64,000 nt of DNA from a virus: positions 1-64,000 of IMG/VR virus record IMGVR_UViG_3300039183_000005, one strand, 5' to 3'. Below are positions 1-64,000 of this stretch, one piece after another. The notes under the pieces are model-generated. The model was not told where the DNA came from, did not search any database, and was given only the letters and a program-made list of their open reading frames with translations. The translations under genes and the position numbers were made by a program. Numbering within the stretch: the stretch's first letter is position 1; each line of letters opens with the position of its first letter.

Positions 1-171
1 AAGGCTTTTGATTTGATTAATAAAGCCGGTGTTTTTAAAAAGGAAAAGATATTGGGGTTTGGTGATGATTGGTTATGTCTAGCTAGTGTGGATAGGATGG
101 TTGAGCTTGGCGAATTACGTGAATTATACGATGATTGTGTACAACATGACCGTGTTTTTACTAGAAGGTGA
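1..171 (+). CDS. C-terminal end of an unknown gene (partial)
   Basis: An open frame enters from the left edge and gives the last 56 residues before TGA at 169-171. The peptide (KAFDLINKAGVFKKEK...) has no motif I recognise. It lies upstream of the promoter/hairpin element at 275-306, so it probably ends the preceding transcription unit. The function cannot be judged from this fragment. Confidence 0.6.
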   Translation, partial: KAFDLINKAGVFKKEKILGFGDDWLCLASVDRMVELGELRELYDDCVQHDRVFTRR

Positions 172-274
172 TTTAAATAAATGAATCAGAAAACAAAATA
201 CAAAATTGGTAATTGATTATCGGACTTGTTAATTTTGAATAAATTATATTTATTTGGGATTTTGGAGTTGGTTG

Positions 275-306
275 AACGTATAATAAGATAGCAGCGTACC
301 GCTGCT
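275..306 (+). promoter_or_regulatory. Promoter-like AACGTATAAT followed by 5' hairpin (element A)
   Basis: A -10 box TATAAT at 279-284 sits in AACGTATAATAAGATA. It is followed at once by a 7-bp stem (AGCAGCG 290-296 / CGCTGCT 300-306). The same arrangement recurs at 37478 and 40671 with different stem sequences that still pair. The transcript would begin at or just before the hairpin, and a ribosome site (GGGAG, 310-314) follows. I see no clear -35 box. Confidence 0.55.
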
Positions 307-322
307 CTCGGGAGCTTCGCAC

Positions 323-421
323 ATGGGACATGTTATTACTGTTGTATTAATATCTATAGTATTTCTTTGGATATCAGTTATGGCATGGGCTATTTATAGG
401 ACACATAATCCGAAGGAGTAA
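323..421 (+). CDS. Small single-span membrane peptide (32 aa)
   Basis: ATG at 323 is preceded by GGGAG at 310-314. The 32-residue product is a short hydrophobic segment (VITVVLISIVFLWISVM...) followed by a charged tail ending NPKE, typical of a one-helix membrane peptide. It is the first frame after hairpin element A. Its stop (419-421) overlaps the AAGGAG ribosome site of the next gene, which suggests translational coupling. It could be a leader peptide rather than a functional protein. Function unknown. Confidence 0.45.
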   Translation: MGHVITVVLISIVFLWISVMAWAIYRTHNPKE

Positions 422-427
422 TTTGGA

Positions 428-604
428 ATGACTCAAACAACAAAATGCATAAGATGTGGCAAAGAGGCTAAGTTTTGGACCGGACATGTACGGAAACGTA
501 ATGGCGATGTAGTATTGGCGGGATGGTGTTCAGAACGATGTAAGAAATCGTGGATAGGATTATGTGGACCTTTTAAGAAAAAATATGGTGAAGAATCGGC
601 ATAA
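428..604 (+). CDS. Small zinc-ribbon-like protein (58 aa)
   Basis: Starts at ATG 428, ten bases after AAGGAG. The 58 residues contain CIRCGKEAKFWTGH near the N-terminus and WCSERCKKSW in the middle. This is a CxxC...CxxxC arrangement that suggests a treble-clef or MYM-like zinc site. Several such miniature zinc proteins occur in this genome. Role unknown. Confidence 0.6.
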   Translation: MTQTTKCIRCGKEAKFWTGHVRKRNGDVVLAGWCSERCKKSWIGLCGPFKKKYGEESA

Positions 605-616
605 AGGGATTTTGAA

Positions 617-811
617 ATGCCAACTAGTAAATTTGATTTACATGTTAATCATTGGATTTTAAATTGCTTCAGACAGATAGTTAGTAAAAAGCAATATCAA
701 GAAATTTTGGACCGACATGGTTCGTGGGTATTTCGTAACGGAAGGCGCGCCAACATTAAGGGGAAACGGATAGGGCCTGGACGATATGAGATATGGTTGG
801 AGGATAATTAA
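617..811 (+). CDS. Hypothetical protein, 64 aa
   Basis: ATG 617 follows an AAAGGGA ribosome site. The product is basic, with an aromatic central helix (NHWILNCFRQIV) and a Gly/Arg-rich C-terminal half (RRANIKGKRIGPGRYEIW). No known family recognised. Its last codons hold the GGAGG ribosome site of the next gene. Confidence 0.55.
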   Translation: MPTSKFDLHVNHWILNCFRQIVSKKQYQEILDRHGSWVFRNGRRANIKGKRIGPGRYEIWLEDN

Positions 812-812
812 T

Positions 813-1028
813 ATGATGAATTTTGAAACTTGTCCATATTGTTGTCATCGCCGTAAATTGTTGGTAGACCAATTTAAGCCAATGATATTATCGGGTGATA
901 ATGAATGGATGCAATGTGGCACATGTCTTAACACTTTTAAATTACCGGATTGCGATGAAATTAGGGAAATAGCCAGACAACAAAGGAAAAACAGATATGA
1001 TCAGAGAAGTGGTAATACAAAGAGATAA
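813..1028 (+). CDS. Small zinc-ribbon protein (72 aa)
   Basis: I place the start at the first ATG of the ATGATG pair (813) because GGAGG at 797-801 is correctly spaced; a longer frame from 786 would ignore it. CPYCCHRR near the N-terminus and CGTC about 30 residues later form a two-knuckle zinc ribbon, followed by a basic tail. Possibly nucleic-acid binding. Function unknown. Confidence 0.6.
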   Translation: MMNFETCPYCCHRRKLLVDQFKPMILSGDNEWMQCGTCLNTFKLPDCDEIREIARQQRKNRYDQRSGNTKR

Positions 1029-1170
1029 ACAAAGTGGATTATGCGGGGTTAATATTACTACAGAAAAATTTGAGGAAGTTTTAATTTATTTTGCCGATTC
1101 TAACGATGCTCAAGTTCTATCAGATTTATTACAAAGAGCTACTAATATGGTTGTATATGGAGTAAACTAA
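997..1170 (+). CDS. Hypothetical protein, 57 aa
   Basis: ATG 997 lies inside the end of the zinc-ribbon gene, with AGGAAA upstream. It runs to TAA at 1168-1170, which overlaps the next start as TAATG. The peptide has an alternating beta/alpha pattern and no recognisable motif. The tight overlaps on both sides support it as a real gene of the operon. Confidence 0.5.
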   Translation: MIREVVIQRDKQSGLCGVNITTEKFEEVLIYFADSNDAQVLSDLLQRATNMVVYGVN

Positions 1171-1583
1171 TGGGTGAATGTGGATGTATATCTTGTGGTA
1201 TGACATACAAGCTACCAGCACCAAATGGTTGGTATGTTTTCCAAATGAATCCTGGATGTGATTATTGTTGTGTTGGATCAACTATCCACATTAGTATGCC
1301 GGAAACTTCCAATTTATATTTCGGCGAAATCATCGATGACATACCATTGATGCCAACCATAGGGCAGAACAAAGAAGTTATCTCTGTGATTAAATGTGGT
1401 ATTCCTAAAGATCAGGCCGAACAAGCTGCTATTAAAGTAATGGTTGGTTCTGGAACAGAAGATAATAAAATAGATGAATATTTAGCTGAGATTTTAGGTG
1501 CAGATTTTTGGGATGAAGCAATGCAACAATCGCCAAGTGTTGTTGTCGCAACAAATATGGAGAATAAAGATGGATCAAGATAG
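1170..1583 (+). CDS. Hypothetical Cys-rich protein, 137 aa
   Basis: Starts in the TAATG overlap at 1170. The N-terminal 35 residues hold five cysteines plus a CC pair (GECGCISCGM, CDYCC), suggesting a metal site. The C-terminal half is acidic and helical. The end overlaps the AhpD-like gene by 14 bases. No family recognised. Confidence 0.55.
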   Translation: MGECGCISCGMTYKLPAPNGWYVFQMNPGCDYCCVGSTIHISMPETSNLYFGEIIDDIPLMPTIGQNKEVISVIKCGIPKDQAEQAAIKVMVGSGTEDNKIDEYLAEILGADFWDEAMQQSPSVVVATNMENKDGSR

Positions 1584-1875
1584 GTTTGATGCAAAAGTTG
1601 CTGCTATGGTTGATGGGTTTTTCGATTTATTTAATGATCTAATGAGCCCAGGTGCTTTGTCTAGTGTAGAAAAAGAATTAGTTGCTCTTGGTATTGCGAC
1701 TACGAAAAATTGTGATCCCTGCATAAATTTGCATATTGATAAATGTCTTGAACTGGGCGCAACTCCAGAAGAAATAATGGAAGCTGCTGGTGTTGGAATA
1801 GTTATGGCTGGTGGTCCAGCTTGTATAAATGTTAAAAAAATAGCCAACATACTAAAGAGAAAAATTAAATCATGA
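1570..1875 (+). CDS. AhpD/carboxymuconolactone-decarboxylase-like protein
   Basis: The 101-residue product is helical and carries the AhpD signature CDPCINLH (redox CxxC plus His), followed by an Ala/Gly-rich helix with EEIMEA. This matches the CMD/AhpD fold used for peroxide detoxification or disulfide chemistry. ATG 1570 is chosen because of GGAGA at 1559-1563; a GTG at 1498 would add a tail shared with the gene it overlaps. AhpD-like proteins are not common phage cargo. It could be a redox protein protecting phage functions; the substrate is unknown. Confidence 0.75.
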   Translation: MDQDRFDAKVAAMVDGFFDLFNDLMSPGALSSVEKELVALGIATTKNCDPCINLHIDKCLELGATPEEIMEAAGVGIVMAGGPACINVKKIANILKRKIKS

Positions 1876-1887
1876 TGGAGAAAATAT

Positions 1888-2538
1888 ATGTTGCGAATAA
1901 GTGATATACCGGTTATTTCTTTAGACCTTGAAACAGGTGGCCTTGTACCTGGTAAACATACTCCTCTTTCAATTGGTGCTGTCATGGTTCCAGGAAGTGG
2001 ACCATTGGATAAGGTCGACGGGTATAAGATTACGAAAGAAAATTCTTTTTACGTTCAGCTTGAATGGGATACTGTAGTTATTGATCCATCAGCTATGAGA
2101 ATTAATCGTTTGAATATTGTTGATCCTCCAGGCCCAGAAATGTATGGACAAGAAGTTGCTAGTCGTAGTTTGCCAGCGAAAGAAGGTGTACTGGAGTTTT
2201 TTAATTGGTTAGCATCAGCACAGACAACAAGTAGATATGTTCACGCACTTGGTATGAATGTGGGCTCATTTGATCTTCCGATGCTTAGGTCTATCTGGAA
2301 TGGGCCATGGCCCTTTCATTATCGATCAATCGATTTAAATAGTTTATTTTTTGCATTATCCCAAATACAAAATAAACCGTTTGATGCCATTAAACAAGAG
2401 ATTACGCAGATAGCTTGGGATAATAATGAATTTTCTCAGGAAATGGAACACTATGCGTTGGCCGATGCGTGGTTTAATGTTTATGCTTGGAAAGAGTGTT
2501 TGCGTAGGTTCGGAGATGGTTACGAAGAATTATTATAA
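1888..2538 (+). CDS. DnaQ-like 3'-5' exonuclease (DEDDh)
   Basis: The 216-residue protein carries the three exonuclease motifs of the DEDDh family. ExoI is SLDLETGG (residues ~10-18), ExoII is HALGMNVGSFDLPML (~120-135), and ExoIII is HYALADAW (~190-198) with the expected His and Asp. It would remove nucleotides from 3' ends, as a proofreading or nucleic-acid-processing enzyme. It has no polymerase domain. The stop codon is immediately followed by a closed stem-loop element. Confidence 0.85.
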   Translation: MLRISDIPVISLDLETGGLVPGKHTPLSIGAVMVPGSGPLDKVDGYKITKENSFYVQLEWDTVVIDPSAMRINRLNIVDPPGPEMYGQEVASRSLPAKEGVLEFFNWLASAQTTSRYVHALGMNVGSFDLPMLRSIWNGPWPFHYRSIDLNSLFFALSQIQNKPFDAIKQEITQIAWDNNEFSQEMEHYALADAWFNVYAWKECLRRFGDGYEELL

Positions 2539-2615
2539 TCGACGTTTCGGATTTAGTTCGCTGCAGTCTGAGAGCAACGTATCGGATGTTGGTATGCTAG
2601 CGTCGATTTTTATTT
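2537..2615 (+). ncRNA. Structured RNA or long-loop terminator (element D)
   Basis: An 8-bp closing stem (AATCGACG 2537-2544 / CGTCGATT 2601-2608) encloses about 56 bases and is followed by TTTTTATTT. The enclosed part contains GGATTTAGTTCGCTGC, with a counterpart at element E (47963-48050), and GTATCGGATG, which recurs in element B (near 37528). The 70-nt spacing resembles a tRNA acceptor stem, but no T-arm is present. It could be a small RNA with its own terminator, or only a terminator. Confidence 0.4.
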
Positions 2616-2695
2616 CAATAGAACGAAAATAATGGTTGTTGATTATCTTATTTTTATCGCTATGGCAATCAAGGCTTTGAGGGAATGGTAAAGTG

Positions 2696-2953
2696 ATGGA
2701 AGTAGATGGTTACATTCCAAGAACACTTACAACTGTTATTGTCTATAATAATGATGGTATCGAGAGAGGAGAAAGAATTTTTTCATCACTTCGACACGCC
2801 AGAGAATATGCACAACAAATTGTTAATCAGTTTGGCGACCAAGATAATTGGATATTTAATAGACCGGTTGAAAATAATTCGTTTTGGATAAATGAAAAAC
2901 TAAATATTGAAATTTCTATAAAATCGCATAGAGTTTTATGGCCAGAGGTATGA
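2696..2953 (+). CDS. Hypothetical protein, 85 aa
   Basis: ATG 2696 lies just after a GTG at 2693; GAGGGAA at 2679-2685 fits the ATG. The sequence alternates strands and helices (TTVIVYNN, HAREYAQQIVNQF) and looks like a small alpha/beta domain. No family recognised. It begins the cluster that follows element D. Confidence 0.55.
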   Translation: MEVDGYIPRTLTTVIVYNNDGIERGERIFSSLRHAREYAQQIVNQFGDQDNWIFNRPVENNSFWINEKLNIEISIKSHRVLWPEV

Positions 2954-2959
2954 ATTGTA

Positions 2960-3166
2960 ATGAATTATGATACTTGGTACAAAATCTGGTGTGATGACTG
3001 TCAGACGGTGAATTGGGTTTGTGATGGTGATATATCCGATATGACTCAGCTAGACATAGATGGGTTTGTTTGTCGTAAATGTAGGAAGCTACATATTTTC
3101 GATTTGGAATGGGCACCGTCTCTGGATGCAGAAAATTATGAAATTGGATTGGAGCAATCGCGATGA
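2960..3166 (+). CDS. Small zinc-ribbon protein (68 aa)
   Basis: Contains CDDC near residue 11 and CRKC near residue 38, a two-knuckle zinc ribbon separated by an acidic loop. The C-terminal half is acidic. The end overlaps the next gene by four bases (ATGA). Function unknown. Confidence 0.6.
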   Translation: MNYDTWYKIWCDDCQTVNWVCDGDISDMTQLDIDGFVCRKCRKLHIFDLEWAPSLDAENYEIGLEQSR

Positions 3167-3375
3167 GACGATTTTTGTTTAAACACTTCCGGGAGAATGA
3201 CAAGGGTTTTGCTTGCTGTTTGCGTATTGGGTCGTGGACATATGCTATATATTTTGGATATGGGCTTCCAGTGTGGTGGATTCCCAAGTTGATTGGTCGC
3301 GGCAATGCCCGGTGGGGATTTGGATTCGGATGGCTTCTTTTTTGTATCCGGTTTCAGATTTGTACATGGAGATAA
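3163..3375 (+). CDS. Small hydrophobic aromatic-rich protein (70 aa)
   Basis: Overlaps the previous stop as ATGA. The sequence is rich in Trp, Phe and Gly, with a hydrophobic stretch WGFGFGWLLFCIRF near the C-terminus. It may be membrane-associated. No family recognised. Confidence 0.5.
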   Translation: MRRFLFKHFRENDKGFACCLRIGSWTYAIYFGYGLPVWWIPKLIGRGNARWGFGFGWLLFCIRFQICTWR

Positions 3376-3378
3376 ATT

Positions 3379-3699
3379 ATGAGTATACCAGTTAAATTAC
3401 ATCATCCATTACAAGAATTATTGGCGCAATTATTATTTGGTATAGAATCTGTTCCACAACAGGAACAAAAACGAATGGTAAATTTTGCTTGCAAAAAAGC
3501 TGTTGAATGGCACGATAAAGAAATGAATAAAATATCTGATTTGGCCGCTAGGCGTATTGCACATTTTGTTTGGAATTATTCCATGTCAGAATCAGATGAA
3601 ACTATCAACGGTATGAATTGTGATGAATATGCAGAAAGTATGCAACGTATAATTGATGGAATTGGTCCATCATGGGTTTTGGAAGATATTTCTGAATAG
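3379..3699 (+). CDS. Hypothetical helical protein, 106 aa
   Basis: Starts three bases after the preceding stop. The product is predicted mostly helical, with an acidic C-terminus (SWVLEDISE). No motif recognised. It belongs to the same tight gene string as its neighbours. Confidence 0.55.
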   Translation: MSIPVKLHHPLQELLAQLLFGIESVPQQEQKRMVNFACKKAVEWHDKEMNKISDLAARRIAHFVWNYSMSESDETINGMNCDEYAESMQRIIDGIGPSWVLEDISE

Positions 3700-3717
3700 T
3701 CGGAGAAAGTGAGGATT

Positions 3718-3939
3718 ATGATGAAGATTGGTGATAAGGTGCGAATTGTTAAGTGTGATGCTTGTTCAAAGATAGTTGGTAAGATGGTTAGTGTCACTGA
3801 GGTTACAACTATTGATGGGTGTAAGGGCGTTAAAGTTAATTTTGGGCGAGGTAGACCGCAATTGGGTCGTCCGGATGTGTTTGGTATGGATGAGGTTTCT
3901 TCGATGGAGGATGAACCTAATGAAGATAGTTGCTCTTGA
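3718..3939 (+). CDS. Small SH3-like/KOW-type hypothetical protein
   Basis: The start is one of two consecutive ATGs (3718 or 3721). The opening MKIGDKVRIVKCDAC and the following short strands are typical of a small beta-barrel such as an SH3-like or KOW fold. The C-terminus is acidic. The end overlaps the ATPase gene by 20 bases and contains that gene's GGAGG. Function unknown. Confidence 0.5.
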   Translation: MMKIGDKVRIVKCDACSKIVGKMVSVTEVTTIDGCKGVKVNFGRGRPQLGRPDVFGMDEVSSMEDEPNEDSCS

Positions 3940-5110
3940 AGCAGAAAATGTTAAGTATCTTAAAGTAGTTCGGATAGAACCAGATGGTTCACTTGTGGTT
4001 GTCGGCGGAAATAATGCTCAGGGTAAAACATGTGTACTTGATTCTATCGAATATGCCCTAAATGGTGCAGGAGGTATTCCGTCACAACCCATTAGAGCTG
4101 GACAGAAAAAGGCACGTATCGTTCTTGATATGGGTGACATTGTGGTTACTCGTACATTTACATCCAAGGGAACGAATCTTACTGTTAAGAATAAAGATGG
4201 TTCAACGTTTGCTTCTCCGCAAGATATGCTCAATAAGTTGAAGGGAAAGTTGACTTTTGATCCATTAGAATTTTCAAGGATGGATGCTAAAAAGCAATCT
4301 GAAGTTCTTAAACAGTTGGTTGGATTGAATTTCGATAAAGTGAACGCTCAGTATAAAAAATTATTTGACGAAAGAACTATCATCAATCGTAAGGGTAAAG
4401 AGACCAAGGCCATATTAGATTCTATGACTAGGCATGAAAATGTACCAGGTAATGAGGTGTCTATTCAACAACTAGGAACTGATTATAATAAGGCAATAGA
4501 ACACAATCAACAAATTAAACAGGATGCCAACACATTGTCACAGGAAATGGCAGAACTTAAACAGTTGGAAAAACGTGTTGCCGAATTGAAGAAGAGCATC
4601 AAACAAAAACAAAAGGCTCTTAATGGAATTGAGAAAATAGATATAGAAGTTATTAGGAAGAAGATTGCTGAAGTAGAAGATACTAATCTGAAGGTTAGAG
4701 AAAATAAAGCATATGACTCCACAAATAAAAGTATCATTGAGCTACGGAAACAATCAAAATTTCTTAGTGATCAGATGGTCAAGATAGAAAATGACAAAGC
4801 TAAAATTTTGGCTAAGGCTAAATTCCCAATTGATGGTTTAGCTATTGATGACGATGGGGTTACTTTCGAAGGTGTTCCGCTTACACAGTGCTCTATGGCC
4901 CAAAAAATTAGGATATCTGTGGCGATAGGTTTGGCTATGAATCCAAAGTTACGAATTTTACTCATAAGAGAAGGATCATTATTGGATGAGAATAATTTGG
5001 CCATGGTAGCTAAGATGGCCGACGATGCTGATGCTCAAGTTTGGCTTGAAAGAGTTGGCAAGGGTGACGAATGTCAGGTTATAATAGAAGACGGTGAAAT
5101 TGTTGCGTAG
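3920..5110 (+). CDS. RecF/SbcC/SMC-like ATPase (AAA_23 type)
   Basis: The 396-residue protein has a Walker A GGNNAQGKT (residues ~33-41), a central coiled coil (~150-310) and a C-terminal ABC-like head with the signature-like CSMAQKIRISVA and the Walker B/D-loop region ILLIREGSLLDE. The Walker B acidic pair is R-E rather than D-E, a variant I associate with phage members. ATG 3920 follows GGAGG (3906-3910); the open frame extends upstream but without a ribosome site. It is probably an ATPase in recombination or DNA end processing, possibly partnering a nuclease outside the window. Confidence 0.75.
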   Translation: MKIVALEAENVKYLKVVRIEPDGSLVVVGGNNAQGKTCVLDSIEYALNGAGGIPSQPIRAGQKKARIVLDMGDIVVTRTFTSKGTNLTVKNKDGSTFASPQDMLNKLKGKLTFDPLEFSRMDAKKQSEVLKQLVGLNFDKVNAQYKKLFDERTIINRKGKETKAILDSMTRHENVPGNEVSIQQLGTDYNKAIEHNQQIKQDANTLSQEMAELKQLEKRVAELKKSIKQKQKALNGIEKIDIEVIRKKIAEVEDTNLKVRENKAYDSTNKSIIELRKQSKFLSDQMVKIENDKAKILAKAKFPIDGLAIDDDGVTFEGVPLTQCSMAQKIRISVAIGLAMNPKLRILLIREGSLLDENNLAMVAKMADDADAQVWLERVGKGDECQVIIEDGEIVA

Positions 5111-5168
5111 AATGTTATGTGAATAGTAATAAAATTATTATATATACGTGTTGTCATGAGGTATTTCT

Positions 5169-5987
5169 ATGAAACCTAATTGGTTGATTCAAACGAACAT
5201 GGAAGGCGTAGATACGGGTTCATTAATAGCCGAAGTTACATCACAAGGGATGTTTGTTTTACCAATAGAACATCGTTTAGGAAAACATATTGATTTTGAT
5301 TGTTATAGTAGACATGATTGTACTATTTGCTATGGCGACATTGATTTTGTGCGACAGGTCTATCATAGATCGCCATTTATTCCAGGGGCATGGTGTAATT
5401 TTGATAACATGAAATGTAGCACTTATTATGCGCATTTTGGTGGGCACTTACTTAATAATCAATATGTTATTATGCCTTTGGGCGACCTACAAAGACGATT
5501 GGATGAATTTATTTATTATCACACCCCTCTGTCTCCGTCGCCAAAAGCAGTATTTATTAGACCAGATAGTGGTGCCAAACCTTTTACTGGATATGTTGTT
5601 AAACCAGATGAAGAGTACAAAATCCAACAACTAATTGAAGATGTTGGCCCAGAAACTTTGGTAATTGTTGCTCCAGAGAAGCCAATAACAGCAGAGTGGC
5701 GTTTTGTCATCTGTGACAGAAAGGTTGTAACCGGATGTCAATATTTACCAACTGAATCTAAATGGATTGACCCAGAATCTTTTCGTCTGGCCTATAAAAT
5801 ATCCCAGAATTCTTGGCAACCAGACACATGCTATACGGTAGATATGGCAGAATCGGATGGCAGGATGCATTTATTAGAAATTAATAGTTTTAGCTGTGCT
5901 GGTTTTTATGATTGTGACATAGCCAAAATAGTTGAGCACGCAAGTAGAGCAGCGATAGCAGAATGGAATGAATATCATGTCTCGTAA
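5169..5987 (+). CDS. ATP-grasp domain protein
   Basis: The 272-residue protein ends in an ATP-grasp-like active site: EWRFVICDRKVVTG (~residues 177-190), then VDMAESDG and LLEINSFSCAGFYDCD (~225-255), which carries the metal-binding acid and Asn. This matches the uncharacterised ATP-grasp family found in many phages and bacteria, likely a carboxylate-amine ligase. The substrate cannot be predicted. The N-terminal 100 residues are variable. Confidence 0.7.
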   Translation: MKPNWLIQTNMEGVDTGSLIAEVTSQGMFVLPIEHRLGKHIDFDCYSRHDCTICYGDIDFVRQVYHRSPFIPGAWCNFDNMKCSTYYAHFGGHLLNNQYVIMPLGDLQRRLDEFIYYHTPLSPSPKAVFIRPDSGAKPFTGYVVKPDEEYKIQQLIEDVGPETLVIVAPEKPITAEWRFVICDRKVVTGCQYLPTESKWIDPESFRLAYKISQNSWQPDTCYTVDMAESDGRMHLLEINSFSCAGFYDCDIAKIVEHASRAAIAEWNEYHVS

Positions 5988-6204
5988 AATACAGACGCTT
6001 GATTTGGAATTTGACGAATGGGTTAACGAACTATTTCGCGATGGGAAGATTGATACTACAGATTTTTTACGTATGTTAAATCAGGGTCGTTTTGTGTGGG
6101 ATGCATGTCGCCGTAGATGTGCTGATTTATGTAAACAGCATGGTCTTATAGGTATATCATTGGCTATAGTAAAAAATGAAGATGGTGAGATAATTAATGG
6201 ATAA
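5968..6204 (+). CDS. Hypothetical protein, 75-78 aa
   Basis: Overlaps the end of the ATP-grasp gene. Either ATG 5968 or ATG 5977 could be used. The product is charged and helical, with a Cys/Arg-rich centre (DACRRRCADLCKQHG). The end overlaps the homing endonuclease start by eight bases. No family recognised. Confidence 0.5.
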   Translation: MNIMSRKIQTLDLEFDEWVNELFRDGKIDTTDFLRMLNQGRFVWDACRRRCADLCKQHGLIGISLAIVKNEDGEIING

Positions 6205-6718
6205 CGAGGAGTGGAGAGATATTTTTGGATGGGAAGGTTTTTATCAAATATCCAATTTTGGCCGCTTGAAAAGCTTAAAAAGACCATTTGTTCCTAAAGA
6301 CCGTGTTCTGAAGGCATGTGTTGATGTGTATGGATATTCATTTGCTTGTTTATTCAAGAACCAAAAAAGATTAGCTTGTCCAAAAATACATAGATTAGTC
6401 TTGGAGGCTTTTGTAGGTCAAAAGCCAGAAGGAACCGAATGCCGCCATATAGATGGAAATAAATCTAACAATAGGCTTGAGAATCTTGAATGGGCTACTC
6501 ATGCAATTAATGAATTAGATAAATATAAACATGGTACAATTATGTATGGGTCAAAAAATGGATATGCTAAATTGATTGAAAAAGATGTTCGCAAAATTAG
6601 AAAATTGTGGAGTACTGGTAAATATACTCAGTGTGAATTGGCCGATAAGTTTGGTGTTCGTCAATTTTGTATCTGGTCTATAATACACAGGAAATCGTGG
6701 AAACATGTAGATGGGTGA
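6197..6718 (+). CDS. NUMOD4-HNH homing endonuclease
   Basis: The first 30 residues match NUMOD4 (EEWRDIFGWEGFYQISNFG). The centre is an HNH nuclease: IHRLVLEAFVG, then CRHIDGNKSNNRLENLEWAT. The last 60 residues form a helix-turn-helix DNA reader (DVRKIRKLWSTG...CELADKFGV). This is a free-standing homing endonuclease that would cut an allele lacking it. It is 173 residues and looks intact, inserted between small unknown genes. Confidence 0.88.
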   Translation: MDNEEWRDIFGWEGFYQISNFGRLKSLKRPFVPKDRVLKACVDVYGYSFACLFKNQKRLACPKIHRLVLEAFVGQKPEGTECRHIDGNKSNNRLENLEWATHAINELDKYKHGTIMYGSKNGYAKLIEKDVRKIRKLWSTGKYTQCELADKFGVRQFCIWSIIHRKSWKHVDG

Positions 6719-6723
6719 TACAT

Positions 6724-7203
6724 ATGCAAGAAGTTGAATATAAATATGATTTGTATCTTAGTGGAAAAATGCGTGGATGTCCACAGTTGAATTATCCTAT
6801 TTTCAATGCTATTGCTAGACGTTTAAGACAATTAGGTTATTCAGTTTTTAATCCAGCAGAATACGAAGGTGGGTTGACAAGCGGTGTTGACCGGAATGCT
6901 TTTGCCATATTTATAGCCAGAGATTTGCATACGATTATTAATGAATGTCGTGGTATTATATTTATCCCGGAATGGGAAGATTCTTTGGGTGCTAATGTTG
7001 AGGCGTTTGTGGCATTTGTTTGTAATAAAGGGGCTATGATAATTAATAATTTGAGTTTAACAGCGTCAGAAAATACGGAACTAGAAGCCAATTTCGATAT
7101 TGTGTCTATTAATCTTGCTAATTATCGACTACCATACGGCGAAGGGAAGATTCGTCGATTTGATCCACATAAATGTGATCTTCATTCTTTTGAACAAGAA
7201 TAA
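6724..7203 (+). CDS. DUF4406 (nucleoside deoxyribosyltransferase-like) protein
   Basis: ATG 6724 follows GGGTGA. The 159-residue protein opens with YDLYLSGKMRGCPQLNYP and contains RDLHTIINECRGIIFIPEW, features of DUF4406, a Rossmann-like relative of nucleoside 2-deoxyribosyltransferases. A second DUF4406 protein lies at 46235. It likely acts on nucleosides or nucleotides; the reaction is not established. Its end overlaps the convergent HNH gene by 22 bases. Confidence 0.7.
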   Translation: MQEVEYKYDLYLSGKMRGCPQLNYPIFNAIARRLRQLGYSVFNPAEYEGGLTSGVDRNAFAIFIARDLHTIINECRGIIFIPEWEDSLGANVEAFVAFVCNKGAMIINNLSLTASENTELEANFDIVSINLANYRLPYGEGKIRRFDPHKCDLHSFEQE

Positions 7204-7664
7204 TCAGTGGCTAAATTTTCCCATTTATCAATTGAATTATCAGCCCTGTGATGACAATCTTTACAAAGATATAATAATAAAAATGGTCTAGAATGATCTG
7301 GATGGTGAGCTTCAATGTGGTTTTCAGACCCACATATTTCGCACTCAGTTAATGGAATTAGTTTCCCAGTTTTTATAGCCTGACGCACAAGATAGCGGGC
7401 ATAAACCTTTTCTGGATATTTTTCTTTATCTCGGCGAGTTTGAGCTGCGTTGATCGTTGTTGGTTCACATCTTCTAGATTCATTAGTTATTGCCGATGCG
7501 CACTTCCTGGAACAAGCATGTTGTTTTCCAAGTTTTTCTGTCTGGTGTATGCGTTTTATTTCCTTTTCAAATTTTTTGCCACACCACGCACATTGTATTA
7601 TTTTGCTATTTTTCAATTTATTTCTGTTTTCATTTCGTCTACACAGTCCGTCGCAAAACCCCAT
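7182..7664 (-). CDS. HNH-type zinc-binding endonuclease-like protein
   Basis: The product is up to 160 residues. It has an N-terminal zinc knuckle (CAWCGKKF, later CSRKC) and a C-terminal HNH-like site CEICGSENHIEAHHPDHSRP followed by CKDCHHRAD. This fits an HNH nuclease with structural zinc. The start is uncertain: the ATG at 7664 overlaps the upstream gene by 52 bases, and a TTG near 7617 would give a 4-base overlap. It is the last gene of the leftward operon and runs into the convergent DUF4406 gene. Confidence 0.7.
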   Translation of the reverse strand: MGFCDGLCRRNENRNKLKNSKIIQCAWCGKKFEKEIKRIHQTEKLGKQHACSRKCASAITNESRRCEPTTINAAQTRRDKEKYPEKVYARYLVRQAIKTGKLIPLTECEICGSENHIEAHHPDHSRPFLLLYLCKDCHHRADNSIDKWENLATDYSCSKE

Positions 7665-7879
7665 ATATCGAAAGCACGATTTTTGATTATATCGAGGCCG
7701 AAATTGCGATATATTTTTTGGTGTATTTCTTCATCGTATGTCATTACTATCATAGAAATGAATAGTGTATCCTGGAAATAGGTACTTTTGAGTATCCAAT
7801 TTTTGGGAGAATGAGCCCAAAGTAAATTCTCAAATAATTGTATTAATTCTGGTTTGAACGATTTAGTCATTTTCATCAC
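7613..7879 (-). CDS. Hypothetical protein, 88 aa
   Basis: Begins about 34 bases downstream of a leftward GTGTATAAT motif (7913-7921). The product is an alpha/beta peptide with an aromatic core (ELIQLFENLLWAHSPKNW) and no known motif. It could start at the second ATG. Function unknown. Confidence 0.5.
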   Translation of the reverse strand: MMKMTKSFKPELIQLFENLLWAHSPKNWILKSTYFQDTLFISMIVMTYDEEIHQKIYRNFGLDIIKNRAFDIWGFATDCVDEMKTEIN

Positions 7880-7912
7880 GTTTATCCGTTCAAATTATAA
7901 ACTCTCACAATT

Positions 7913-7921
7913 ATTATACAC
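7913..7921 (-). promoter_or_regulatory. Leftward promoter motif GTGTATAAT
   Basis: Read on the minus strand this is GTGTATAATAATTGTGAG, the same motif as at many plus-strand gene clusters. It lies in the gap between the genes starting at 8510 and 7879 and would drive the last two genes of the leftward block. Confidence 0.5.
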
Positions 7922-7937
7922 AAAAATATTGATATAA

Positions 7938-8510
7938 TTATCTATCGTCACCTTCCCCATTTAGAGTCCCCCTCTGTTTGCGTCCAGCAAGTTTTTCTAT
8001 ATTGGCGATATAAATATCTTTTAATGTAAAACCACATCTACAAGCAATTTCTTCGATACAAACAATTATATGGGATAAATGCAATGGCAGACCAATAAAT
8101 CTACTACTTTCATTTATACGACTATCATAATTATAATACCATGTCTCTAGTAACTCGGCGACAGCGGTGGCATGTTTGTTCATATGAAAGACAAGTTGTG
8201 GAAGCATGAGTTTACGAATCGTGTGTGTTATGTGGGCTCCCCTCATTTTATGCATCATATCCAAATCTAAATTTGTATCACAGCAGATATTTGCTAAATA
8301 CCAACAACAATCTCCTAGTTCATTGGCGATAGAGATTATTCGATTTTGAGACATATTTCCGCTGTCATCACGAATTAGTTTTTTTATTTTTTCGGCAACT
8401 TCGCCGCATTCTCCTATGAGACCAAGAGCTGGATATATCATTTGAGTGTTTTCTATATTTAGATAAATTGCTGTACTGCGTGCCTTTTTTTGGTATTTAG
8501 TCAAATTCAT
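7938..8510 (-). CDS. mazG: MazG-like nucleotide pyrophosphohydrolase
   Basis: The 190-residue protein has the MazG helices GECGEVAEKIKK (~residues 33-44) and NELGDCCWYLANICCDTNLD (~63-82), carrying the acidic metal ligands. The C-terminal motif NIEKLAGRKQRG and the ending GEGDDR are typical of phage MazG-like proteins. A 70-residue segment separates the two parts, longer than in minimal MazG. It would hydrolyse NTPs or dNTPs to monophosphates, or deplete an alarmone; the substrate is unknown. Its start overlaps the ClpP-like stop by one base. Confidence 0.8.
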   Translation of the reverse strand: MNLTKYQKKARSTAIYLNIENTQMIYPALGLIGECGEVAEKIKKLIRDDSGNMSQNRIISIANELGDCCWYLANICCDTNLDLDMMHKMRGAHITHTIRKLMLPQLVFHMNKHATAVAELLETWYYNYDSRINESSRFIGLPLHLSHIIVCIEEIACRCGFTLKDIYIANIEKLAGRKQRGTLNGEGDDR

Positions 8511-9223
8511 TATTCAGCTTCGCCTTCTTTTTCTTCATCTACTTCATGTTTTCCCAATTTCATTTTGGGTTGCCATTTGGCATTTTGTGTATCGGTGGCA
8601 TAATAGCGATATGGATCATCAATAGTTTCTAAAACCCAATCAGCTAATCCATGATTGACAGCTTCTTCTGATGTAAAAATAGTATCATGTGAACATAATT
8701 CTTCTATTCTCTGAAGTGTTATGCGCGGCTTAGCTGATTTCATTCTGCTAAGATAAATTTCATACATTCGTTTGCGAGTTTTGGTGGTTTCTTTTGCCCA
8801 TGCTTCAACGGCTTTGCAGGTACCACTGAGACCTTCAAATCCATCATGTATCATAAAGGTACAATGTGGAGCAACAATACGAGAATCGCATCCTTGAATG
8901 ATAATTGATCCCATACTCATTGCATGGCCCCAACATATACCATAGATATGTGATCTAGACGCCCTTATAGCATCATACATTGCCATTCCGTGGTACCAGT
9001 CTCCACCAAGATTATTCATATGTACAATTATTGGATGAGAAGATATTAAATTTAAATGGATTATTGCTTTGATAAAAAATTCAGACATTTGACAATCTGT
9101 GCCAGACTCACCCATTCCACTTGCAGTTTCCGCATCATGTGACCCCACATATATGATTCTTTTTGGTGATAAATATGAATAATCGAACCATCTGTCTATA
9201 TCCTCTTTTATATAATTTGCCAT
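8510..9223 (-). CDS. ClpP-like serine protease
   Basis: The 237-residue protein has the ClpP fold: HMNNLGGDWYHGMAMYDAI, then the nucleophile motif GHAMSMGSII (Ser at the usual ClpP position) and the His motif CTFMIHDGFEGLSG. A C-terminal acidic tail of about 35 residues is extra. It sits in the leftward operon with MazG-like and methyltransferase genes, far from the head genes, which have their own protease-scaffold. It may therefore act on host or phage proteins in the cell rather than in the prohead. No Clp ATPase is in the window. Confidence 0.85.
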   Translation of the reverse strand: MANYIKEDIDRWFDYSYLSPKRIIYVGSHDAETASGMGESGTDCQMSEFFIKAIIHLNLISSHPIIVHMNNLGGDWYHGMAMYDAIRASRSHIYGICWGHAMSMGSIIIQGCDSRIVAPHCTFMIHDGFEGLSGTCKAVEAWAKETTKTRKRMYEIYLSRMKSAKPRITLQRIEELCSHDTIFTSEEAVNHGLADWVLETIDDPYRYYATDTQNAKWQPKMKLGKHEVDEEKEGEAE

Positions 9224-9240
9224 TATTTATGCGCCATTTG

Positions 9241-9594
9241 TTATATATTAGTTTTTTTTAAGATAAATTGTCTGATCTTTTTAATAATTATTCTGTAATG
9301 TTCATAATAGAGTTCGATAAAGTCTCCACGAATCCATGGATATCCGTCCATTATTTCTGGCTGACTACGAATGAGATTGGTTAAATGTGGTAATTCTTTA
9401 CATAATTTATTTTGAATTTCTTTTTGATCATTATATATGTCAAAATCAAAAATTACTGGTTGCCCAGTGGTTCTTTTTATTCGACCAAGAAGACCATCTT
9501 TACTTTTGGTAGCTTTTACTCTGGATTTTTGTTCTCCAATGTTGATCAAATCTTTCCATTGTTCAAGTAATTCGAAAATTTTAGTTTTATTCAT
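9241..9594 (-). CDS. Hypothetical protein, 117 aa
   Basis: Overlaps the upstream gene start region by eight bases. The product is basic and helical, with a C-terminal KKIRQFILKKTN. No family recognised. Probably co-expressed with the neighbouring methyltransferase and ClpP-like protein. Confidence 0.55.
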   Translation of the reverse strand: MNKTKIFELLEQWKDLINIGEQKSRVKATKSKDGLLGRIKRTTGQPVIFDFDIYNDQKEIQNKLCKELPHLTNLIRSQPEIMDGYPWIRGDFIELYYEHYRIIIKKIRQFILKKTNI

Positions 9595-9898
9595 TAGAAT
9601 TTTCCATTCCTGTTTTATATATTGCTGGAATTATCCACGACGGATGGTTTATTGTTGTTTCGATTTTACAATTACATTGTTCCAACATAGCGTTGGCACT
9701 AGCCATCATAGCGATTGCTATTATAATTTTATTTTCTGGAACAGATGCCAATTTATCGTTTAACATAGCGGCAATACCAACGGTATTAACTAGTTCAAGC
9801 ATAACTTCTGGAGATAATTCCAGAATCATTTTAAATGTATTTGGTTCAACCGACAGTGGTATTGTTGTCATTTTTTTATCGCGATCTTTTTTAGTCAT
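9587..9898 (-). CDS. Hypothetical protein, 103 aa
   Basis: Overlaps the methyltransferase stop as ATGA. It has a central hydrophobic helix (IIIAIAMMASANAML) flanked by acidic segments, so it may be membrane-associated or a helical bundle. No known family recognised. Confidence 0.55.
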   Translation of the reverse strand: MTKKDRDKKMTTIPLSVEPNTFKMILELSPEVMLELVNTVGIAAMLNDKLASVPENKIIIAIAMMASANAMLEQCNCKIETTINHPSWIIPAIYKTGMENSNE

Positions 9899-10617
9899 AA
9901 ATTAAGATTTTCACTGAGTTTTTGGATACACGTAGTACTAATATCTATGCCTATAAAATTTCGGTTAGTGGCTATGGCGGCAAAAGCAGATGTCCCACTT
10001 CCGAAACATATATCTAAAACCGTTCCATTTTCAGGGCAGTGTCCGAGGATAATACGTTCTATTAATTTTTGATTGATTTGATTTGGGAACCATTTTCTTT
10101 TTTCTTTAAAGTTTCCACAGATACGAGGGAATTCCCAAACGTTTTGCGGAATTTTACCATCACTTGCTGCCCTAGAATCGTTGTATTTGATCTGTCTGTC
10201 TGATGCAATCTTAATATTTTCTGGTATTATAAATGGCGAATTTAACCACATAATGGGGCGATAACATAAACTATATTTTTCGTGGATTGATTGATCCATT
10301 CCAAAATTATAATGCCATAACAACCGTTGGATTAGTTTTATTCCAGTATTATGGACGGCATTTTCTACTTCTCGTGTCCATCGCTCATTGAATAGAAGAA
10401 ATACTGGACCATTTGTCAATGTTGACATTTTTTCTAACCAAATATTTATATTAGTTTCATACTCAAAATCTGGTATATTATCTTTGTAATCTGGATATTT
10501 TTGATTAAGGTTGTCCGGAATATCGGCTATAATTAAATCAATTTTTCCAATTTTTGATTTTGGTATATCTTCAAATTTGCCGTGTATTAATTTAATTTTT
10601 ATTGAATTTTTATCCAT
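9895..10617 (-). CDS. Beta-class DNA methyltransferase (N4-C/N6-A type)
   Basis: Motif IV (IDLIIADIPDN, near residue 30) precedes motif I (VLDICFGSGTSAFAA, near residue 210), the order of beta-class amino-methyltransferases. The final GIDIST region fits motif II. The catalytic tetrapeptide is DIPD instead of DPPY, so activity is uncertain, although DPPD-like variants exist in phages. I prefer ATG 10617 because it overlaps the upstream small gene by ATGGATAA; ATG 10644 lacks a ribosome site. It may protect phage DNA from restriction. Confidence 0.8.
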   Translation of the reverse strand: MDKNSIKIKLIHGKFEDIPKSKIGKIDLIIADIPDNLNQKYPDYKDNIPDFEYETNINIWLEKMSTLTNGPVFLLFNERWTREVENAVHNTGIKLIQRLLWHYNFGMDQSIHEKYSLCYRPIMWLNSPFIIPENIKIASDRQIKYNDSRAASDGKIPQNVWEFPRICGNFKEKRKWFPNQINQKLIERIILGHCPENGTVLDICFGSGTSAFAAIATNRNFIGIDISTTCIQKLSENLNL

Positions 10618-10762
10618 CGTTACAACAACCATTCCAATATTCATAATACATATTAAAATTTTCTATCCAAGTTTCGTCGCAGAATGTCTCACAGATATAA
10701 TCCCATGTACATTCATCAAAACAATCACAATTATTATCATTCGGAGAACTATTAATTAACAT
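10610..10762 (-). CDS. Small acidic Cys-rich protein (50 aa)
   Basis: A 50-residue frame with seven cysteines (CDCFDEC, ICETFC, GCC) and many acidic and aromatic residues. It ends in an ATGGATAA overlap with the methyltransferase start, which supports translation. No ribosome site stands out. It could bind metal or be disulfide-rich. Function unknown. Confidence 0.45.
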   Translation of the reverse strand: MLINSSPNDNNCDCFDECTWDYICETFCDETWIENFNMYYEYWNGCCNDG

Positions 10763-10773
10763 TTTGTATATTT

Positions 10774-11058
10774 CTAGTCTAGTTTGACTATTCGTTTATT
10801 AGAGTGTCTTTTGGGTTTGGGTTGTGGATCGCCGTTTGGACGTTTCATCCGTATATTTATAGCATTCCATGCATTTTCGAAATCGGGTGGAGTACCGTGT
10901 GTGTCTTTTGGTATTCCATATTTTCTGAAATTGTCACAAGCTTTTTTGGCGAGTATCTCTGTTTTATATTCTCCGATTTTATCACCAGTATTAATATCAA
11001 TCACAGCCCATTGATGGACATATGGTAAAGTATTTTTTCTGACCACAAACCTTTCCAC
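10774..11058 (-). CDS. Hypothetical protein, 90-94 aa
   Basis: First gene of the leftward operon. It opens with GTG at 11058 or GTG at 11046; the second has GGAAAGG just upstream. The motif ACGTATAAT (11064-11072) is so close that the transcript leader would be very short. The product has a tyrosine/basic N-terminal domain (HQWAVIDINTGDKIGEYKTE) and a Pro/Lys/Arg-rich tail, possibly DNA-binding. No family recognised. Confidence 0.5.
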   Translation of the reverse strand: MERFVVRKNTLPYVHQWAVIDINTGDKIGEYKTEILAKKACDNFRKYGIPKDTHGTPPDFENAWNAINIRMKRPNGDPQPKPKRHSNKRIVKLD

Positions 11059-11063
11059 ACTCT

Positions 11064-11072
11064 ATTATACGT
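11064..11072 (-). promoter_or_regulatory. Leftward promoter motif ACGTATAAT
   Basis: On the minus strand this reads ACGTATAATAGAG, matching the motif at 275, 25684, 37478 and 40671. It is the leftward half of a divergent control region (11059-11200) that separates the two operons. Confidence 0.5.
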
Positions 11073-11175
11073 ACGATCCATCGTTTTGTTCGAAAAAAAA
11101 TAAAAAAGTTTGAGCGCTTTTGTTCAAAATGTACTCTCTATATATATGGAGGGGGATTTTTATCGGACGTTAGTT

Positions 11176-11184
11176 GTGTATAAT
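11176..11184 (+). promoter_or_regulatory. Rightward promoter motif GTGTATAAT
   Basis: Lies 17 bases before the ATG at 11201, which is the gene just ahead of the sigma-like gene. Together with the leftward motif at 11064 it makes a divergent promoter pair. Between them lies an A/T-rich tract with a TTTGA...TCAAA dyad that could be an operator. Confidence 0.5.
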
Positions 11185-11200
11185 TTTGAGGGTGGTAAAA

Positions 11201-11380
11201 ATGAGTGACAAGAAAACTAAGGTAGAATGTCGATTATTGACTCGCGGGACAAACAAAGTGAATGAAAAGGTAATTGATGATCTCAAAGTTCCCGATCCAG
11301 AATCTACAGAAGGTATGCGAGTACTCCAAGAGGAAATGGAAAAGGAATTAGAGAATGGATATAAGCGAAAAGATTCTTAA
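11201..11380 (+). CDS. Small charged hypothetical protein (59 aa)
   Basis: ATG 11201 follows GAGGGTGG. An upstream ATG at 11174 overlaps the promoter motif and is unlikely. The product is strongly charged (Lys/Glu-rich) with no motif. It overlaps the sigma-like gene by 26 bases. It could be a regulator or co-factor of that protein; this is position-based inference only. Confidence 0.5.
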   Translation: MSDKKTKVECRLLTRGTNKVNEKVIDDLKVPDPESTEGMRVLQEEMEKELENGYKRKDS

Positions 11381-11900
11381 CGATGCATATCCGATAATAG
11401 AAAGACTTGCAAAATCGCGAAGTGCTAATGGCGCGTTTGCATATTATGAAAATAATGATGTTTATCAGGAAGTATGGGCAATGTGTCTTGATGCACTCGA
11501 AAGATATGATTCTGCCGTAGGTCCGATTGAAAATTATTTAGTTAGACATGTTACCAATCGTCTTAAAAATCTAAAGCGTGATAATTATTTTAGACCTGGA
11601 TTTGACATCCCTAGTTCTGGTCTGGCGAAAACAAGGATGAATTTGGTCAATGCTCTGCCACTTAGTGTAGGAGACATAGCAGAACGAGGTATTCTTATCG
11701 GGTCGACTACAATGAACATTAATCCAATTGATCATATTTTATGCGAAGAAACACTGGATTATATCAGAGAATATTTGCCAGAACATTTGAGTGATTCATT
11801 TGAGGATTTAATTAGTAATAATCGTATTCGCAATACAATTGTAGAAGAAATACGTCAGAGTGTTGCCGAAATTCTAAATGAGAGATCAGATAATGCCTAA
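11355..11900 (+). CDS. Sigma-70 region 2-like protein, candidate phage sigma factor
   Basis: The 181-residue product has a segment around residues 35-80 (DVYQEVWAMCLDALERYD, then ENYLVRHVTNRLKNLKR). It resembles sigma-70 region 2.1-2.2, the core-polymerase binding helix, as in short late-gene sigma factors such as T4 gp55. No clear region 4 is visible, although the C-terminal 40 residues are helical. It sits at the head of the rightward virion operon behind its own YGTATAA motif, so it could direct transcription from that motif. Alternative: an unrelated helical regulator. Confidence 0.55.
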   Translation: MDISEKILNDAYPIIERLAKSRSANGAFAYYENNDVYQEVWAMCLDALERYDSAVGPIENYLVRHVTNRLKNLKRDNYFRPGFDIPSSGLAKTRMNLVNALPLSVGDIAERGILIGSTTMNINPIDHILCEETLDYIREYLPEHLSDSFEDLISNNRIRNTIVEEIRQSVAEILNERSDNA

Positions 11901-12804
11901 AATAAAAGGTAAGAGATTATCTTCTAATCCAAAAGCTTTGAAAATTCTTGCCGATTGTGTGAGGCAGGGTCTTTCTGATAAGAAAATTCAACAACGATTG
12001 GCCCAGGAATGTGGATATAAATGGACTTTAGATACCATTGGTAGGCGCAGAAGGGCTATGGGTGTTGTTAAGCAGTATGGCAAACAAATTGAAACAGATG
12101 TACTAGATGGTCCAATTTTAACAGTTCCACCACCAGGATTGTCAGATGTAGAAAAGGGACATTGGTTTCGAGATCAATTTAAGAAAACACATTTATATAA
12201 AACAATCAAGCGACAATTTGACCCAGAAGAAGTAGATATGTATATAGAAGATTTCGGTTTGTTATGTTGTCAATTTGAGGATATTGTTATAAGTGAATTT
12301 ATGCAAATTGATGATTTTCTTAAGCATCGAATTTTAGTTGATAGACAATTAATTCTATGTCGTTCGTTGCAGAGAGAAATAGCTGACCTACAAATGTGGT
12401 TTGTTTCTCATCCGAAACCAGAAGACGAGGACAAAGAAGCAACGCGATTTCGGATATCTCAACAAAGACAACTTGAAGATAAATATAGACATTTAAAAGC
12501 TATTAACGATCGCTACGATGCGTTAGTTAAAGAAAGACAAAAAATTTACAATAGTTTGGCTGCAACCAGGAAGGACAGACTTGATGAATTGCGCGGCGGA
12601 AAAGAAACATTTATGGAGTTGGTTAGTAGATTGCAGTATTCGCAAGACGAGAGAGAAAAGCAAGGACGTTTTGCTGAATTAACCAAGCTATCCGCCGAAG
12701 ACATAAAAAATGAATTTCGACATCCAGTAGAATTTCCAGATGGTAGCATTGATCCGATTATTATAGATTCAGAAACAGACTTTGCGGAGAACAATGATGA
12801 ATAA
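11893..12804 (+). CDS. HTH/coiled-coil protein, candidate small terminase
   Basis: ATG 11893 overlaps the previous stop as ATGCCTAA. The N-terminal 60 residues form a helix-turn-helix (DCVRQGLSDKKIQQRLAQE, then TIGRRRRAMG). The rest is long helices with heptad character (residues ~150-240) and an acidic tail. A DNA-binding N-terminus, an oligomerising coiled coil and a position upstream of the large terminase fit a small terminase subunit. However, it lies nearly 4 kb from that gene and I recognise no family match. Confidence 0.55.
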   Translation: MPKIKGKRLSSNPKALKILADCVRQGLSDKKIQQRLAQECGYKWTLDTIGRRRRAMGVVKQYGKQIETDVLDGPILTVPPPGLSDVEKGHWFRDQFKKTHLYKTIKRQFDPEEVDMYIEDFGLLCCQFEDIVISEFMQIDDFLKHRILVDRQLILCRSLQREIADLQMWFVSHPKPEDEDKEATRFRISQQRQLEDKYRHLKAINDRYDALVKERQKIYNSLAATRKDRLDELRGGKETFMELVSRLQYSQDEREKQGRFAELTKLSAEDIKNEFRHPVEFPDGSIDPIIIDSETDFAENNDE

Positions 12805-13906
12805 ATGTGCTTTGTATATACCACGTCCAGGTGGAACATCTAAAATGATACAAAGTGGTTATGTTGATGCACTACGACATTTAGGATGGAAAGTATATAT
12901 TGGTGATCCCAAAACAAAGCTGGGTTGCCGTAAGTTTATTGAGGAATATGGTGTACGACTAATTATGACTCATTCTAGATATGGGATGAGACAATTGCCT
13001 ATTGACGTAATTAACGCTAATCGGGTAGTTGTTTTTATAGAGGCTCTTCCTTTAAATGCGAACAATTTAACCATTGATGGTCCATACGAAATGGCGCACA
13101 GCGATGAACCAGATATTGTTAAGAATATTGAATCCGTTACGATGCACACCAGAATAGAGCCTCATCTGTGGACGAATTATATGTCTATTTGGGGTGAGAA
13201 TAATGTCAATATTTTACATCTCCCTGTCGCGGGGAACTTAGTTCGGGCTATTCCACCAACCTGCACCACCATGACTGACGTTGCTATGGTGGCCAATTTT
13301 TCACACAGACAAGGAATTATGCAACAAATGATAGAACCGCTATTTAAGAGACTTGATTTGTTGGGGCATTCATATCAGGCTTTTGGCGATGATATATGGG
13401 CTAGAGCAGGTTTACGCTATAATGGTCCACTTGATAGTGATGAAAACAGATTGGCCTATGTTTATGCGACGGCTCGCGTGTGTCCAAATGTACATACCGA
13501 ACAACAAGTTGGTCTTCAAGCCTGTGTTAATGAAAGATCATTTATGATTCCCCTGTGCGGTGGTGTGCAAGTATCTGACAATCCACTTGTATCAAAATAT
13601 TTGGGCAAGCATTGTGTCGTTGCTACTAGTGTAACAGATTTTATAAATAAAGTTATTAGCTTAGTCGAGGATCAGCCACAGCGTTTTGAAAAAATCCGGG
13701 CGAACGTTGAATATGTTGCTAATAACCATACATATTTTAATCGATTGGCGGACTTATTTAGGGCAGCCGGGCTACACGACCAGGCAGATTATGTAGTTGA
13801 CGAAGGACAGCGAGCAGCAGTTAGGCATTGCTGGGAAATCGATGCTAGATTAAGTGCTGAAGAAAGAGGGGTACCATATGAGTCGAACGTCATCGGAACA
13901 ACGTAG
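12797..13906 (+). CDS. Glycosyltransferase (CgeB/GT1-like)
   Basis: The 369-residue protein has a Rossmann N-terminal half (LYIPRPGGTSKMIQSGYVDAL) and a C-terminal GT-B-like half. In the latter, YNGPLDSDENRLAYVYATARV, CPNVHTEQQVGLQACVNERS and the Gly-rich IPLCGGVQVSD mark the donor-binding region, as in CgeB/spore-maturation-type glycosyltransferases. ATG 12797 overlaps the upstream stop as ATGAATAA and follows GGAGA. It lies beside a GDP-mannose dehydratase gene, so a deoxysugar transfer to phage or host surface is plausible. Confidence 0.75.
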   Translation: MNKCALYIPRPGGTSKMIQSGYVDALRHLGWKVYIGDPKTKLGCRKFIEEYGVRLIMTHSRYGMRQLPIDVINANRVVVFIEALPLNANNLTIDGPYEMAHSDEPDIVKNIESVTMHTRIEPHLWTNYMSIWGENNVNILHLPVAGNLVRAIPPTCTTMTDVAMVANFSHRQGIMQQMIEPLFKRLDLLGHSYQAFGDDIWARAGLRYNGPLDSDENRLAYVYATARVCPNVHTEQQVGLQACVNERSFMIPLCGGVQVSDNPLVSKYLGKHCVVATSVTDFINKVISLVEDQPQRFEKIRANVEYVANNHTYFNRLADLFRAAGLHDQADYVVDEGQRAAVRHCWEIDARLSAEERGVPYESNVIGTT

Positions 13907-14150
13907 TTTAGGTAGACGAATCAATGGTATAACCATGCCGATTACATGCAAACGTACTAGATGGTGTCGGAACTGGCCATGTATGTGTGGAAGTGGGTTA
14001 AAGTATAAGAATTGTTGTCTGAAGGAAATACAGTCCTTAACAGAATCGGATGGTAATGCCAATGTTACTAAATTACCAGAAGATATTCAAAAAATGATTG
14101 ATACTCATCGCGAGGCAGAAAAAACTGGAGGCAAGAAAGAAAATGGATAA
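13878..14150 (+). CDS. SEC-C motif protein (90 aa)
   Basis: ATG 13878 follows GAGGGG and lies within the end of the glycosyltransferase gene. The motif WPCMCGSGLKYKNCCL is the SEC-C zinc motif of SecA C-termini and related small proteins. The flanks are basic before it and helical after it. SEC-C modules usually mediate protein interactions. The partner here is unknown. Confidence 0.75.
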   Translation: MSRTSSEQRSLGRRINGITMPITCKRTRWCRNWPCMCGSGLKYKNCCLKEIQSLTESDGNANVTKLPEDIQKMIDTHREAEKTGGKKENG

Positions 14151-16242
14151 AATAGCGTTGATCACAGGAGTAACTGGCCAAGATGGTAGTTACCTTTCAG
14201 AATTGTTATTGGAAAAAAAATATAAAGTTTATGGAATGATCAGAAGATCATCAGTAGATACTACCGAACGAATTAAACATATTTTAAATCATGAAAATTT
14301 TGAATTGATTGAGGGTGACGTTACTGATGCGTCATGTATGCACCGCTTGATATCTGGTATTAGACCTAATGAGGTTTATAATCTTGCAGCTCAAAGTCAT
14401 GTACAGACATCATTTGATCAGCCTATTCTTACTTATAATGTCAACGCAATTGGGTCGCTTAACATCCTGGAAGCCATTCGTCAAACATCTCCAACTACCA
14501 AATACTATCAAGCTTCAACCTCAGAGTTATTTGGTGATACCACCATATTTCCACAAAATGAAGATACTCCATTTAATCCAGCTTCTCCATATGGTATAGC
14601 GAAATTATCCGCCCATCATTTGACTAGTCTTTACCGTCGTGCCTATGGACTTTTTGCTTGTGCGGGGATTTTGTTTAACCACGAGTCAATTTTGAAAAAT
14701 GCACCAGTTATAATTAAAGATGGAAATGATTTGATAAATATTGTCCCTATTGAGGATATGTTTAGAACTGATAGTCATAAACATGAAGGATTATTAGACA
14801 AATATTGTGGTTTATCGGTTTGGGATGGAGAAAAATGGACAAAAATTTTGGGGGGTCATTGTTATCAGGATTGTAACAAAAGTGTTAAATTGGTTCAAAC
14901 CGTTGGTTCTTGCTATGAAGCAACAGATGATCATGTGACTTTTGATCAGAATAATAAAGAAATAAAGACGAAAGATTTAACGATTGGTCAGTCATTGAAA
15001 AAAATAGAATATCCCGAAACTGAAGATTTTTTAACAGGGAATTTAGATTTAATGCGATTTCTTGGTTTTGTCGTAGCAGAAGGCAGTATTGATAATCGTG
15101 GTCATATTAAGCTGACTGGCTGCGATAAGGAATTATTAGTACGAATGGCCGAATGTGTTTGTGGGCAATTTGGTTGGACATATCGACTAGAAACTCATGG
15201 ACCAGGTGGTTTCGTTACTAGCAAAAAAGATGTTTGGCAACTAAATATTCATAATGATTCAGCTTTTGGACAATGGATATATCAACATATTTACACTATT
15301 CGCTCTAAGGAGAAAAGGGTGCCGACATTCGTTCTTAATGCCAACAAAATGGTTTGTCAAGCATTTTTCGAAGGATATTACGAAGGAGATGGTCGAAAAG
15401 TAGGAAATGAACAATATAAATATAAAGGATGGACCACATCGTCGGCCACTCTTTGTCTTGGATTAATTTTAATCTTACAAAAAATTTCACCAAATCAAAT
15501 ACCTAAAGTAAAATGTGAATATAGGCAGAATAATGGAAAATCTGGAGGTAGATATTATTATTGTAGTTTGACAACCGATGATAAATTTAATACGAAAGGA
15601 AATTGTCACATTAAAAATAAGGCAGAAGTTATAAAGATTTTGAAAACCAAGTCTGATGATGGCTGGTTTTATGATCTTACTACTGAATCTAAAACTTTTG
15701 CGGTTGGTCCCAATTTGATTAAAATTCATAATAGCCCACGTCGTGGAGAAAATTTTGTTACCCGTAAAATTACAAAATATGTTGCTATGTTGAAAAAGTG
15801 GACAGAAGATTATGACAATGGAGGTAGATCGTATCTGCGACCAATTAAAGATGTTGATGTGCCACCATTGAGATTAGGCAATCTTGACGCAAAACGAGAT
15901 TGGAGTCATGCCAGGGATATGGTTAGGGGTATGTGGTTAATGTTGCAACAGTCTGAACCAGACGACTATGTTTTAGGTTCGGGAGAAACACATACAATAA
16001 GAGAATTTTTAGAAATTGCTTTTAATTTAATTAATTTGAATTATAATGATTATGTTGTAGTTGATCCAAAATTTTATCGTCCACTGGATGTAAATTTGTT
16101 GCATTCTAATCCGAGTAAAGCTAGACAAATTTTAGGGTGGAACAGAATCATTAGCTTCAATGAGTTGATAGAGGAAATGGTACAAAGCGATTATGAATTA
16201 CCGAAAAAGGATGTTTCATATGCCAAGACTAGTTCTTCCTAG
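14143..16242 (+). CDS. gmd: GDP-mannose 4,6-dehydratase interrupted by an in-frame intein
   Basis: ATG 14143 gives 699 residues. The N-extein (1-181) has the NAD-binding GVTGQDGSYL, the TSELFG motif, and the Tyr and Lys of SPYGIAKL. It stops within the conserved FNHE|SPRRGENFVTRKI motif, where a 349-residue intein begins. The C-extein resumes at residue 531 and has RDWSHARDMVRGMW and VDPKFYRP. The spliced enzyme would be 350 residues, the normal family size. It converts GDP-mannose to GDP-4-keto-6-deoxymannose, the precursor of fucose, rhamnose and perosamine. Neighbouring glycosyltransferase and FkbM genes suggest a glycan-modifying set. The enzyme should be inactive until splicing. Confidence 0.92.
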   Translation: MDKIALITGVTGQDGSYLSELLLEKKYKVYGMIRRSSVDTTERIKHILNHENFELIEGDVTDASCMHRLISGIRPNEVYNLAAQSHVQTSFDQPILTYNVNAIGSLNILEAIRQTSPTTKYYQASTSELFGDTTIFPQNEDTPFNPASPYGIAKLSAHHLTSLYRRAYGLFACAGILFNHESILKNAPVIIKDGNDLINIVPIEDMFRTDSHKHEGLLDKYCGLSVWDGEKWTKILGGHCYQDCNKSVKLVQTVGSCYEATDDHVTFDQNNKEIKTKDLTIGQSLKKIEYPETEDFLTGNLDLMRFLGFVVAEGSIDNRGHIKLTGCDKELLVRMAECVCGQFGWTYRLETHGPGGFVTSKKDVWQLNIHNDSAFGQWIYQHIYTIRSKEKRVPTFVLNANKMVCQAFFEGYYEGDGRKVGNEQYKYKGWTTSSATLCLGLILILQKISPNQIPKVKCEYRQNNGKSGGRYYYCSLTTDDKFNTKGNCHIKNKAEVIKILKTKSDDGWFYDLTTESKTFAVGPNLIKIHNSPRRGENFVTRKITKYVAMLKKWTEDYDNGGRSYLRPIKDVDVPPLRLGNLDAKRDWSHARDMVRGMWLMLQQSEPDDYVLGSGETHTIREFLEIAFNLINLNYNDYVVVDPKFYRPLDVNLLHSNPSKARQILGWNRIISFNELIEEMVQSDYELPKKDVSYAKTSSS
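14686..15732 (+). mobile_element. LAGLIDADG intein (349 aa) in gmd
   Basis: The insert starts with Ser1 (TCA 14686) and ends in His-Asn (15727-15732), followed by Ser+1 (AGC 15733), so it is a Ser-type intein. Block B is GSCYEATDDHVTF (the TxxH motif). Two LAGLIDADG helices are FLGFVVAEGS and FFEGYYEGDG. Block F is YDLTTESKTFAV, and block G is LIKIHN|S. All splicing residues and both endonuclease aspartate/glutamate positions are present, so it looks competent for splicing and homing. The insertion point is the most conserved substrate-site motif of the enzyme. Confidence 0.93.
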
Positions 16243-16765
16243 TTATACAGTTGTTCGAGATACTAGAGAACAAAAGGGACATGGATGGTTTTTTGATGCC
16301 CATACTCCAGATCGTCGTCCTCCACGATGCGAAGGGACTATTGTTGAGACGATGCAGGTGGGTGATTATAGCCTGGTAGGATATACGGATATATTGGCTA
16401 TTGAAAGAAAGTTTGCATTTTCTGAATTATGGGGTAACTACAGCGCGAAGAAACGATCGGCATTTGAAAAAGAAATGGAAAAGATGTCACAGATGAAACA
16501 TGCTTATATCATTATTGAATCTTCTTTAACGCCGGATATTATGGAGTTATCTCCACCACAATTTGCCAAGGGAGTTCCTGGTAAGTCTTTAGTTAGATGG
16601 CTGATGTATTTAACCGCTAAATATGATGTTAAAATTATTCCCGCTGGTCAGTGTGGGTACAGAATAGCACAGATGATTTTTGAAGAAGTGGTTCGTGTTG
16701 AGAAGGACCGATGGATTTTCCAAGAATCTAAAAAGAAAGCAGGAGAAGATTGTCTTGGGTTCTAA
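16220..16765 (+). CDS. ERCC4/XPF-type nuclease domain protein
   Basis: ATG 16220 follows AAGGATG. The 181-residue protein has VVRDTREQ at the start, VGDYSL, and the nuclease motif AIERKFAFSELWG (the ERKxxx(S/D) core), then YIIIESS. This is the ERCC4/Mus81-like fold that cuts branched or flap DNA. The usual downstream Asp of the motif is replaced by Ser-Glu. It lies directly before terL and overlaps it by about 11 bases. It may trim branched DNA before packaging. Confidence 0.82.
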   Translation: MPRLVLPSYTVVRDTREQKGHGWFFDAHTPDRRPPRCEGTIVETMQVGDYSLVGYTDILAIERKFAFSELWGNYSAKKRSAFEKEMEKMSQMKHAYIIIESSLTPDIMELSPPQFAKGVPGKSLVRWLMYLTAKYDVKIIPAGQCGYRIAQMIFEEVVRVEKDRWIFQESKKKAGEDCLGF

Positions 16766-18851
16766 AGTAACATTAGACGAATTATTACATGGAGTACAGG
16801 GTAAATATGGATACCTTTTTCCGTATAGGGATCGTGTACCAACGGTTCGCAAACATATTTTTACAGATTTAAAACAATCGAAAGACCCACTCGATCAAGT
16901 TGTTATTAGGAATATGCTAAATATTGATTATATTGGATGGACAGCGAAAGTAATTTTAGGTTTAGATTTATTTCCTATTCAAATAGCAATTTTGCAAATG
17001 TTGTGGAATACACCATTTCCAATGTTGGTTGCGTGTCGCGGAGGCTCAAAGAGTTATATACTAGCCATTTATGCTGTTCTTAGGGCACTACTTGACCCAG
17101 GAACTAAAATTGTTATTATAGGTGCTGGTTTGCGACAGGCTAAGTTGGTATTCAATTACATCGATACTATTTGGAATAACGCACCTGTTCTTAGGAACAT
17201 AATAGGTGGAGGTAAACATGCTGGTCCAAGGCAAAGTGTAGATTTGTGTTATTTTAAAGTTGGGGATAGTATTATTTACGCTCTGCCTCTTGGTGATGGA
17301 CAAAAAATTCGCGGATTCAGGGCGAACGTAGTTTTGTGTGATGAGTTTGCTAGCGTACCCGAAGATATATTCGATATTGTTGTTAGGGGTTTTGCTGCTA
17401 CAGCCAAGACGCCAGTCGAGGAAGCTAAAAAAATAGATTTTGAAAAACAACTAGCCAAACTTAACCTGCCAATCGACATAAAACAAAAAATAGTTACTGA
17501 TGATGGCAAAATGCGTGGAAACCAAATCGTTTATTCTGGTACTGCATATTATGCATTTAATCATTTTGCTAAAAAATATGAAATGTGGAAAAAAATTATC
17601 CAAAGCAAGGGAGACCCAGATCAAGTGGCACAAATTTTTGGTGGAGATAATTTAATTCCGAACGAATTTGATTATAGAGATTATTCTATCGTCAGAATTC
17701 CACACACACATCTTCCAGAAGGTTTGTTAGATAAAAGACAACTAGCTCATGCAAAAGCGACATTACCTCGTAATATTTATCTTATGGAGTATTGTGGAAT
17801 TTTCGTTGCGGATTCGGACGGTTTTTTTCCTCGAAGTTTAATTGAAGGATGTACTGTCGGACCAAACAAACCAATAGATACTCCAGATGGTCCGGTTACA
17901 TTTACACCGTTAATGAGGGCTCGACCCAAATCGAAATATGTTATGGGTATTGACCCTGCTGCCGAAAGAGATAATCTTGCTATAACCATGACGGAAGTGT
18001 GGCCAAATCATTATCGTGTTGTGTATTGTTGGGCTGTAAATAAAAAGGAGTTTACACAAAGAAAGAAAAAAGGGCTAATTACGGATGATGATTATTATGC
18101 ATATTGTTGTACTAAGATTCGCGACATAGTTAGGTTATTTAATCCAGTTCGTATTGAGATGGATAGTCAGGGTGGTGGCTATGCTGTAGCGGAGATGCTT
18201 CGAAATAAAAAATTAATGAATATTGATGATGGAGATTTTCCAATTTATGAAGTTATAGATTTTAATGATCCTAAAGACACAGACGGTGAGACGGATGGTC
18301 GCCACATATTACATTTGGTGAAACAAAGTACCGAATACAATCAGGAAGCGAATATAGCCCTGCACAAGAGTCTTGAAACTAGAACTTTATTATTTCCAGC
18401 ATTTGATAGTGTTAAAATGTATGCTGCTATTGAAGCTGAAAAAGCTGCTGGTGTTATTTTTGATACGTATGAAGAAAATGTATTCAATTTGGAAGAATTA
18501 AAGAATGAGCTTTGTACAATTCAAATGAGCGAAACTGCAACGGGCAAGGAAAAGTTTGATACACCGCAAGTGATGAAACCTGGCGCTGTAGAAGGCAGGA
18601 CACGAAAGGGGAGATTACGTAAGGACCGCTATACAGCCCTTTTGCTATCACATAAGTATATCTACGATACCGATGTCGCTACACCAGATGGTATCGATTA
18701 TAATGATGTTCCTGGCAATATTGCAAAACGTGAGAAAGCGCCGAAAAACGAGGCTTTATATAGGGGCGCTGGGGTAGGACGTTTACGTAATAGTCAATAT
18801 TCTAGGTCTGGTAGTATTTATAAAGCCGTTAAAGGTGGCAAGATAATCTAG
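16755..18851 (+). CDS. terL: Terminase large subunit
   Basis: The start is inferred as TTG 16755 because AGGAGA (16741-16746) is eight bases upstream; an ATG at 16680 lies deep in the nuclease gene. The protein has ATPase motifs CRGGSKSY (Walker A, ~residue 95) and VVLCDEFAS (Walker B, ~195). The RNase H-like nuclease follows, with YVMGIDPAAERDN (~395), IEMDSQGGGYAVAEML and RKDRYTALL. It cuts and pumps DNA into the prohead through the portal encoded next. At 698 residues it is on the long side for the family. Confidence 0.93.
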   Translation: MGSKVTLDELLHGVQGKYGYLFPYRDRVPTVRKHIFTDLKQSKDPLDQVVIRNMLNIDYIGWTAKVILGLDLFPIQIAILQMLWNTPFPMLVACRGGSKSYILAIYAVLRALLDPGTKIVIIGAGLRQAKLVFNYIDTIWNNAPVLRNIIGGGKHAGPRQSVDLCYFKVGDSIIYALPLGDGQKIRGFRANVVLCDEFASVPEDIFDIVVRGFAATAKTPVEEAKKIDFEKQLAKLNLPIDIKQKIVTDDGKMRGNQIVYSGTAYYAFNHFAKKYEMWKKIIQSKGDPDQVAQIFGGDNLIPNEFDYRDYSIVRIPHTHLPEGLLDKRQLAHAKATLPRNIYLMEYCGIFVADSDGFFPRSLIEGCTVGPNKPIDTPDGPVTFTPLMRARPKSKYVMGIDPAAERDNLAITMTEVWPNHYRVVYCWAVNKKEFTQRKKKGLITDDDYYAYCCTKIRDIVRLFNPVRIEMDSQGGGYAVAEMLRNKKLMNIDDGDFPIYEVIDFNDPKDTDGETDGRHILHLVKQSTEYNQEANIALHKSLETRTLLFPAFDSVKMYAAIEAEKAAGVIFDTYEENVFNLEELKNELCTIQMSETATGKEKFDTPQVMKPGAVEGRTRKGRLRKDRYTALLLSHKYIYDTDVATPDGIDYNDVPGNIAKREKAPKNEALYRGAGVGRLRNSQYSRSGSIYKAVKGGKII

Positions 18852-18859
18852 GTCTTGTG

Positions 18860-18868
18860 GTGTATAAT
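18860..18868 (+). promoter_or_regulatory. Promoter motif GTGTATAAT before the portal gene
   Basis: Located nine bases after the terL stop and 44 bases before the portal start, in the only real gap between packaging and head genes. It matches the window-wide YGTATAA motif and would give the head genes their own late transcript. Confidence 0.55.
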
Positions 18869-18911
18869 CAATAGAATTGTGGTTGAATAGTGATGCGATT
18901 GAGAGGTAGAA

Positions 18912-21053
18912 ATGGCAACTAAAAAATCTGGTAATAGAAAACCAAAAACTCCAACCGACGGGCATTTATATACTCACGGTGTAAAAAACATCATTGAACA
19001 TGTACTTCCAGAAGTTTGTCATGTGACTCATGGATGTGTTGACAGGACTATTGCGTCGGACATTAATCTTCGCACAGGGTACAATCGCCACGATTACGAT
19101 ACTCATCGTCCTAATGACCAATTGCCAACTAAACATGCTGAAATTATTATGGCATGTCAGGCTATTTACAAAAAGGTTGGTATGGTTCGTAATATTATTG
19201 ATTTAATGACCGATTTTGCAGCAGAAGGACTTGAACTACAACATGCGACCAAAACGCAAGAACGATTTTATCGCGAATGGGCAAGGAGAGTAAATCTACA
19301 AGGTAGAGCCCATGATTTTATGAAGCTTCTCATGAGAGATGCGAATGTAATTGTTCGTCGCAAAAATGCATTTATTACTAAACCTGCTGTTAAAGAAATG
19401 ACAAAGGGAGCCACCACAAGTCTTACTTTGTTAGATGAAACTAAAGTAGCAGAATCTCCAGAAAAAATCAATACTACCAAGAAGAAAACTAATCGTAGGG
19501 AAATTCCGTGGAGATACACATTTTTATCACCAGTAGTTATTGAAAAAATTGGTGGAGAAGTTGGCCGTTTCTTCGGTTCCGATGCACTTGGGATGCGTAT
19601 TCCACGCAATTTAGCAAATGCCATCAAGAGTCCCAAAAGTGGTGCAGAAGAGGAGTTTATAGCGAAATTACCTAAAGAAGTAGTAAAAGCTGCAAAAAAA
19701 AGTGGAATGCTTGTTGCACTAAATATGGATAAAATTTTTGTAGATTATTACAAAAAGGATGATTGGGAGGATTGGGGCACTCCATTTTTATATGGTGTTT
19801 TAGAAGATGTCATGTTTAAGGAGAAGATGCGATTAGCAGATATGGCCGCATTAGATGGTGTAATTAATGTTATTCGTTTATGGAAACTAGGCAAATCAGA
19901 TCAGCAGATTCTTCCTACTCCAGCGGCAGTGGATAAGCTTATCGATATGCTTCAACATAATCCTGGTGGCGGTGTTATGGACCTTGTGTGGGATGATATG
20001 ATTGATCTAACGGTTGAATATCCTCCCACTGACAAAATTCTTGGTCCAGACAAATACAAGGGTGTAAATGGAGATATTGTTCGCGGTCTTGGTATACCAG
20101 ATTCTTTAGTTGGAGGCTCAGACCTTGGTACACGTAATGCCCAGTCGGCTTTTGTGCAATTAAAAACATTAGTCGAACGTTTGGAATACGTACGTAGTCG
20201 TGCTATTCGTTGGATGGAAAATGAATTGCAATTGGTCGCAGATGCGATGGGATTTAAGAAAATTCCATCTATAAGTTTTGGTATTATGTCGTTGCGAGAT
20301 GAAGCAGCAGAGAAGCAACTTATGATCCAGTTGTTAGATCGTGGTATAATTTCATCCGAGAAAGCTACTGAAGTATTTGGTGTTAATTATATGATTGAGC
20401 TTGAGAGACTAAAATCAGAACAGAGTATTAGAAAAGAAAATCCCGGAGTGCTTGAGAAGTCTAATCCATATAACCGTCCATTTTCGGTTATGGAGAAACA
20501 AACTGATTTGGCAATTCAAATAGAAAAGGTTAAGCAAGGTTTAAATAGAAATAGTCAATTGCCAAATACCAAAGACGATAATGGTGGTGGAGACAATCCT
20601 AGTGGCGATCAACCAAGTGATGATGGAATTAATTCACCAGGAAGACCACCTTCTACTAAAGATACTGCTCCTCGCGACGAACGAACTTCAAAAACTTTGT
20701 CAGTATTAAGTGTAGTGGCTGAAAGATTGATAGATCGTATCGACAATCTGGTTGATGATACCTATCTAGAACAACATGGTGCTAAGAATATGCGGTCTCT
20801 GACTAAGGCTCAGCGTACTGAGCTAGAGCGTACCAAGCGTGGCATTTTGTCGGTCTTGCGTCCAGGAGACACAGTGACGAAGGAACTGATTGCCGCAAGG
20901 CTTGGTGGGGCAGGGAAGGGTGCCCGTCATATGGAAGCTCGTTTCTGCGATTTTGTCGCCGATTTTACTCTGTCAACCCAGAAGGCACCTACAGCTAAAG
21001 AACGCAGAATGCTGGCGTCATTGGCTTGGGCAACTGTGGTGGATACAAGATAA
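18912..21053 (+). CDS. Portal protein
   Basis: The 713-residue protein follows GAGAGGT. Residues ~85-135 (VGMVRNIIDLMTDFAAEGLEL, then FYREWARRVNL) match the N-terminal wing/stem start of large portal proteins. The centre carries LRDEAAEKQLMIQL and IISSEKATEVFG, typical of the portal clip region. The last 200 residues are Pro/Asp/Gly-rich and then basic, a possible tail domain. It forms the dodecameric ring at the unique vertex. The position directly after terL supports the call. Confidence 0.85.
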   Translation: MATKKSGNRKPKTPTDGHLYTHGVKNIIEHVLPEVCHVTHGCVDRTIASDINLRTGYNRHDYDTHRPNDQLPTKHAEIIMACQAIYKKVGMVRNIIDLMTDFAAEGLELQHATKTQERFYREWARRVNLQGRAHDFMKLLMRDANVIVRRKNAFITKPAVKEMTKGATTSLTLLDETKVAESPEKINTTKKKTNRREIPWRYTFLSPVVIEKIGGEVGRFFGSDALGMRIPRNLANAIKSPKSGAEEEFIAKLPKEVVKAAKKSGMLVALNMDKIFVDYYKKDDWEDWGTPFLYGVLEDVMFKEKMRLADMAALDGVINVIRLWKLGKSDQQILPTPAAVDKLIDMLQHNPGGGVMDLVWDDMIDLTVEYPPTDKILGPDKYKGVNGDIVRGLGIPDSLVGGSDLGTRNAQSAFVQLKTLVERLEYVRSRAIRWMENELQLVADAMGFKKIPSISFGIMSLRDEAAEKQLMIQLLDRGIISSEKATEVFGVNYMIELERLKSEQSIRKENPGVLEKSNPYNRPFSVMEKQTDLAIQIEKVKQGLNRNSQLPNTKDDNGGGDNPSGDQPSDDGINSPGRPPSTKDTAPRDERTSKTLSVLSVVAERLIDRIDNLVDDTYLEQHGAKNMRSLTKAQRTELERTKRGILSVLRPGDTVTKELIAARLGGAGKGARHMEARFCDFVADFTLSTQKAPTAKERRMLASLAWATVVDTR

Positions 21054-21103
21054 TAATATGAATAGATGGTCAAAGAAGGCAGTAATATGCCAAAGGAGTA
21101 GTT

Positions 21104-21484
21104 ATGGATTTTAAGTGTTTTTTTGATTCACTTGCGGTTTTTGGTGATCGTTCTTGGCCCGATGCGGCCTTTGTGGTTGAAAAGGGGGCAGAAAAAGATA
21201 GTGATGGTCGTACTTTGCAAAAATTTAGACATTTAGTTCATCACACTAAAAATGCTACTGATCCAATGGCTCATGGTACTGTTGATCTTCCTCATCTAAG
21301 AAATGCTTTGGCTAGGGTCAATCAGGTTAAACCAATTAAGGAATCTGCTGCGAATTTTCGCAAGAGAGCTAAGTCCCACTTACAGAGGCACGCAAAAGCC
21401 GTATTAGAATCCTACAAATCCAAAAGTTCTCTTACATCTGAAGAACGAGGTTTCGTTGAATTTTGTCGGCAATTAGGAGATTAG
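21104..21484 (+). CDS. Head-module accessory protein (126 aa)
   Basis: ATG 21104 follows AAGGAG. The core (KFRHLVHHTKNATD, then LRNALARVNQVK and AKSHLQRHAK) resembles a small domain often fused to or beside phage head-maturation proteases. It lies between the portal and the protease-scaffold genes, in the expected neighbourhood. Its role is probably in head assembly, but this is not established. Confidence 0.6.
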   Translation: MDFKCFFDSLAVFGDRSWPDAAFVVEKGAEKDSDGRTLQKFRHLVHHTKNATDPMAHGTVDLPHLRNALARVNQVKPIKESAANFRKRAKSHLQRHAKAVLESYKSKSSLTSEERGFVEFCRQLGD

Positions 21485-21487
21485 ATT

Positions 21488-22174
21488 ATGGTGAAAGCAC
21501 CGTCTTTTGAATTTGATCGCTGTGACACGTATATGTATTTTACACCAGATACGTTGCCTGATAGACCAAACATTGTAGAAGTCGGTTCAATACATGGTGC
21601 TCATGGTATTAAATTATGTAAAAAATTCAATAATAATTTAACCATGATAGCGTATGAAGCTGGACAGGAAAATTACAAGAGTCTATGTCGTGGTCTGTCT
21701 CCTTTCTCTATTTCACATTCTGGCGGCTGTTGTCAACCTCGCATTGTTGCTCATAACGCTGCGGTTACGGGGCGCGACGGAGAGGTAGAATTTTTTGAGT
21801 TTAAAGAAATATCTTCCAATAGTATATTTCCACGACACGTAAACGAAGGTAGAAATTTAAAATGTGTGAATTTGATTAAATCAGTTAGTCTAGAAACAGT
21901 TTTAAAAGATAATCATTTAGATAGATTAGATTTGCTTTTTCTTAATTGTGAAGGTGCCGAACTTGGAATATTAAATGAAGTGTTACTTAAACCATTATTG
22001 CGAAATAGATTAGGTCAATTATGTGTTTCTTTTCATGGTAACCGCATTTATCCACAAGAAAAAACTGATGAAATGGTACAAATGATGTCAGAATTTTTCT
22101 GGGTGGTCGAGGAGCAAAATGATTGGCCTTGTCACCTGTTTGTAAACAAAGGTCTTGAATTAGTTAGGGGGTAG
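21488..22174 (+). CDS. FkbM-family SAM-dependent methyltransferase
   Basis: The 228-residue protein has the SAM-binding VEVGSIHGAHGIKLCKKF (motif I), YEAGQENYKSL (motif II) and the FkbM region SLETVLKDNHLDRLDLLFLN with CEGAELGIL. FkbM enzymes methylate sugars or small molecules. Sitting inside the head operon, beside the glycan genes 5-7 kb upstream, it may methylate a sugar attached to the virion or the host surface. Substrate unproven. Confidence 0.8.
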   Translation: MVKAPSFEFDRCDTYMYFTPDTLPDRPNIVEVGSIHGAHGIKLCKKFNNNLTMIAYEAGQENYKSLCRGLSPFSISHSGGCCQPRIVAHNAAVTGRDGEVEFFEFKEISSNSIFPRHVNEGRNLKCVNLIKSVSLETVLKDNHLDRLDLLFLNCEGAELGILNEVLLKPLLRNRLGQLCVSFHGNRIYPQEKTDEMVQMMSEFFWVVEEQNDWPCHLFVNKGLELVRG

Positions 22175-22176
22175 TT

Positions 22177-22503
22177 ATGGCTATTGTAAATGTTTCACTG
22201 GATACGTCGAGTAGGCAGGCGGTCCTTACTGTTAACGGCGTTCTTGTTCCGGCGAATGATATTTTCGTTGAGAAATGTATCTACGATGGTGAGGAATTTG
22301 TAAGATTCGGTTATACCATTGAAAACACCAATCCCGATGGCATGAAGGAAAAACGACAATTTTATCTTCCTTCTCCGGAAGAAATTGCAACAGAAGCTCA
22401 TGCCGGATTAAATAAGGAAGGATTTGCATCCAAGATTGTTTATGATGATAAAAAGGCTAAAGCCGATATTATTGATTTTTTCAAGCGTAACAATAAATCT
22501 TAG
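22177..22503 (+). CDS. Hypothetical head-module protein (108 aa)
   Basis: Starts three bases after the methyltransferase gene. The N-terminal half is strand-rich (VNVSLDTSSRQAVLTVNGV) and the C-terminus is helical and basic. No family recognised. The position suggests a minor head component. Confidence 0.5.
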   Translation: MAIVNVSLDTSSRQAVLTVNGVLVPANDIFVEKCIYDGEEFVRFGYTIENTNPDGMKEKRQFYLPSPEEIATEAHAGLNKEGFASKIVYDDKKAKADIIDFFKRNNKS

Positions 22504-22553
22504 CAATATGCTTATGAATGGTCTTTTATATTCATTTATTTCAAGTAATAATT

Positions 22554-22563
22554 GTGTATAAAT
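22554..22563 (+). promoter_or_regulatory. Promoter motif GTGTATAAAT
   Basis: Lies in the 78-base gap before the protease-scaffold gene. It resembles both the local YGTATAA motif and the T4-type late box TATAAATA. GGAGG follows at 22572-22576. Confidence 0.5.
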
Positions 22564-22581
22564 TAATGATTGGAGGCGTTT

Positions 22582-24063
22582 GTGCGCGTTTATCAAGCTG
22601 AAAAAAATGCCGGTATCGATTTCCAAATAAATAAAGCAGGAAGTTCTTATGCATACGTAACTGCACAGGTGCGAGTTTGTGATATTGAAAAATATTTTGA
22701 TGGTATGCCTATTGCAGATATTGTGAAAGCAACTTCTACTGTTAATACTGTAGAAGAGCTTTTAGGCCAAGATCAACCAGATTTGGCACTTGTTGTTGCA
22801 ATATTAGTTAGTACTGGTTGGAATTTGAATGACGATGTTTTTACGCCAGACGAAGTGTGGAGAGCACGAAACACGCCACTTCACAAGCCAATGAACGATA
22901 ATCATCAGGCCGCTAAAATATTGGGTCATATTGTTCAGACTAGAGCACTTAATAAAGATGGTGTTGAAATTGAAGTGGTAGGAAATGAACCTCCATCAAC
23001 GGAATTTGATATTGAAGTTGCTGGTGTTTTATACCGTGCGTTTCCAGAATTATCAGAGCGAATTAATGAGATTATTACCAAAGCAAAAGCTGGTGAAATA
23101 TTTGTATCCATGGAAGCTTGGTTTCCAGATTTTGGATATGGATTAATTGATCCCGCTACTGGTGATACAAAATTAATTGAGCGAAATGAAAATACTGCAT
23201 TTCTCACTAAGCACTTGAGAATTTATGGGGGCAGTGGAGAATATCAGGGATATAAAATTGGTCGTGTATTAAAAAATATTATTTTTGGTGCGCAGGGATT
23301 TGTTGATGAACCTGCAAATCCAGAATCCGTAATTAAAGTAGCAGCTAATAGAGTAGCTGTTTCAAATGGTTTTGTAACTGCTGAATTGAGTGACTTATTG
23401 GAAGGGGGTGTAGAAGACGTGGATGAGAAAGAGATGCAAGAACTCCAGGTAAAATTTGATGAGGTTCAGACAAATCTAAAATGTAAGGAAGAGGAAGTTG
23501 CTGAGTTGAAGAAGGCGGCAAGTGGTTATGACGAACAGATTGCTGTTCTGAAAGCTAAAGTCGACGAATTGACTACTAACATAACTGAGGTGTCTGAGAA
23601 AATGGAAGTTGTTGAAGCTGCTAAAGCCGAGCTTCAAAAGCAACTTGATGAAATGACAGTGCGTGCCGAAAAGAGTGATGCAGAATTGGATGAAATTCGT
23701 AAGAATGAAGCAGCTCGCGAACGATTGGCAAAACTATCTGAGGTTAAGAAGGTTGATGACGAAGAGGCAACTTTGGCTGAACTTCGTGATATGACTGAAG
23801 ATACGTTTGAAAAGGTGATGAAATATGCTGGGGAGGCTAAATCCGAAAAGGTTATTGATGAAAAGTCGGAAAAGAAGACTGACGCAACAGAAACCGAAAC
23901 GGATGACGAACAAGCTAAGGCAATTTTGGATACCGCAGATGAAAGTGATGATGCCGAACTTAATGTTACGGATGATACGGTACAATCCGAGTCCGATCAA
24001 TGGCTGTCGGTAGCAGGTGCGCTATGTGGACGAAAAGAAGAAAAAGATGAAGGGGGTGAATAG
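22582..24063 (+). CDS. Prohead protease-scaffold fusion
   Basis: GTG 22582 follows GGAGG. Residues ~60-260 form a globular domain with NLNDDVFTPDEVWRARNTP, HKPMNDNHQ and GEIFVSMEAWFPD, consistent with a prohead protease. Residues ~285-390 are a long coiled coil. The last 80 are extremely acidic, as in scaffolding proteins. The gene lies directly before the decoration and capsid genes. It likely scaffolds the prohead, then cleaves itself and others. The catalytic residues cannot be assigned with confidence. Confidence 0.72.
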   Translation: MRVYQAEKNAGIDFQINKAGSSYAYVTAQVRVCDIEKYFDGMPIADIVKATSTVNTVEELLGQDQPDLALVVAILVSTGWNLNDDVFTPDEVWRARNTPLHKPMNDNHQAAKILGHIVQTRALNKDGVEIEVVGNEPPSTEFDIEVAGVLYRAFPELSERINEIITKAKAGEIFVSMEAWFPDFGYGLIDPATGDTKLIERNENTAFLTKHLRIYGGSGEYQGYKIGRVLKNIIFGAQGFVDEPANPESVIKVAANRVAVSNGFVTAELSDLLEGGVEDVDEKEMQELQVKFDEVQTNLKCKEEEVAELKKAASGYDEQIAVLKAKVDELTTNITEVSEKMEVVEAAKAELQKQLDEMTVRAEKSDAELDEIRKNEAARERLAKLSEVKKVDDEEATLAELRDMTEDTFEKVMKYAGEAKSEKVIDEKSEKKTDATETETDDEQAKAILDTADESDDAELNVTDDTVQSESDQWLSVAGALCGRKEEKDEGGE

Positions 24064-24065
24064 GG

Positions 24066-24545
24066 ATGGCTTTGAAACCAGATCGTGAATACAATGAAGT
24101 TACTGACATTACCAACTTTTGGACTACAGTTGCGGCTGAGAAAGGTGGTTGTGCCGGTGTCGTTACGCAGGGTTCGGGTGCAGCTATCGGGCAAAATATT
24201 ACCGATGAACCGAACGTTGTTGGTTATGTAGCAAACCCGTCAGGAGTAATTGCTAAGGGTATTCTGCTTCAAACGGTTAGTGCGGCTATGAGTGCTACTA
24301 GAGATTTTGTTAATTATGAAAATCAGGAAATTCGTCCTGGTGATAAGTGTACTCTAGTCAAAAAGGGTTTTGTGGTTACAGATATGATTCCAGCAGGTAT
24401 TACACCAACTGCTGGAGCTGCTGCATATTTGGCTGCAAGTGGTTACATTAGTTCAACGCAGGCCACTGGTGCTCCGCAAATTGGTCGTTTTGAAACGACT
24501 AAAGATGCGGCTGGCTTTGCAAGGGTTTCTATTGACATAACTTAA
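24066..24545 (+). CDS. Capsid decoration-like protein (159 aa)
   Basis: The product is Gly/Ala/Thr-rich with few charged clusters. A central stretch ENQEIRPGDKCTLVKKGFVV resembles DUF2190-type small beta-barrels that decorate capsids. It follows the protease-scaffold by two bases and precedes the major capsid gene by 14 bases, the classical position of a decoration protein. Confidence 0.72.
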   Translation: MALKPDREYNEVTDITNFWTTVAAEKGGCAGVVTQGSGAAIGQNITDEPNVVGYVANPSGVIAKGILLQTVSAAMSATRDFVNYENQEIRPGDKCTLVKKGFVVTDMIPAGITPTAGAAAYLAASGYISSTQATGAPQIGRFETTKDAAGFARVSIDIT

Positions 24546-24559
24546 GGGGGTGAAGAAGA

Positions 24560-25585
24560 ATGAAGCGTAATATTGTAAAACCAACTCCAGAGCAAATTGA
24601 ACTTTTACGGCGCACTGGTTCCACCAATCAGGCTGAATCTTTAGCCGCCATGCATTCTCTTGCTCAGGCTCTACAAGTTCCTCTGCGATCTGCACTACTC
24701 AATGGTGATATTCTTGGCGGAATCTTCACACCTGAAGTTCTAGACCCAAGCGCAACTGCTGAGTATCCACTGGATTTTTATCAGACGGCACAAGAAAACG
24801 ATTATGTTGCCTATGTAATTCCGAGTGAAGGTGCTTTGCCGCAGCGTACCATCTGTGGTGATGCAATAACCATCAGCACATATGATGTTGGTAATGCCAT
24901 TGACTGGCCAATCAAATACGCAAGAACGGCACGATGGAATATTGTTGCACGTGCCATGGAGGTATTAGAGGCTGGTTTTGTGAAGAAGATGAATACGGAT
25001 GGTTGGCGTGTTATTATCGCGGCAGGTGCAGGACGTACTGATTATGCCGGTGGGGCACCACTGGTATACGATAGTGCGGCTACTGCCGGTCAATTTACTA
25101 AGCGACTTGTTTCTCTGATGAAGACAACCATGACTCGTCTTGCTGGTGGCAATAGCACATCAACAAATCATGGTCGCCTGACTGATTTATTTATCAGTCC
25201 AGAAGCACTAGAGGATATTCGCGAATGGGATAATGATGAAGTTGACGATTTTACTCGCCGGGAAATCTTTACTGCTGGAGACGGCGGTGGTCCTATGGCA
25301 AGTATTTATGGTGTCAATCTTCATACGCTAGACGAACTAGGTGTGGGTCAGGAATTCCAGACTTATTTTGCAACACTGGGTGTCAGTATGGGTACGGGCG
25401 ATGAGGAAATCGCTATCGGCCTAGACTTGTCTCACGGTGATTCGTTCGTGATGCCAGTTAAGCAAGAATTAATGATCTACGAAGATGATGCACTATTCCG
25501 TAGACGTAGGGCTGGGTTCTGGGGAACCCAAGAGCATGGATTTGCGGCTTTAGACGGACGTAGAGTTTTGTTATCGAGCTTTTAG
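24560..25585 (+). CDS. Major capsid protein
   Basis: The 341-residue protein has the composition and layout of an HK97-fold capsid protein: a helical N-terminal arm, a central YPLDFYQTAQENDYVAY region, a long helix (ARTARWNIVARAMEVLEAGF) and a C-terminal DALFRRRRAGFWGTQEHGFA segment typical of these proteins. It has unusually regular codon use and higher GC than neighbours, as expected for high expression. A strong terminator follows at 25605. It is preceded by decoration and scaffold genes. Confidence 0.88.
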   Translation: MKRNIVKPTPEQIELLRRTGSTNQAESLAAMHSLAQALQVPLRSALLNGDILGGIFTPEVLDPSATAEYPLDFYQTAQENDYVAYVIPSEGALPQRTICGDAITISTYDVGNAIDWPIKYARTARWNIVARAMEVLEAGFVKKMNTDGWRVIIAAGAGRTDYAGGAPLVYDSAATAGQFTKRLVSLMKTTMTRLAGGNSTSTNHGRLTDLFISPEALEDIREWDNDEVDDFTRREIFTAGDGGGPMASIYGVNLHTLDELGVGQEFQTYFATLGVSMGTGDEEIAIGLDLSHGDSFVMPVKQELMIYEDDALFRRRRAGFWGTQEHGFAALDGRRVLLSSF

Positions 25586-25604
25586 GATCATTTTAATGCA
25601 AAAT

Positions 25605-25637
25605 CAGGGTTGGCAGTTTGTCAACCCTGTTTTTATT
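25605..25637 (+). terminator. Rho-independent terminator after major capsid gene
   Basis: An 8-bp stem CAGGGTTG (25605-25612) / CAACCCTG (25622-25629), a 9-base loop, and TTTTTATT after it. It closes the head transcription unit. Confidence 0.9.
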
Positions 25638-25683
25638 GGATGATAAAAATTATTTTTTCCATGAAACAAAACACCCTTTTTAA

Positions 25684-25691
25684 CGTATAAT
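25684..25691 (+). promoter_or_regulatory. Promoter motif CGTATAAT before the HTH-HNH gene
   Basis: AACGTATAATC lies between the capsid terminator and the ATG at 25713. This gives the homing endonuclease its own short transcript start, with GAAGGGAG as ribosome site. Confidence 0.5.
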
Positions 25692-25712
25692 CATATTGAA
25701 GGGAGCTGATCA

Positions 25713-26960
25713 ATGGCGAAGAAGAAAATTGATATAGATAAGGCAATTCGACTTTACCGAGACGAAAGGAAGTCAACACCCGAAATATCAAAAATAATCG
25801 GATGTGCTGTACAAACATTGATTACTCGTCTTAGAGAAGCTGGAGTCAAAATGCGATCATCGGGTGAATCACATGCAAAAATAGATTTTGATATCATACG
25901 ACACGAATATGAAGACTTAAAAATGTCTACCGAACAAATAGCAAAAAAACATAAAATGAAGTCTTCATCTATATGGCAACGTCTTACCAGAAATGGTGTT
26001 GCAACAAGAAATTATCAAGAGGCTGCTAATATTAACATTATAATTCCAACCGAAGAATGTCAGATTATTTGTGAACGTTATAAGGCGAATCAACACGAAA
26101 GTTGCGCCGATATTGCTGCGGACTACGATGTCAATAAAAGTACAATTGCAAATATTTTAAAGAAAAACGGTATTATTCCAGAACGCAGCGGTGCTCGCAT
26201 TAAATCATACAAGGGTGGTATTACCAAACTCCATACCAGAATTCGTAATTGCGAAAGAGCTAAGTTTTGGCAACGAGCGTGTATGGAAAGAGATGATTAT
26301 AAGTGTAGAGTTACTGGCGAAAATGGACAATTACAAATTCATCATTATCCGAAAAGTTTTTCAAAAGTATTTAATGAGTTTTTAGCCCAATATCCCGATT
26401 TAAATCCGATTAAAGATTGTGATAAACTTTTTCAATTATCTCAAAGCTATGAACCATTTTGGGATACTGATAATGGTATGACCGTAACAGTAGAAACGCA
26501 TAAAAAACTGCATATGCATAATGGTATCAAAGATAGCGAACTGATAGCTTTATACGACCAGGGCTGGTCGTGCCAACGTATTGCGAAACATTTTGGAAAG
26601 TCTCCATCATTTGTTCAGACCAGATTTGCGGCAATCGGGCAAACCCGCAGAAATGCTGGATTTTATAATAAATTGCGCTCTGAAATTAGTAGCGAAATCC
26701 AGGCTGGTGTTCTTGAAGCCTATGTCCGTGGTGAGACAACAAGGGAAATATGCAATAGATATGGTATAGCGACAAGCACACTGTACAAGATTTTGCGGAA
26801 TAATAATGTTGTACCTGGTAATAGAAAAAAGTCTGTAGAAAGTAAAGCCAGACAAGATAGTGATCGCGTAAAACAATTATATTCTATCGGTGTTACCGTA
26901 CTTGAACTTTCAAGGATGTATTGTGTCAGCGATACTACAATTAGAAATATTCTAAAATAA
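25713..26960 (+). CDS. Multi-HTH HNH endonuclease, homing type
   Basis: The 415-residue protein has an HNH nuclease in its middle (residues ~180-270; YKCRVTG, LQIHHYPKSF, ETHKKLHMHNG). It is flanked by about three helix-turn-helix units on each side, for example TPEISKIIGCAVQTLITRL, DIAADYDVNKSTIANIL, RIAKHFGKSPSFVQTRF and EICNRYGIATSTLYKIL. Such an array could read a long target. It has its own promoter motif and sits right after the capsid gene terminator. A shorter relative without the nuclease follows at 27118. Confidence 0.82.
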   Translation: MAKKKIDIDKAIRLYRDERKSTPEISKIIGCAVQTLITRLREAGVKMRSSGESHAKIDFDIIRHEYEDLKMSTEQIAKKHKMKSSSIWQRLTRNGVATRNYQEAANINIIIPTEECQIICERYKANQHESCADIAADYDVNKSTIANILKKNGIIPERSGARIKSYKGGITKLHTRIRNCERAKFWQRACMERDDYKCRVTGENGQLQIHHYPKSFSKVFNEFLAQYPDLNPIKDCDKLFQLSQSYEPFWDTDNGMTVTVETHKKLHMHNGIKDSELIALYDQGWSCQRIAKHFGKSPSFVQTRFAAIGQTRRNAGFYNKLRSEISSEIQAGVLEAYVRGETTREICNRYGIATSTLYKILRNNNVVPGNRKKSVESKARQDSDRVKQLYSIGVTVLELSRMYCVSDTTIRNILK

Positions 26961-27070
26961 TAATTTAATAAAAATATACACATTTCTGGGGGTACCTCAA
27001 GCAATCTCATCCTTTCTGTTGAAGCCTATTCTAAGACCAACACTCCTAAAGTCTCTTTTCATTTTCCTTG

Positions 27071-27079
27071 GTGTATAAT
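27071..27079 (+). promoter_or_regulatory. Promoter motif GTGTATAAT
   Basis: Lies 39 bases before the ATG at 27118, in the 157-base gap after the endonuclease gene. Apart from this motif the gap shows nothing I can assign. Confidence 0.5.
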
Positions 27080-27117
27080 CCAATAACTGGTGAAAGGTCT
27101 TTTTCTTGGGAGATATT

Positions 27118-27495
27118 ATGTTCCTATCTGATGCACAAATAACAGAATTATACTCTCTGGGGAAAAGTTGTGCCGATATAGCACATATTGGGGAATGTAG
27201 TGAAACGACAATATATAATAGACTCAAGTCTTTAGGAGTAACGATGCGAAATCGGTCGGAAGCTAATCAAATTTTTCCAGACTGTATTTTTATATTACTT
27301 TATAATTTGGGTCTTTCTGCGTCCCAAATTGGAACATTGTTGGGTTTAGATTCGTCAACAGTTATTAAACGATTACATAAACTGAACTTCCCTTTGCGGT
27401 CTGGCGCTTTAGCTCGTAATATTAGATACACAAATGATGAATTTAAGACGCACTTTATGACTCCTAAAATTTTAGACATATTGGGGGATATGTAG
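27118..27495 (+). CDS. Two-HTH DNA-binding protein related to the upstream endonuclease
   Basis: ATG 27118 follows TGGGAG. The 125 residues contain two helix-turn-helix units (SCADIAHIGECSETTIYNRL and SASQIGTLLGLDSSTVIKRL), each followed by a short linker such as GVTMRNRSEAN. These resemble the first two units of the preceding protein (GVKMRSSGESH). It has no nuclease site. It could be a regulator, or a remnant of a duplicated homing gene. It overlaps the next gene by one base. Confidence 0.65.
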   Translation: MFLSDAQITELYSLGKSCADIAHIGECSETTIYNRLKSLGVTMRNRSEANQIFPDCIFILLYNLGLSASQIGTLLGLDSSTVIKRLHKLNFPLRSGALARNIRYTNDEFKTHFMTPKILDILGDM

Positions 27496-30400
27496 TGGCA
27501 TTTTTAAAATCAGATCAAGTTATTTTTTATCATCCATTAGATAATTTTGATGAATATACTCAATCGCAGTCATGGGACGGATTGGGTAATTTTATGTCTG
27601 GATTATTGCCACATAGCTATCCGGCAGGGCTTGGAGTGGAATTAGGTGATACTTTTGTCGCATATAGCGCAGAAAGTTTTTGTAATACATCTGCCTATAG
27701 AAACGTCCCAATTAGACTTAGTAATACTAAACATATGGTTATCTATAATCAGGATGAAGGTGGATCAAAAAATTTATATGGTCAAATTATATCTTATGAG
27801 AACGATATTGTTACATCTGGAGAGCCGACCCTTTTAACTGCTGGAACATATAATACTACTTCATATCCAAATGCTTTTAATGGACACGCCTTAACGGAGG
27901 ATCAATGCTTATTAGTATATGGATTTTCTTCCCCAAATCAGCTCAGGGGTATGGTTGTAGACATAAGTGGCTTAACGATCACACCTAACAATTATTCTAT
28001 AATATACTCTAATTTCGGTCGCGAATTATCTTTGGCGGAAATGATTCCATATCAGTCTGGAGTTTCATCTGGTATTTTTATGCTTACCAGCAGAAGATTT
28101 AGTGATCAGAAATCTTATGCTACTCCAATACTGGTAAGTGGTACTACGATAGATAGTGGAAATTCTATTACTCCAAACGATGATGCTAATACTAACTATT
28201 TGGCAGTTGCATCATTTGATGCAGAAAATTTTGTGATGTTTTACAATGCATCTGGTCACGCCGACTATGTTACTCCGAATTTAGGAATTGGGATGGCCAG
28301 ACACGGAAGTTTAAGTGGTGCAACATGTTCGTGGGAAGAAGATGCTGTTGAGATTAATACCTGGTCTGTTCCAGGAACAGATAATCAATATTATGCTAGG
28401 ACAATAGCAAAACAATTATGTAGTGGACAAGCTGTTTCCATAGGACAATTTAAAACAGGAACAAGCACTCTGTCTACCAAGGGAATTTTGGCTACACTTG
28501 ACAATGGCGTTATGACAATTACACCTTCTGGCGGCATAGAATTAGCCGATCCAGGTGAAGCAGACAGAATTGCCATGGACGTTCTGGATGATAATCATTT
28601 TGTTACAGCTTTGAGAGAAAATTTGGATGAAAATTTAATTGATATAGTTACAATTACTGTTAGTGGGACATCTGGAACTAAAAGTCCACATTATTATAGT
28701 GGAGAACTTGATGCAGAATATCTTTGGCTATCAAAATTCAGTTTTAATAATTTTGCATTATACTGGAATAATCCAGAGATATCTAATGGGCGATTACAAA
28801 TTTTTGATGTTAGTGGAATTTCTAATATTTATGCATCTAATCCTGATGTATATCCAAGTGCTTCTGGATTTCCAAGATTAACTATCGCACTTTGGTGCAA
28901 TCAACCGACATCATTTACTGGTGATGTACATATCGACGCTGGTTATGCCATAAGACTAACAAGTGGAAGTATTATCTTTGGCGACAATGGTTCTGTATGG
29001 AATGATTCAGAAATTGCAGATTTCATGTCGCAAATCAATGATGGCTCAAATCATTTTATGGTGTTAGATTTTGCTAATAGTGGTTCGAATAATTGGGGTT
29101 TATCCACTTCGACTGATGGAAGTGGTTGGATTGATCATGGAATACAAAATAGTGGTACTACACAGTTATTAATTGATGATGGAAATTCTCCACGTATCGG
29201 CATTAGTGGATTAAACAATGAGGAAACTTTTATAGATGAACTTATTGTTTGGGGTGGATCAAGCGGAGACATGCCCAAATTTACAGATGAACAACTATCT
29301 AATCTATATAATCTTGCATATATTAAACACAATACTATGCCGAACTATAGTAATTACTATACATTAGATGCTGACGATGAAATAAATCTTTTTATTGGCG
29401 GTAGTAATCCCACAATACAATTATCAGGGAATATGTTCATTAATGGGTGTTCAGAGAATACTGCGATTTGTAATTTATTTTTAAATGGATATGACGATCT
29501 TGATGCATCAGGAAATTTATATATACATAGTCATGAAAATGTTAATTCTGACGTAGACTTATTTATTCGTGGCATAAGTCAAAATACTATTTCTATAAAT
29601 TTATTTGTCGATGGACATGTTAATAACTCTGGGTCTTGCGATTTATTTGTTGATGGATATTTGACAGTATCATTCTCTGGTAATCTATTTGTTGTTGGCG
29701 ATATAAATTCGAGTGGACATTGTGATTTATCTGTTTATGGTCGCAACAACGTTAATGATTATTTAAACCTATATACACATGGACACGTTGATAGTATTAA
29801 TTCATCCGATATGTTTATCGGTGGATATTTAATAGATAATGTTAGTGGTGATTTATTCACTTATGGAAAATCAAATCAAATTATTTCTGGTAGTTTATAT
29901 ATTGTTGGAGATATTGCTGAAAATTCTTCCATAGATTTGTTTGTGTATGGACAAAACAATATAGTAGAATCAGGAGACCTTTACATACATAGTTATGACT
30001 TGATGTCTGATGCAACCAGTTTATATACAGTTAGCATTGATGATAGGGCACTTTATTGGGCAGATGATGTTAATGGTAAAATTCAGAGATCATTATTGGA
30101 TGGAACGAATATAAAAGATGTTTTAATAAATTTACCATTAATACAAAGTCTTGTGATTGATAGGCAAGACAATAGCATATATTTTGGTGATTCAATAATC
30201 GATAAAATAGAGAAATGTGACCCAAATGGTGCCAACAGGGAGAATGTAGTTACTGATGGATTGGCTGGTATTCGTGGTATCGCAATTAGTCAGAGTTTAC
30301 GTAAAATATATTGGACAGACACAGAACTGAATGTACTCAAACGCTGTGATATAGATGGTTCAAATATTGAGACACTCGTGTCACTAGGTGTTAGTAGTAT

Positions 30401-32075
30401 TGTCCAAAAAATAACAATTGATGATAATGGTGGCAAAATATACTGGACGGACGAGAATTTATCAGGTCCGACAATTAAGAGGGCTAACCTAGATGGCACA
30501 AATGTTCAAACAATAATTAATACAAATATCACACAGCCGAGAGAAATTAGCGTAGATACATTAAACAGTAAAATATATTGGGTAGATGCTATAAGGGATT
30601 CTGTTGATTGTGCTGATTTGGATGGTAGTAATAGAGAAAATATTGCAACAATTAATGGACCACAATCGATAGCCATTGATACATATGATCAGAAATTATA
30701 TGTTGGAGATTTAATAGGCAAGATATATCGATTGAATACAGATGGGTCAGATAAAACAGAAATTGTTAACACAAGTGGTGTAATTAGGGCAATAGATTTT
30801 GGTATTGTTGTTCATACAGATGGTGTTCACGTCCCATCACCAAACGACTGTGATATTTTTATCTATGGATATCAACTTGATAATGATCAACATGATTTAA
30901 TTTTAATTGGTCACGAAGATGTTGACACATCTTGTGATTTATGGATAAGTGGACCAGTTGCAGTAACTACATATGATAATTTATTTATTCAAGGCAACGA
31001 ATATAGTGAAACCTCATGTGACCTACTTGTTAATGGATTCATGGATTATTCTATGTCTGGCGACTTATTTATCAATGGACATACTGAACATATTGACACG
31101 ATAGATTTAGTTATACATGGACATACCGATACAGTTTTGTCTTGTGATCTATTAATAAGCGGCAAAACTACGCAGAACGAATCGTGTGATATTTTTGTTT
31201 CTGGATTTGACGAGATAGTAACTTCCGGTGATTTGTTCGTTGGTGGTGTTACTAGCTACAATAATAATACAGACTTATTTGTGCTCGGAGATAGCGATAG
31301 TTATAATTCTGTTAATTTATATGCCTATGGATATGTAAGTACTCATGATTTATCCAACATGTTTATCGGAGGACATTCGACAGATAATGATCAGATTTAT
31401 TTATTTACTAATGGATATTCAACAATATCGTTTTCGGGCAATTTGTTTACAGCTAGCCATAGTAGTTATAATGATAATCTAAATCTATTTATACATGGAG
31501 ATAATAATAAGAATAATTTTATTAATTTGTATATATGTGGACATATTGACGTTTATGATTCGTTGAATTTATTTATCAATGGCAACTCAACAGACAATAA
31601 TCAAACAGATTTATTCATGCATGGATATTCTGGTGTGGCTGATTATTCAAATCTATTTATCCGTGGAGATGACGACCGAACTAAATCCATCGATCTTTTT
31701 ATTGAAGGTTCTACTGCGTCAACATCAACAATAGATTTTAGTCTCGAAAGACTTCTTAGAACGTCCGATCATAGTCCGCAGTTAATAGGAAATTTTACAA
31801 CCAGTCCGTCTGGTGTCAACATAGAAGTTTGGGATATAACGAATGGACAAAACCTAGCATTGGCACTAGAGTCTAGTGGGTGTTATCCTATTGGAAATAC
31901 TGGAAGATGGGGTTGGTCTACGCAGTATTTGCCGACACTATCTGGTTTTAGAGAATTATTTTATTACAGAATGACTAGTAATCTTGGTGAAATTTTCGAA
32001 GGACAGTTGATTTTGGGTGTTCCAGAGAGTACCAAGTGGTTCCACCCGAAAGATAGTGGAAATTATTTAGTTTAG
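27495..32075 (+). CDS. Giant fibre/adhesin-like structural protein with 14-residue repeats and YWTD propeller
   Basis: GTG 27495 follows GGGGGA. The 1526 residues run as follows: an N-terminal strand-rich region; a concanavalin/LamG-like domain (~450-600); 15 tandem 14-residue repeats (631-841); a six-bladed YWTD propeller (~850-1105); 21 more repeats (1120-1413); and a C-terminal module with SSGCYPIGNTGRWGWST. That module is repeated in the next gene. It is most likely an elongated surface fibre with carbohydrate- or protein-binding parts. It lies between capsid and connector genes, so a head fibre is possible. No chaperone or peptidase motif was seen. Confidence 0.82.
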   Translation: MAFLKSDQVIFYHPLDNFDEYTQSQSWDGLGNFMSGLLPHSYPAGLGVELGDTFVAYSAESFCNTSAYRNVPIRLSNTKHMVIYNQDEGGSKNLYGQIISYENDIVTSGEPTLLTAGTYNTTSYPNAFNGHALTEDQCLLVYGFSSPNQLRGMVVDISGLTITPNNYSIIYSNFGRELSLAEMIPYQSGVSSGIFMLTSRRFSDQKSYATPILVSGTTIDSGNSITPNDDANTNYLAVASFDAENFVMFYNASGHADYVTPNLGIGMARHGSLSGATCSWEEDAVEINTWSVPGTDNQYYARTIAKQLCSGQAVSIGQFKTGTSTLSTKGILATLDNGVMTITPSGGIELADPGEADRIAMDVLDDNHFVTALRENLDENLIDIVTITVSGTSGTKSPHYYSGELDAEYLWLSKFSFNNFALYWNNPEISNGRLQIFDVSGISNIYASNPDVYPSASGFPRLTIALWCNQPTSFTGDVHIDAGYAIRLTSGSIIFGDNGSVWNDSEIADFMSQINDGSNHFMVLDFANSGSNNWGLSTSTDGSGWIDHGIQNSGTTQLLIDDGNSPRIGISGLNNEETFIDELIVWGGSSGDMPKFTDEQLSNLYNLAYIKHNTMPNYSNYYTLDADDEINLFIGGSNPTIQLSGNMFINGCSENTAICNLFLNGYDDLDASGNLYIHSHENVNSDVDLFIRGISQNTISINLFVDGHVNNSGSCDLFVDGYLTVSFSGNLFVVGDINSSGHCDLSVYGRNNVNDYLNLYTHGHVDSINSSDMFIGGYLIDNVSGDLFTYGKSNQIISGSLYIVGDIAENSSIDLFVYGQNNIVESGDLYIHSYDLMSDATSLYTVSIDDRALYWADDVNGKIQRSLLDGTNIKDVLINLPLIQSLVIDRQDNSIYFGDSIIDKIEKCDPNGANRENVVTDGLAGIRGIAISQSLRKIYWTDTELNVLKRCDIDGSNIETLVSLGVSSIVQKITIDDNGGKIYWTDENLSGPTIKRANLDGTNVQTIINTNITQPREISVDTLNSKIYWVDAIRDSVDCADLDGSNRENIATINGPQSIAIDTYDQKLYVGDLIGKIYRLNTDGSDKTEIVNTSGVIRAIDFGIVVHTDGVHVPSPNDCDIFIYGYQLDNDQHDLILIGHEDVDTSCDLWISGPVAVTTYDNLFIQGNEYSETSCDLLVNGFMDYSMSGDLFINGHTEHIDTIDLVIHGHTDTVLSCDLLISGKTTQNESCDIFVSGFDEIVTSGDLFVGGVTSYNNNTDLFVLGDSDSYNSVNLYAYGYVSTHDLSNMFIGGHSTDNDQIYLFTNGYSTISFSGNLFTASHSSYNDNLNLFIHGDNNKNNFINLYICGHIDVYDSLNLFINGNSTDNNQTDLFMHGYSGVADYSNLFIRGDDDRTKSIDLFIEGSTASTSTIDFSLERLLRTSDHSPQLIGNFTTSPSGVNIEVWDITNGQNLALALESSGCYPIGNTGRWGWSTQYLPTLSGFRELFYYRMTSNLGEIFEGQLILGVPESTKWFHPKDSGNYLV
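29385..30017 (+). repeat. Tandem 42-nt/14-residue repeat, block 1 (15 copies)
   Basis: Residues 631-841 of the giant protein: one 15-residue unit then 14 units of exactly 14 residues. The consensus is [DN]-L-[FY]-[IVT]-x-G-[HYx]-x5-S-[GC], for example DLFIRGISQNTISI. At DNA level the copies are well diverged, with no indels. Confidence 0.93.
30045..30815 (+). other. Six-bladed YWTD (LDL-receptor class B-like) propeller region
   Basis: Six consecutive ~43-residue units with blade starts ALYWADD, SIYFGDS, KIYWTDT, KIYWTDE, KIYWVDA and KLYVGDL. The units have the (L/N)DG(S/T)N and GIA(I/V)D-type positions of YWTD repeats, for example RCDIDGSNIETLV. Six is the number that closes an LDL-receptor propeller. 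Confidence 0.85.
30852..31733 (+). repeat. Tandem 42-nt/14-residue repeat, block 2 (21 copies)
   Basis: Residues 1120-1413: 21 units, every one exactly 14 residues, so 882 bases equal 21 x 42 with no slip. Units include DLFINGHTEHIDTI and NLFIHGDNNKNNFI. It follows the propeller directly. Confidence 0.95.
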
Positions 32076-32087
32076 GAGGCATGTGAT

Positions 32088-32435
32088 ATGACAGTTATCG
32101 GAGCGACAATACCAGAGTATGATTTTTTTCCTAATGCAGCACCAGCTATTGTTGGGCAATTGCCATCTGGCCAAGTTGTTAATATACAGCTTTGGGAAAA
32201 TGGTTCGCCAGTCTCTATTTCTTCTAGTGGTTGTAGTGAGATTGGCAATACTGGTAGATATACCTGGTCTACTAGTGGTATTCCAACATTATCCGCGAGT
32301 AGACAACAATTTCATTGGCAAATGTCTGATGGTTCAGATACCGACGATGGTGATTTTATTTTAATTTCTCACGAAAACTATGACGGAGGTATGCCATCCT
32401 TAAATGCCAAGGATACATACATAAAAAGAATTTAG
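32088..32435 (+). CDS. Small structural protein sharing the C-terminal module of the giant fibre
   Basis: The 115-residue protein follows AGGAGG. Its core (SSGCSEIGNTGRYTWST, then IPTLSASRQQFHWQM) matches the last ~100 residues of the preceding 1526-residue protein. This suggests duplication of a binding or trimerisation knob, or an interaction module that attaches both to one partner. Function otherwise unknown. Confidence 0.65.
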   Translation: MTVIGATIPEYDFFPNAAPAIVGQLPSGQVVNIQLWENGSPVSISSSGCSEIGNTGRYTWSTSGIPTLSASRQQFHWQMSDGSDTDDGDFILISHENYDGGMPSLNAKDTYIKRI

Positions 32436-32444
32436 GGAGACGAT

Positions 32445-32990
32445 ATGGCTTGGAATACTGATCTAGTTTTGATAACCAGAGTTTTGATTAGCGACGTTGC
32501 TACACCACAAACTTATGTGGACGAATATATTGAGAGAGTATTAATTACTGCTGGAATTATGGTTGATGCCGATTTTCCGTTTAGCTATGATTATACCTAT
32601 GATATAAGCACTCTTACAATTTCTCCCGATCCAGTATTGAGCAGTGATTCTGCATTTATGGCTTTGATACCGCTCAAGGCTGCGTGTATTTTAACGCAAG
32701 GTGAATTTAAGCAGGCATTGGGCCAGGGAATCAAAGTACGAGACGGAGATAGTTCTATTGACACAAGCGTAAGCTTTCGGGGTTATCGAGATATTTTAGA
32801 AATGGGACCATGTGCCGCGTACGAGAAATTGAAATGGTCACTATTGGCATCTGGGGAAGCTGTGGGCGACGGTGTTGGAAAAGCCGTTCTTGGACCATAT
32901 CGGTCACCAGGCAGCAATGCACTAGATACTATTTCGTGGTATTATGATCAATTTGCTATCGAAAGCAATGGCCGCAGAGATCGTATGTAA
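32445..32990 (+). CDS. Head-tail connector-like protein (181 aa)
   Basis: Follows GGGAGACGAT. The helical start (VLITRVLISDV...YVDEYIERVLITAG) and a central ALIPLKAACILTQGEFKQA resemble head-tail adaptor proteins of the gp6/gp15 type. It opens the connector/neck gene set. Assignment rests on position and general pattern. Confidence 0.6.
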   Translation: MAWNTDLVLITRVLISDVATPQTYVDEYIERVLITAGIMVDADFPFSYDYTYDISTLTISPDPVLSSDSAFMALIPLKAACILTQGEFKQALGQGIKVRDGDSSIDTSVSFRGYRDILEMGPCAAYEKLKWSLLASGEAVGDGVGKAVLGPYRSPGSNALDTISWYYDQFAIESNGRRDRM

Positions 32991-33019
32991 TAATTTTTAG
33001 TTAATATTTGGAAGTTATT

Positions 33020-33610
33020 ATGACATATGCCAATAATAATATTAGTTTTTTTATCAACGGGTTGGAGCCCCGTCCTACTCTTTCGTGTCCTGCGCTCGAC
33101 ACAACAGCATCTATACAAATCAAGGATTCATTGATTAGAATCTATCAATCCAGAATTGATGCTCTAATTAATCAGCTTGGAAAAAATGTTTACCTAGAAT
33201 TTGATCCAATTCGTGATCCTTGTCCTAACTGTTCCTATGATGTTATTCGTGAACGATCAACCGGAATATATAAAATTGGTGGTCCAACACCATTTGCTCG
33301 TGGACGTAAATGTCCATATTGTAAAGGCCATGGTTTTACAGAAACATCAGTTAATAAATGTATTAAATGTTTGATTAAATGGAACCCCAACGATACTAGC
33401 AACTACGGACTAGCAATCGAACAAAGAAAAGGCGTAGTGCGACTTAAAACATATTTGACAGAGGCAGATGACTTAGCAAGAGCAAAGACTGTTATTGTTA
33501 ATCACGATATTGTCAATCAGATGAAATTGAGGGTGAAACTTATTCAAGGTCCAATTCCAGTTGGATTACGTGAAGATAGATATTGTATTAGTTTTTGGGA
33601 GTTGATATAA
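33020..33610 (+). CDS. Zinc-ribbon virion/neck protein (196 aa)
   Basis: ATG 33020 follows TTGGAAG. Two DnaJ-like zinc pairs, CPNC...CPYCKGHG and CIKC, lie in the middle (~residues 70-120). The C-terminal half is strand-rich (RLKTYLTEADDLARAKTVIV). Proteins of this type are found among connector genes of large phages. Probably a neck or stopper component; not proven. Confidence 0.55.
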   Translation: MTYANNNISFFINGLEPRPTLSCPALDTTASIQIKDSLIRIYQSRIDALINQLGKNVYLEFDPIRDPCPNCSYDVIRERSTGIYKIGGPTPFARGRKCPYCKGHGFTETSVNKCIKCLIKWNPNDTSNYGLAIEQRKGVVRLKTYLTEADDLARAKTVIVNHDIVNQMKLRVKLIQGPIPVGLREDRYCISFWELI

Positions 33611-34312
33611 TTGGCCAATATTAGATTAAAAATTGAACCAACATCGCAAACTATTATTCAGCTTTCCAAAGGAGTGAAACGAGAAGGTTCAAAAATATGG
33701 GCTGGACGTATATTGTCTCACGCAACTGCAATCAGACAAGATATTGGCAATATGCTTGCAAAAACTTTTAATGGAACATCTGTAGCTAAAGCTATTCGCG
33801 GCCAAGGTGGAGAAGATTTGCCAGCACATTTTGGATTAAACGACAGTACAGCTAATGCTTTGGTTGACGGAATGGCGGAATTGATTCGATCATCAGTGAG
33901 ACTTGTTAGCAAAAGTGCTAACGATAATACTGTATTGGTTCGCGTACAGGCGGTAGAAGATAATTGGAATGATTACTTAAGTCTGCCAGGCGCACAATAT
34001 ATATCTTATCCATCGAATATTACAATTCCAGTTGTTAAATGGCTATTAGTGGACCCTAGTATCGATATTGGTCAAGCTGCATACGATATAGTCTTCAAGG
34101 GGGAAGATCAGAAATTCGATGTAAGAATACAAAATGCATCTCGCAGTGGACGAGCAATCATGGTATCTCTACAGACATTGGGTGGTGGAGGAGGCTATGT
34201 ATTGCCAGCTATTGTGTCTGGACAGGCTGGTAAAAATTTCATTGAAATGACTTTAGGCCAACAGAATGTGGCGATGGAAGCCGCAACTATTTTAATGAAG
34301 AAGGTTGGATAA
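33611..34312 (+). CDS. Tail-completion/neck-like protein (233 aa)
   Basis: Starts with TTG directly after the previous stop; GGGAG nine bases upstream supports it. The N-terminal half is helical (IWAGRILSHATAIRQDIGNML) and the C-terminal part Gly-rich with short strands, as in HK97 gp10-like completion proteins. The stop overlaps the start region of the endonuclease as TAATATG. Confidence 0.55.
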   Translation: MANIRLKIEPTSQTIIQLSKGVKREGSKIWAGRILSHATAIRQDIGNMLAKTFNGTSVAKAIRGQGGEDLPAHFGLNDSTANALVDGMAELIRSSVRLVSKSANDNTVLVRVQAVEDNWNDYLSLPGAQYISYPSNITIPVVKWLLVDPSIDIGQAAYDIVFKGEDQKFDVRIQNASRSGRAIMVSLQTLGGGGGYVLPAIVSGQAGKNFIEMTLGQQNVAMEAATILMKKVG

Positions 34313-34313
34313 T

Positions 34314-35264
34314 ATGAGAAAATGCTGGACGAAAAAAGAAGATGATATATTGAGAAAATACTATTTCAGTGATGGTGCTAAATATTGTTTTAATTTACTG
34401 GATAGGTCTATTGGTAGTGTTTATGAAAGAGTTAAAAAAATAAATTTGTCTAAAAAAATACCTAAATGGACGGAAGGAGAAATTAGCGATCTTAGAAAAT
34501 ACTATATTGATCATGGATCGGAATATTGCGCTCGATTGCTGAATAAACCTCGGCGATCTATTATTAAAAAAGCTTATCGTCTTAAAATTAAAACAAATAT
34601 TAACAAAGGTTGGAATAGTAATGAAGACGATATTTTATTTAAATATTATGTTCAACATGGAGCTGACTATTGTTCTAATTTATTAAATAAATCCAAAAAT
34701 AATGTTTGTGCAAGGGCTAACAAATTGGGTCTACTTTCCTGTATTACAAATGGTGGATTTCCTAAAAAACAAGTGATAGATAAAATATGTAACAATAAAG
34801 TTATGGCAATATGTAAAAAACATGGTGAAACACCACATTATTTTAGAAACGGCACAATTCAACACTGTATTAAATGTTCATCAATAAAAAATGTAGCTTA
34901 TAAAAAAGCAGAAAGAAAAACACCGTTGGGTTTATATAAAAGTAGATTACGTAATTCCTTAAATAGTGCCTTTACACGTATTTCAAAAATAAACAATACT
35001 AAAAAACACAGAGGATGTTTTAGACATCTATCATATTCACCTAGACAATTATGTAATCACTTAGAAGCAATCAGGGGGCGACAGAATAATAAGTGTCCGA
35101 TGTGTCAACAATCGTATGACTGCGTTAAGATAAGTATAGATCATACCATACCTGTCAAGATAGCCAACACAACGGAAGAAGTATTAGAGTTATTTAATCT
35201 CAGCAACTTATCTTTGTTATGTCTGTCATGCAATAGTTCTAAGGGGGCCAGCATATGTCCTTAA
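34314..35264 (+). CDS. SANT/Myb-repeat HNH endonuclease
   Basis: ATG 34314. Residues ~3-140 hold three Myb/SANT-like repeats of about 45 residues, each starting with Trp and an acidic pair (CWTKKEDDILRKYY, KWTEGEISDLRKYY, GWNSNEDDILFKYY) and followed by YC..LL..S. The C-terminus is an HNH site with zinc knuckles: CPMCQQSYD, ISIDHTIPV, CLSCNSSKG. It is a free-standing homing endonuclease inserted between two neck/tail genes. Its last codons overlap the next start by ten bases, so it is well fitted into the operon. It is more AT-rich than its neighbours. Confidence 0.82.
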   Translation: MRKCWTKKEDDILRKYYFSDGAKYCFNLLDRSIGSVYERVKKINLSKKIPKWTEGEISDLRKYYIDHGSEYCARLLNKPRRSIIKKAYRLKIKTNINKGWNSNEDDILFKYYVQHGADYCSNLLNKSKNNVCARANKLGLLSCITNGGFPKKQVIDKICNNKVMAICKKHGETPHYFRNGTIQHCIKCSSIKNVAYKKAERKTPLGLYKSRLRNSLNSAFTRISKINNTKKHRGCFRHLSYSPRQLCNHLEAIRGRQNNKCPMCQQSYDCVKISIDHTIPVKIANTTEEVLELFNLSNLSLLCLSCNSSKGASICP

Positions 35265-36187
35265 CATTCAAAGGTATAGGTGGATACGGCTATTCCGGCT
35301 ATTCTTTAACCGATCAACTTCTGTATAATTTGAAATTTTTTATCGACTGGAATCTATTAAATAATGGTGCCTATAGTATTTACGAATATAATTCAAGCAG
35401 TTGGTACGATGCAGATGAATCTAAACTACACGTTGTCCCCGACGAAAGATATGAACAAGGACGTGTATGGGAAGGTGCAGGACGCGAATGGGCATGGGAA
35501 AGTGGAGTTTCACTGGGTAGCGGTGCGGTTGATCCATTTCGTGTTTCTGGCGTATATATCGACGGAGATTTTTATCCGAAGGATTCTGCTGGCATTTATG
35601 CTCACCATGTGGATTATCTAAATGGTCGTATAATTTTTGATGAGCCAAAGAGCGTCGATGATGACATTCGTGCAGAATATACCCGCAGATCAGTTCATGT
35701 AGGATTTGCCGATGATCAAGATTTTAGAGTCATGATGTTGAATGCTGTTGAAGAATTTCTTACCGACTCTTCTACGTCTGGCACTCCGTCCAGAGAACAT
35801 CAAATTTGGCTTCCAAGTATTTTTATCGAAGTTACCACTGGTGAACAACGCGGTTTACAACTGGGCGGTGGACAAATAAAAACTAGATACGTGACTTTTC
35901 ACATATTTGCAGATAATCCGCAAGATCGCAATTTATTAATGGATTGGCTAGACTATCAAACCAGAACTGTATTTTGGATGGCTGATCTGAATAATATTAC
36001 TTTTCCATTTGATGAATATGGTGACTTGGTATCTGGTGTAACAAATTGGCCAAATATGGTATCTGCTCATCCGTGGAAACGTTTAAGGGTGATCGAAGGG
36101 AATTCAGCGGTACTAAATTCATTAAATTCTCAATTGTTTAGGGCTCGTGTGACGTGGACTGTTGAAATTGATTTTAATTTGATATAA
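35255..36187 (+). CDS. Virion structural protein (310 aa)
   Basis: Starts inside the end of the endonuclease gene with AAGGGGG upstream. The N-terminus is Gly/Tyr-rich (GIGGYGYSGYSLTDQLLYNL). The middle and C-terminal parts are strand-rich and hydrophilic with a final FRARVTWTVEIDF. No known family recognised. Between connector and tail-tube genes, so likely a neck, tail-terminator or completion protein. Confidence 0.6.
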   Translation: MSLTFKGIGGYGYSGYSLTDQLLYNLKFFIDWNLLNNGAYSIYEYNSSSWYDADESKLHVVPDERYEQGRVWEGAGREWAWESGVSLGSGAVDPFRVSGVYIDGDFYPKDSAGIYAHHVDYLNGRIIFDEPKSVDDDIRAEYTRRSVHVGFADDQDFRVMMLNAVEEFLTDSSTSGTPSREHQIWLPSIFIEVTTGEQRGLQLGGGQIKTRYVTFHIFADNPQDRNLLMDWLDYQTRTVFWMADLNNITFPFDEYGDLVSGVTNWPNMVSAHPWKRLRVIEGNSAVLNSLNSQLFRARVTWTVEIDFNLI

Positions 36188-36202
36188 TTTGAATTGCATA
36201 TT

Positions 36203-36211
36203 GTGTATAAG
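36203..36211 (+). promoter_or_regulatory. Promoter motif GTGTATAAG before tail tube gene
   Basis: Lies 57 bases before the tail-tube ATG, in the 80-base gap. It differs from consensus only in the last base. Confidence 0.5.
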
Positions 36212-36267
36212 ACAATGGTGGATAGATTTGGATAGATTAGATTTACTGAGAGGTAAGGTGAGTGTAA

Positions 36268-37386
36268 ATGAGTTCTAACAATCGCATATTTTACGCCATA
36301 CAGGCATTGGGTTTTGCGGAGCACGACGTAGTATGTCCAACTGGTTCTGGTGGGTGTGGTGTTGCTGGTTCTGGAACACATCCGTCTGGATTTAGGACAG
36401 CACATGGTGTACAGAGTGTTGGCATGAATACTACATTTAATCTTGAACAAGTTTTCGAACTTGGTCAACTAGAGCTTTACGAAAATGTCGAGGGTATTCC
36501 AGACATCGAATTGACAGCCCAAAAAGTACTAGATGGTTATCCATTGCTGTATCATCTTGCTACGCCAGGTGCAACATCGGCAACGTTGGTCGGACGATCG
36601 AACGAGCGATGTTTTGCTGCTCTGAATATTTATCCGGATACTTTTGATAATGCTTCTGGAACTCCACTGCAATCAGTTGGTCTGTCGGGTATGTATGTTT
36701 CAGCACTTACCTATACTCTGAATGTAGAGGGTAGTTCAACGGAGGATGTTACGCTTGTCGGAAACAACAGAGAATGGGTGGCCAGTGGTCTTACTCACTT
36801 TGCCCCATCTGCATTTGATGGTTCTGATGAACCATTATCTTTGACTGCTTCTGGTGGTGTGGCACAAAGAGAAAACATTCTTATGGGCTCTGGATGTTCT
36901 ATGAGTGACGCTGGTGTTATTTCTGGTGCTAGCGGTAGTATTTGGCCTACGGAAATTGATGGTATTGATGCTAACGGGCACAATTTAGTTTCCGGAGGTG
37001 CTTATAGTGCCCACATTCAAACCGTTACAATTTCAACAGACCTTGGTCGCGAAGAACTATTTGAGCTTGGTCGTCGTGGTCCGTATCACCGTTTCGTATC
37101 ATTTCCAACAGAGGTGACCTGTGTAATTGATACTACATCGTCCGAAGGTGATCTGATTGATGCCCTGGCCGATCCTGTTGGCGGAAGTAACCTCACTGAT
37201 CAAAAGATTTTCATCTGGGTTGAGGAAGGTACGCGGCTCAATCTTGGTGCTAAGAACAAATTGGCATCGGTTAGCTACGGAGGGGGCGACAGCGGTGGCG
37301 GAAATGTTACAGTATCACTTAACTATTCGAATTTCAATTCCTTAAAGGTTACGCATCCACAAGACCCGGCGGGCCTTTCAACCTAA
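36268..37386 (+). CDS. Major tail tube protein
   Basis: The 372-residue protein has the centre YVSALTYTLNVEGSSTEDVT followed by LVGNNREWV, typical of tail-tube proteins of long-tailed phages, and N-terminal LEQVFELGQLELYENV. A second related stretch (HIQTVTISTDLGREELFELG) suggests an internal duplication. It has its own promoter motif and a strong terminator after it, as expected for a high-copy virion protein. Confidence 0.75.
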   Translation: MSSNNRIFYAIQALGFAEHDVVCPTGSGGCGVAGSGTHPSGFRTAHGVQSVGMNTTFNLEQVFELGQLELYENVEGIPDIELTAQKVLDGYPLLYHLATPGATSATLVGRSNERCFAALNIYPDTFDNASGTPLQSVGLSGMYVSALTYTLNVEGSSTEDVTLVGNNREWVASGLTHFAPSAFDGSDEPLSLTASGGVAQRENILMGSGCSMSDAGVISGASGSIWPTEIDGIDANGHNLVSGGAYSAHIQTVTISTDLGREELFELGRRGPYHRFVSFPTEVTCVIDTTSSEGDLIDALADPVGGSNLTDQKIFIWVEEGTRLNLGAKNKLASVSYGGGDSGGGNVTVSLNYSNFNSLKVTHPQDPAGLST

Positions 37387-37415
37387 TCTTTATAAATTGG
37401 CATACGATTAAATAG

Positions 37416-37452
37416 ATCGAGGTGGTTTTCGGACCATCTCGATTTTTTTTAT
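37416..37452 (+). terminator. Rho-independent terminator after tail tube gene
   Basis: The stem ATCGAGGTGGT / ACCATCTCGAT (one G-T wobble) with loop TTTCGG is followed by eight T. It marks the left end of the accessory block. Confidence 0.9.
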
Positions 37453-37477
37453 TTTAATGAAACAAATCTATTTGTTA

Positions 37478-37535
37478 TACGTATAATAAGATAGCAGCGT
37501 TGTGCTGCTATCGTGAGCCAAGCTCTGTATCGGAT
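37478..37535 (+). promoter_or_regulatory. Promoter ACGTATAAT plus perfect 9-bp hairpin (element B)
   Basis: TATAAT at 37482-37487 is followed after two bases by GATAGCAGC (37490-37498) / GCTGCTATC (37504-37512) with loop GTTGT. Downstream GTGAGCCAAGCTCTGTATCGGATGCAT aligns with elements A and C and shares GTATCGGATG with element D. The ATG in it opens only a 7-codon frame. Confidence 0.6.
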
Positions 37536-37578
37536 GCATCTTTATTGGATTATATAATTCTTCTTCAATCGTGCAGTC

Positions 37579-37809
37579 ATGAATAAGACAATAGAATATT
37601 TTCGTAACAGAATAGAGAGTGAATATAAAGATGTTCTGCTTGGAAGTGGTTCCGTAGGAGGATGTTTTGGGTCCATATTGTGTCACGAATTGCACCACAG
37701 CGAAGAAGGTAATGGATTACATTTCAAGAAATTAGCTAAGAAATGGAATATTTCCGTATCGTTTTTGGGACAAATTATAGCCGATCATTGCGATAGACTG
37801 GATCAATGA
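37579..37809 (+). CDS. Hypothetical protein, 76 aa
   Basis: First gene of the accessory block. The C-terminal HFKKLAKKWNISVSFLGQII has helix-turn-helix character. The N-terminal half is acidic with a Gly/Ser loop. No ribosome site is obvious. No family recognised. Confidence 0.5.
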   Translation: MNKTIEYFRNRIESEYKDVLLGSGSVGGCFGSILCHELHHSEEGNGLHFKKLAKKWNISVSFLGQIIADHCDRLDQ

Positions 37810-37810
37810 T

Positions 37811-37999
37811 ATGATTTACTTTGTTGTAGCTCAAAAAGAAGAAGATGCAGAATGGGAGCTTTTCGGTCCTTGGGATTATATAGAAGGGGCTGACGAAAAG
37901 ATAGACGAATTGAGTCATAGTCCTATATATTCTCAAGTCGAATTAGCTAGAGTGTTAACGGACGAAGACGGCCGAGAGTGGTTACGGGATGTTGAATGA
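37811..37999 (+). CDS. Hypothetical acidic protein, 62 aa
   Basis: Starts two bases after the previous stop. Strongly acidic with a strand-helix pattern (IYFVVAQKEEDAEWELFGPW). It resembles small DUF-like domains but is not assignable. The stop overlaps the ligA start. Confidence 0.5.
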   Translation: MIYFVVAQKEEDAEWELFGPWDYIEGADEKIDELSHSPIYSQVELARVLTDEDGREWLRDVE

Positions 38000-39876
38000 T
38001 GAAGGTAGATCAACTTGAAAAAGCAAGTGCTGCTTATTACGCTGGCAACCCGATAATGACAGATGCCGAATTTGATGCGGCTGTTGTTGAATTGCGTGAA
38101 AACAATCCAGATCACCCATTTCTCAAACGTATTGGGGCACCTGTCCCCGGTAAAGAGAAGGTAGCTCATAAGATTGCGATGGGAAGTTTAGCTAATGCAA
38201 ACAATAAAGAAGAATTTGAGACATGGATACCAGACGATAATCCGACGATATTTCTTTCCCATAAAATGGATGGTTCTTCACTGGAACTAGTTTATGAGAA
38301 CGGTTCTTTTGTGCAGGCCATTACTCGCGGCAATGGTGAATTGGGAGAAGATGTAACAAAAAATGTAGTCAAATCAGGGAATGTCCCCCTCACTATTGAT
38401 CCAAGCATAGTTTCTGTTAGGTGCGAATGCTTAATTCATGTTGCTGACTGGACTGCTCACTTTGGTGGAGACGCTAATCCACGCAATTCTGCTGCTGGAA
38501 CACTACGTCGTCACGATGGCCACAATGCAAAATATCTTCAATTTTATGCTTTTGATGCTTTGTTCACTACCGATAAGATAGATGATGGAATTTTTGCATT
38601 TTCGAAATCTGAATGCGGTATCCTTACTCTGCTCAAACGATGGTTCTCTACACCATTTTATGCATTAGCAAATGATTTGGAAAGTCTAGTGTCGTGGTGT
38701 CGAGAGGTAGAATACGTTAGAGAAACACATCCGTATGAAATAGATGGAGTTGTAGCAAAAATAGACGATCGCACTAGGTCTCAAAATATGGGTAGTAGAA
38801 ATGGAAGACCAAGGGGCCAGATTGCCATAAAGTTCAAACCCCGTGGTGGAGAAACAATTTTAAATAAGGTGATATGGCAAGTTGGTCATACGGGATCGTT
38901 AACTCCCGTCGGTGAAGTATCTCCCGTGGGTGTTGGTGGAACTATCGTTAAACGTGTTACTCTATGCAATATGGATGAGATTGATAGATTAGACATCGCA
39001 ATTGGAGATACTGTCGAAATTATTAGGGCTGGTGATGTTATTCCTAAATTATCTAAATGTGTCAAAAAAGGTAAGCAAAGATTAATTATTTGTCCTCCGA
39101 AGCAGTGTCCTGAATGTGGAAGCAAGACAGCAAAAGATGGGGCTAGACTTTTTTGCACCAATGATTTGTGTGGGGGTCAATCTTTAGGGCGTGTAATGAC
39201 ATGGATCAAAAAGAGGGATATTCTCAATCTGGGAATTGGTGTTATTAAGGCCGCTAATATAAAATCAATCCGCCACTTATATGAGATGAGTCTTGATGAG
39301 TGGGCGAAGGTTCAGGTTGGAAATGGTGTTTTGGGTGAAAAACGTGCGAAGAAAATACTGGTATCTCTATATCATTCTAAATATGTTTCTTTATCAGAAT
39401 TTTTAGGCTCTATTGGAATCAAAGGCGTGGGACGATCTCTTTGTCGTGATATTTGTAATGGATTGGGGGTACGAACACTAGACAATATATTTGCAATTCG
39501 TCCGGAACACATAGAAAAACTGGAAGGATTTGGACAGATAAGAGCATATGATTTTTGCAATTGGTTACTAGAGTATCGTAAAGATATAATTGAACTTGCT
39601 GGTATTATGAATTTCGAAACCGAGTTTTCTAAAGGTAATCAAGTTTTTGACAATGAGACAATTTGTTTTACTGGTAAGTCACCAAAACCACGTCAAGAAA
39701 TGAGCAAATTAGCGGAAGCTGCTGGTGCCTCTGTTAGTAGTTCGGTTAACAACAATACCACGATTTTGGTAATTGCCGATATAGACAGTACGTCTTCGAA
39801 AGCGGTTAAGGCCCGTAAAATTGGGATAAAGCTGATGTCGCCAGATGAATTTTTGGAACAAGTTGGAGAATTGTAA
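37996..39876 (+). CDS. ligA: NAD+-dependent DNA ligase
   Basis: The 626-residue protein has all LigA domains. Ia is AYYAGNPIMTDAEFD. The adenylation domain carries KMDGSS (nucleophile Lys ~residue 91), then RGNGELGEDVT and KFKPRG, and the OB domain follows. The zinc finger is CPECGSKTAKDGARLFC, with a HhH region (IGIKGVGRSLC) and a C-terminal BRCT (ICFTGKSPKPRQEMSKLAEA). It seals nicks using NAD+. It is slightly shorter than bacterial LigA (about 670) but complete. Start ATG 37996 or 37999. Confidence 0.95.
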   Translation: MMKVDQLEKASAAYYAGNPIMTDAEFDAAVVELRENNPDHPFLKRIGAPVPGKEKVAHKIAMGSLANANNKEEFETWIPDDNPTIFLSHKMDGSSLELVYENGSFVQAITRGNGELGEDVTKNVVKSGNVPLTIDPSIVSVRCECLIHVADWTAHFGGDANPRNSAAGTLRRHDGHNAKYLQFYAFDALFTTDKIDDGIFAFSKSECGILTLLKRWFSTPFYALANDLESLVSWCREVEYVRETHPYEIDGVVAKIDDRTRSQNMGSRNGRPRGQIAIKFKPRGGETILNKVIWQVGHTGSLTPVGEVSPVGVGGTIVKRVTLCNMDEIDRLDIAIGDTVEIIRAGDVIPKLSKCVKKGKQRLIICPPKQCPECGSKTAKDGARLFCTNDLCGGQSLGRVMTWIKKRDILNLGIGVIKAANIKSIRHLYEMSLDEWAKVQVGNGVLGEKRAKKILVSLYHSKYVSLSEFLGSIGIKGVGRSLCRDICNGLGVRTLDNIFAIRPEHIEKLEGFGQIRAYDFCNWLLEYRKDIIELAGIMNFETEFSKGNQVFDNETICFTGKSPKPRQEMSKLAEAAGASVSSSVNNNTTILVIADIDSTSSKAVKARKIGIKLMSPDEFLEQVGEL

Positions 39877-40271
39877 TGGAGCGATTATTTATTATATTTC
39901 TCACCGTTATGTTTGTTTCTCCGGTTATGGCCGATCGTCCAAAACTGAAAGGCCCAAGTAGTCCAAAATCACAAAAGATAACAAAAATAGACACAAAGCA
40001 TCATTGTGATCATTTTCGCAAACATTATATCAGACACAGAAAGCATACACATCGTTCTCGACAACCAATTGTGATTATAGTCCAACCAAAAATTACATTA
40101 TCAATTGACAAAGAACAAAAACAACAGACCCACGTGGAGTCAAGACATAAGACGATTTATATCGAACAGAAATCTAAAGATACTGTTTATGTTCCAAAAA
40201 CTCGCAATCAAATAATACAAGAATCTAAGAATAAAGTAAAACCACAGGTGTATAATACTAAGGAACGATAG
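39876..40271 (+). CDS. Small exported basic protein (131 aa)
   Basis: Overlaps the ligA stop as TAATG. The N-terminus is a signal peptide (RLFIIFLTVMFVSPVMA, cleavage after VMA). The mature part is rich in His, Lys, Arg and Gln with no globular motif. Likely periplasmic or surface-exposed. Function unknown. It is one of three exported proteins in this block. Confidence 0.6.
   Translation: MERLFIIFLTVMFVSPVMADRPKLKGPSSPKSQKITKIDTKHHCDHFRKHYIRHRKHTHRSRQPIVIIVQPKITLSIDKEQKQQTHVESRHKTIYIEQKSKDTVYVPKTRNQIIQESKNKVKPQVYNTKER
40248..40256 (+). promoter_or_regulatory. Promoter motif GTGTATAAT inside the end of the exported-protein gene
   Basis: TATAAT 40251-40256 is followed by AAGGAACGA...TCGTTCGTTACCTT, an imperfect stem directly after the -10 box as in elements A-C. 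It is placed to drive the membrane protein at 40319. Confidence 0.45.
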
Positions 40272-40318
40272 CGATGAACAGGCGTCGTTCGTTACCTTAG
40301 TTACCGGGGGTCTTTAAA

Positions 40319-40678
40319 ATGACTCCCGCTTTTTTCGTTGAAAATCAAATGGGCAAATGGTGGTATTTAATTCTTCCAATTATCGTATGTCTGATATCAT
40401 GCTGCGATTTATTAGCTACTTTATATTTTGAAAAAACGAATTGCTATTTCCAGGAAGCGAATCCTATAGCAGTATATGTCTGGACGACCTATGGCGATTA
40501 TGGATTGGTAGGATTTAAAATTACCATCACTTTGGTGTCTTGCGTCTGTATGGCAGCAGTACTTCATGGCAAGAATCGATGTTGGCGAATTGTTGTTTCA
40601 ATATTCGGACTTTCAATTTGTATATTTTTGGTTGGCTGGTGGATTTTTTGGGAACAATTGTGTGTATTGAACGTATAA
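40319..40678 (+). CDS. Membrane protein, three transmembrane segments (DUF5658-like)
   Basis: ATG 40319 follows GGGGGTC. Hydrophobic segments lie at ~15-40, 60-80 and 90-112. The motif LATLYFEKTN...EANPIAVYVW resembles the DUF5658-type small membrane family. The stop lies inside the next promoter element (AACGTATAATAAG). Function unknown. Confidence 0.6.
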   Translation: MTPAFFVENQMGKWWYLILPIIVCLISCCDLLATLYFEKTNCYFQEANPIAVYVWTTYGDYGLVGFKITITLVSCVCMAAVLHGKNRCWRIVVSIFGLSICIFLVGWWIFWEQLCVLNV

Positions 40679-40745
40679 TAAGATAACGGCACTAGTGCCG
40701 TTCTCAATAGCCGCGCTCTATATGGATACATTCTTAATTGCGTTT
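40671..40745 (+). promoter_or_regulatory. Promoter ACGTATAAT plus palindromic hairpin (element C)
   Basis: TATAAT 40674-40679, then the perfect palindrome AACGGCACTAGTGCCGTT (40685-40702). The stem sequence differs from A and B, yet flanks match: AACGTATAATAAGATA before, and a TCTATATGGATACAT-like tail after. Its downstream ATG opens only an 8-codon frame. Confidence 0.6.
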
Positions 40746-40762
40746 TAGGGTGTTTGAAACAA

Positions 40763-40966
40763 ATGGGTATTCACTGTACTAGATGTGATGGAACTGGTTT
40801 TTTGAATATTCATCAGATACCATCTGATATATTTGATAATGGTTATGATGCTATTATAGAATGGATTGATAAACAAGATTCAGATAGCCATGATGTGCAA
40901 GAATGCGATTGTTGTGACGGAAGCGGTGAGCACGGATACGATGAGCGTACATTTGATTGTATGTAA
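40763..40966 (+). CDS. Small DnaJ-type zinc-finger protein (67 aa)
   Basis: ATG 40763. Contains CTRCDGTGFL and CDCCDGSGEHG, the paired CxxCxGxG motifs of DnaJ-like zinc fingers. No J domain. The stop overlaps the region just before the next gene. Possibly a chaperone-like or RNA-binding zinc protein; function unknown. Confidence 0.65.
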   Translation: MGIHCTRCDGTGFLNIHQIPSDIFDNGYDAIIEWIDKQDSDSHDVQECDCCDGSGEHGYDERTFDCM

Positions 40967-40968
40967 TA

Positions 40969-41556
40969 ATGAAAATATTAATTGATGAAGATACTACTCA
41001 AACAAGAATAGCCGAAATGGCTTCGGAAATTGATTTCTATTATTATGGTAAGGATTGGTATCGACACATTCAAGAACCAATTATTGTTGTTGGTGTGCTT
41101 ACAGGTGCAATATTTTTTGTGGCCGATTTAGTGAGACAATTATCTATTCGTACCGAATTAGATTTTATTAGGACATCAACATATCCAATTACGGAGCCGA
41201 TTAATGATATTGGCCGAGAAGATATATCCGAGGAAATTACAGTAGGATTAAATTCGGATATTATCGCCGAACCAGTCTCTACAATAAATAATTCTCATGT
41301 ATTAATAATTGATGATATACTAGATTCTGGTTCAACCTATCAAGCAATTAGAGCCTACTTATTTGAGCGTGGTGCAAAAGATATAAGATTGGTTACACTG
41401 TTGAAGAAGCCAGGAAAAGCACCAGACAACATAAAAGCTGATTTTGTAGGTTTTGATATCGAGGATAAATGGGTGGCTGGATATGGCATGGATGACCGAC
41501 GCGGATTAGGGCGTGAGATTCCATATATTTTTGTAGACGAAGGAACTGGAGATTAA
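40969..41556 (+). CDS. hpt: Hypoxanthine phosphoribosyltransferase-like enzyme
   Basis: ATG 40969. The 195-residue protein starts like HPRT (KILIDEDTTQTRIAEMASEI), with VVGVLTGAIFFVADLVRQL, and has the PRPP-binding loop VLIIDDILDSGSTYQAI (~residues 110-126). It would transfer a purine base onto PRPP to make IMP or GMP, a salvage step. Neighbouring genes also act on nucleotides (DUF4406). The length fits the family. Confidence 0.85.
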   Translation: MKILIDEDTTQTRIAEMASEIDFYYYGKDWYRHIQEPIIVVGVLTGAIFFVADLVRQLSIRTELDFIRTSTYPITEPINDIGREDISEEITVGLNSDIIAEPVSTINNSHVLIIDDILDSGSTYQAIRAYLFERGAKDIRLVTLLKKPGKAPDNIKADFVGFDIEDKWVAGYGMDDRRGLGREIPYIFVDEGTGD

Positions 41557-41557
41557 T

Positions 41558-41836
41558 GTGGATATTAAACAAGCTAAAAATATACTCAATGATGCAATGA
41601 AATCTATCGATAGATACTGCGCGGATAATCAGGAAATATCAGTTATTAATAAATTGTGTGATGTTATAAAATTTTTACTAGATGAAATCGATTGTATTAA
41701 ATCTCCGACGATGACTGTTTTACATTGCGGAACAGAACAAAAATCAACTGAATTATCTCCAATACTACCTCCATCTCAAATTGATATACCAATGCCACCA
41801 GTGAAACGTAATTATGATGCAAGGGATGCACAATAA
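41558..41836 (+). CDS. Hypothetical protein, 92 aa
   Basis: Starts with GTG 41558 after GGAG. An N-terminal helical half (QAKNILNDAMKSIDRY) is followed by a Pro-rich unstructured tail. It overlaps the next gene by one base (AATG). No family recognised. Confidence 0.5.
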   Translation: MDIKQAKNILNDAMKSIDRYCADNQEISVINKLCDVIKFLLDEIDCIKSPTMTVLHCGTEQKSTELSPILPPSQIDIPMPPVKRNYDARDAQ

Positions 41837-42216
41837 TGTCTGATAAATTTGATTTTATAAAAGTACAACCATCCAATGGCGTAATGAAGGATAAAAATGG
41901 AAATATAGTTGCTTTTGTTTGGATATTTAGACCGGATGTTGCTGTTGAAGATCGACACTATTTTAAAATGTCTGATACTGATGATGATTCAAATTTTTTG
42001 TGTATTGAAACTGGCTCAGATAAAATTCCAGTAAATTGTAAAAAAATATTTTCGCCCGACAATAGACCAAATGAGTGGGAATCAGTAGGTGACGAAGAAA
42101 TTCTTAAATGTTTCGAATTTTGTTGTAGTTTGCTGGCTGAAAAATATAAAGACATCGAACTACAGCAGCTTGGTCACCAGATTCTTTTGGATACTTTGTC
42201 CGGAGATAAAAAATAA
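41836..42216 (+). CDS. Hypothetical protein, 126 aa
   Basis: An acidic alpha/beta protein opening DKFDFIKVQPSNGV, with a helical end. No motif recognised. It overlaps the RNA ligase start by one base (TAATG), implying co-translation. Confidence 0.55.
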   Translation: MSDKFDFIKVQPSNGVMKDKNGNIVAFVWIFRPDVAVEDRHYFKMSDTDDDSNFLCIETGSDKIPVNCKKIFSPDNRPNEWESVGDEEILKCFEFCCSLLAEKYKDIELQQLGHQILLDTLSGDKK

Positions 42217-43205
42217 TGCTTCAGACATCAGAACATACATGTGACGTAGTAAAAATTAAACTATTGCCACATCCAAATGCCGATAAATTGAGCTTAGTTA
42301 TGGTCGGCGATTTTCAGTGTATCGTTCGTACTGAGGATTGGAAAGATGGCGATCTTGCCGTGTATGTTCCTCCAGATAATATTGTTCCGGAAACAAAGGA
42401 ATTTGAATTTTTGGGTGGACACCGCAGAATTAAAGCTCGAAAACTTCGGGGTGAATGGTCTGCTGGCCTCTTAGTTCCCGCACCAGAAGGTGCCAAAATT
42501 GGTGATGATTGTATGGAGCGACTTGGCATAATTCATTACGAGCCGAAAGCTAGGGGCGATTTTAGTACTGATGGAGAGAATGTTAAACCACCAAGATCAA
42601 AAGAAACATCTAAAGCTGGTTTATTTACGCCTGTATATGATGTATTAAATTTTCGTAAGTATTCCGATTTGTTTGAAGATGGTGAAGAGGTAATAGTTAC
42701 AGAGAAGCTTCATGGAGCAAATTCTCGCTTTACTTGTGCTGATGGTCAAATATACTGTGGTTCTCGTAGATTTTGGAAAAAAGAAGACTCAAATAATTTA
42801 TGGTGGAAAGCTCTTTCGCAAAATAAAATTCTTGAAACCTGGCTGAGAAATCATCAAAACTATATTCTCTATGGAGAAGTTCTTGGGCAAGTTCAAAATC
42901 TAAAGTATGGAGCTAAAAACGGTGAAATTTTCTTTGCTGCATTTGATATACTAAAGGGTAATAAATGGCTTGATTTTGATGAAGCTTGCGAAATTGGTTA
43001 TATATTGCCGTGGGTACCTTTGGTATATCGTGGGCCATTTGATAAATATAAAATTCTTGCATTTGCAGAAGAGGATAGTTTGTGGCCCTGTGCGCAACAC
43101 TGTCGTGAGGGCGTTGTTGTGAAACCGGTACATGAACGTACTGATCATAGAATTGGAAGAGTACAACTCAAGGTGGTTGGTAATCGATATTTATCTAAAT
43201 CATAG
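42216..43205 (+). CDS. RNA ligase, DraRnl-like with N-terminal OB domain
   Basis: The 329-residue protein has an N-terminal OB-like domain (PHPNADKLSLVMVGDF...VYVPPDNIVP). The adenylyltransferase domain follows: motif I EKLHGAN (nucleophile Lys ~residue 167), GSRRFWKK, motif IIIa LYGEVLGQVQ, motif IV REGVVVKP and motif V QLKVVGNRYL. This layout matches the Deinococcus Rnl/Rnl5-type ligases that seal 3'-OH/5'-P RNA nicks. Near two tRNA genes and a predicted cyclic-phosphate-processing domain, it may repair host or phage RNA damaged by defence nucleases. Confidence 0.88.
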   Translation: MLQTSEHTCDVVKIKLLPHPNADKLSLVMVGDFQCIVRTEDWKDGDLAVYVPPDNIVPETKEFEFLGGHRRIKARKLRGEWSAGLLVPAPEGAKIGDDCMERLGIIHYEPKARGDFSTDGENVKPPRSKETSKAGLFTPVYDVLNFRKYSDLFEDGEEVIVTEKLHGANSRFTCADGQIYCGSRRFWKKEDSNNLWWKALSQNKILETWLRNHQNYILYGEVLGQVQNLKYGAKNGEIFFAAFDILKGNKWLDFDEACEIGYILPWVPLVYRGPFDKYKILAFAEEDSLWPCAQHCREGVVVKPVHERTDHRIGRVQLKVVGNRYLSKS

Positions 43206-43217
43206 AAGGATATAGAA

Positions 43218-43469
43218 ATGTCTAAAGTAAGAAATTGTCCATATTGTTACGGTACTGGAAAAATTGGTATGATTGGTCGATGCACATATTGTCATGGTAG
43301 AAAAAAGGTATTATCGGATTATGTAAAATGGTATAGCAATAAGGCTTATGCGGTAGCCAAGTTTGAGCGAACAAGGAAAGAGGAAGCTGCAAAACTAATA
43401 GACAAAGATATCAAAAAATGGGAAGAAAAACATCCTAAACCGAGAAAATTTCCCAAAAATACAAAATAA
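43218..43469 (+). CDS. Small DnaJ-type zinc-finger protein (83 aa)
   Basis: Follows GAAGGATATAG. Contains CPYCYGTGKIG and CTYCHGRKK, a DnaJ-like zinc pair at the N-terminus, then a highly basic helical tail. Function unknown. An imperfect dyad TAATTGT-AC-ACAATTA lies after it at 43484-43499. Confidence 0.6.
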   Translation: MSKVRNCPYCYGTGKIGMIGRCTYCHGRKKVLSDYVKWYSNKAYAVAKFERTRKEEAAKLIDKDIKKWEEKHPKPRKFPKNTK

Positions 43470-43545
43470 GAATTTTTGCTAGTTAATTGTACACAATTAC
43501 GAATTGTTGACTATTAATATTTCAATAAAACAGAAAGGATATATT

Positions 43546-43701
43546 ATGCCAGGAAAAGATGGAACTGGTCCTGATGGTCATGGACCTAAAAAGAACAATA
43601 CAGGAGTTCCTACTCCGCGAAGAAGAAGGTCTACTAATCCAGGTGGTGGTCGCAGAAATAGGGGCAAAACTTGTCCGTATAACCCAAATAAGAATACATA
43701 A
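43546..43701 (+). CDS. DUF5320-like small Gly/Arg-rich protein (51 aa)
   Basis: ATG 43546 follows AAAGGAT. The opening PGKDGTGPDGHGPKK resembles the MPGxDGTGPxGxGP start of DUF5320 proteins of bacteria and archaea. The rest is Arg/Gly/Asn-rich, likely disordered and nucleic-acid binding. Family function unknown. Confidence 0.55.
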   Translation: MPGKDGTGPDGHGPKKNNTGVPTPRRRRSTNPGGGRRNRGKTCPYNPNKNT

Positions 43702-44168
43702 TGATAAAATTTATATCAGGTGACATGTTTGATATTGACGCTGACATTCTCGTCAACACAATCAACTGCGTAGGCGTGATGGGCTGCGGTGTGGCATTGG
43801 CATTTAAGAAAAAATATCCGTATATGTTTAAAAGATATAGATATCTATGTAGGTCTAATCAAATGCATCCTGGAATTCTGTGGAACTATAAAACACCAGA
43901 TGGTAAGCTTATTGTTAATTTTCCCACCAAAGACCACTGGAGAGAACCTTCTAGATATTCGTATATTGAGCACGGACTAGAAGAATTGAGATCATTATTG
44001 AAAGAAGCTGATAAAGACACATCCATTGCATTGCCCGCATTGGGATGTGGACATGGAGGATTGGATTGGGATATTGTTAAGGAAATGATTTCAGAACAAT
44101 TAAGCGATCTAGATAATGTTAATGTTTATGTGTTTCAACCGGGTGACTCAAGAAAACTAGGAGAATAG
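43701..44168 (+). CDS. Macro domain protein, DarG-like
   Basis: The 155-residue protein has the ADP-ribose pocket of DarG-type macro domains: GDMFDIDADILVNTINCVGV, GCGVALAFKKKYP, NFPTKDHWREPSRYSYIEHGL and ALPALGCGHGGLDW. DarG removes ADP-ribose that DarT attaches to thymidine in DNA. A free phage copy could reverse host DarT or process another ADP-ribosylation. It overlaps the preceding gene by one base. The function is inferred from the family. Confidence 0.85.
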   Translation: MIKFISGDMFDIDADILVNTINCVGVMGCGVALAFKKKYPYMFKRYRYLCRSNQMHPGILWNYKTPDGKLIVNFPTKDHWREPSRYSYIEHGLEELRSLLKEADKDTSIALPALGCGHGGLDWDIVKEMISEQLSDLDNVNVYVFQPGDSRKLGE

Positions 44169-44170
44169 TA

Positions 44171-44443
44171 ATGCCATACATATCACAAGATTCTCGCGCA
44201 GAATACAATGATGAAATCAATAGTTTAGTGGAAAAATTAGAGGCTTGGGATAATGATACATTATCTGGGCATCTTAATTATATTTTTTTCCGTATAGTTG
44301 CCTTATTGGGTAAAAACGAATCATACGCTAGAATGGCAACAGTATCATCTGCTTTATCTGAAGCCCAGGCTGAATTTCGTCGCAGAATTATGGCTCCATA
44401 TGAGGATGAAAAGATTCAACAAAATGGAGATATTCAGTTATAG
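44171..44443 (+). CDS. Conserved phage hypothetical protein (DUF6899-like)
   Basis: The 90 residues follow a pattern I recognise from many phage and bacterial genomes: YISQDSRAEYN at the start, GHLNYIFFRIVALL in the middle and AEFRRRIMAPYEDEKIQQNG at the end. No function is known for this family. It follows the macro-domain gene by two bases. Confidence 0.6.
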   Translation: MPYISQDSRAEYNDEINSLVEKLEAWDNDTLSGHLNYIFFRIVALLGKNESYARMATVSSALSEAQAEFRRRIMAPYEDEKIQQNGDIQL

Positions 44444-44493
44444 AACATCATGTTTCGGCTTGAATACTTACATTAATGCATCGGAGAAAAATA

Positions 44494-45900
44494 ATGAGAA
44501 AAAAATTATGCAATGGTTTGTTATTTAGTTTGATGATACTTTTTGCTAGTATTTTTAGTCTACAAAAAACTTTACTAGCATATGAATTACCATCTATTCA
44601 AATTACAGATAATATTGTAAATGATGTAAAACCACAGGTAGATGGTAATATTGTTGTGTGGGAAAGTTACGTTGGACCATATAATACAGAAATTTTTATG
44701 TACAATACCGATACTGGAAATATACATCAAATTACAAATAATACTATTTATGATTTTGATGCTAAAATTAATGGTAATTTTATTGTTTGGACCAGTAGTG
44801 TCAGTCTTGGTGGCTATGACGATGCTGAGATTTTTATATACAATATTGATTTGGGCACAATAACACAATTGACAAATGATAATACTATGGATATTGAACC
44901 AAGTATTGATGCAGATTATTTAATATGGCAAGGACGTGCAGATAATTTGCCTGATGGGCCGTGTGCGTGGAATATTTTTGAATTATCAACTGAGATTTGG
45001 TATGAGCTACCAGCAAATTCATGTTCTTTTCATAATACCGCAAATCTTGAGAATCCATTTTTTGTATTTTTTGTTGACATTCAACCATGGAAATTATATA
45101 ATATTTCAACTGACACCACAATTGATGCATTTTTTGGTTCAAATACGTCCAAAGTAAATAACGGTAGAATAGTTTACAATTCTTCACAATTTCCTCCATC
45201 AAATTATGATCTTTTTATGTTGGATTTGGTTTCTATGAATACGACGCAATTAACCAATACCCAAGAAATCGAACATGATGTTTGTTTGTACGATAATTAC
45301 GTTGTATTCACTAGACAAATTGACCCAGAATTGCCTGAAAAATCAATCTTTATTCTTGATATATCAACTACTACATTGTTTCGTATAATGAATGGGATAG
45401 ATATTGACAACATTGTTATGGATAACAATAAAGTTGCCTGGTTAATGACTGATCCGGCTTACATTCATTGTACCATATTGTGCAATCACAGGACTGAGTG
45501 TATAGCATGTGAGGCGTGTGGTGGCGAATGCCAAGAATGTGATGAATGTTATTTATGTCACGAATTGTGTGATAATTTTGATAAAACCATATTAATACAA
45601 TATGATATAGCTACCCATACCTGGTATAAAATTGATTCTGGTGAATATAACGTAACTGATGTAACGATTAATAACGGCAATACTGTTTGGACAGGATGTG
45701 ATGATATTGATCATGAAATTTTCTTGGTTATTGACTGCCCAGATATTGATGGTGATGGAATTTGTGATATTGACGATAATTGTCCATATACTCCAAACAA
45801 CGACCAAGGAGATATGGACGGAGATGGAATTGGTGATGTTTGTGATCCATGTCCAAAAGTTTTTGGCAATTGTAAACATCCGACAGGCACTATACAATAG
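44494..45900 (+). CDS. Secreted TolB-like propeller protein with thrombospondin type 3-like repeats
   Basis: ATG 44494 follows GGAGAAAAATA. A signal peptide ([20 protein letters not shown]) leads into TolB/PD40-like strands ([23 protein letters not shown]; ~residues 30-300). A Cys-rich insert with about nine cysteines lies at ~330-365. The C-terminus has Ca-binding type 3-like repeats [15 protein letters not shown] and [15 protein letters not shown]. It is a 468-residue exported, probably surface or secreted, protein. Such architecture is common in bacteria but odd in a phage and may have been acquired from a host. Confidence 0.78.
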
Positions 45901-45954
45901 ATTGATGGCACAATAGCATAATTACTAGTGTCTAATCAGAAAGGAGGTGAAATT

Positions 45955-46128
45955 GTGATTAAGAAAATGATGGCGTGTTTACTGGTGGTTTTTTGTTCGT
46001 TTATCGCTGGATGTCCTGCTGCTGATTTTATAGCTGAAAGATTTGGTTACGTACCAGAACCCGAAGCTAGCTGGGTTGATGATGTTGATGATGTATTAGA
46101 TCAAATTAGTGATTTAATTAATGATTAA
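45955..46128 (+). CDS. Small lipoprotein (57 aa)
   Basis: GTG 45955 has a perfect AAGGAGGTGA ribosome site. The signal sequence KKMMACLLVVFCSFIAGC ends in a lipobox (IAGC), so Cys would be lipidated. The mature 37 residues are acidic. Phage lipoproteins of this size often block superinfection or receptors (for example T5 Llp); that role here is inference. Confidence 0.7.
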   Translation: MIKKMMACLLVVFCSFIAGCPAADFIAERFGYVPEPEASWVDDVDDVLDQISDLIND

Positions 46129-46140
46129 TCGCATTCTAAG

Positions 46141-46213
46141 TGCGGGGTGGAGCAGTTGGTAGCTTAACGGCCTCATAAGCCGAAGGTCGCCGGTTCGAGT
46201 CCGGCCCCCGCAA
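46141..46213 (+). tRNA. tRNA with CAT anticodon (Met or Ile2)
   Basis: A full cloverleaf. The acceptor TGCGGGG pairs with CCCCGCA. The D arm is GAGC-AGTTGGTA-GCTT. The anticodon arm ACGGC-CTCATAA-GCCGA has one mismatch at its base. The T arm is GCCGG-TTCGAGT-CCGGC, with discriminator A. The anticodon CAT reads AUG, or AUA if lysidine-modified; the sequence alone does not decide. Confidence 0.93.
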
Positions 46214-46234
46214 ATTCTTTATGAAAGGAAAAAT

Positions 46235-46576
46235 ATGTTGAAAGTTTACATTGCAGGCCCATATGCCAAAGGTGATGTTGCAGTTAATGTTAAAAATGCC
46301 ATAGATGCTGCTGATAGATTAATTGAAATTCGATGTGTCCCATTTGTACCACATTTATTTCATTTTTGGCACATTTTATCTCCACACGAATATGATGTTT
46401 GGATGAATCTGGATATGGAATGGCTGAGACAGTGCGATGTTGTTCTTAGACTTTCTGGTGATTCAGAAGGTGCTGATAAAGAAGTTCAATTGGCTAAACA
46501 ATTAGGTAAACACGTATATACATCGGTTGAAAGTCTTATAAAAGTAATTTCAGGAGATAATAAATGTTACAAGTAA
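46235..46576 (+). CDS. DUF4406 (deoxyribosyltransferase-like) protein, 113 aa
   Basis: Follows AAAGGAAAAA. The opening KVYIAGPYAKGDVAVNVKNA and the SGDSEGADKEVQLAKQLGK motif place it in the DUF4406/nucleoside 2-deoxyribosyltransferase-like group, closer to the core family than the copy at 6724. It probably acts in nucleotide salvage or modification. The end overlaps the next gene. Confidence 0.75.
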   Translation: MLKVYIAGPYAKGDVAVNVKNAIDAADRLIEIRCVPFVPHLFHFWHILSPHEYDVWMNLDMEWLRQCDVVLRLSGDSEGADKEVQLAKQLGKHVYTSVESLIKVISGDNKCYK

Positions 46577-46875
46577 CATATGATCTTGATAAAATAAAAG
46601 TCAGATTTGATCACAAATTTTGTGGTCCGCATGAAATAATGGGCTGTACTGGTGTTCATGTTAATGAAAGTCGCAGATGTTCTTTGGCGACAGTATATAT
46701 TAATGATGTATTTGCTGGTAAAGGCATGGCGGTATGCCATCCTACGGATAATTTTTGTCGTTCTATCGGAAGAAAGAAAGCCTTAGCCAATGCGCTTATT
46801 CCATTTAATAAATCATTTCGTAGGGCTATTTGGATAGAATATAATATTAAGTGTGGTTTTAAAATACATAAATAA
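46564..46875 (+). CDS. Hypothetical protein, 103 aa
   Basis: Overlaps the DUF4406 gene by 13 bases with AGGAG upstream. It contains GKGMAVCHPTDNFCRSIGRKKALANAL, rich in Cys, His and basic residues, a segment I associate with conserved phage proteins of unknown role. No domain assigned. Confidence 0.55.
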   Translation: MLQVTYDLDKIKVRFDHKFCGPHEIMGCTGVHVNESRRCSLATVYINDVFAGKGMAVCHPTDNFCRSIGRKKALANALIPFNKSFRRAIWIEYNIKCGFKIHK

Positions 46876-46902
46876 TAAAGTTATTCATGATTGGGAAAAT
46901 AT

Positions 46903-47295
46903 ATGAAAATTTTTATTCTAGAAGATAATGAATCGCGTATGATAAAATTCAGACGAGAACTTATTGGACACGAGATAGATCATGCAGAAACAGTTCAAGA
47001 TGGCACTAGTTTGGTAGTGGCCAACAAGTATGATTTGCTTTTTCTCGATCATGATTTGGGTGGAAAAGAAATGGTTGATTCTTTTGTCGAAGATACTGGC
47101 TATAAATTAGCCGAATTCATAGCTTCGTTTACTCCGAATAAAGAAACGCCATGTGTAATACATTCATGCAATCCAGTTGGCGCCGACAATATGACCAAAG
47201 TACTCCCTCACGCCATTAAGATACCATTTCCATCTTTAAATATATCACTAGTTATAAAATATGTGGAAAAATATCAAAAACTACTAGAAAACTGA
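46903..47295 (+). CDS. Receiver-like cyclic-phosphate-processing domain protein (cREC type)
   Basis: ATG 46903. The 130 residues resemble a receiver fold: KIFILEDNESRMIKFRREL, then LLFLDHDLGG and CVIHSCNPVGADNM. The LDHDLGG...HSxN pattern matches the REC-derived family predicted to process cyclic phosphates in RNA repair, not a two-component regulator. With the RNA ligase gene 3.7 kb upstream, it may complete an end-healing/sealing pair. The activity has been predicted for the family; I cannot confirm it here. Confidence 0.65.
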   Translation: MKIFILEDNESRMIKFRRELIGHEIDHAETVQDGTSLVVANKYDLLFLDHDLGGKEMVDSFVEDTGYKLAEFIASFTPNKETPCVIHSCNPVGADNMTKVLPHAIKIPFPSLNISLVIKYVEKYQKLLEN

Positions 47296-47297
47296 AG

Positions 47298-47306
47298 GTG
47301 TATAAT
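47298..47306 (+). promoter_or_regulatory. GTGTATAAT motif abutting a start codon
   Basis: The motif ends two bases before ATG 47309, so a transcript starting there would be leaderless. GAAGGTG just upstream can instead serve as ribosome site. It is the weakest member of the motif set. Confidence 0.3.
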
Positions 47307-47308
47307 TC

Positions 47309-47548
47309 ATGGGTAAAAAAAATAAAAAAGAGAAGCAACGAGAATTAACTAAAATAGAACCAATAAATAAAGATATACTTGATTCAATTGGAAGCCCGAA
47401 CATATGGACTCCTAAAACCGAAGATGCCTGGCTAAAGGAACTTCGCAAGATGTCAACTGGAGAAATCTATCGAAGGTTCCCGCCGCTCAAGAAACCTATG
47501 AATGTTAGAAAAAGAGGCAAGGGGTCTGGTTGGGGTAAAAATGCTTGA
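47309..47548 (+). CDS. Hypothetical basic protein, 79 aa
   Basis: A Lys/Arg-rich product with a Lys-rich N-terminus (GKKNKKEKQRELTKI) and a Gly/Lys-rich tail. It could bind nucleic acid. No family recognised. Confidence 0.5.
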   Translation: MGKKNKKEKQRELTKIEPINKDILDSIGSPNIWTPKTEDAWLKELRKMSTGEIYRRFPPLKKPMNVRKRGKGSGWGKNA

Positions 47549-47606
47549 TGAAAGAAACGCACCAATGGACGTTTTAGATACTGAGTTAGAATTTTTCAAT
47601 ATTTAG
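47541..47606 (+). CDS. Possible tiny protein (21 aa)
   Basis: ATG 47541 overlaps the previous gene by eight bases, with GGGGT upstream. It runs for 21 codons to TAG. An acidic peptide with no motif. The overlap pattern is the only support. Confidence 0.25.
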   Translation: MLDERNAPMDVLDTELEFFNI

Positions 47607-47620
47607 TACGCAGGATATCG

Positions 47621-47959
47621 ATGAGTATTAGGCTCTCTAGAAAACAAAGACGCGGTGGACATATCGCCAGACGGAAAAAGGGCATTACACCATATAAATA
47701 TTATCTTACTAAAAAAGAAATTATTCGCAGAAAGGAGGAAGGTGACGTGACTGACTGGAACGAAGAACTTCAAAGAGCAGCAGAACGCGCTATGGAAGTA
47801 GCAACGGCTGTGATTCGAGAGGATGGCCCTAAGAGTAAACCATATTGCGTTTATTCTGAAAAGACTGGACGAAAATTTGGATGTTATCCTACTAGAAAAG
47901 CTGCGGAAAAAAGATTGGCTCAGATTGAGATGCATAAACATATTAAGAAAAACAAGTGA
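47621..47959 (+). CDS. Conserved phage protein, basic (112 aa)
   Basis: The N-terminus is very basic (RLSRKQRRGGHIARRKKG). The C-terminal YCVYSEKTGRKFGCYPTRKA followed by EKRLAQIEMHKH is a segment common in phage and prophage structural-peptidase neighbourhoods. Function unknown. A structured element follows directly. Confidence 0.55.
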   Translation: MSIRLSRKQRRGGHIARRKKGITPYKYYLTKKEIIRRKEEGDVTDWNEELQRAAERAMEVATAVIREDGPKSKPYCVYSEKTGRKFGCYPTRKAAEKRLAQIEMHKHIKKNK

Positions 47960-47962
47960 GTA

Positions 47963-48050
47963 ACCACAAAGAGGATTAGCTTGCTTGCCATGCGTAGGTG
48001 GAGTAACGGTGTCGTCGTTCTAAGGCGACACCAGCTTTTGGTTTTTATTT
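47963..48050 (+). ncRNA. Structured RNA or long-loop terminator (element E)
   Basis: The outer stem ACCA(C)AAAG (47963-47971) / CTTTTGGT (48035-48042) encloses an inner 7-bp hairpin GGTGTCG (48008-48014) / CGACACC (48026-48032) and is followed by TTTTATTT. The segment GGATTAGCTTGCTTGC aligns with GGATTTAGTTCGCTGC of element D, and both end in the same U-rich tail. It fills the 106-base gap between genes. Confidence 0.4.
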
Positions 48051-48065
48051 AAGAGATAAAATTTT

Positions 48066-48305
48066 ATGAACATACAAAATAAAATACAGCTTATTTCCAC
48101 AAATAATGAATTTTTGCAGCGATTTAAGGATACATGGGGAGTTGGTAAAAAAAGAAGTGATCAGGCCCGTAGATTGGTTGATGGTGATATTCATTTACCA
48201 GAAGACAAAGATGCTATTATCGGTATGGCAATAATTGTAAATATACAATTAGCATTAAGTCATTTAGAATCACAAGAACTAGAAGTAAGTATCGGTGACG
48301 AATAA
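48066..48305 (+). CDS. Hypothetical protein, 79 aa
   Basis: A helical, mildly acidic product with RFKDTWGVGKKRSDQARRL and an apolar helix IIGMAIIVNIQLAL. It overlaps the next gene by 11 bases. No family recognised. Confidence 0.5.
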   Translation: MNIQNKIQLISTNNEFLQRFKDTWGVGKKRSDQARRLVDGDIHLPEDKDAIIGMAIIVNIQLALSHLESQELEVSIGDE

Positions 48306-48528
48306 AACAACAGTAGTAAATATTCGAACACACGAATATGACGCATACATAGGCAGGGAGGGGCATGGCCATGATGGCTATTTTGGTAATCCCTTTTCTG
48401 TCATGCGAGATGGTGGTCAAGAATTTGCCTCACGAGTTGAAGAATTAAGAGGAACTAAACATACAGTTACAGAAGCTCGAAAACGTGGTATTAAAGTTGA
48501 AATTATTGGAGTAAATAATGTTAAATGA
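48295..48528 (+). CDS. DUF4326-like protein, C-terminally shortened (77 aa)
   Basis: GTG 48295. The first 35 residues match DUF4326 (TVVNIRTHEYDAYIGRE, then GYFGNPF). The usual C-terminal Cys/His-rich part (GCWC...CHG) is absent and replaced by a short basic helix and strand. It may be a truncated or divergent member. Family function unknown. Confidence 0.6.
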   Translation: MTNKTTVVNIRTHEYDAYIGREGHGHDGYFGNPFSVMRDGGQEFASRVEELRGTKHTVTEARKRGIKVEIIGVNNVK

Positions 48529-48784
48529 AACAGTAGATTTTTTGAATTATATTTTGCAACAAGATAGGGTAGGAGTCAGTAATATTTTTCTTGATTGCTA
48601 TATGCCAGCATCTCAGGAATGGATAGATCATCCAACTATTCAAGTAACAACGGATGATAGGGTTCGTTTGATCGGGATATTAAATGGTTTTGTTCTAGAT
48701 TGTCAGAAAACTGAATGTTTAAGAATGGTTATTGATGATAAAACCGGTTTAATTAATCGCTTTGAACTTGGACCATATAAATAA
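48518..48784 (+). CDS. Hypothetical protein, 88 aa
   Basis: Overlaps the previous gene by 11 bases with GGAG upstream. An acidic alpha/beta protein (TVDFLNYILQQDRVG; VRLIGILNGFVLDCQ). No family recognised. Confidence 0.5.
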   Translation: MLNETVDFLNYILQQDRVGVSNIFLDCYMPASQEWIDHPTIQVTTDDRVRLIGILNGFVLDCQKTECLRMVIDDKTGLINRFELGPYK

Positions 48785-48806
48785 TATCAGAAGGTGATAA
48801 ATAATA

Positions 48807-49232
48807 ATGCAAGCTTGTTATAGAGGATTACGTAATTACAAATATCAATTAGTTGAAGATTATGAATTAATAATTCCCATTAAAGAAAAATCAATAGTTG
48901 AAAAATTTATTGAACTGAACGAAGCTGGTCGTCTTTTGATTAAAAAAGGATATTGTTGGGATGGCCCAAGTGGACCTACAATTGATACTTTAACTTTCAT
49001 GAGAGGATCACTCGTTCACGACGCCCTTTATCAACTTATAAGGATGGAACGTCTGGATTTGTCGTACCGAGACAAAGCTGATCGAATTATTCGTCAAATA
49101 TGCTTAGAAGATGGAATGAATAGAATTAGAGCATGGTATGTTTATTGGTCGTTAAGGTTTTTTGCTAAAGGGGCTGCTATTCCTGGAACGCAAGAATCAG
49201 ATGTAATTGTTTGTGTTCCCGTAAATAAATAA
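48807..49232 (+). CDS. DUF1353-like protein (141 aa)
   Basis: Follows AGAAGGTGATA. The core GYCWDGPSGPTIDTLTFMRG, then SLVHDALYQLIR and YRDKADRIIRQICLEDGM, matches DUF1353, a small phage family with conserved Asp/His residues and no proven function. The C-terminal aromatic helix (AWYVYWSLRFF) is also typical. Confidence 0.72.
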   Translation: MQACYRGLRNYKYQLVEDYELIIPIKEKSIVEKFIELNEAGRLLIKKGYCWDGPSGPTIDTLTFMRGSLVHDALYQLIRMERLDLSYRDKADRIIRQICLEDGMNRIRAWYVYWSLRFFAKGAAIPGTQESDVIVCVPVNK

Positions 49233-49245
49233 GCAAGGAATAACT

Positions 49246-49659
49246 ATGGCTCTAATAATTGAAGATATCCGTCGTGAAATTAATCATACAATAAGGATGG
49301 GCTATCATGTTAACAATATAGAAGCCTTTTTAATTCATTGTGATGATGCATATACACTATTAAAAGATGACCATGATTATTGCCAAAAATATGGTTTTCC
49401 ATGCAGTATATTTCATACGGAAAATAATGAAATGAAAATTTGTGGCATTAAAATAATTACTAGTGAATACGTCGAACGAGGAACGATCCACAAAATTTTT
49501 AAGAATAATTTACCATATATTCCTCCGCAATTTCAAACATATTTACCCGAAAATGAGCCAATAAATTTTCCAGAATATTTACGACTTCCAACCATTGTTG
49601 ATAAAAAGAAGAAAAAAAAGAAACATAGCACGACACGAAAGATAGAGTTGGGTGATTAA
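49246..49659 (+). CDS. Hypothetical protein, 137 aa
   Basis: Follows CAAGGAATAAC. An N-terminal helical and strand domain is followed by a Lys-rich tail with eight consecutive lysines. No family recognised. The end overlaps the start region of the next gene. Confidence 0.5.
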   Translation: MALIIEDIRREINHTIRMGYHVNNIEAFLIHCDDAYTLLKDDHDYCQKYGFPCSIFHTENNEMKICGIKIITSEYVERGTIHKIFKNNLPYIPPQFQTYLPENEPINFPEYLRLPTIVDKKKKKKKHSTTRKIELGD

Positions 49660-49660
49660 T

Positions 49661-49861
49661 ATGGAATTTGGAGACAATCGATTAAAGCGAATAACTAGGT
49701 TTCTTTACAAATGGTTACTGTGTTCTTGGTTCCACAGACGACACAGATGTTATCCAAGAGTTGATTTGCTAGATGATAACTCGTGGCATTGTAAAAAATG
49801 TCATGAGTGTGGAGAAGTGTTTGATATTATTTTTGATGGACAAAATATGAAGTGGTTTTAA
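49661..49861 (+). CDS. Small zinc-binding protein (66 aa)
   Basis: ATG 49661. A basic N-terminal helix is followed by WHCKKCHECGEVFD, a short zinc ribbon. Its stop codon ends one base before the tRNA-Leu. Function unknown. Confidence 0.55.
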   Translation: MEFGDNRLKRITRFLYKWLLCSWFHRRHRCYPRVDLLDDNSWHCKKCHECGEVFDIIFDGQNMKWF

Positions 49862-49945
49862 AGGCCCCGTGGCGGAATGGCATACGCGACAGTTTCAAGA
49901 ACTGTTGTCCGAAAGGGCGTGCTGGTTCGAATCCAGTCGTGGCCA
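49862..49945 (+). tRNA. tRNA-Leu (CAA)
   Basis: The acceptor GGCCCCG / CGTGGCC has one mismatch. The anticodon arm is ACAGT-TTCAAGA-ACTGT with anticodon CAA. A long class II variable arm (TGTCCGAAAGGGCG) follows, then the T arm GCTGG-TTCGAAT-CCAGT. It reads UUG leucine codons, frequent in this AT-rich genome. Confidence 0.92.
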
Positions 49946-49955
49946 TTAAAAAATA

Positions 49956-50030
49956 TGCTGAGTAAACTAGAACTGGAAGAAAAAGTAAATTGCAGTGGGT
50001 GGGTTGAGCAATTTATTGGAGATAAATAGT
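49956..50030 (+). CDS. Possible tiny protein (24 aa)
   Basis: ATG 49956 to TAG 50028-50030, just after the tRNA. Its end contains the GGAG used by the next gene. No ribosome site of its own. Doubtful. Confidence 0.2.
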
Positions 50031-50357
50031 ATGAAAAGTGATTATTGGTTTGATTCCGTAAAATCTTCTCTTTCAGAGGCCGGTATTTTGGCAACACAAA
50101 AACAGATTGAACAAATAGCTGGAGATATGGAGGTAAGTCATGATCAGTACGATATGGCTTTCGGATATGATGTGGCTAGTCAGAATCTTCAGGCCAGTAA
50201 AAACAATGAAATAGTAAAACTTAAGAAAAAACTTAGGGAAGAACAAGAAAAGCAAACATGCAAAGAATGTAATGGGAGAGGGTATGTGAGAGAACAAGGC
50301 CCAGTCCATGGTTCCGAATTTACGTGCTATAAGTGCAAGGGGGCAGGAAGGATATAA
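50031..50357 (+). CDS. Coiled-coil protein with DnaJ-type zinc finger (108 aa)
   Basis: ATG 50031 follows GGAGATAAA. A helical/coiled-coil stretch (NEIVKLKKKLREEQEKQ) leads to a C-terminal zinc pair CKECNGRGYV and CYKCKGAG. This is the fourth DnaJ-like finger protein in the window. Function unknown. Confidence 0.6.
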   Translation: MKSDYWFDSVKSSLSEAGILATQKQIEQIAGDMEVSHDQYDMAFGYDVASQNLQASKNNEIVKLKKKLREEQEKQTCKECNGRGYVREQGPVHGSEFTCYKCKGAGRI

Positions 50358-50358
50358 C

Positions 50359-50721
50359 ATGGTAAAACATGGTTGTGCGCCGTTTCTGGAGTGTAGCACA
50401 AAAGGTGATCGAAGATTCTCGGCTTTTTGTGCTCGTGTTAATGGGCGTGATGGAAAGAATATCGAAGAAATCTATCAGGCGGCTAAGATTTTCGAAGATG
50501 GATCAACTGGTTTGACGTGGAAAGAGGCTAAGGGGCGAATTCCGATTAACAGCGATGAAGTATCACTGTTATATTCTCAGTTATGGGATGAATATATCGC
50601 CGAAAATCCACATTTATTAAAAATATTAAAAATGGTTAGCGGCATTAGTGATATATTTGGTCAACGTGGTCACGCTTGTCAAGCCACAGAGCTTTGGAGG
50701 ATTAAGTGTAAAATGCAATAA
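50359..50721 (+). CDS. Conserved phage hypothetical protein (120 aa)
   Basis: ATG 50359 follows AAGGAT. The sequence (STKGDRRFSAFCARVNG; YQAAKIFEDGSTGLTWKEAKG; LYSQLWDEYIAENPHLL; GHACQATELWRIK) matches a widespread phage protein of unknown role. It is the last gene of the accessory block, followed by a terminator. Confidence 0.65.
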   Translation: MVKHGCAPFLECSTKGDRRFSAFCARVNGRDGKNIEEIYQAAKIFEDGSTGLTWKEAKGRIPINSDEVSLLYSQLWDEYIAENPHLLKILKMVSGISDIFGQRGHACQATELWRIKCKMQ

Positions 50722-50772
50722 TATATTTTTCCTGTATGTATAAATAGATCATATTATATTAGACTATACATC

Positions 50773-50801
50773 GAGCAATCTTATGATTGCTCATTTTTTA
50801 T
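50773..50801 (+). terminator. Rho-independent terminator ending the accessory block
   Basis: Stem GAGCAATC / GATTGCTC with loop TTAT, followed by ATTTTTTAT. Confidence 0.9.
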
Positions 50802-50809
50802 GCGCATTT

Positions 50810-50818
50810 GTGTATAAT
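50810..50818 (+). promoter_or_regulatory. Promoter motif GTGTATAAT
   Basis: Sits nine bases after a terminator and 84 bases before the gene at 50902. It gives that gene an independent transcript with a leader holding GATTC-G-GAATC and two GAATCT-N3-GAGCC/TAGCC-like copies. Confidence 0.6.
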
Positions 50819-50901
50819 AAATATGTGATGAATCTATTGAGCCTTCGTTTCTATGGTGATTCGGAATCTCAGTAGCCTTATCGTTTTAGGGAGGTAAAAT
50901 T

Positions 50902-51444
50902 ATGACATTAGTAGCTGATACATGGGGAGCAAATCGAAATCCAACTCCAAAATCTTTCAAAATGTACAAGACTCTTACAGCTACGGCTGTATCTGGGTCT
51001 GCCGTGACCGACACAGAAACAATTTTTAATAAAAACTGTCCTTTTCCAGTGAAGGTTGTTGGATTTGAGGTTCAGGCAGTGACATTAACTGCTAGTGATT
51101 TCAGTGGTAGCGGATCGGCCATGACTGTTGCGCTGCAAACCTCTGATGAAGTTGATACATCTCCTGGTGCGCCAACGGCCATAAGCTGGGATACTGCGGT
51201 AACTGTCGATTGTTCTGGCATTGCATCTGATACAGACAAGAGACTATTTGCAGCTCCATCTAATGCTGGTGATCGAGTGGATGTCGGTTTGGATCAGACA
51301 TATGTTGCAGTTCCGAAGGGTGGTTCAATGAGGGCAACCCTATCAGCTCAGGCCAAAGATGCCGTTTCTGTATCTAGTGCTGTAGAATTGCTGGCAATTG
51401 TAGAATGTATACCGACAGAAGCCAACGATCAACTTAGATTTTAG
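50902..51444 (+). CDS. Highly expressed virion protein candidate (180 aa)
   Basis: A very strong ribosome site (GGGAGGT, 7 bases before ATG) and flanking terminators on both sides show an isolated, strongly expressed gene. The product is Ala/Ser/Thr-rich, low in Lys, and strand-rich (SAMTVALQTSDEVD; ISWDTAVTVDCSG), typical of a capsid or tail decoration protein. Family not recognised. Confidence 0.65.
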   Translation: MTLVADTWGANRNPTPKSFKMYKTLTATAVSGSAVTDTETIFNKNCPFPVKVVGFEVQAVTLTASDFSGSGSAMTVALQTSDEVDTSPGAPTAISWDTAVTVDCSGIASDTDKRLFAAPSNAGDRVDVGLDQTYVAVPKGGSMRATLSAQAKDAVSVSSAVELLAIVECIPTEANDQLRF

Positions 51445-51468
51445 TTAACAATAATTAAAAACACTTCT

Positions 51469-51501
51469 AAGACCGAAAGCGAAAGTTTTCGGTCTTTTTT
51501 T
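51469..51501 (+). terminator. Rho-independent terminator
   Basis: Stem AGACCGAAA / TTTCGGTCT around GCGAAAGT, then TTTTTTT. Confidence 0.9.
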
Positions 51502-51508
51502 ATCAAAG

Positions 51509-51517
51509 GTGTATAAG
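51509..51517 (+). promoter_or_regulatory. Promoter motif GTGTATAAG before tail genes
   Basis: Directly after the terminator and 73 bases before the ATG at 51590, in the position to start the tail-assembly/tape-measure transcript. Confidence 0.55.
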
Positions 51518-51589
51518 TTATTGGATAGGATAGGGCGTAGGTATGGATAGACAGTGCCACTGTATTTTTTGGGACTGGGAAGGTGTCAA

Positions 51590-52672
51590 ATGGATATAGC
51601 TGAAAAAGAGCGGCTAATTGCAAGAATTAGTTGGAAATATATTCCTGCCACCGTCAGAGTCAATAATGGCGATATTGTTTCATTTCTTCTTCATTCCCCA
51701 ACGCCACAAGAACAATCGCAAGCTGCTATGATTTATTCCACTGAAAAACAACGCGCCACTATTATTGGCTTACCATCTGAATCAGAATTATTGGCAAATA
51801 TGATTAATCTTGACAGATGGAGTCTTCAAAAAGAAGATGAAATAGAAGGATTACAAAAAGATATTCATACAATTCGTAGAGGATTGTTGGATTTAAGGTT
51901 TAATAAAACAAAACTAGAATTCACTCGCTCTCTTTTGCGTCGTGCAGAAAAAGCTCTAATCGAACGACTGACAAACCGCCACGATCTTTTACAAGGAAGC
52001 GCAGAAGCTCATGCGGAAATTGCTCGTCAACGTTATTTAGTGGGTCGTATTGCCGAAACAGAAAATCATAAACAAATATGGCCGATACCAGAAGATTTTG
52101 ATAATTGCGAAGACAACGAACTTATATCACAACTGTGTGAATTTTTTTTTCAAAAATCTCGTATTTCGTCCAAGCTAATAAGAGAACTAGCCCGTTCATC
52201 TCAATGGAGAGCCTATTGGGAAATAGCTAAGAATACTAATGAATTATTTTGTGGTGATGTATTATCGTGGTCAGTCAATCAAAGAGAATTAGCTTATTGG
52301 TCTACTATTTATGATTCAGTATATGGTTCATATGATCGTCCATCAAAGGAAATTATTGAAGACGATGATCTTTTAGATTCTTGGTTTATACGTCAGGGAG
52401 AAAAAATAGAGCATAGAACACAATCTGGACTTATACCGAAATCAAATAAGTCTGGTCGTAATGAAGAATTTATTATGGCAGACGCCGAAGGCGCTAAACA
52501 AGTATATAAAATGAATGATCCTGTTGTTCGTGCTCGTATTAAGGCAAAACAAAAAATGATAGCCAAAAAAGGAATAGTACGTGAGCAAGATATGCCAGAC
52601 AGTCAAAATGAAATGAGACAACAGTTTATGGAAAAACAAAGTAAACATGTTAAGGATATTATGCGAAAATAG
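51590..52672 (+). CDS. Tail-assembly region protein (360 aa)
   Basis: ATG 51590 follows GGAAGGTG; the upstream ATG at 51554 lacks a ribosome site. The protein is largely helical, with a charged coiled coil (RWSLQKEDEIEGLQKDIHTI) and a basic C-terminus. Its position two genes before the tape measure is that of tail-assembly chaperones, but no family match is recognised. Chaperone or minor tail protein are both possible. Confidence 0.55.
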   Translation: MDIAEKERLIARISWKYIPATVRVNNGDIVSFLLHSPTPQEQSQAAMIYSTEKQRATIIGLPSESELLANMINLDRWSLQKEDEIEGLQKDIHTIRRGLLDLRFNKTKLEFTRSLLRRAEKALIERLTNRHDLLQGSAEAHAEIARQRYLVGRIAETENHKQIWPIPEDFDNCEDNELISQLCEFFFQKSRISSKLIRELARSSQWRAYWEIAKNTNELFCGDVLSWSVNQRELAYWSTIYDSVYGSYDRPSKEIIEDDDLLDSWFIRQGEKIEHRTQSGLIPKSNKSGRNEEFIMADAEGAKQVYKMNDPVVRARIKAKQKMIAKKGIVREQDMPDSQNEMRQQFMEKQSKHVKDIMRK

Positions 52673-52682
52673 GGAGATGAAA

Positions 52683-53051
52683 ATGTCTCGCAAAGAAGAA
52701 GAATTGGCAGAATTACGGCATAGACAAAAAAGGGCTCAACAAGGACGTATTGCTCAAGATTCTAAGAATCGTTTGAAAAAAATAGCAGATAAGAAATTCC
52801 GCACCTGTTTTATTGCTGCGTTGGCTGAATTTGAAAATACATTTGGCCTTGAACTTTGGGGACATAATTTACCAGAAGAAGAATTAACTACAAAGCAAAT
52901 GGCTAACAGGATACGTTGGGAACAAGTTCGTAAGAATATTCTCGATAAAGGAAATACTCAGGCACGTGCCCTGGGGATGGAAATTGATTTACATAAAATA
53001 GAATTTGAAGGATATCATGTCCAATTTGGAGGAATTACAAATGGAGAGTAA
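52683..53051 (+). CDS. Tail-assembly region protein (122 aa)
   Basis: ATG 52683 follows AGGGAGATG. A basic helical N-terminus (EEELAELRHRQKRAQQG) and a globular rest (FENTFGLELWGHNLPEEEL). The end overlaps the next gene by 11 bases. No frameshift signal relative to the next gene was found. Function unknown; probably tail assembly. Confidence 0.5.
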   Translation: MSRKEEELAELRHRQKRAQQGRIAQDSKNRLKKIADKKFRTCFIAALAEFENTFGLELWGHNLPEEELTTKQMANRIRWEQVRKNILDKGNTQARALGMEIDLHKIEFEGYHVQFGGITNGE

Positions 53052-53946
53052 AAGGACAGTAATCGACACTGTGGACGAAAATAATCAGCCAATTAAGCTA
53101 GCTGTTGTTCGTCCGAACAATAAGGTTAATCAGGAAGCTAATATGGGTTATAATTTACGAATGGCAGAACTTATTCGTAATGGGTCTAAAAATGGGTCGA
53201 ATAGATTACTGCTTCGCGCCGAACTAGAAGATTATTTGGCCGAAATGGGCATTTGGACTATGAAGGATCAGCTTGAAGTAGAGAAATTGGCTTTGGAAAT
53301 TCGCGCCAATGAATTATTGCTAAAAAGGGGTGGCATTAAAATCTCAGAAGGTAGGGCCATGGCACTGCAAATGGCCGAAAAACGACAATTAATTCTTGAG
53401 AAACATGCGAAAAGATTGCAATTTGATTCTGCTACAATAGAATCTCACGCAGAAAATTTTCGCTTTGAATATCTTTTGGTTAAATGTTTGGTACTTGCTG
53501 ATACTGGTAAACAATTTTTAAAGGATCATGATGAATATATTGAAAAACAAGATACAGAAGCGGTAATGGAAGGTGCTCGAATACTTGCCAATATGATTTA
53601 TGGCATTGAAGACAATGTTCAAAAGAAGATGTTTGAAATGAAGTGGCTTAAAGATGCTGGTATGATCAACGATGAAGGACGTTATATTAAATCTGACGGT
53701 ACGATTATTGATAGGGATGGTCGTTTAATTGACAAAAATGGTCGCTATATCAATAAGGATGGTCAATTAATTGATACTTTTGGACGATTTGTTGACGAAC
53801 ATGGTAATTTACTAGTGGATGAATCAAAACCATTTATAGATGATGAAACTGGTAAGGCAGTGATTATCGGAGAAATAGGTAAAAAAAGTAAAACAAAGAA
53901 AATTGCTTCCAAAAGAAAAAGAAAAAAGAAGGTAGCAACAAAATAG
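53041..53946 (+). CDS. Tail-assembly region protein with heptapeptide repeats (301 aa)
   Basis: ATG 53041 is placed after GGAGG; the frame stays open to 53005. Residues ~60-200 are helical. Residues 212-260 hold seven tandem 7-residue units (for example DGRLIDK, NGRYINK). The last 25 are Lys/Arg-rich (KKSKTKKIASKRKRKKK). It lies directly before the tape-measure gene, so a chaperone or tape-measure partner is plausible. Confidence 0.6.
   Translation: MESKRTVIDTVDENNQPIKLAVVRPNNKVNQEANMGYNLRMAELIRNGSKNGSNRLLLRAELEDYLAEMGIWTMKDQLEVEKLALEIRANELLLKRGGIKISEGRAMALQMAEKRQLILEKHAKRLQFDSATIESHAENFRFEYLLVKCLVLADTGKQFLKDHDEYIEKQDTEAVMEGARILANMIYGIEDNVQKKMFEMKWLKDAGMINDEGRYIKSDGTIIDRDGRLIDKNGRYINKDGQLIDTFGRFVDEHGNLLVDESKPFIDDETGKAVIIGEIGKKSKTKKIASKRKRKKKVATK
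53674..53820 (+). repeat. Heptapeptide (21-nt) tandem repeat, seven copies
   Basis: 49 residues in seven units: EGRYIKS, DGTIIDR, DGRLIDK, NGRYINK, DGQLIDT, FGRFVDE, HGNLLVD. The pattern is x-G-x-h-h-x-x with Gly invariant. Confidence 0.88.
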
Positions 53947-53968
53947 AATGATTGAGGATGTGATGTAA

Positions 53969-56900
53969 GTGGCATTTGTACTTGACGTTAATCTTAGAAT
54001 TCAAGATATCCTTGGTCTGCAAAAGGTTGAGGCTGCTCTTGGCAAATTAACAAGTTCCACACAGGTGGGAGCTGTTGTTGGTGGTGCTGGAGCTACAACA
54101 AGTGCAATTAAAACACAGGCTGCTGCTGCAACTGCCCAGGCTACTGCTGTCAACAAAGTAACAACTGCCACTAATAAAATGAATGTTGCCCAGAATAAAG
54201 CTGCAACAAGTACGCGAAAAGCTACTTCTGGAATGCAACTTAGCGCTAAAGCTTCTGAAAATTTTGGCAATGCTGTGTATCTCGCCGGTCGTCGATATGC
54301 TGCATTTGTAACTGCTACCGCTGCTCCACTAGCAATTGTCGCAGGTTTGGGAAAAGCCACAGCTTCGGTAATCGAATTTGATAGTGCCATACTTAAATTG
54401 CGACAAATTATGGGCCAAACAGATCAGCAAATTAGTAGTACCAGAGACACTATTCTTGATTTAGCCGCCAGCACAGGTACGTCTGCTAGTGAGATTGCTC
54501 GTGTTGGTAAGGTTTTGGCTCAGGCAGGGCAAAGAGGTGATGTGCTTACCGAGTCACTAACAGCTCTTTCTAAAGTTCCATTAACGCCGTCTTTTGAAAC
54601 TATTGATGCTGCTATTGAAGGTACCATCGCCGCTCTAAATCAGTTCAATTCCGAAGGTTTAACTACTACTAGGGTGCTGGATGTTATGACAGCCCTATCT
54701 AATAAATTTGCTGCATCTTCAGAAGATATTGCTAAAGGTATAGCTCGTGGTGGTGCTGCATTTGAAGCTATTGGTGGCACATTTGAGGAATTTGCTTCAG
54801 TATTTACAACTATTCGACAGGCAACGCGAGAAAGCGCCGAAACTGTTGGTACATTTATGAAGACCATTTCTTCTCGTCTGGCTGATCCTAAGATTGTAAA
54901 TTTCCTTGAAGGTAAAGGAATTCGTATTTCCGAAGCCATTGAAGCTGGTAATCCAGTAGAAGCAATAAAGCGAATTGCCGCTGCATTAAGAGAAACTGCA
55001 AGTATTCAGGATAGAATTGAAATAGGTACTAAGCTTGGCGGACGACGCCAGATTTCTCGTTTACTTGCTTTGATTAGTAACATTGATGTGTTAGATGAAA
55101 CTTTAAAAACTGCTGCCACATCAAGCGGAGAATTCGGGAAAATAGCCGAAGAAGGTTTAAAGGGATTGCAGGCACAATTAAATATTATGGTTCAAGAATG
55201 GAATAAATTAATACAATCATTAGCGGCTCCAGTATTTGTTCCATTTATTCAAATGGCTACTCAAGCAGGAAAAGCCTTGGCGTATATGGCCGATTTTGCC
55301 AAACCTATTATTCCAGCCTTAACATATATTGCAGGGTTTACTGCGGCATTCAAGTTATTAGCAGTATCTATTACCAATGCAGGAAAAGCACTTGCATTTA
55401 TGGGAACCGTTGGAAGAACCGTTGGTGGTGGACTTGCTGCTACCGCAACTGCTGCCCAAGGTTTAGCTGCTGGTGGTTTAGCCGGAACTACAGCAAGAGA
55501 ACGGGTTCAAAGACGTTTGGCTGGTGGAGTTGGCCTTTCTGCTGAACAAGCTGCTGCTGCTGGCGCTGCTGGTGGTAGATTCGCTGGTGGAGCGAAAGCT
55601 GCTGTTACTTCACAATTGGGCCAATTAGCTGTAGCTGCCGGTATTGCTTTAGCTGCCAGTAAGTTTTCTGAAGCTGCTGAGAAAGCTGGTAGTTCTGCTG
55701 GTATATTCGCTTCTGAAACAGCAAAAGCTGCCGCTGTTATTGGTATTGCTATCTCTGCTTTGTCTGGCAAAAGTATCACCGGGGCTTTAGCTTCACTCGG
55801 CCCATTCGGTGGTGCTGTTGCTGGAGTTACTTTGGCATTGGGTGCAATGACATATGCTGCCAATAAAGCTGCTGATATCGATATGCAAAAAGTTATTGAT
55901 GAAATGGTTAATAAAATTAAAAACATTAAAACAGATGACCTAGAAATAAAAACACCAGAACAATTACAGCAACAAATTGGCGATCTTGGAACTGATGCTA
56001 TAGAAGGAATTCAAGAAGCTGCAAATAAATGGGAGGATGACTGGTATGACGTTTTTGCCAATATTCCAAATAGATTAAAAAATCTATTTACTGGTCAGGG
56101 TAACTTAACAATTAATGATGCACAAGCTCAAGAAATAATTGAACGTATTGTTGGTGCTAATCCAGAACTACTTAATAAAATTTTGCAATCTGCGGTAGAA
56201 CAATTTGGCGCTGGTGGACTAGAAACAGGTATCGATCAATTATTAGTAGAAGAATTAGGTGGCAATGCTGAAGTCATTGCCCGTGTTCGTCAGGCTATGA
56301 TTAAACAGCTTGGTGGAATGGAAAAAATTGCTACTAATATTGAAAAAATTAAGCTAGACACAGAAGTGAGTAGGCTTGGAAATGCTATTGCTAAAGCGTC
56401 AAAAGATTTTGAAACCCTACATGTTCCATCGCAACTTAGTTTTGAACTTGGAATGTTGAGTGATGCAGTTGGTAATACAGCGAGGGCTATTGAAACTAAT
56501 GTAACATTATTTGACAAATTAAGTCAAGTAATTGGTCAAGATATTGGTGTTTCTAAGCCGGGAACAGAATTTTCTAGGGCGGCAGTTGAAGAACTTGTTC
56601 GTACTGGAGGTATCGGTGACATATTAGATTTGAGCAATTTTGAAGGTTTAGATGAATTTACTACCGACATGGCAAGAGTCGGAGATGCACTAGATGATTT
56701 TATGAAATCTATTGTTAAAAGTAAGGCAAATGCTGATTCATTGCGATCGTTATTGAGTGATCCAAAGGTTGATCCATTTGATATTATGAGTGATTATATC
56801 GATAAATTTATGGATGAATATCCAGATAAAATTCCACCTGAAGCTGAAGCTGCCTTTAAAGCTGCTGCTACTGGTCTCGGACAACAATTAAAAAATATGA

Positions 56901-59011
56901 TTACTGATTCTGCCGGTGTGTTGCCCAGTACAGAAGAAATACAAAAAGCTATGGATTCTGTTCTTGGAAAACAACGTCCATTTTATGACGCAGCTATAGA
57001 TGTTTATCAAACATGGTTAAATGCTCAAATGCAACAATTAAATTTAAAATTATCTGGTGAAGAAATATCTGCACAAGTCGATGTTAGTACCGCAGAACTT
57101 AGTGATACTATTATAACAAGTCTACGAAATGCTTTAAAAAATGTTGGTATTGATCTTCGATTACCATTATTCGAAGAAGGTCTCCAGAATGCTAATGATG
57201 TCATGGTTGATTTAGCTCAAAATGGTGATTTGGTTGGACAAGTTTTATTAAAATATGAAAGTAGTTATCGTAAACATGCTGAATTGCAACGACAAATAGC
57301 TGAAGCTCAGCAAACCGGTGAAGGAGCAAGTATTGGTTTGTTGGAAGCTTCAAATAAGGCATCAATTGAAGTGCTTAATTTACAAGTAGTTTTAAGTCAA
57401 TTGGCTAAAATAGCACAACGGGCTCCACAGGCATTAGCCGCACAGCAAGAAGAACAAAGAAAACTTCCGTATGTTTTTGATGAAAAAGCTGCAACAAAAT
57501 TTACAGAACAACTTGGTAAAAGTAGTGAGAAAATGATTGAGCTTATTAATCGACAACGACAATTGATTGAAGCACAAACTGCAATTGATGTAGCTGAAGT
57601 ATTCAAAAAACCTGCCGATATTTTTGCTGAAGCTCTAAGAGAAAGTGCCACTGCTGTTCGTGCATTTACCTCTGCCCTGACAACCCAAGACTTACAAAGG
57701 GGACTTGGTGTTCCTAGTGCTGGCACAACGCCGGAAGGGCGTGTATACACAGCACGCCAATATGTTCCAGAAGCAAGACTGCCAAAAAAGCAAGTGATGG
57801 ACCAGAAATTTTTGCAATCTGCTTTATTCGGTGGTAATGTGGAGAATGTTATGGAAGCACTACTCCAGGGTGCTGCGACGACAGCCGAAAGTAAAGTTTT
57901 CAGTCAATTACTTCGAGGACAACAAGATGAAGCTGCGTCCAATAAAGTACTTGCTGAAAGTTTTAGAGAATTTAAGGGATTTATTTATGATATTCCAAAG
58001 GCTATTCAAGAAAGTGGACTAGACCCGGCAGAAGTGGCACATGCTGCGGCTAAAGTTTTGAGGGAGCAGGCTACTCAATCTGGAGCAATTGAAGTAGAAC
58101 ACATTGGCGCAATTCAAAGAACCATGGGTGATTTAGCTAATAGTTTAAAAACATTAATCGAACGTCCAGAAGTAGCCAGAGAACCACAGCAAATCATAGA
58201 GCAATTACCTAGCAATATTCAGGATTTATTACGGAATTTAAGTCAACCGACAGGTCGTGCGACAGAATTTGAAACGGCGCCAAGAACATTCGAAGATATT
58301 TCGTCATCGGCGGCAGACATTCAGCGAGCTGCATCTGAAACACATATGGCCTCAGAAGCTACCATACGATCAACTGAAGAAATGCGTACAGCTTCTACCG
58401 ATATACGTACTGGCGGCACTGATTTACTCACTGCTAGTCAAGGTATTAGTGAGGCGATTGGACAACTACAAGCATTTGTTGATATACAGCGAGAAACATT
58501 AACAAGACAACAAGAAGTAGCTGGCGAAAGTACTGATACTGGTAGTAATACTGAAGCAATTATGGCTACAACGGAAGCGATAAATGCTCTTGGTGAACGT
58601 GTTGATTCGGTCGCGAAAGCTGTCGAAATTCAAACCCAACAAGCAGTTGAATTGGCTACTACAGAAACAATGAAACCACTCGAAGTGGAAGGCTTGGTTG
58701 AAAATACCAAGGCATTAGATGCTAGTAGTGATGCAAATTCAAAAACTCGGGAGGAAATGACTACTTTAAGTAAGGGGATGTCTGATATTGCAAATTCAAT
58801 GAAAAATGGTATTGGAATTGACATTGAAACTATGAGCGAAGTCAAGGTTGATGTAGAAAGTATTGGTGCAGCAGCTAAAGAATTTACATCTGAATTTGAA
58901 GAGGTTGCGCATAAGGTCGCCAAGGAAGAAATTCGCATTATGTTGCAACAACTAGCTCGTGAAGCTGGTAATTCCGAAGCCGCATCAACATTTGAAAGTG
59001 CGATAACGTAA
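53969..59011 (+). CDS. Tape measure protein
   Basis: GTG 53969. Of 1680 residues, ~120-350 carry the TP901-type core (FDSAILKLRQIMGQTDQQIS; SEIARVGKVLAQAGQ; DVMTALSNKFAASSEDIAKG). Two to three apolar segments around 560-640 would insert into or channel the membrane. The remainder is helical. By the usual ~1.5 A per residue this predicts a tail of about 250 nm. No lysozyme or peptidase motif was seen. It runs into the next tail gene. Confidence 0.9.
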   Translation: MAFVLDVNLRIQDILGLQKVEAALGKLTSSTQVGAVVGGAGATTSAIKTQAAAATAQATAVNKVTTATNKMNVAQNKAATSTRKATSGMQLSAKASENFGNAVYLAGRRYAAFVTATAAPLAIVAGLGKATASVIEFDSAILKLRQIMGQTDQQISSTRDTILDLAASTGTSASEIARVGKVLAQAGQRGDVLTESLTALSKVPLTPSFETIDAAIEGTIAALNQFNSEGLTTTRVLDVMTALSNKFAASSEDIAKGIARGGAAFEAIGGTFEEFASVFTTIRQATRESAETVGTFMKTISSRLADPKIVNFLEGKGIRISEAIEAGNPVEAIKRIAAALRETASIQDRIEIGTKLGGRRQISRLLALISNIDVLDETLKTAATSSGEFGKIAEEGLKGLQAQLNIMVQEWNKLIQSLAAPVFVPFIQMATQAGKALAYMADFAKPIIPALTYIAGFTAAFKLLAVSITNAGKALAFMGTVGRTVGGGLAATATAAQGLAAGGLAGTTARERVQRRLAGGVGLSAEQAAAAGAAGGRFAGGAKAAVTSQLGQLAVAAGIALAASKFSEAAEKAGSSAGIFASETAKAAAVIGIAISALSGKSITGALASLGPFGGAVAGVTLALGAMTYAANKAADIDMQKVIDEMVNKIKNIKTDDLEIKTPEQLQQQIGDLGTDAIEGIQEAANKWEDDWYDVFANIPNRLKNLFTGQGNLTINDAQAQEIIERIVGANPELLNKILQSAVEQFGAGGLETGIDQLLVEELGGNAEVIARVRQAMIKQLGGMEKIATNIEKIKLDTEVSRLGNAIAKASKDFETLHVPSQLSFELGMLSDAVGNTARAIETNVTLFDKLSQVIGQDIGVSKPGTEFSRAAVEELVRTGGIGDILDLSNFEGLDEFTTDMARVGDALDDFMKSIVKSKANADSLRSLLSDPKVDPFDIMSDYIDKFMDEYPDKIPPEAEAAFKAAATGLGQQLKNMITDSAGVLPSTEEIQKAMDSVLGKQRPFYDAAIDVYQTWLNAQMQQLNLKLSGEEISAQVDVSTAELSDTIITSLRNALKNVGIDLRLPLFEEGLQNANDVMVDLAQNGDLVGQVLLKYESSYRKHAELQRQIAEAQQTGEGASIGLLEASNKASIEVLNLQVVLSQLAKIAQRAPQALAAQQEEQRKLPYVFDEKAATKFTEQLGKSSEKMIELINRQRQLIEAQTAIDVAEVFKKPADIFAEALRESATAVRAFTSALTTQDLQRGLGVPSAGTTPEGRVYTARQYVPEARLPKKQVMDQKFLQSALFGGNVENVMEALLQGAATTAESKVFSQLLRGQQDEAASNKVLAESFREFKGFIYDIPKAIQESGLDPAEVAHAAAKVLREQATQSGAIEVEHIGAIQRTMGDLANSLKTLIERPEVAREPQQIIEQLPSNIQDLLRNLSQPTGRATEFETAPRTFEDISSSAADIQRAASETHMASEATIRSTEEMRTASTDIRTGGTDLLTASQGISEAIGQLQAFVDIQRETLTRQQEVAGESTDTGSNTEAIMATTEAINALGERVDSVAKAVEIQTQQAVELATTETMKPLEVEGLVENTKALDASSDANSKTREEMTTLSKGMSDIANSMKNGIGIDIETMSEVKVDVESIGAAAKEFTSEFEEVAHKVAKEEIRIMLQQLAREAGNSEAASTFESAIT

Positions 59012-59021
59012 AAGGTAAATT

Positions 59022-62000
59022 ATGGCCCAATGTTATTATACAGAAAATTATCAAACTTGGAGCCCATCCGGTAAGCAAGTATGGGAAGAAAAGGACTTAT
59101 CTCCATGGCTTCCGAGTACTGGAGATATAACAGCAGAAATTGTTATATTAAATAGCAATACGATAGTGGGAGTTTTTTCCGGTGGGATAAGAGCCGCTGG
59201 TTCTTCGTTAGATAGAAAATTTAATATATACAGGGTTCCATTTTATGATGGATACAATCCATTAACATTGCACGTTCAAGTTTCTGGCGGTAAAATTGAG
59301 TGCTATGCCTCAAGTGGTATAGATTTCTGTTTGTTGGGATATTGGACTGGAACTCGATATGTAGAAAAAAATGATGATTTTGCGCCTGCATCTGGTGGTG
59401 CTTGGATCAATACAAATCTTAGTACCTTTGGTGTTCCAAGCGGTGCTATAGCAGAAATTGCTCTTGGAGATGCTAATGGTAATAATAACTTCGGCGTTCG
59501 ATCTGTCGGAAATGATAATCTTCGTTACGTTAAAATGAATGCTGGAGATACCTTGCACGGTAAATATAATTACTGGACATCCCTGGTGCAAACCAGCGGC
59601 AACAATGCGACAATTCAATATTATTCACAAACCTATACGACTGGACGAAAATTATTTGTTTGTGGTTACTGGGATACTCCACCTGGGGATTATACTGATA
59701 TATTTGATAGAGATGCAGCTAATCCAATAAATGATAGTACATGGGACGTTATCGATGTAGCTAATGTACAATCTGGATATGTAGCATCATTCGGCATCAT
59801 GACCGAAGAACCACTTCATAGTCGTGTTTTAGGTATTCGTCAATCTGGAAGCATTATTGATAGAAAAAATAATATACGTTTTTCTACTGCCACAAAAATC
59901 AATATGGTATATTGTTCGCACGTAAATGTTAATCCATACATTGAAGCTTACTCAGAAGATGCTTCTGGAAGTAATGATGATTTTACTTTATTGGGTTATT
60001 GGAACAATTTTTCATCATATTTCGAATCGATAAATGCTAGCGGCAATTTATATATATGCGGACATGATATAGCTCCTGTTTTGAGTGGCAGTAAATTATA
60101 TTACACAAATTTGGTTGAAAAGCAAATTGTCGCATATGATATTGATAATTTTGAAACAGACATTATTGTCGCAAGTGGATTAAATGCCCCATATGGAATA
60201 GTGTCTGACAGCATTAGGGATCATTTATACTGGGTTGATAAAAGTGACGGAACAGTTAATAGATGTACTACAAGTGGAGATAATATCTGTATAATTAGTT
60301 CTGGATTTTCACTTCCGTCACATATAGCTTTCGACTATTTAAATAGCAATTTATATATTGTTGGTAATAGTGATGATTATATATCTAGAATTAATATTGA
60401 TGGCTCAAATAATGTTCTTATTCTTGATAGTTCTGACGGAATTTCAGCTCCTAGTAGAATTCAATTATTGCCATATTCTGGTATAATGTTTTGGACAGAA
60501 ACAGATACCACTAATGGTAAAATCAAAAAAGCTAATTTGGATGGATCAGAAATACAAACTATAGTAAGTGGTTTATATAATCCAATAGGAATAGCGTTAG
60601 ATAAAACTAACAATAAAATTTATTGGACACACACACCAACAACTGGAGACCCATTTAATGGACAAATACAAAGATCAAATTTTGATGGATCAAACATAGA
60701 AACAATTTCTGATGGATTTGGATTTTTACTTGGTCTTGTTATAGATCAATTCTCAGAATTTGCTTATGTTAATATTTATGCCGGTGCTGAAAATGATGTA
60801 ATAGCAAAAGTTAATATGTCCGACGGAACAAAAGAATATATCATCATGGTCGATGGCCATATCAACGGAATGGCTATTTACAATCCGTCTCCAGGAATTA
60901 AAACATTTACACATGGACATGACACCATATTATCTTCTAGTGATTTATTCATATCAGGAAAAGATGATAACTTAAATAATTGCAATCTTTTTATACCTGG
61001 ACACGATATAGTATCAATTTCCAGTGATTTATTTATTGATGGCGAATGTCCATGTAATGATAGTTGCGACCTATTTACATCCGCCATGCATATATGTTCA
61101 AATAATTTGAACCTTTTTGTAAAAACTTGGAATTTTGATGGAAATTGTCACTACACCGAAGATATTCATAGTTGGCATATTGAAAATAGTGGGTCGTGGG
61201 AAGTCCATGATTTAAATTCTCATATTGTTGTGCCATCTGGAGATACTCCCAGCATAGTAGCAGAAATTTTGATTTCTAATATTGGTGATATTCCATGGTC
61301 TGGTGGTGTCCGTACATTAAATTCTTCGCTAGACAGAAAAATAGGTATTTTTCAACAGGATAATATTGAATGGTCTGGTGCCAATTATGGTGCTACGATG
61401 CACGTACAACTTTCTAATGATCATAAGTTAGAATGTTACGCGCAAAACTGTGATGATATTAAATTTATTTTATTAGGATATTGGGTTGGTCCAGAATATG
61501 TCGAATTAGCCGAAAGATTCAATTTTGTTGGTGCTGCTGATTGGGCGCAAAAATCACTAGATACCTATGGAGTTGCTAGTGGTGCTATAGCCGAATTAGT
61601 TGCTGGATGTTATTATTCCTCTGAATATCGCATGGGTGCTAGACAAATAGGTTCTGATATAGACCGATTCATATATGCTGGCCGTGGACAATGGACTGGA
61701 TTGCCAGGAAGTTCACGAGGTTATTGGTCAACGTTCGTTAATACAAGCGGCAATAATGCTGTTATAGAGATCAAATCTGATTTTCCGACTTTAGTTACCG
61801 GCGGTATATATTGGATGGAAAATTTCGTTGCTGGATATTGGTCTAATCCACCTGGTGAATATACTGAACAATATACTATTGATGATGCATCTATAGGAAT
61901 AGATAGTACTTGGACAAATGTTAGTGGAACAGCACCATCAGATTCCGTAGCACAATATTATGTATCTAACAAAAAATTAACAAAACAAACACTTGGTATC

Positions 62001-64000
62001 AGATCATTAGCCAATGAGCTTGATCGTAAATTTAGTCTTCCAAGATCACCAACTAGTAAAACATCAAATTTTAGTTCGCATGTCAATGTATCGTCAGACG
62101 TAAAAGTATATGCTCAATATGGTGCCGACAATAATGAAAATATAAATTTATTAGGTTATTGGAATAATTTTAATTCATGGACACCTCTGACTTCAGATAG
62201 TATATCACTTTTTATGTCTGGGATTCCAGCTTTTATAAATACTAGTGGCGACAAAGGCGGGTTATATCCATCTGGTGTTTCATTATATATCTATGGTATT
62301 CAATCTGATAATATTGATTTGTTTACCAACGGTGCTGATAGCAGTGATGCTTCTGGAAGTTTGTTTATACATGGAATATTTAATTATGCTACTAGCCAAG
62401 AATATTCTTTGTCTTATCCATCTGGTCTTCAATGTTATACTGTCGGTAGTGGCATAATTTCAGAAAGTGGTCAATTTCCACTTGTTATTGACGGATTTAA
62501 TATACCTGAAGTATCCGGTGATCTTTTCATTAACGGTTATGATCTCTCTTCTGTGTCTGGCGATTTATTCATAAAAGCTCCTGAGCCAGCAGCATCTTCA
62601 TTAAGTCTTTTCATCTATAATCCAGTTGATCTAGGACCAGGTTTAATTAGAGAAGCTGATGCTGTATTTTATTTGAGATATTATCATGATGGCCCAGATT
62701 CAGCAGGTGATATACAGGAATTTGTAAATAACCAAACATGGTATATTCCAGAAACCTTATTTCAACACAGTCCGTTTATTGGCGTATCCGGTAAAGTGGT
62801 TGAAAATGTTGGATCATCAGAAATAATTGAACCATTTGCTCCGACTTTCGGAGATGGCACTTATCCGCAATTTAATGATCTTGGCGGACCTAATTATCGT
62901 GAAGCACTAGACACTGACTACCGCACCCCTGGAGGTGGATGGCAGTCCACTAAACTTGGTTATTCTGAAAGCACCAAATATCAACAAAATACTTGTGGCC
63001 CAATTGATGATTATCAATATCCCGGTTCTAGTAGTTTTACTACAGTTTTTTGGATGTCCGGTGCTCATACATCGGGGAATGTTGCTGAAGTAGGTTGGTT
63101 CAGAAAAGATAATGTTGAAGATTTAGATATTGCCCTAGCAGTTCACACTGTTGGTATTCGTATTGAAAGTGAAAGTGGTCTCACTGTCATAACTAATATG
63201 CGTGATGTGCCATATGAACAACCCAGCGGAGGTGGTTTATGGTGGGGCGGTACCACTCACTACGGAACTCCAACTGGAACAGACTGGACATGGCGCAGTG
63301 CAAATGAATACTGGACGTGGACAGAAGAATGGCCAACTGTACATATAGAACATAATCCAATTACTTTTGTAGCCTTACATGCGGATTTTATAGCTAGTGG
63401 TGTCGATGGTGGTCATCCCAATCACATGAAGGTATATCTGAGTCTGGATGGTCAACCATGGACGTATATTGGTTCTGGATTAACCGGTCCACCAGCAAGC
63501 TCTCTATATAGCTACAGTGATCCAAGAAATAGAAAAGCTGAAAATTGTGTTGGCGTTAGACAGCAAGGTATTAATGTCAGTGGCGGAATTATTCCTGCGG
63601 AGATTGGTGGCGTTAAACAGGGTAGTATTATTCTGTCAGAAAATGTTCTGTGGACTGATGCAGATAAATTTACCAACGGTGAATTAAGTGCTTTATACAG
63701 TGTTGTTGATCAATATTATCGGCCACTTAATGAGTATAGACCTACTATCGTTCCGCCGTCAACATATATTAAAAGAACGTTCAGTGATTTTATATATAGT
63801 CCAGCAGATATCAGTGTTGGATATAATCCAGGAGAAATTTGTTCTGGCATATTGGTAACGATTGAAGTTGGCCTTGGAGCCTACGGAGATGCTGCATCAG
63901 CTTATCTTATTGAAGAAAATATCCCATCTGGCGTATATGTCCGTAATATTAGTCGTTCTAGTGGTACATCTGCATATTACAATCAGGGATCGCGTCCTGC
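59022..64000 (+). CDS. Giant tail/fibre protein, open at the right edge (at least 1659 aa)
   Basis: ATG 59022 follows AAAGGT; no stop occurs before the window ends. Three ~90-residue modules each end in LLGYW or a similar GYW motif (59088-60040), followed by a six-bladed YWTD-like propeller (60085-60880). Five 14-residue repeats come next (60900-61109), then a second copy of the three modules (61230-62195), more 14-residue units, and a LamG/concanavalin-like region (~62640-63720). It shares all these parts with the protein at 27495. Coming right after the tape measure, it is likely a distal tail or side-fibre protein that binds the host. Confidence 0.82.
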   Translation, partial: MAQCYYTENYQTWSPSGKQVWEEKDLSPWLPSTGDITAEIVILNSNTIVGVFSGGIRAAGSSLDRKFNIYRVPFYDGYNPLTLHVQVSGGKIECYASSGIDFCLLGYWTGTRYVEKNDDFAPASGGAWINTNLSTFGVPSGAIAEIALGDANGNNNFGVRSVGNDNLRYVKMNAGDTLHGKYNYWTSLVQTSGNNATIQYYSQTYTTGRKLFVCGYWDTPPGDYTDIFDRDAANPINDSTWDVIDVANVQSGYVASFGIMTEEPLHSRVLGIRQSGSIIDRKNNIRFSTATKINMVYCSHVNVNPYIEAYSEDASGSNDDFTLLGYWNNFSSYFESINASGNLYICGHDIAPVLSGSKLYYTNLVEKQIVAYDIDNFETDIIVASGLNAPYGIVSDSIRDHLYWVDKSDGTVNRCTTSGDNICIISSGFSLPSHIAFDYLNSNLYIVGNSDDYISRINIDGSNNVLILDSSDGISAPSRIQLLPYSGIMFWTETDTTNGKIKKANLDGSEIQTIVSGLYNPIGIALDKTNNKIYWTHTPTTGDPFNGQIQRSNFDGSNIETISDGFGFLLGLVIDQFSEFAYVNIYAGAENDVIAKVNMSDGTKEYIIMVDGHINGMAIYNPSPGIKTFTHGHDTILSSSDLFISGKDDNLNNCNLFIPGHDIVSISSDLFIDGECPCNDSCDLFTSAMHICSNNLNLFVKTWNFDGNCHYTEDIHSWHIENSGSWEVHDLNSHIVVPSGDTPSIVAEILISNIGDIPWSGGVRTLNSSLDRKIGIFQQDNIEWSGANYGATMHVQLSNDHKLECYAQNCDDIKFILLGYWVGPEYVELAERFNFVGAADWAQKSLDTYGVASGAIAELVAGCYYSSEYRMGARQIGSDIDRFIYAGRGQWTGLPGSSRGYWSTFVNTSGNNAVIEIKSDFPTLVTGGIYWMENFVAGYWSNPPGEYTEQYTIDDASIGIDSTWTNVSGTAPSDSVAQYYVSNKKLTKQTLGIRSLANELDRKFSLPRSPTSKTSNFSSHVNVSSDVKVYAQYGADNNENINLLGYWNNFNSWTPLTSDSISLFMSGIPAFINTSGDKGGLYPSGVSLYIYGIQSDNIDLFTNGADSSDASGSLFIHGIFNYATSQEYSLSYPSGLQCYTVGSGIISESGQFPLVIDGFNIPEVSGDLFINGYDLSSVSGDLFIKAPEPAASSLSLFIYNPVDLGPGLIREADAVFYLRYYHDGPDSAGDIQEFVNNQTWYIPETLFQHSPFIGVSGKVVENVGSSEIIEPFAPTFGDGTYPQFNDLGGPNYREALDTDYRTPGGGWQSTKLGYSESTKYQQNTCGPIDDYQYPGSSSFTTVFWMSGAHTSGNVAEVGWFRKDNVEDLDIALAVHTVGIRIESESGLTVITNMRDVPYEQPSGGGLWWGGTTHYGTPTGTDWTWRSANEYWTWTEEWPTVHIEHNPITFVALHADFIASGVDGGHPNHMKVYLSLDGQPWTYIGSGLTGPPASSLYSYSDPRNRKAENCVGVRQQGINVSGGIIPAEIGGVKQGSIILSENVLWTDADKFTNGELSALYSVVDQYYRPLNEYRPTIVPPSTYIKRTFSDFIYSPADISVGYNPGEICSGILVTIEVGLGAYGDAASAYLIEENIPSGVYVRNISRSSGTSAYYNQGSRP
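60085..60880 (+). other. Second YWTD-like propeller region
   Basis: Six blade starts are recognisable: KLYYTN, HLYWVD, NLYIVG, IMFWTE, KIYWTH and FAYVNI, with linking KKANLDGSEIQTIV and QRSNFDGSNIETIS segments. Two blades are weak, so it is more diverged than the copy at 30045. Confidence 0.75.
60900..61109 (+). repeat. Tandem 14-residue repeat, five copies in the second giant protein
   Basis: Five units of exactly 14 residues (for example DLFISGKDDNLNNC, NLFIPGHDIVSISS) directly after the propeller, the same order as in the protein at 27495. Further copies lie near 62310-62390 and 62517-62600. Confidence 0.88.

Follow-up and report, generated by a model that had tools for sequence, protein, structure and literature searches.

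A so far undescribed 14-residue repeat flanks a YWTD propeller in a putative fibre protein of uncultured tailed phages

The array protein and its gene neighbourhood

The stretch of DNA analysed here, referred to as the window, comprises the first 64 kb of the 168,332-bp record of an uncultured virus (IMGVR_UViG_3300039183_000005). A putative major capsid protein is encoded at 24560-25585 (plus strand), after portal and protease-like genes; its match to phrog_3922 is weak (E=0.027), and it defines the phage clade treated below. After the capsid gene lies an HNH/homing-type endonuclease-like gene (25713-26960), and similar genes are found in the same place in many relatives. Further downstream, an open reading frame (27495-32075, plus strand, as are all its parts) encodes a protein of 1526 aa, here called the array protein. 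It starts with a region of about 630 aa (27495-29384) that, by the look of its motifs, may be lectin-like (LamG/ConA-type) with an inserted beta-rich region; neither Pfam nor the PDB gave a match above the cut-off for this region itself, which is partly homologous, at 23-41%, to other array proteins (in L016, L018, L026, L034-L037 and L040). A first block of 14-residue repeats follows (29385-30017, aa 631-841), then a YWTD (LDL-receptor class B) beta-propeller (30018-30851), a second block of repeats (30852-31733, aa 1120-1413), and finally an Ig-like beta-sandwich of 113 aa (31734-32075, aa 1414-1526 and the stop codon), which is a candidate docking domain.

The propeller, which the first-pass annotation of the window had placed between the two repeat blocks, is genuine, as it matches PF00058 with E=1.4e-22 and 80.3 bits against a gathering cut-off of 21, and as the propellers of LRP2, LRP4 and LRP6 in the PDB match the array protein over about aa 860-1096; nidogen propellers are among the PDB matches as well. 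No ligand-binding site was identified in the array protein. The C-terminal domain was modelled by AlphaFold2 with a pLDDT of 81-97 over most of its length and of about 62-69 at the very end, and Foldseek assigned it with a probability of 1.00 to Ig-like folds in the PDB and to phage tail-fibre, minor tail and BppU-domain proteins. Copies that are about 40-60% identical end the array proteins of relatives.

Directly downstream, a stand-alone paralogue of this domain with 115 aa is encoded (32088-32435, plus strand), recognised because its relatives resemble the C-terminal domain in BLAST comparisons; it is kept across the clade, with identities mostly of 45-73% among relatives. The next gene (32445-32990, plus strand) served as synteny anchor and encodes a protein with 50-82% identity in relatives, which is termed connector-like from its position only. 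It is followed by the gene of a conserved Cys-rich (CxxC) protein of the capsid-tail interval (33008-33610, plus strand), for which no family match establishing a function was found and which in relatives can be the C-terminal fusion partner of arrays. The N-terminus of the window copy begins with ..NNISFFINGLEPRP, and one leftover unit-like stretch, ISFFINGLEPRP, is present at its start; free-standing Cys-rich proteins in relatives often retain such a single N-terminal stretch. Motif units also occur, at irregular and loose spacing, in a second repeat-bearing protein of 2216 aa with YWTD repeats, which is encoded directly after the tape measure gene (59022-64000, plus strand, continuing beyond the window to C1:65672).

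A repeat with a conserved core and a constant register

The first-pass annotation had described 15 plus 21 copies of a strict 14-residue motif that run without any indel. A weight matrix, built from the same 36 units that it then scores, found 36 units in the array protein where 1.2 are expected in the shuffled protein, and together with residue counts it confirmed 15 units in block 1 and 21 in block 2, which are matched by the repeat profile with E=4e-44 and E=7.5e-50, respectively. Block 2 indeed consists of exactly 21 x 42 nt (882 nt), and its residue identity at lag 14 amounts to 83 matches, compared with 21.3 +/- 4.4 (maximum 38) in 5000 shuffles. The regularity without indel holds for this block, but in block 1 a single extra residue is inserted between units 1 and 2 (NLFIGGSNPTIQLS-G-NMFING). 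Likewise, the motif is strict in its core, [DN]-L-[FY]-[IV]-x-G, to which strong conservation in the window units is limited: position 1 is D or N in 34 of the 36 units, position 2 is L, M or I in all 36, position 3 is F or Y in 30, position 4 is I or V in 28, and position 6 is G in 33. The remaining motif positions are loose, with H or Y at position 7 in 17/36, S at position 13 in 19/36, and G or C at position 14 in 15/36.

That the register is conserved and the DNA is not, as had also been claimed, was borne out. Pairwise identity among the window units averages 47% at the DNA level and 28.5% at the protein level, Tandem Repeats Finder gave no match within the gene, and the conserved G and L are written with several different codons. 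About 940 distinct units from many contigs yield the consensus D-L-F-I-x-G-[HYK]-[DE]-[TS]-x-S-[NG]-[SN]-[IL], and 91% of 908 neighbouring unit spacings (considering spacings of up to 20 residues) are exactly 14 residues. Unit-to-unit similarity is flat along the arrays, with neighbours about as similar as units that are eight apart, and this lack of decay over distance argues against a recent origin of the arrays by tandem duplication and for selection on the unit. Selection on a structural period is thus well supported by the large number of units, their spacing, the lack of decay and the lack of DNA repeats. In the array at L043:13136-15202, 14-residue variants such as TLTLTYPSFHIIPL occur at intervals, and there the register is kept without the DLFIxG core.

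Searches in Pfam, PHROGs and NCBIfam gave no credible match to the arrays, and the scattered Pfam and NCBIfam matches on them, with no stretch passing alone, were treated as chance; nor was there a match of a 12-unit profile to PDB sequences. In an annotated phage collection, neither the array protein nor the capsid protein matched any record, and the same was true of a relative's array of 700 aa; a literature search for 14-residue phage tail-fibre repeats, phage YWTD propellers and RCC1 propellers of phage tails returned nothing on point. The failure of the first reading to recognise a named family is in line with this, and a match to a described family, which it had regarded as evidence against its claim, did not clearly emerge from the profile searches. 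As judged by these comparisons, the 14-mer is a repeat family not described so far, within a structure of known type.

Possible fold of the repeat

AlphaFold2 modelled 12 units, on the basis of 66 aligned arrays, as alternating strands of about 6 and 4 residues per 14 residues, with a mean pLDDT of 57. Foldseek found mostly beta-solenoids as the nearest PDB folds of this model, none of them significant (best E=0.29, probability 0.16), and a coupling analysis of neighbouring units gave no clear signal for in-register stacking. In a second AlphaFold job the alignment properly covered 4 of 8 units, and the repeat part of that model was not used. A beta-solenoid-like rod, as first proposed, is compatible with these results, but one strand or half-turn per repeat is not what the model gives, as it has two strands per 14 residues. 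The 14-mer may have a beta-solenoid or beta-roll fold; assuming that each unit forms one solenoid turn with a rise of about 4.8 A, the lengths of the two arrays would come to about 7 and 10 nm.

Predicted disorder had been named as an outcome that would speak against a rod, and it was not clearly seen: the confidence is low, yet the modelled beta structure is regular. The low confidence in both jobs and the polar, acidic composition of the arrays would fit a flexible low-complexity linker that has no defined fold and keeps its period solely through duplication of units. Such a linker is very unlikely, as the hydrophobic core L-F-I plus G is kept with exact spacing in widely divergent units, as similarity does not decay with the distance between units, and as only 2 of the 506 array residues are prolines.

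A more specific possibility is that the 14-mer belongs to, or closely matches in structure, the 14-residue left-handed parallel beta-roll of YadA-type trimeric adhesin heads and peptidase-G2 type phage appendages, and that it thus forms a trimeric beta-roll fibre. Published beta-rolls consist of 14-residue layers (PMC9543794), so the period is common to both, two strands are predicted per repeat, and SG-rich arrays of the relative L053 match a YadA-like protein (tblastn E=7e-13) and a peptidase-G2 protein (E=1e-3). This tblastn match, however, joins low-complexity periodic sequences. YadA_head (PF05658) had no match in the phage's own genome at E<=10 and was absent from the Pfam scans, and a comparison with a peptidase-G2 14-mer profile did not stand out from column-shuffled controls (fraction 0.55 with one score, 0.11 with another). 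Moreover, BpaC-like rolls are defined by two conserved glycines that are 7 residues apart, G@1 and G@8 (PMC9543794), whereas the 14-mer has one near-invariant G at position 6 and mostly S, N or D at position 13. A beta-roll fibre of this kind is somewhat unlikely. The YadA-like protein matched by the L053 arrays is a family member from Burkholderia ubonensis (plasmid NZ_CP013369, H2), with 29% identity over 300 aa, which may be a periodic low-complexity similarity.

Occurrence in one phage clade

A search with the capsid protein identified 33 IMG/VR contigs at 64-89% identity, and 14-mer units are found downstream of the capsid gene in most of those that extend far enough. All ten large relatives tested have matches to the 14-mer profile, usually in two regions that are tens of kilobases apart, and in the window's own record, too, one repeat region follows the capsid gene and the other adjoins the tape measure gene. 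The whole array protein as a single query found nothing among viral contigs. A search for 14-mer arrays with a two-unit DNA pattern detected 34 stretches of viral contigs, and those records with regular arrays that were checked could be placed in the same clade through their capsid, their portal or a further conserved protein. An exception among the pattern matches is a protein with irregular NLFVxG-type units (L049:4432-6285) on a 56-kb record that has no match to the portal or to the conserved protein encoded at 36268-37386, and a looser form of the motif may thus exist outside the clade.

Among 84,980 bacterial and archaeal genomes, the same pattern gave 21 matches, and real arrays are present only at two loci on CP070695 (L081 and L082) and one on QIFK01000183; both genomes hold the capsid gene of this clade. 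At the remaining matches the weight matrix shows nothing comparable; four of them were read and are out-of-frame short repeats or unrelated sequence. CP070695 is labelled as a Heimdallarchaeota chromosome, but deriving a host from this record was rejected, as it consists of contigs with 100-N gaps between them, of which the phage occupies a separate piece (47485-93855), and as an equally close relative is found in a Nitrosospira MAG. The phage piece in CP070695 is co-binning only and no evidence of a host. On the Nitrosospira MAG contig (L098), the array protein has an RCC1 propeller between arrays. The capsid protein in that genome bin is 85% identical, which conflicts with the archaeal bin as a hint to the host. 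By its sequence distribution, the 14-mer is a hallmark of one uncultured clade of tailed phages with 140-180 kb; it recurs across the group, and no place outside it that allowed a firm check had the repeat.

Exchanged cargo and constant C-termini

The domains carried by the arrays are swapped, and the C-terminal modules are constant. The cargo among 43 array proteins comprises YWTD repeats in 11 cases, RCC1 propellers in five and LamG in one. The array proteins encoded from the capsid gene to the tail-side gene that are complete or have an identified C-terminus, 22 in number, all end in one of two ways, either with the Ig-like domain (15 proteins) or with an in-frame fusion to the Cys-rich protein (seven proteins, in L018, L027 with two, L029, L032, L035 and L040); this count covers proteins with at least two units between the capsid gene and the homologue of 33611-34312, and six more run off the end of the locus. 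Identity in relatives is 64-89% for the capsid protein, 50-82% for the connector-like protein and 52-78% for the Cys-rich protein, whereas the N-terminal and propeller modules have 21-41% or are absent. Such divergent modules among conserved flanking genes are the pattern expected of host-recognition proteins. A reverse transcriptase of a diversity-generating retroelement was searched for, and none was found.

A proposed modular virion fibre

It is reasonably likely that the array protein is a modular, C-terminally anchored virion fibre (adhesin), in which the 14-mer arrays serve as spacer stalks for exchangeable binding domains. The Ig-like domain would attach the fibre to the virion, with the head-tail junction as the most likely site, and in other clade members the fused Cys-rich protein of the capsid-tail interval would be the docking part. 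The two arrays would be stalks that keep the YWTD propeller and the N-terminal domain off the particle, and these would bind a ligand on the host surface, probably a glycan or a surface protein. The 14-mer would thereby act as a length-adjustable connector that accepts different propellers or lectin-like domains, with purifying selection preserving the period and the core residues and with exposed positions free to drift.

Gene order and fusion partners point to the neck as the site of attachment. The array gene lies shortly after the capsid gene, and phage heads can bear Ig-like domains, which would agree with capsid head fibres or decoration proteins instead of neck or tail appendages. A position on the head is nonetheless unlikely, as seven proteins of relatives have their arrays fused to the Cys-rich protein from the connector interval, and as the second array protein is encoded next to the tape measure gene. 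A neck fibre can be extended, as a tentative possibility, to a clade-specific new class of 14-residue beta-solenoid that would be a universal virion socket: propellers and lectin-like domains would be swapped between arrays, attachment would take place by the Ig-like domain or by fusion to a neck protein, and receptor binding would become a plug-in function at neck and tail.

The repeat thus probably builds exchangeable host-binding fibres, and these may attach between head and tail and not at the tail tip alone. The locus points to a hypervariable, probably receptor-binding region in a little-known clade of uncultured phages, and animal-like YWTD propellers on phage fibres add further interest. 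As an uncatalogued family with hundreds of natural units, the repeat also is a data set for a new beta-structural repeat.

Comparison with known systems

Among known 14-residue structures, the YadA-type beta-roll comes closest, and the 14-mer falls outside it by profile and glycine pattern. YadA-type heads with their left-handed beta-roll (PF05658; BpaC, PMC9543794) and the peptidase-G2 appendages are like the 14-mer in period, in the strand-turn-strand arrangement of the low-confidence model and as stalk or head of a surface fibre, but the core is DLFIxG in the 14-mer and SHAEG in the peptidase-G2 protein, with one conserved glycine instead of two and no profile match. The 14-mer may nevertheless work like a YadA-type beta-roll.

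In case of the LDL-receptor YWTD beta-propeller (PF00058), the sequence homology with aa ~860-1096 is clear, but here the propeller is located between the repeat arrays of a phage protein, and no other LDL-receptor modules were matched. The BppU and Ig-like domains of phage baseplate and tail-fibre proteins resemble the C-terminal domain in fold, according to Foldseek, and in their terminal position on a fibre-like protein; the domain of the array protein differs in having no sequence family match, in being C-terminal and in being encoded near the capsid gene. Finally, the neck appendages of phi29, head fibres and the whiskers of T4 are neck or collar fibres. Their repeats and domains are different from those of the array protein and no sequence relation has been shown, but they resemble it in the proposed location and in their elongated modular form.
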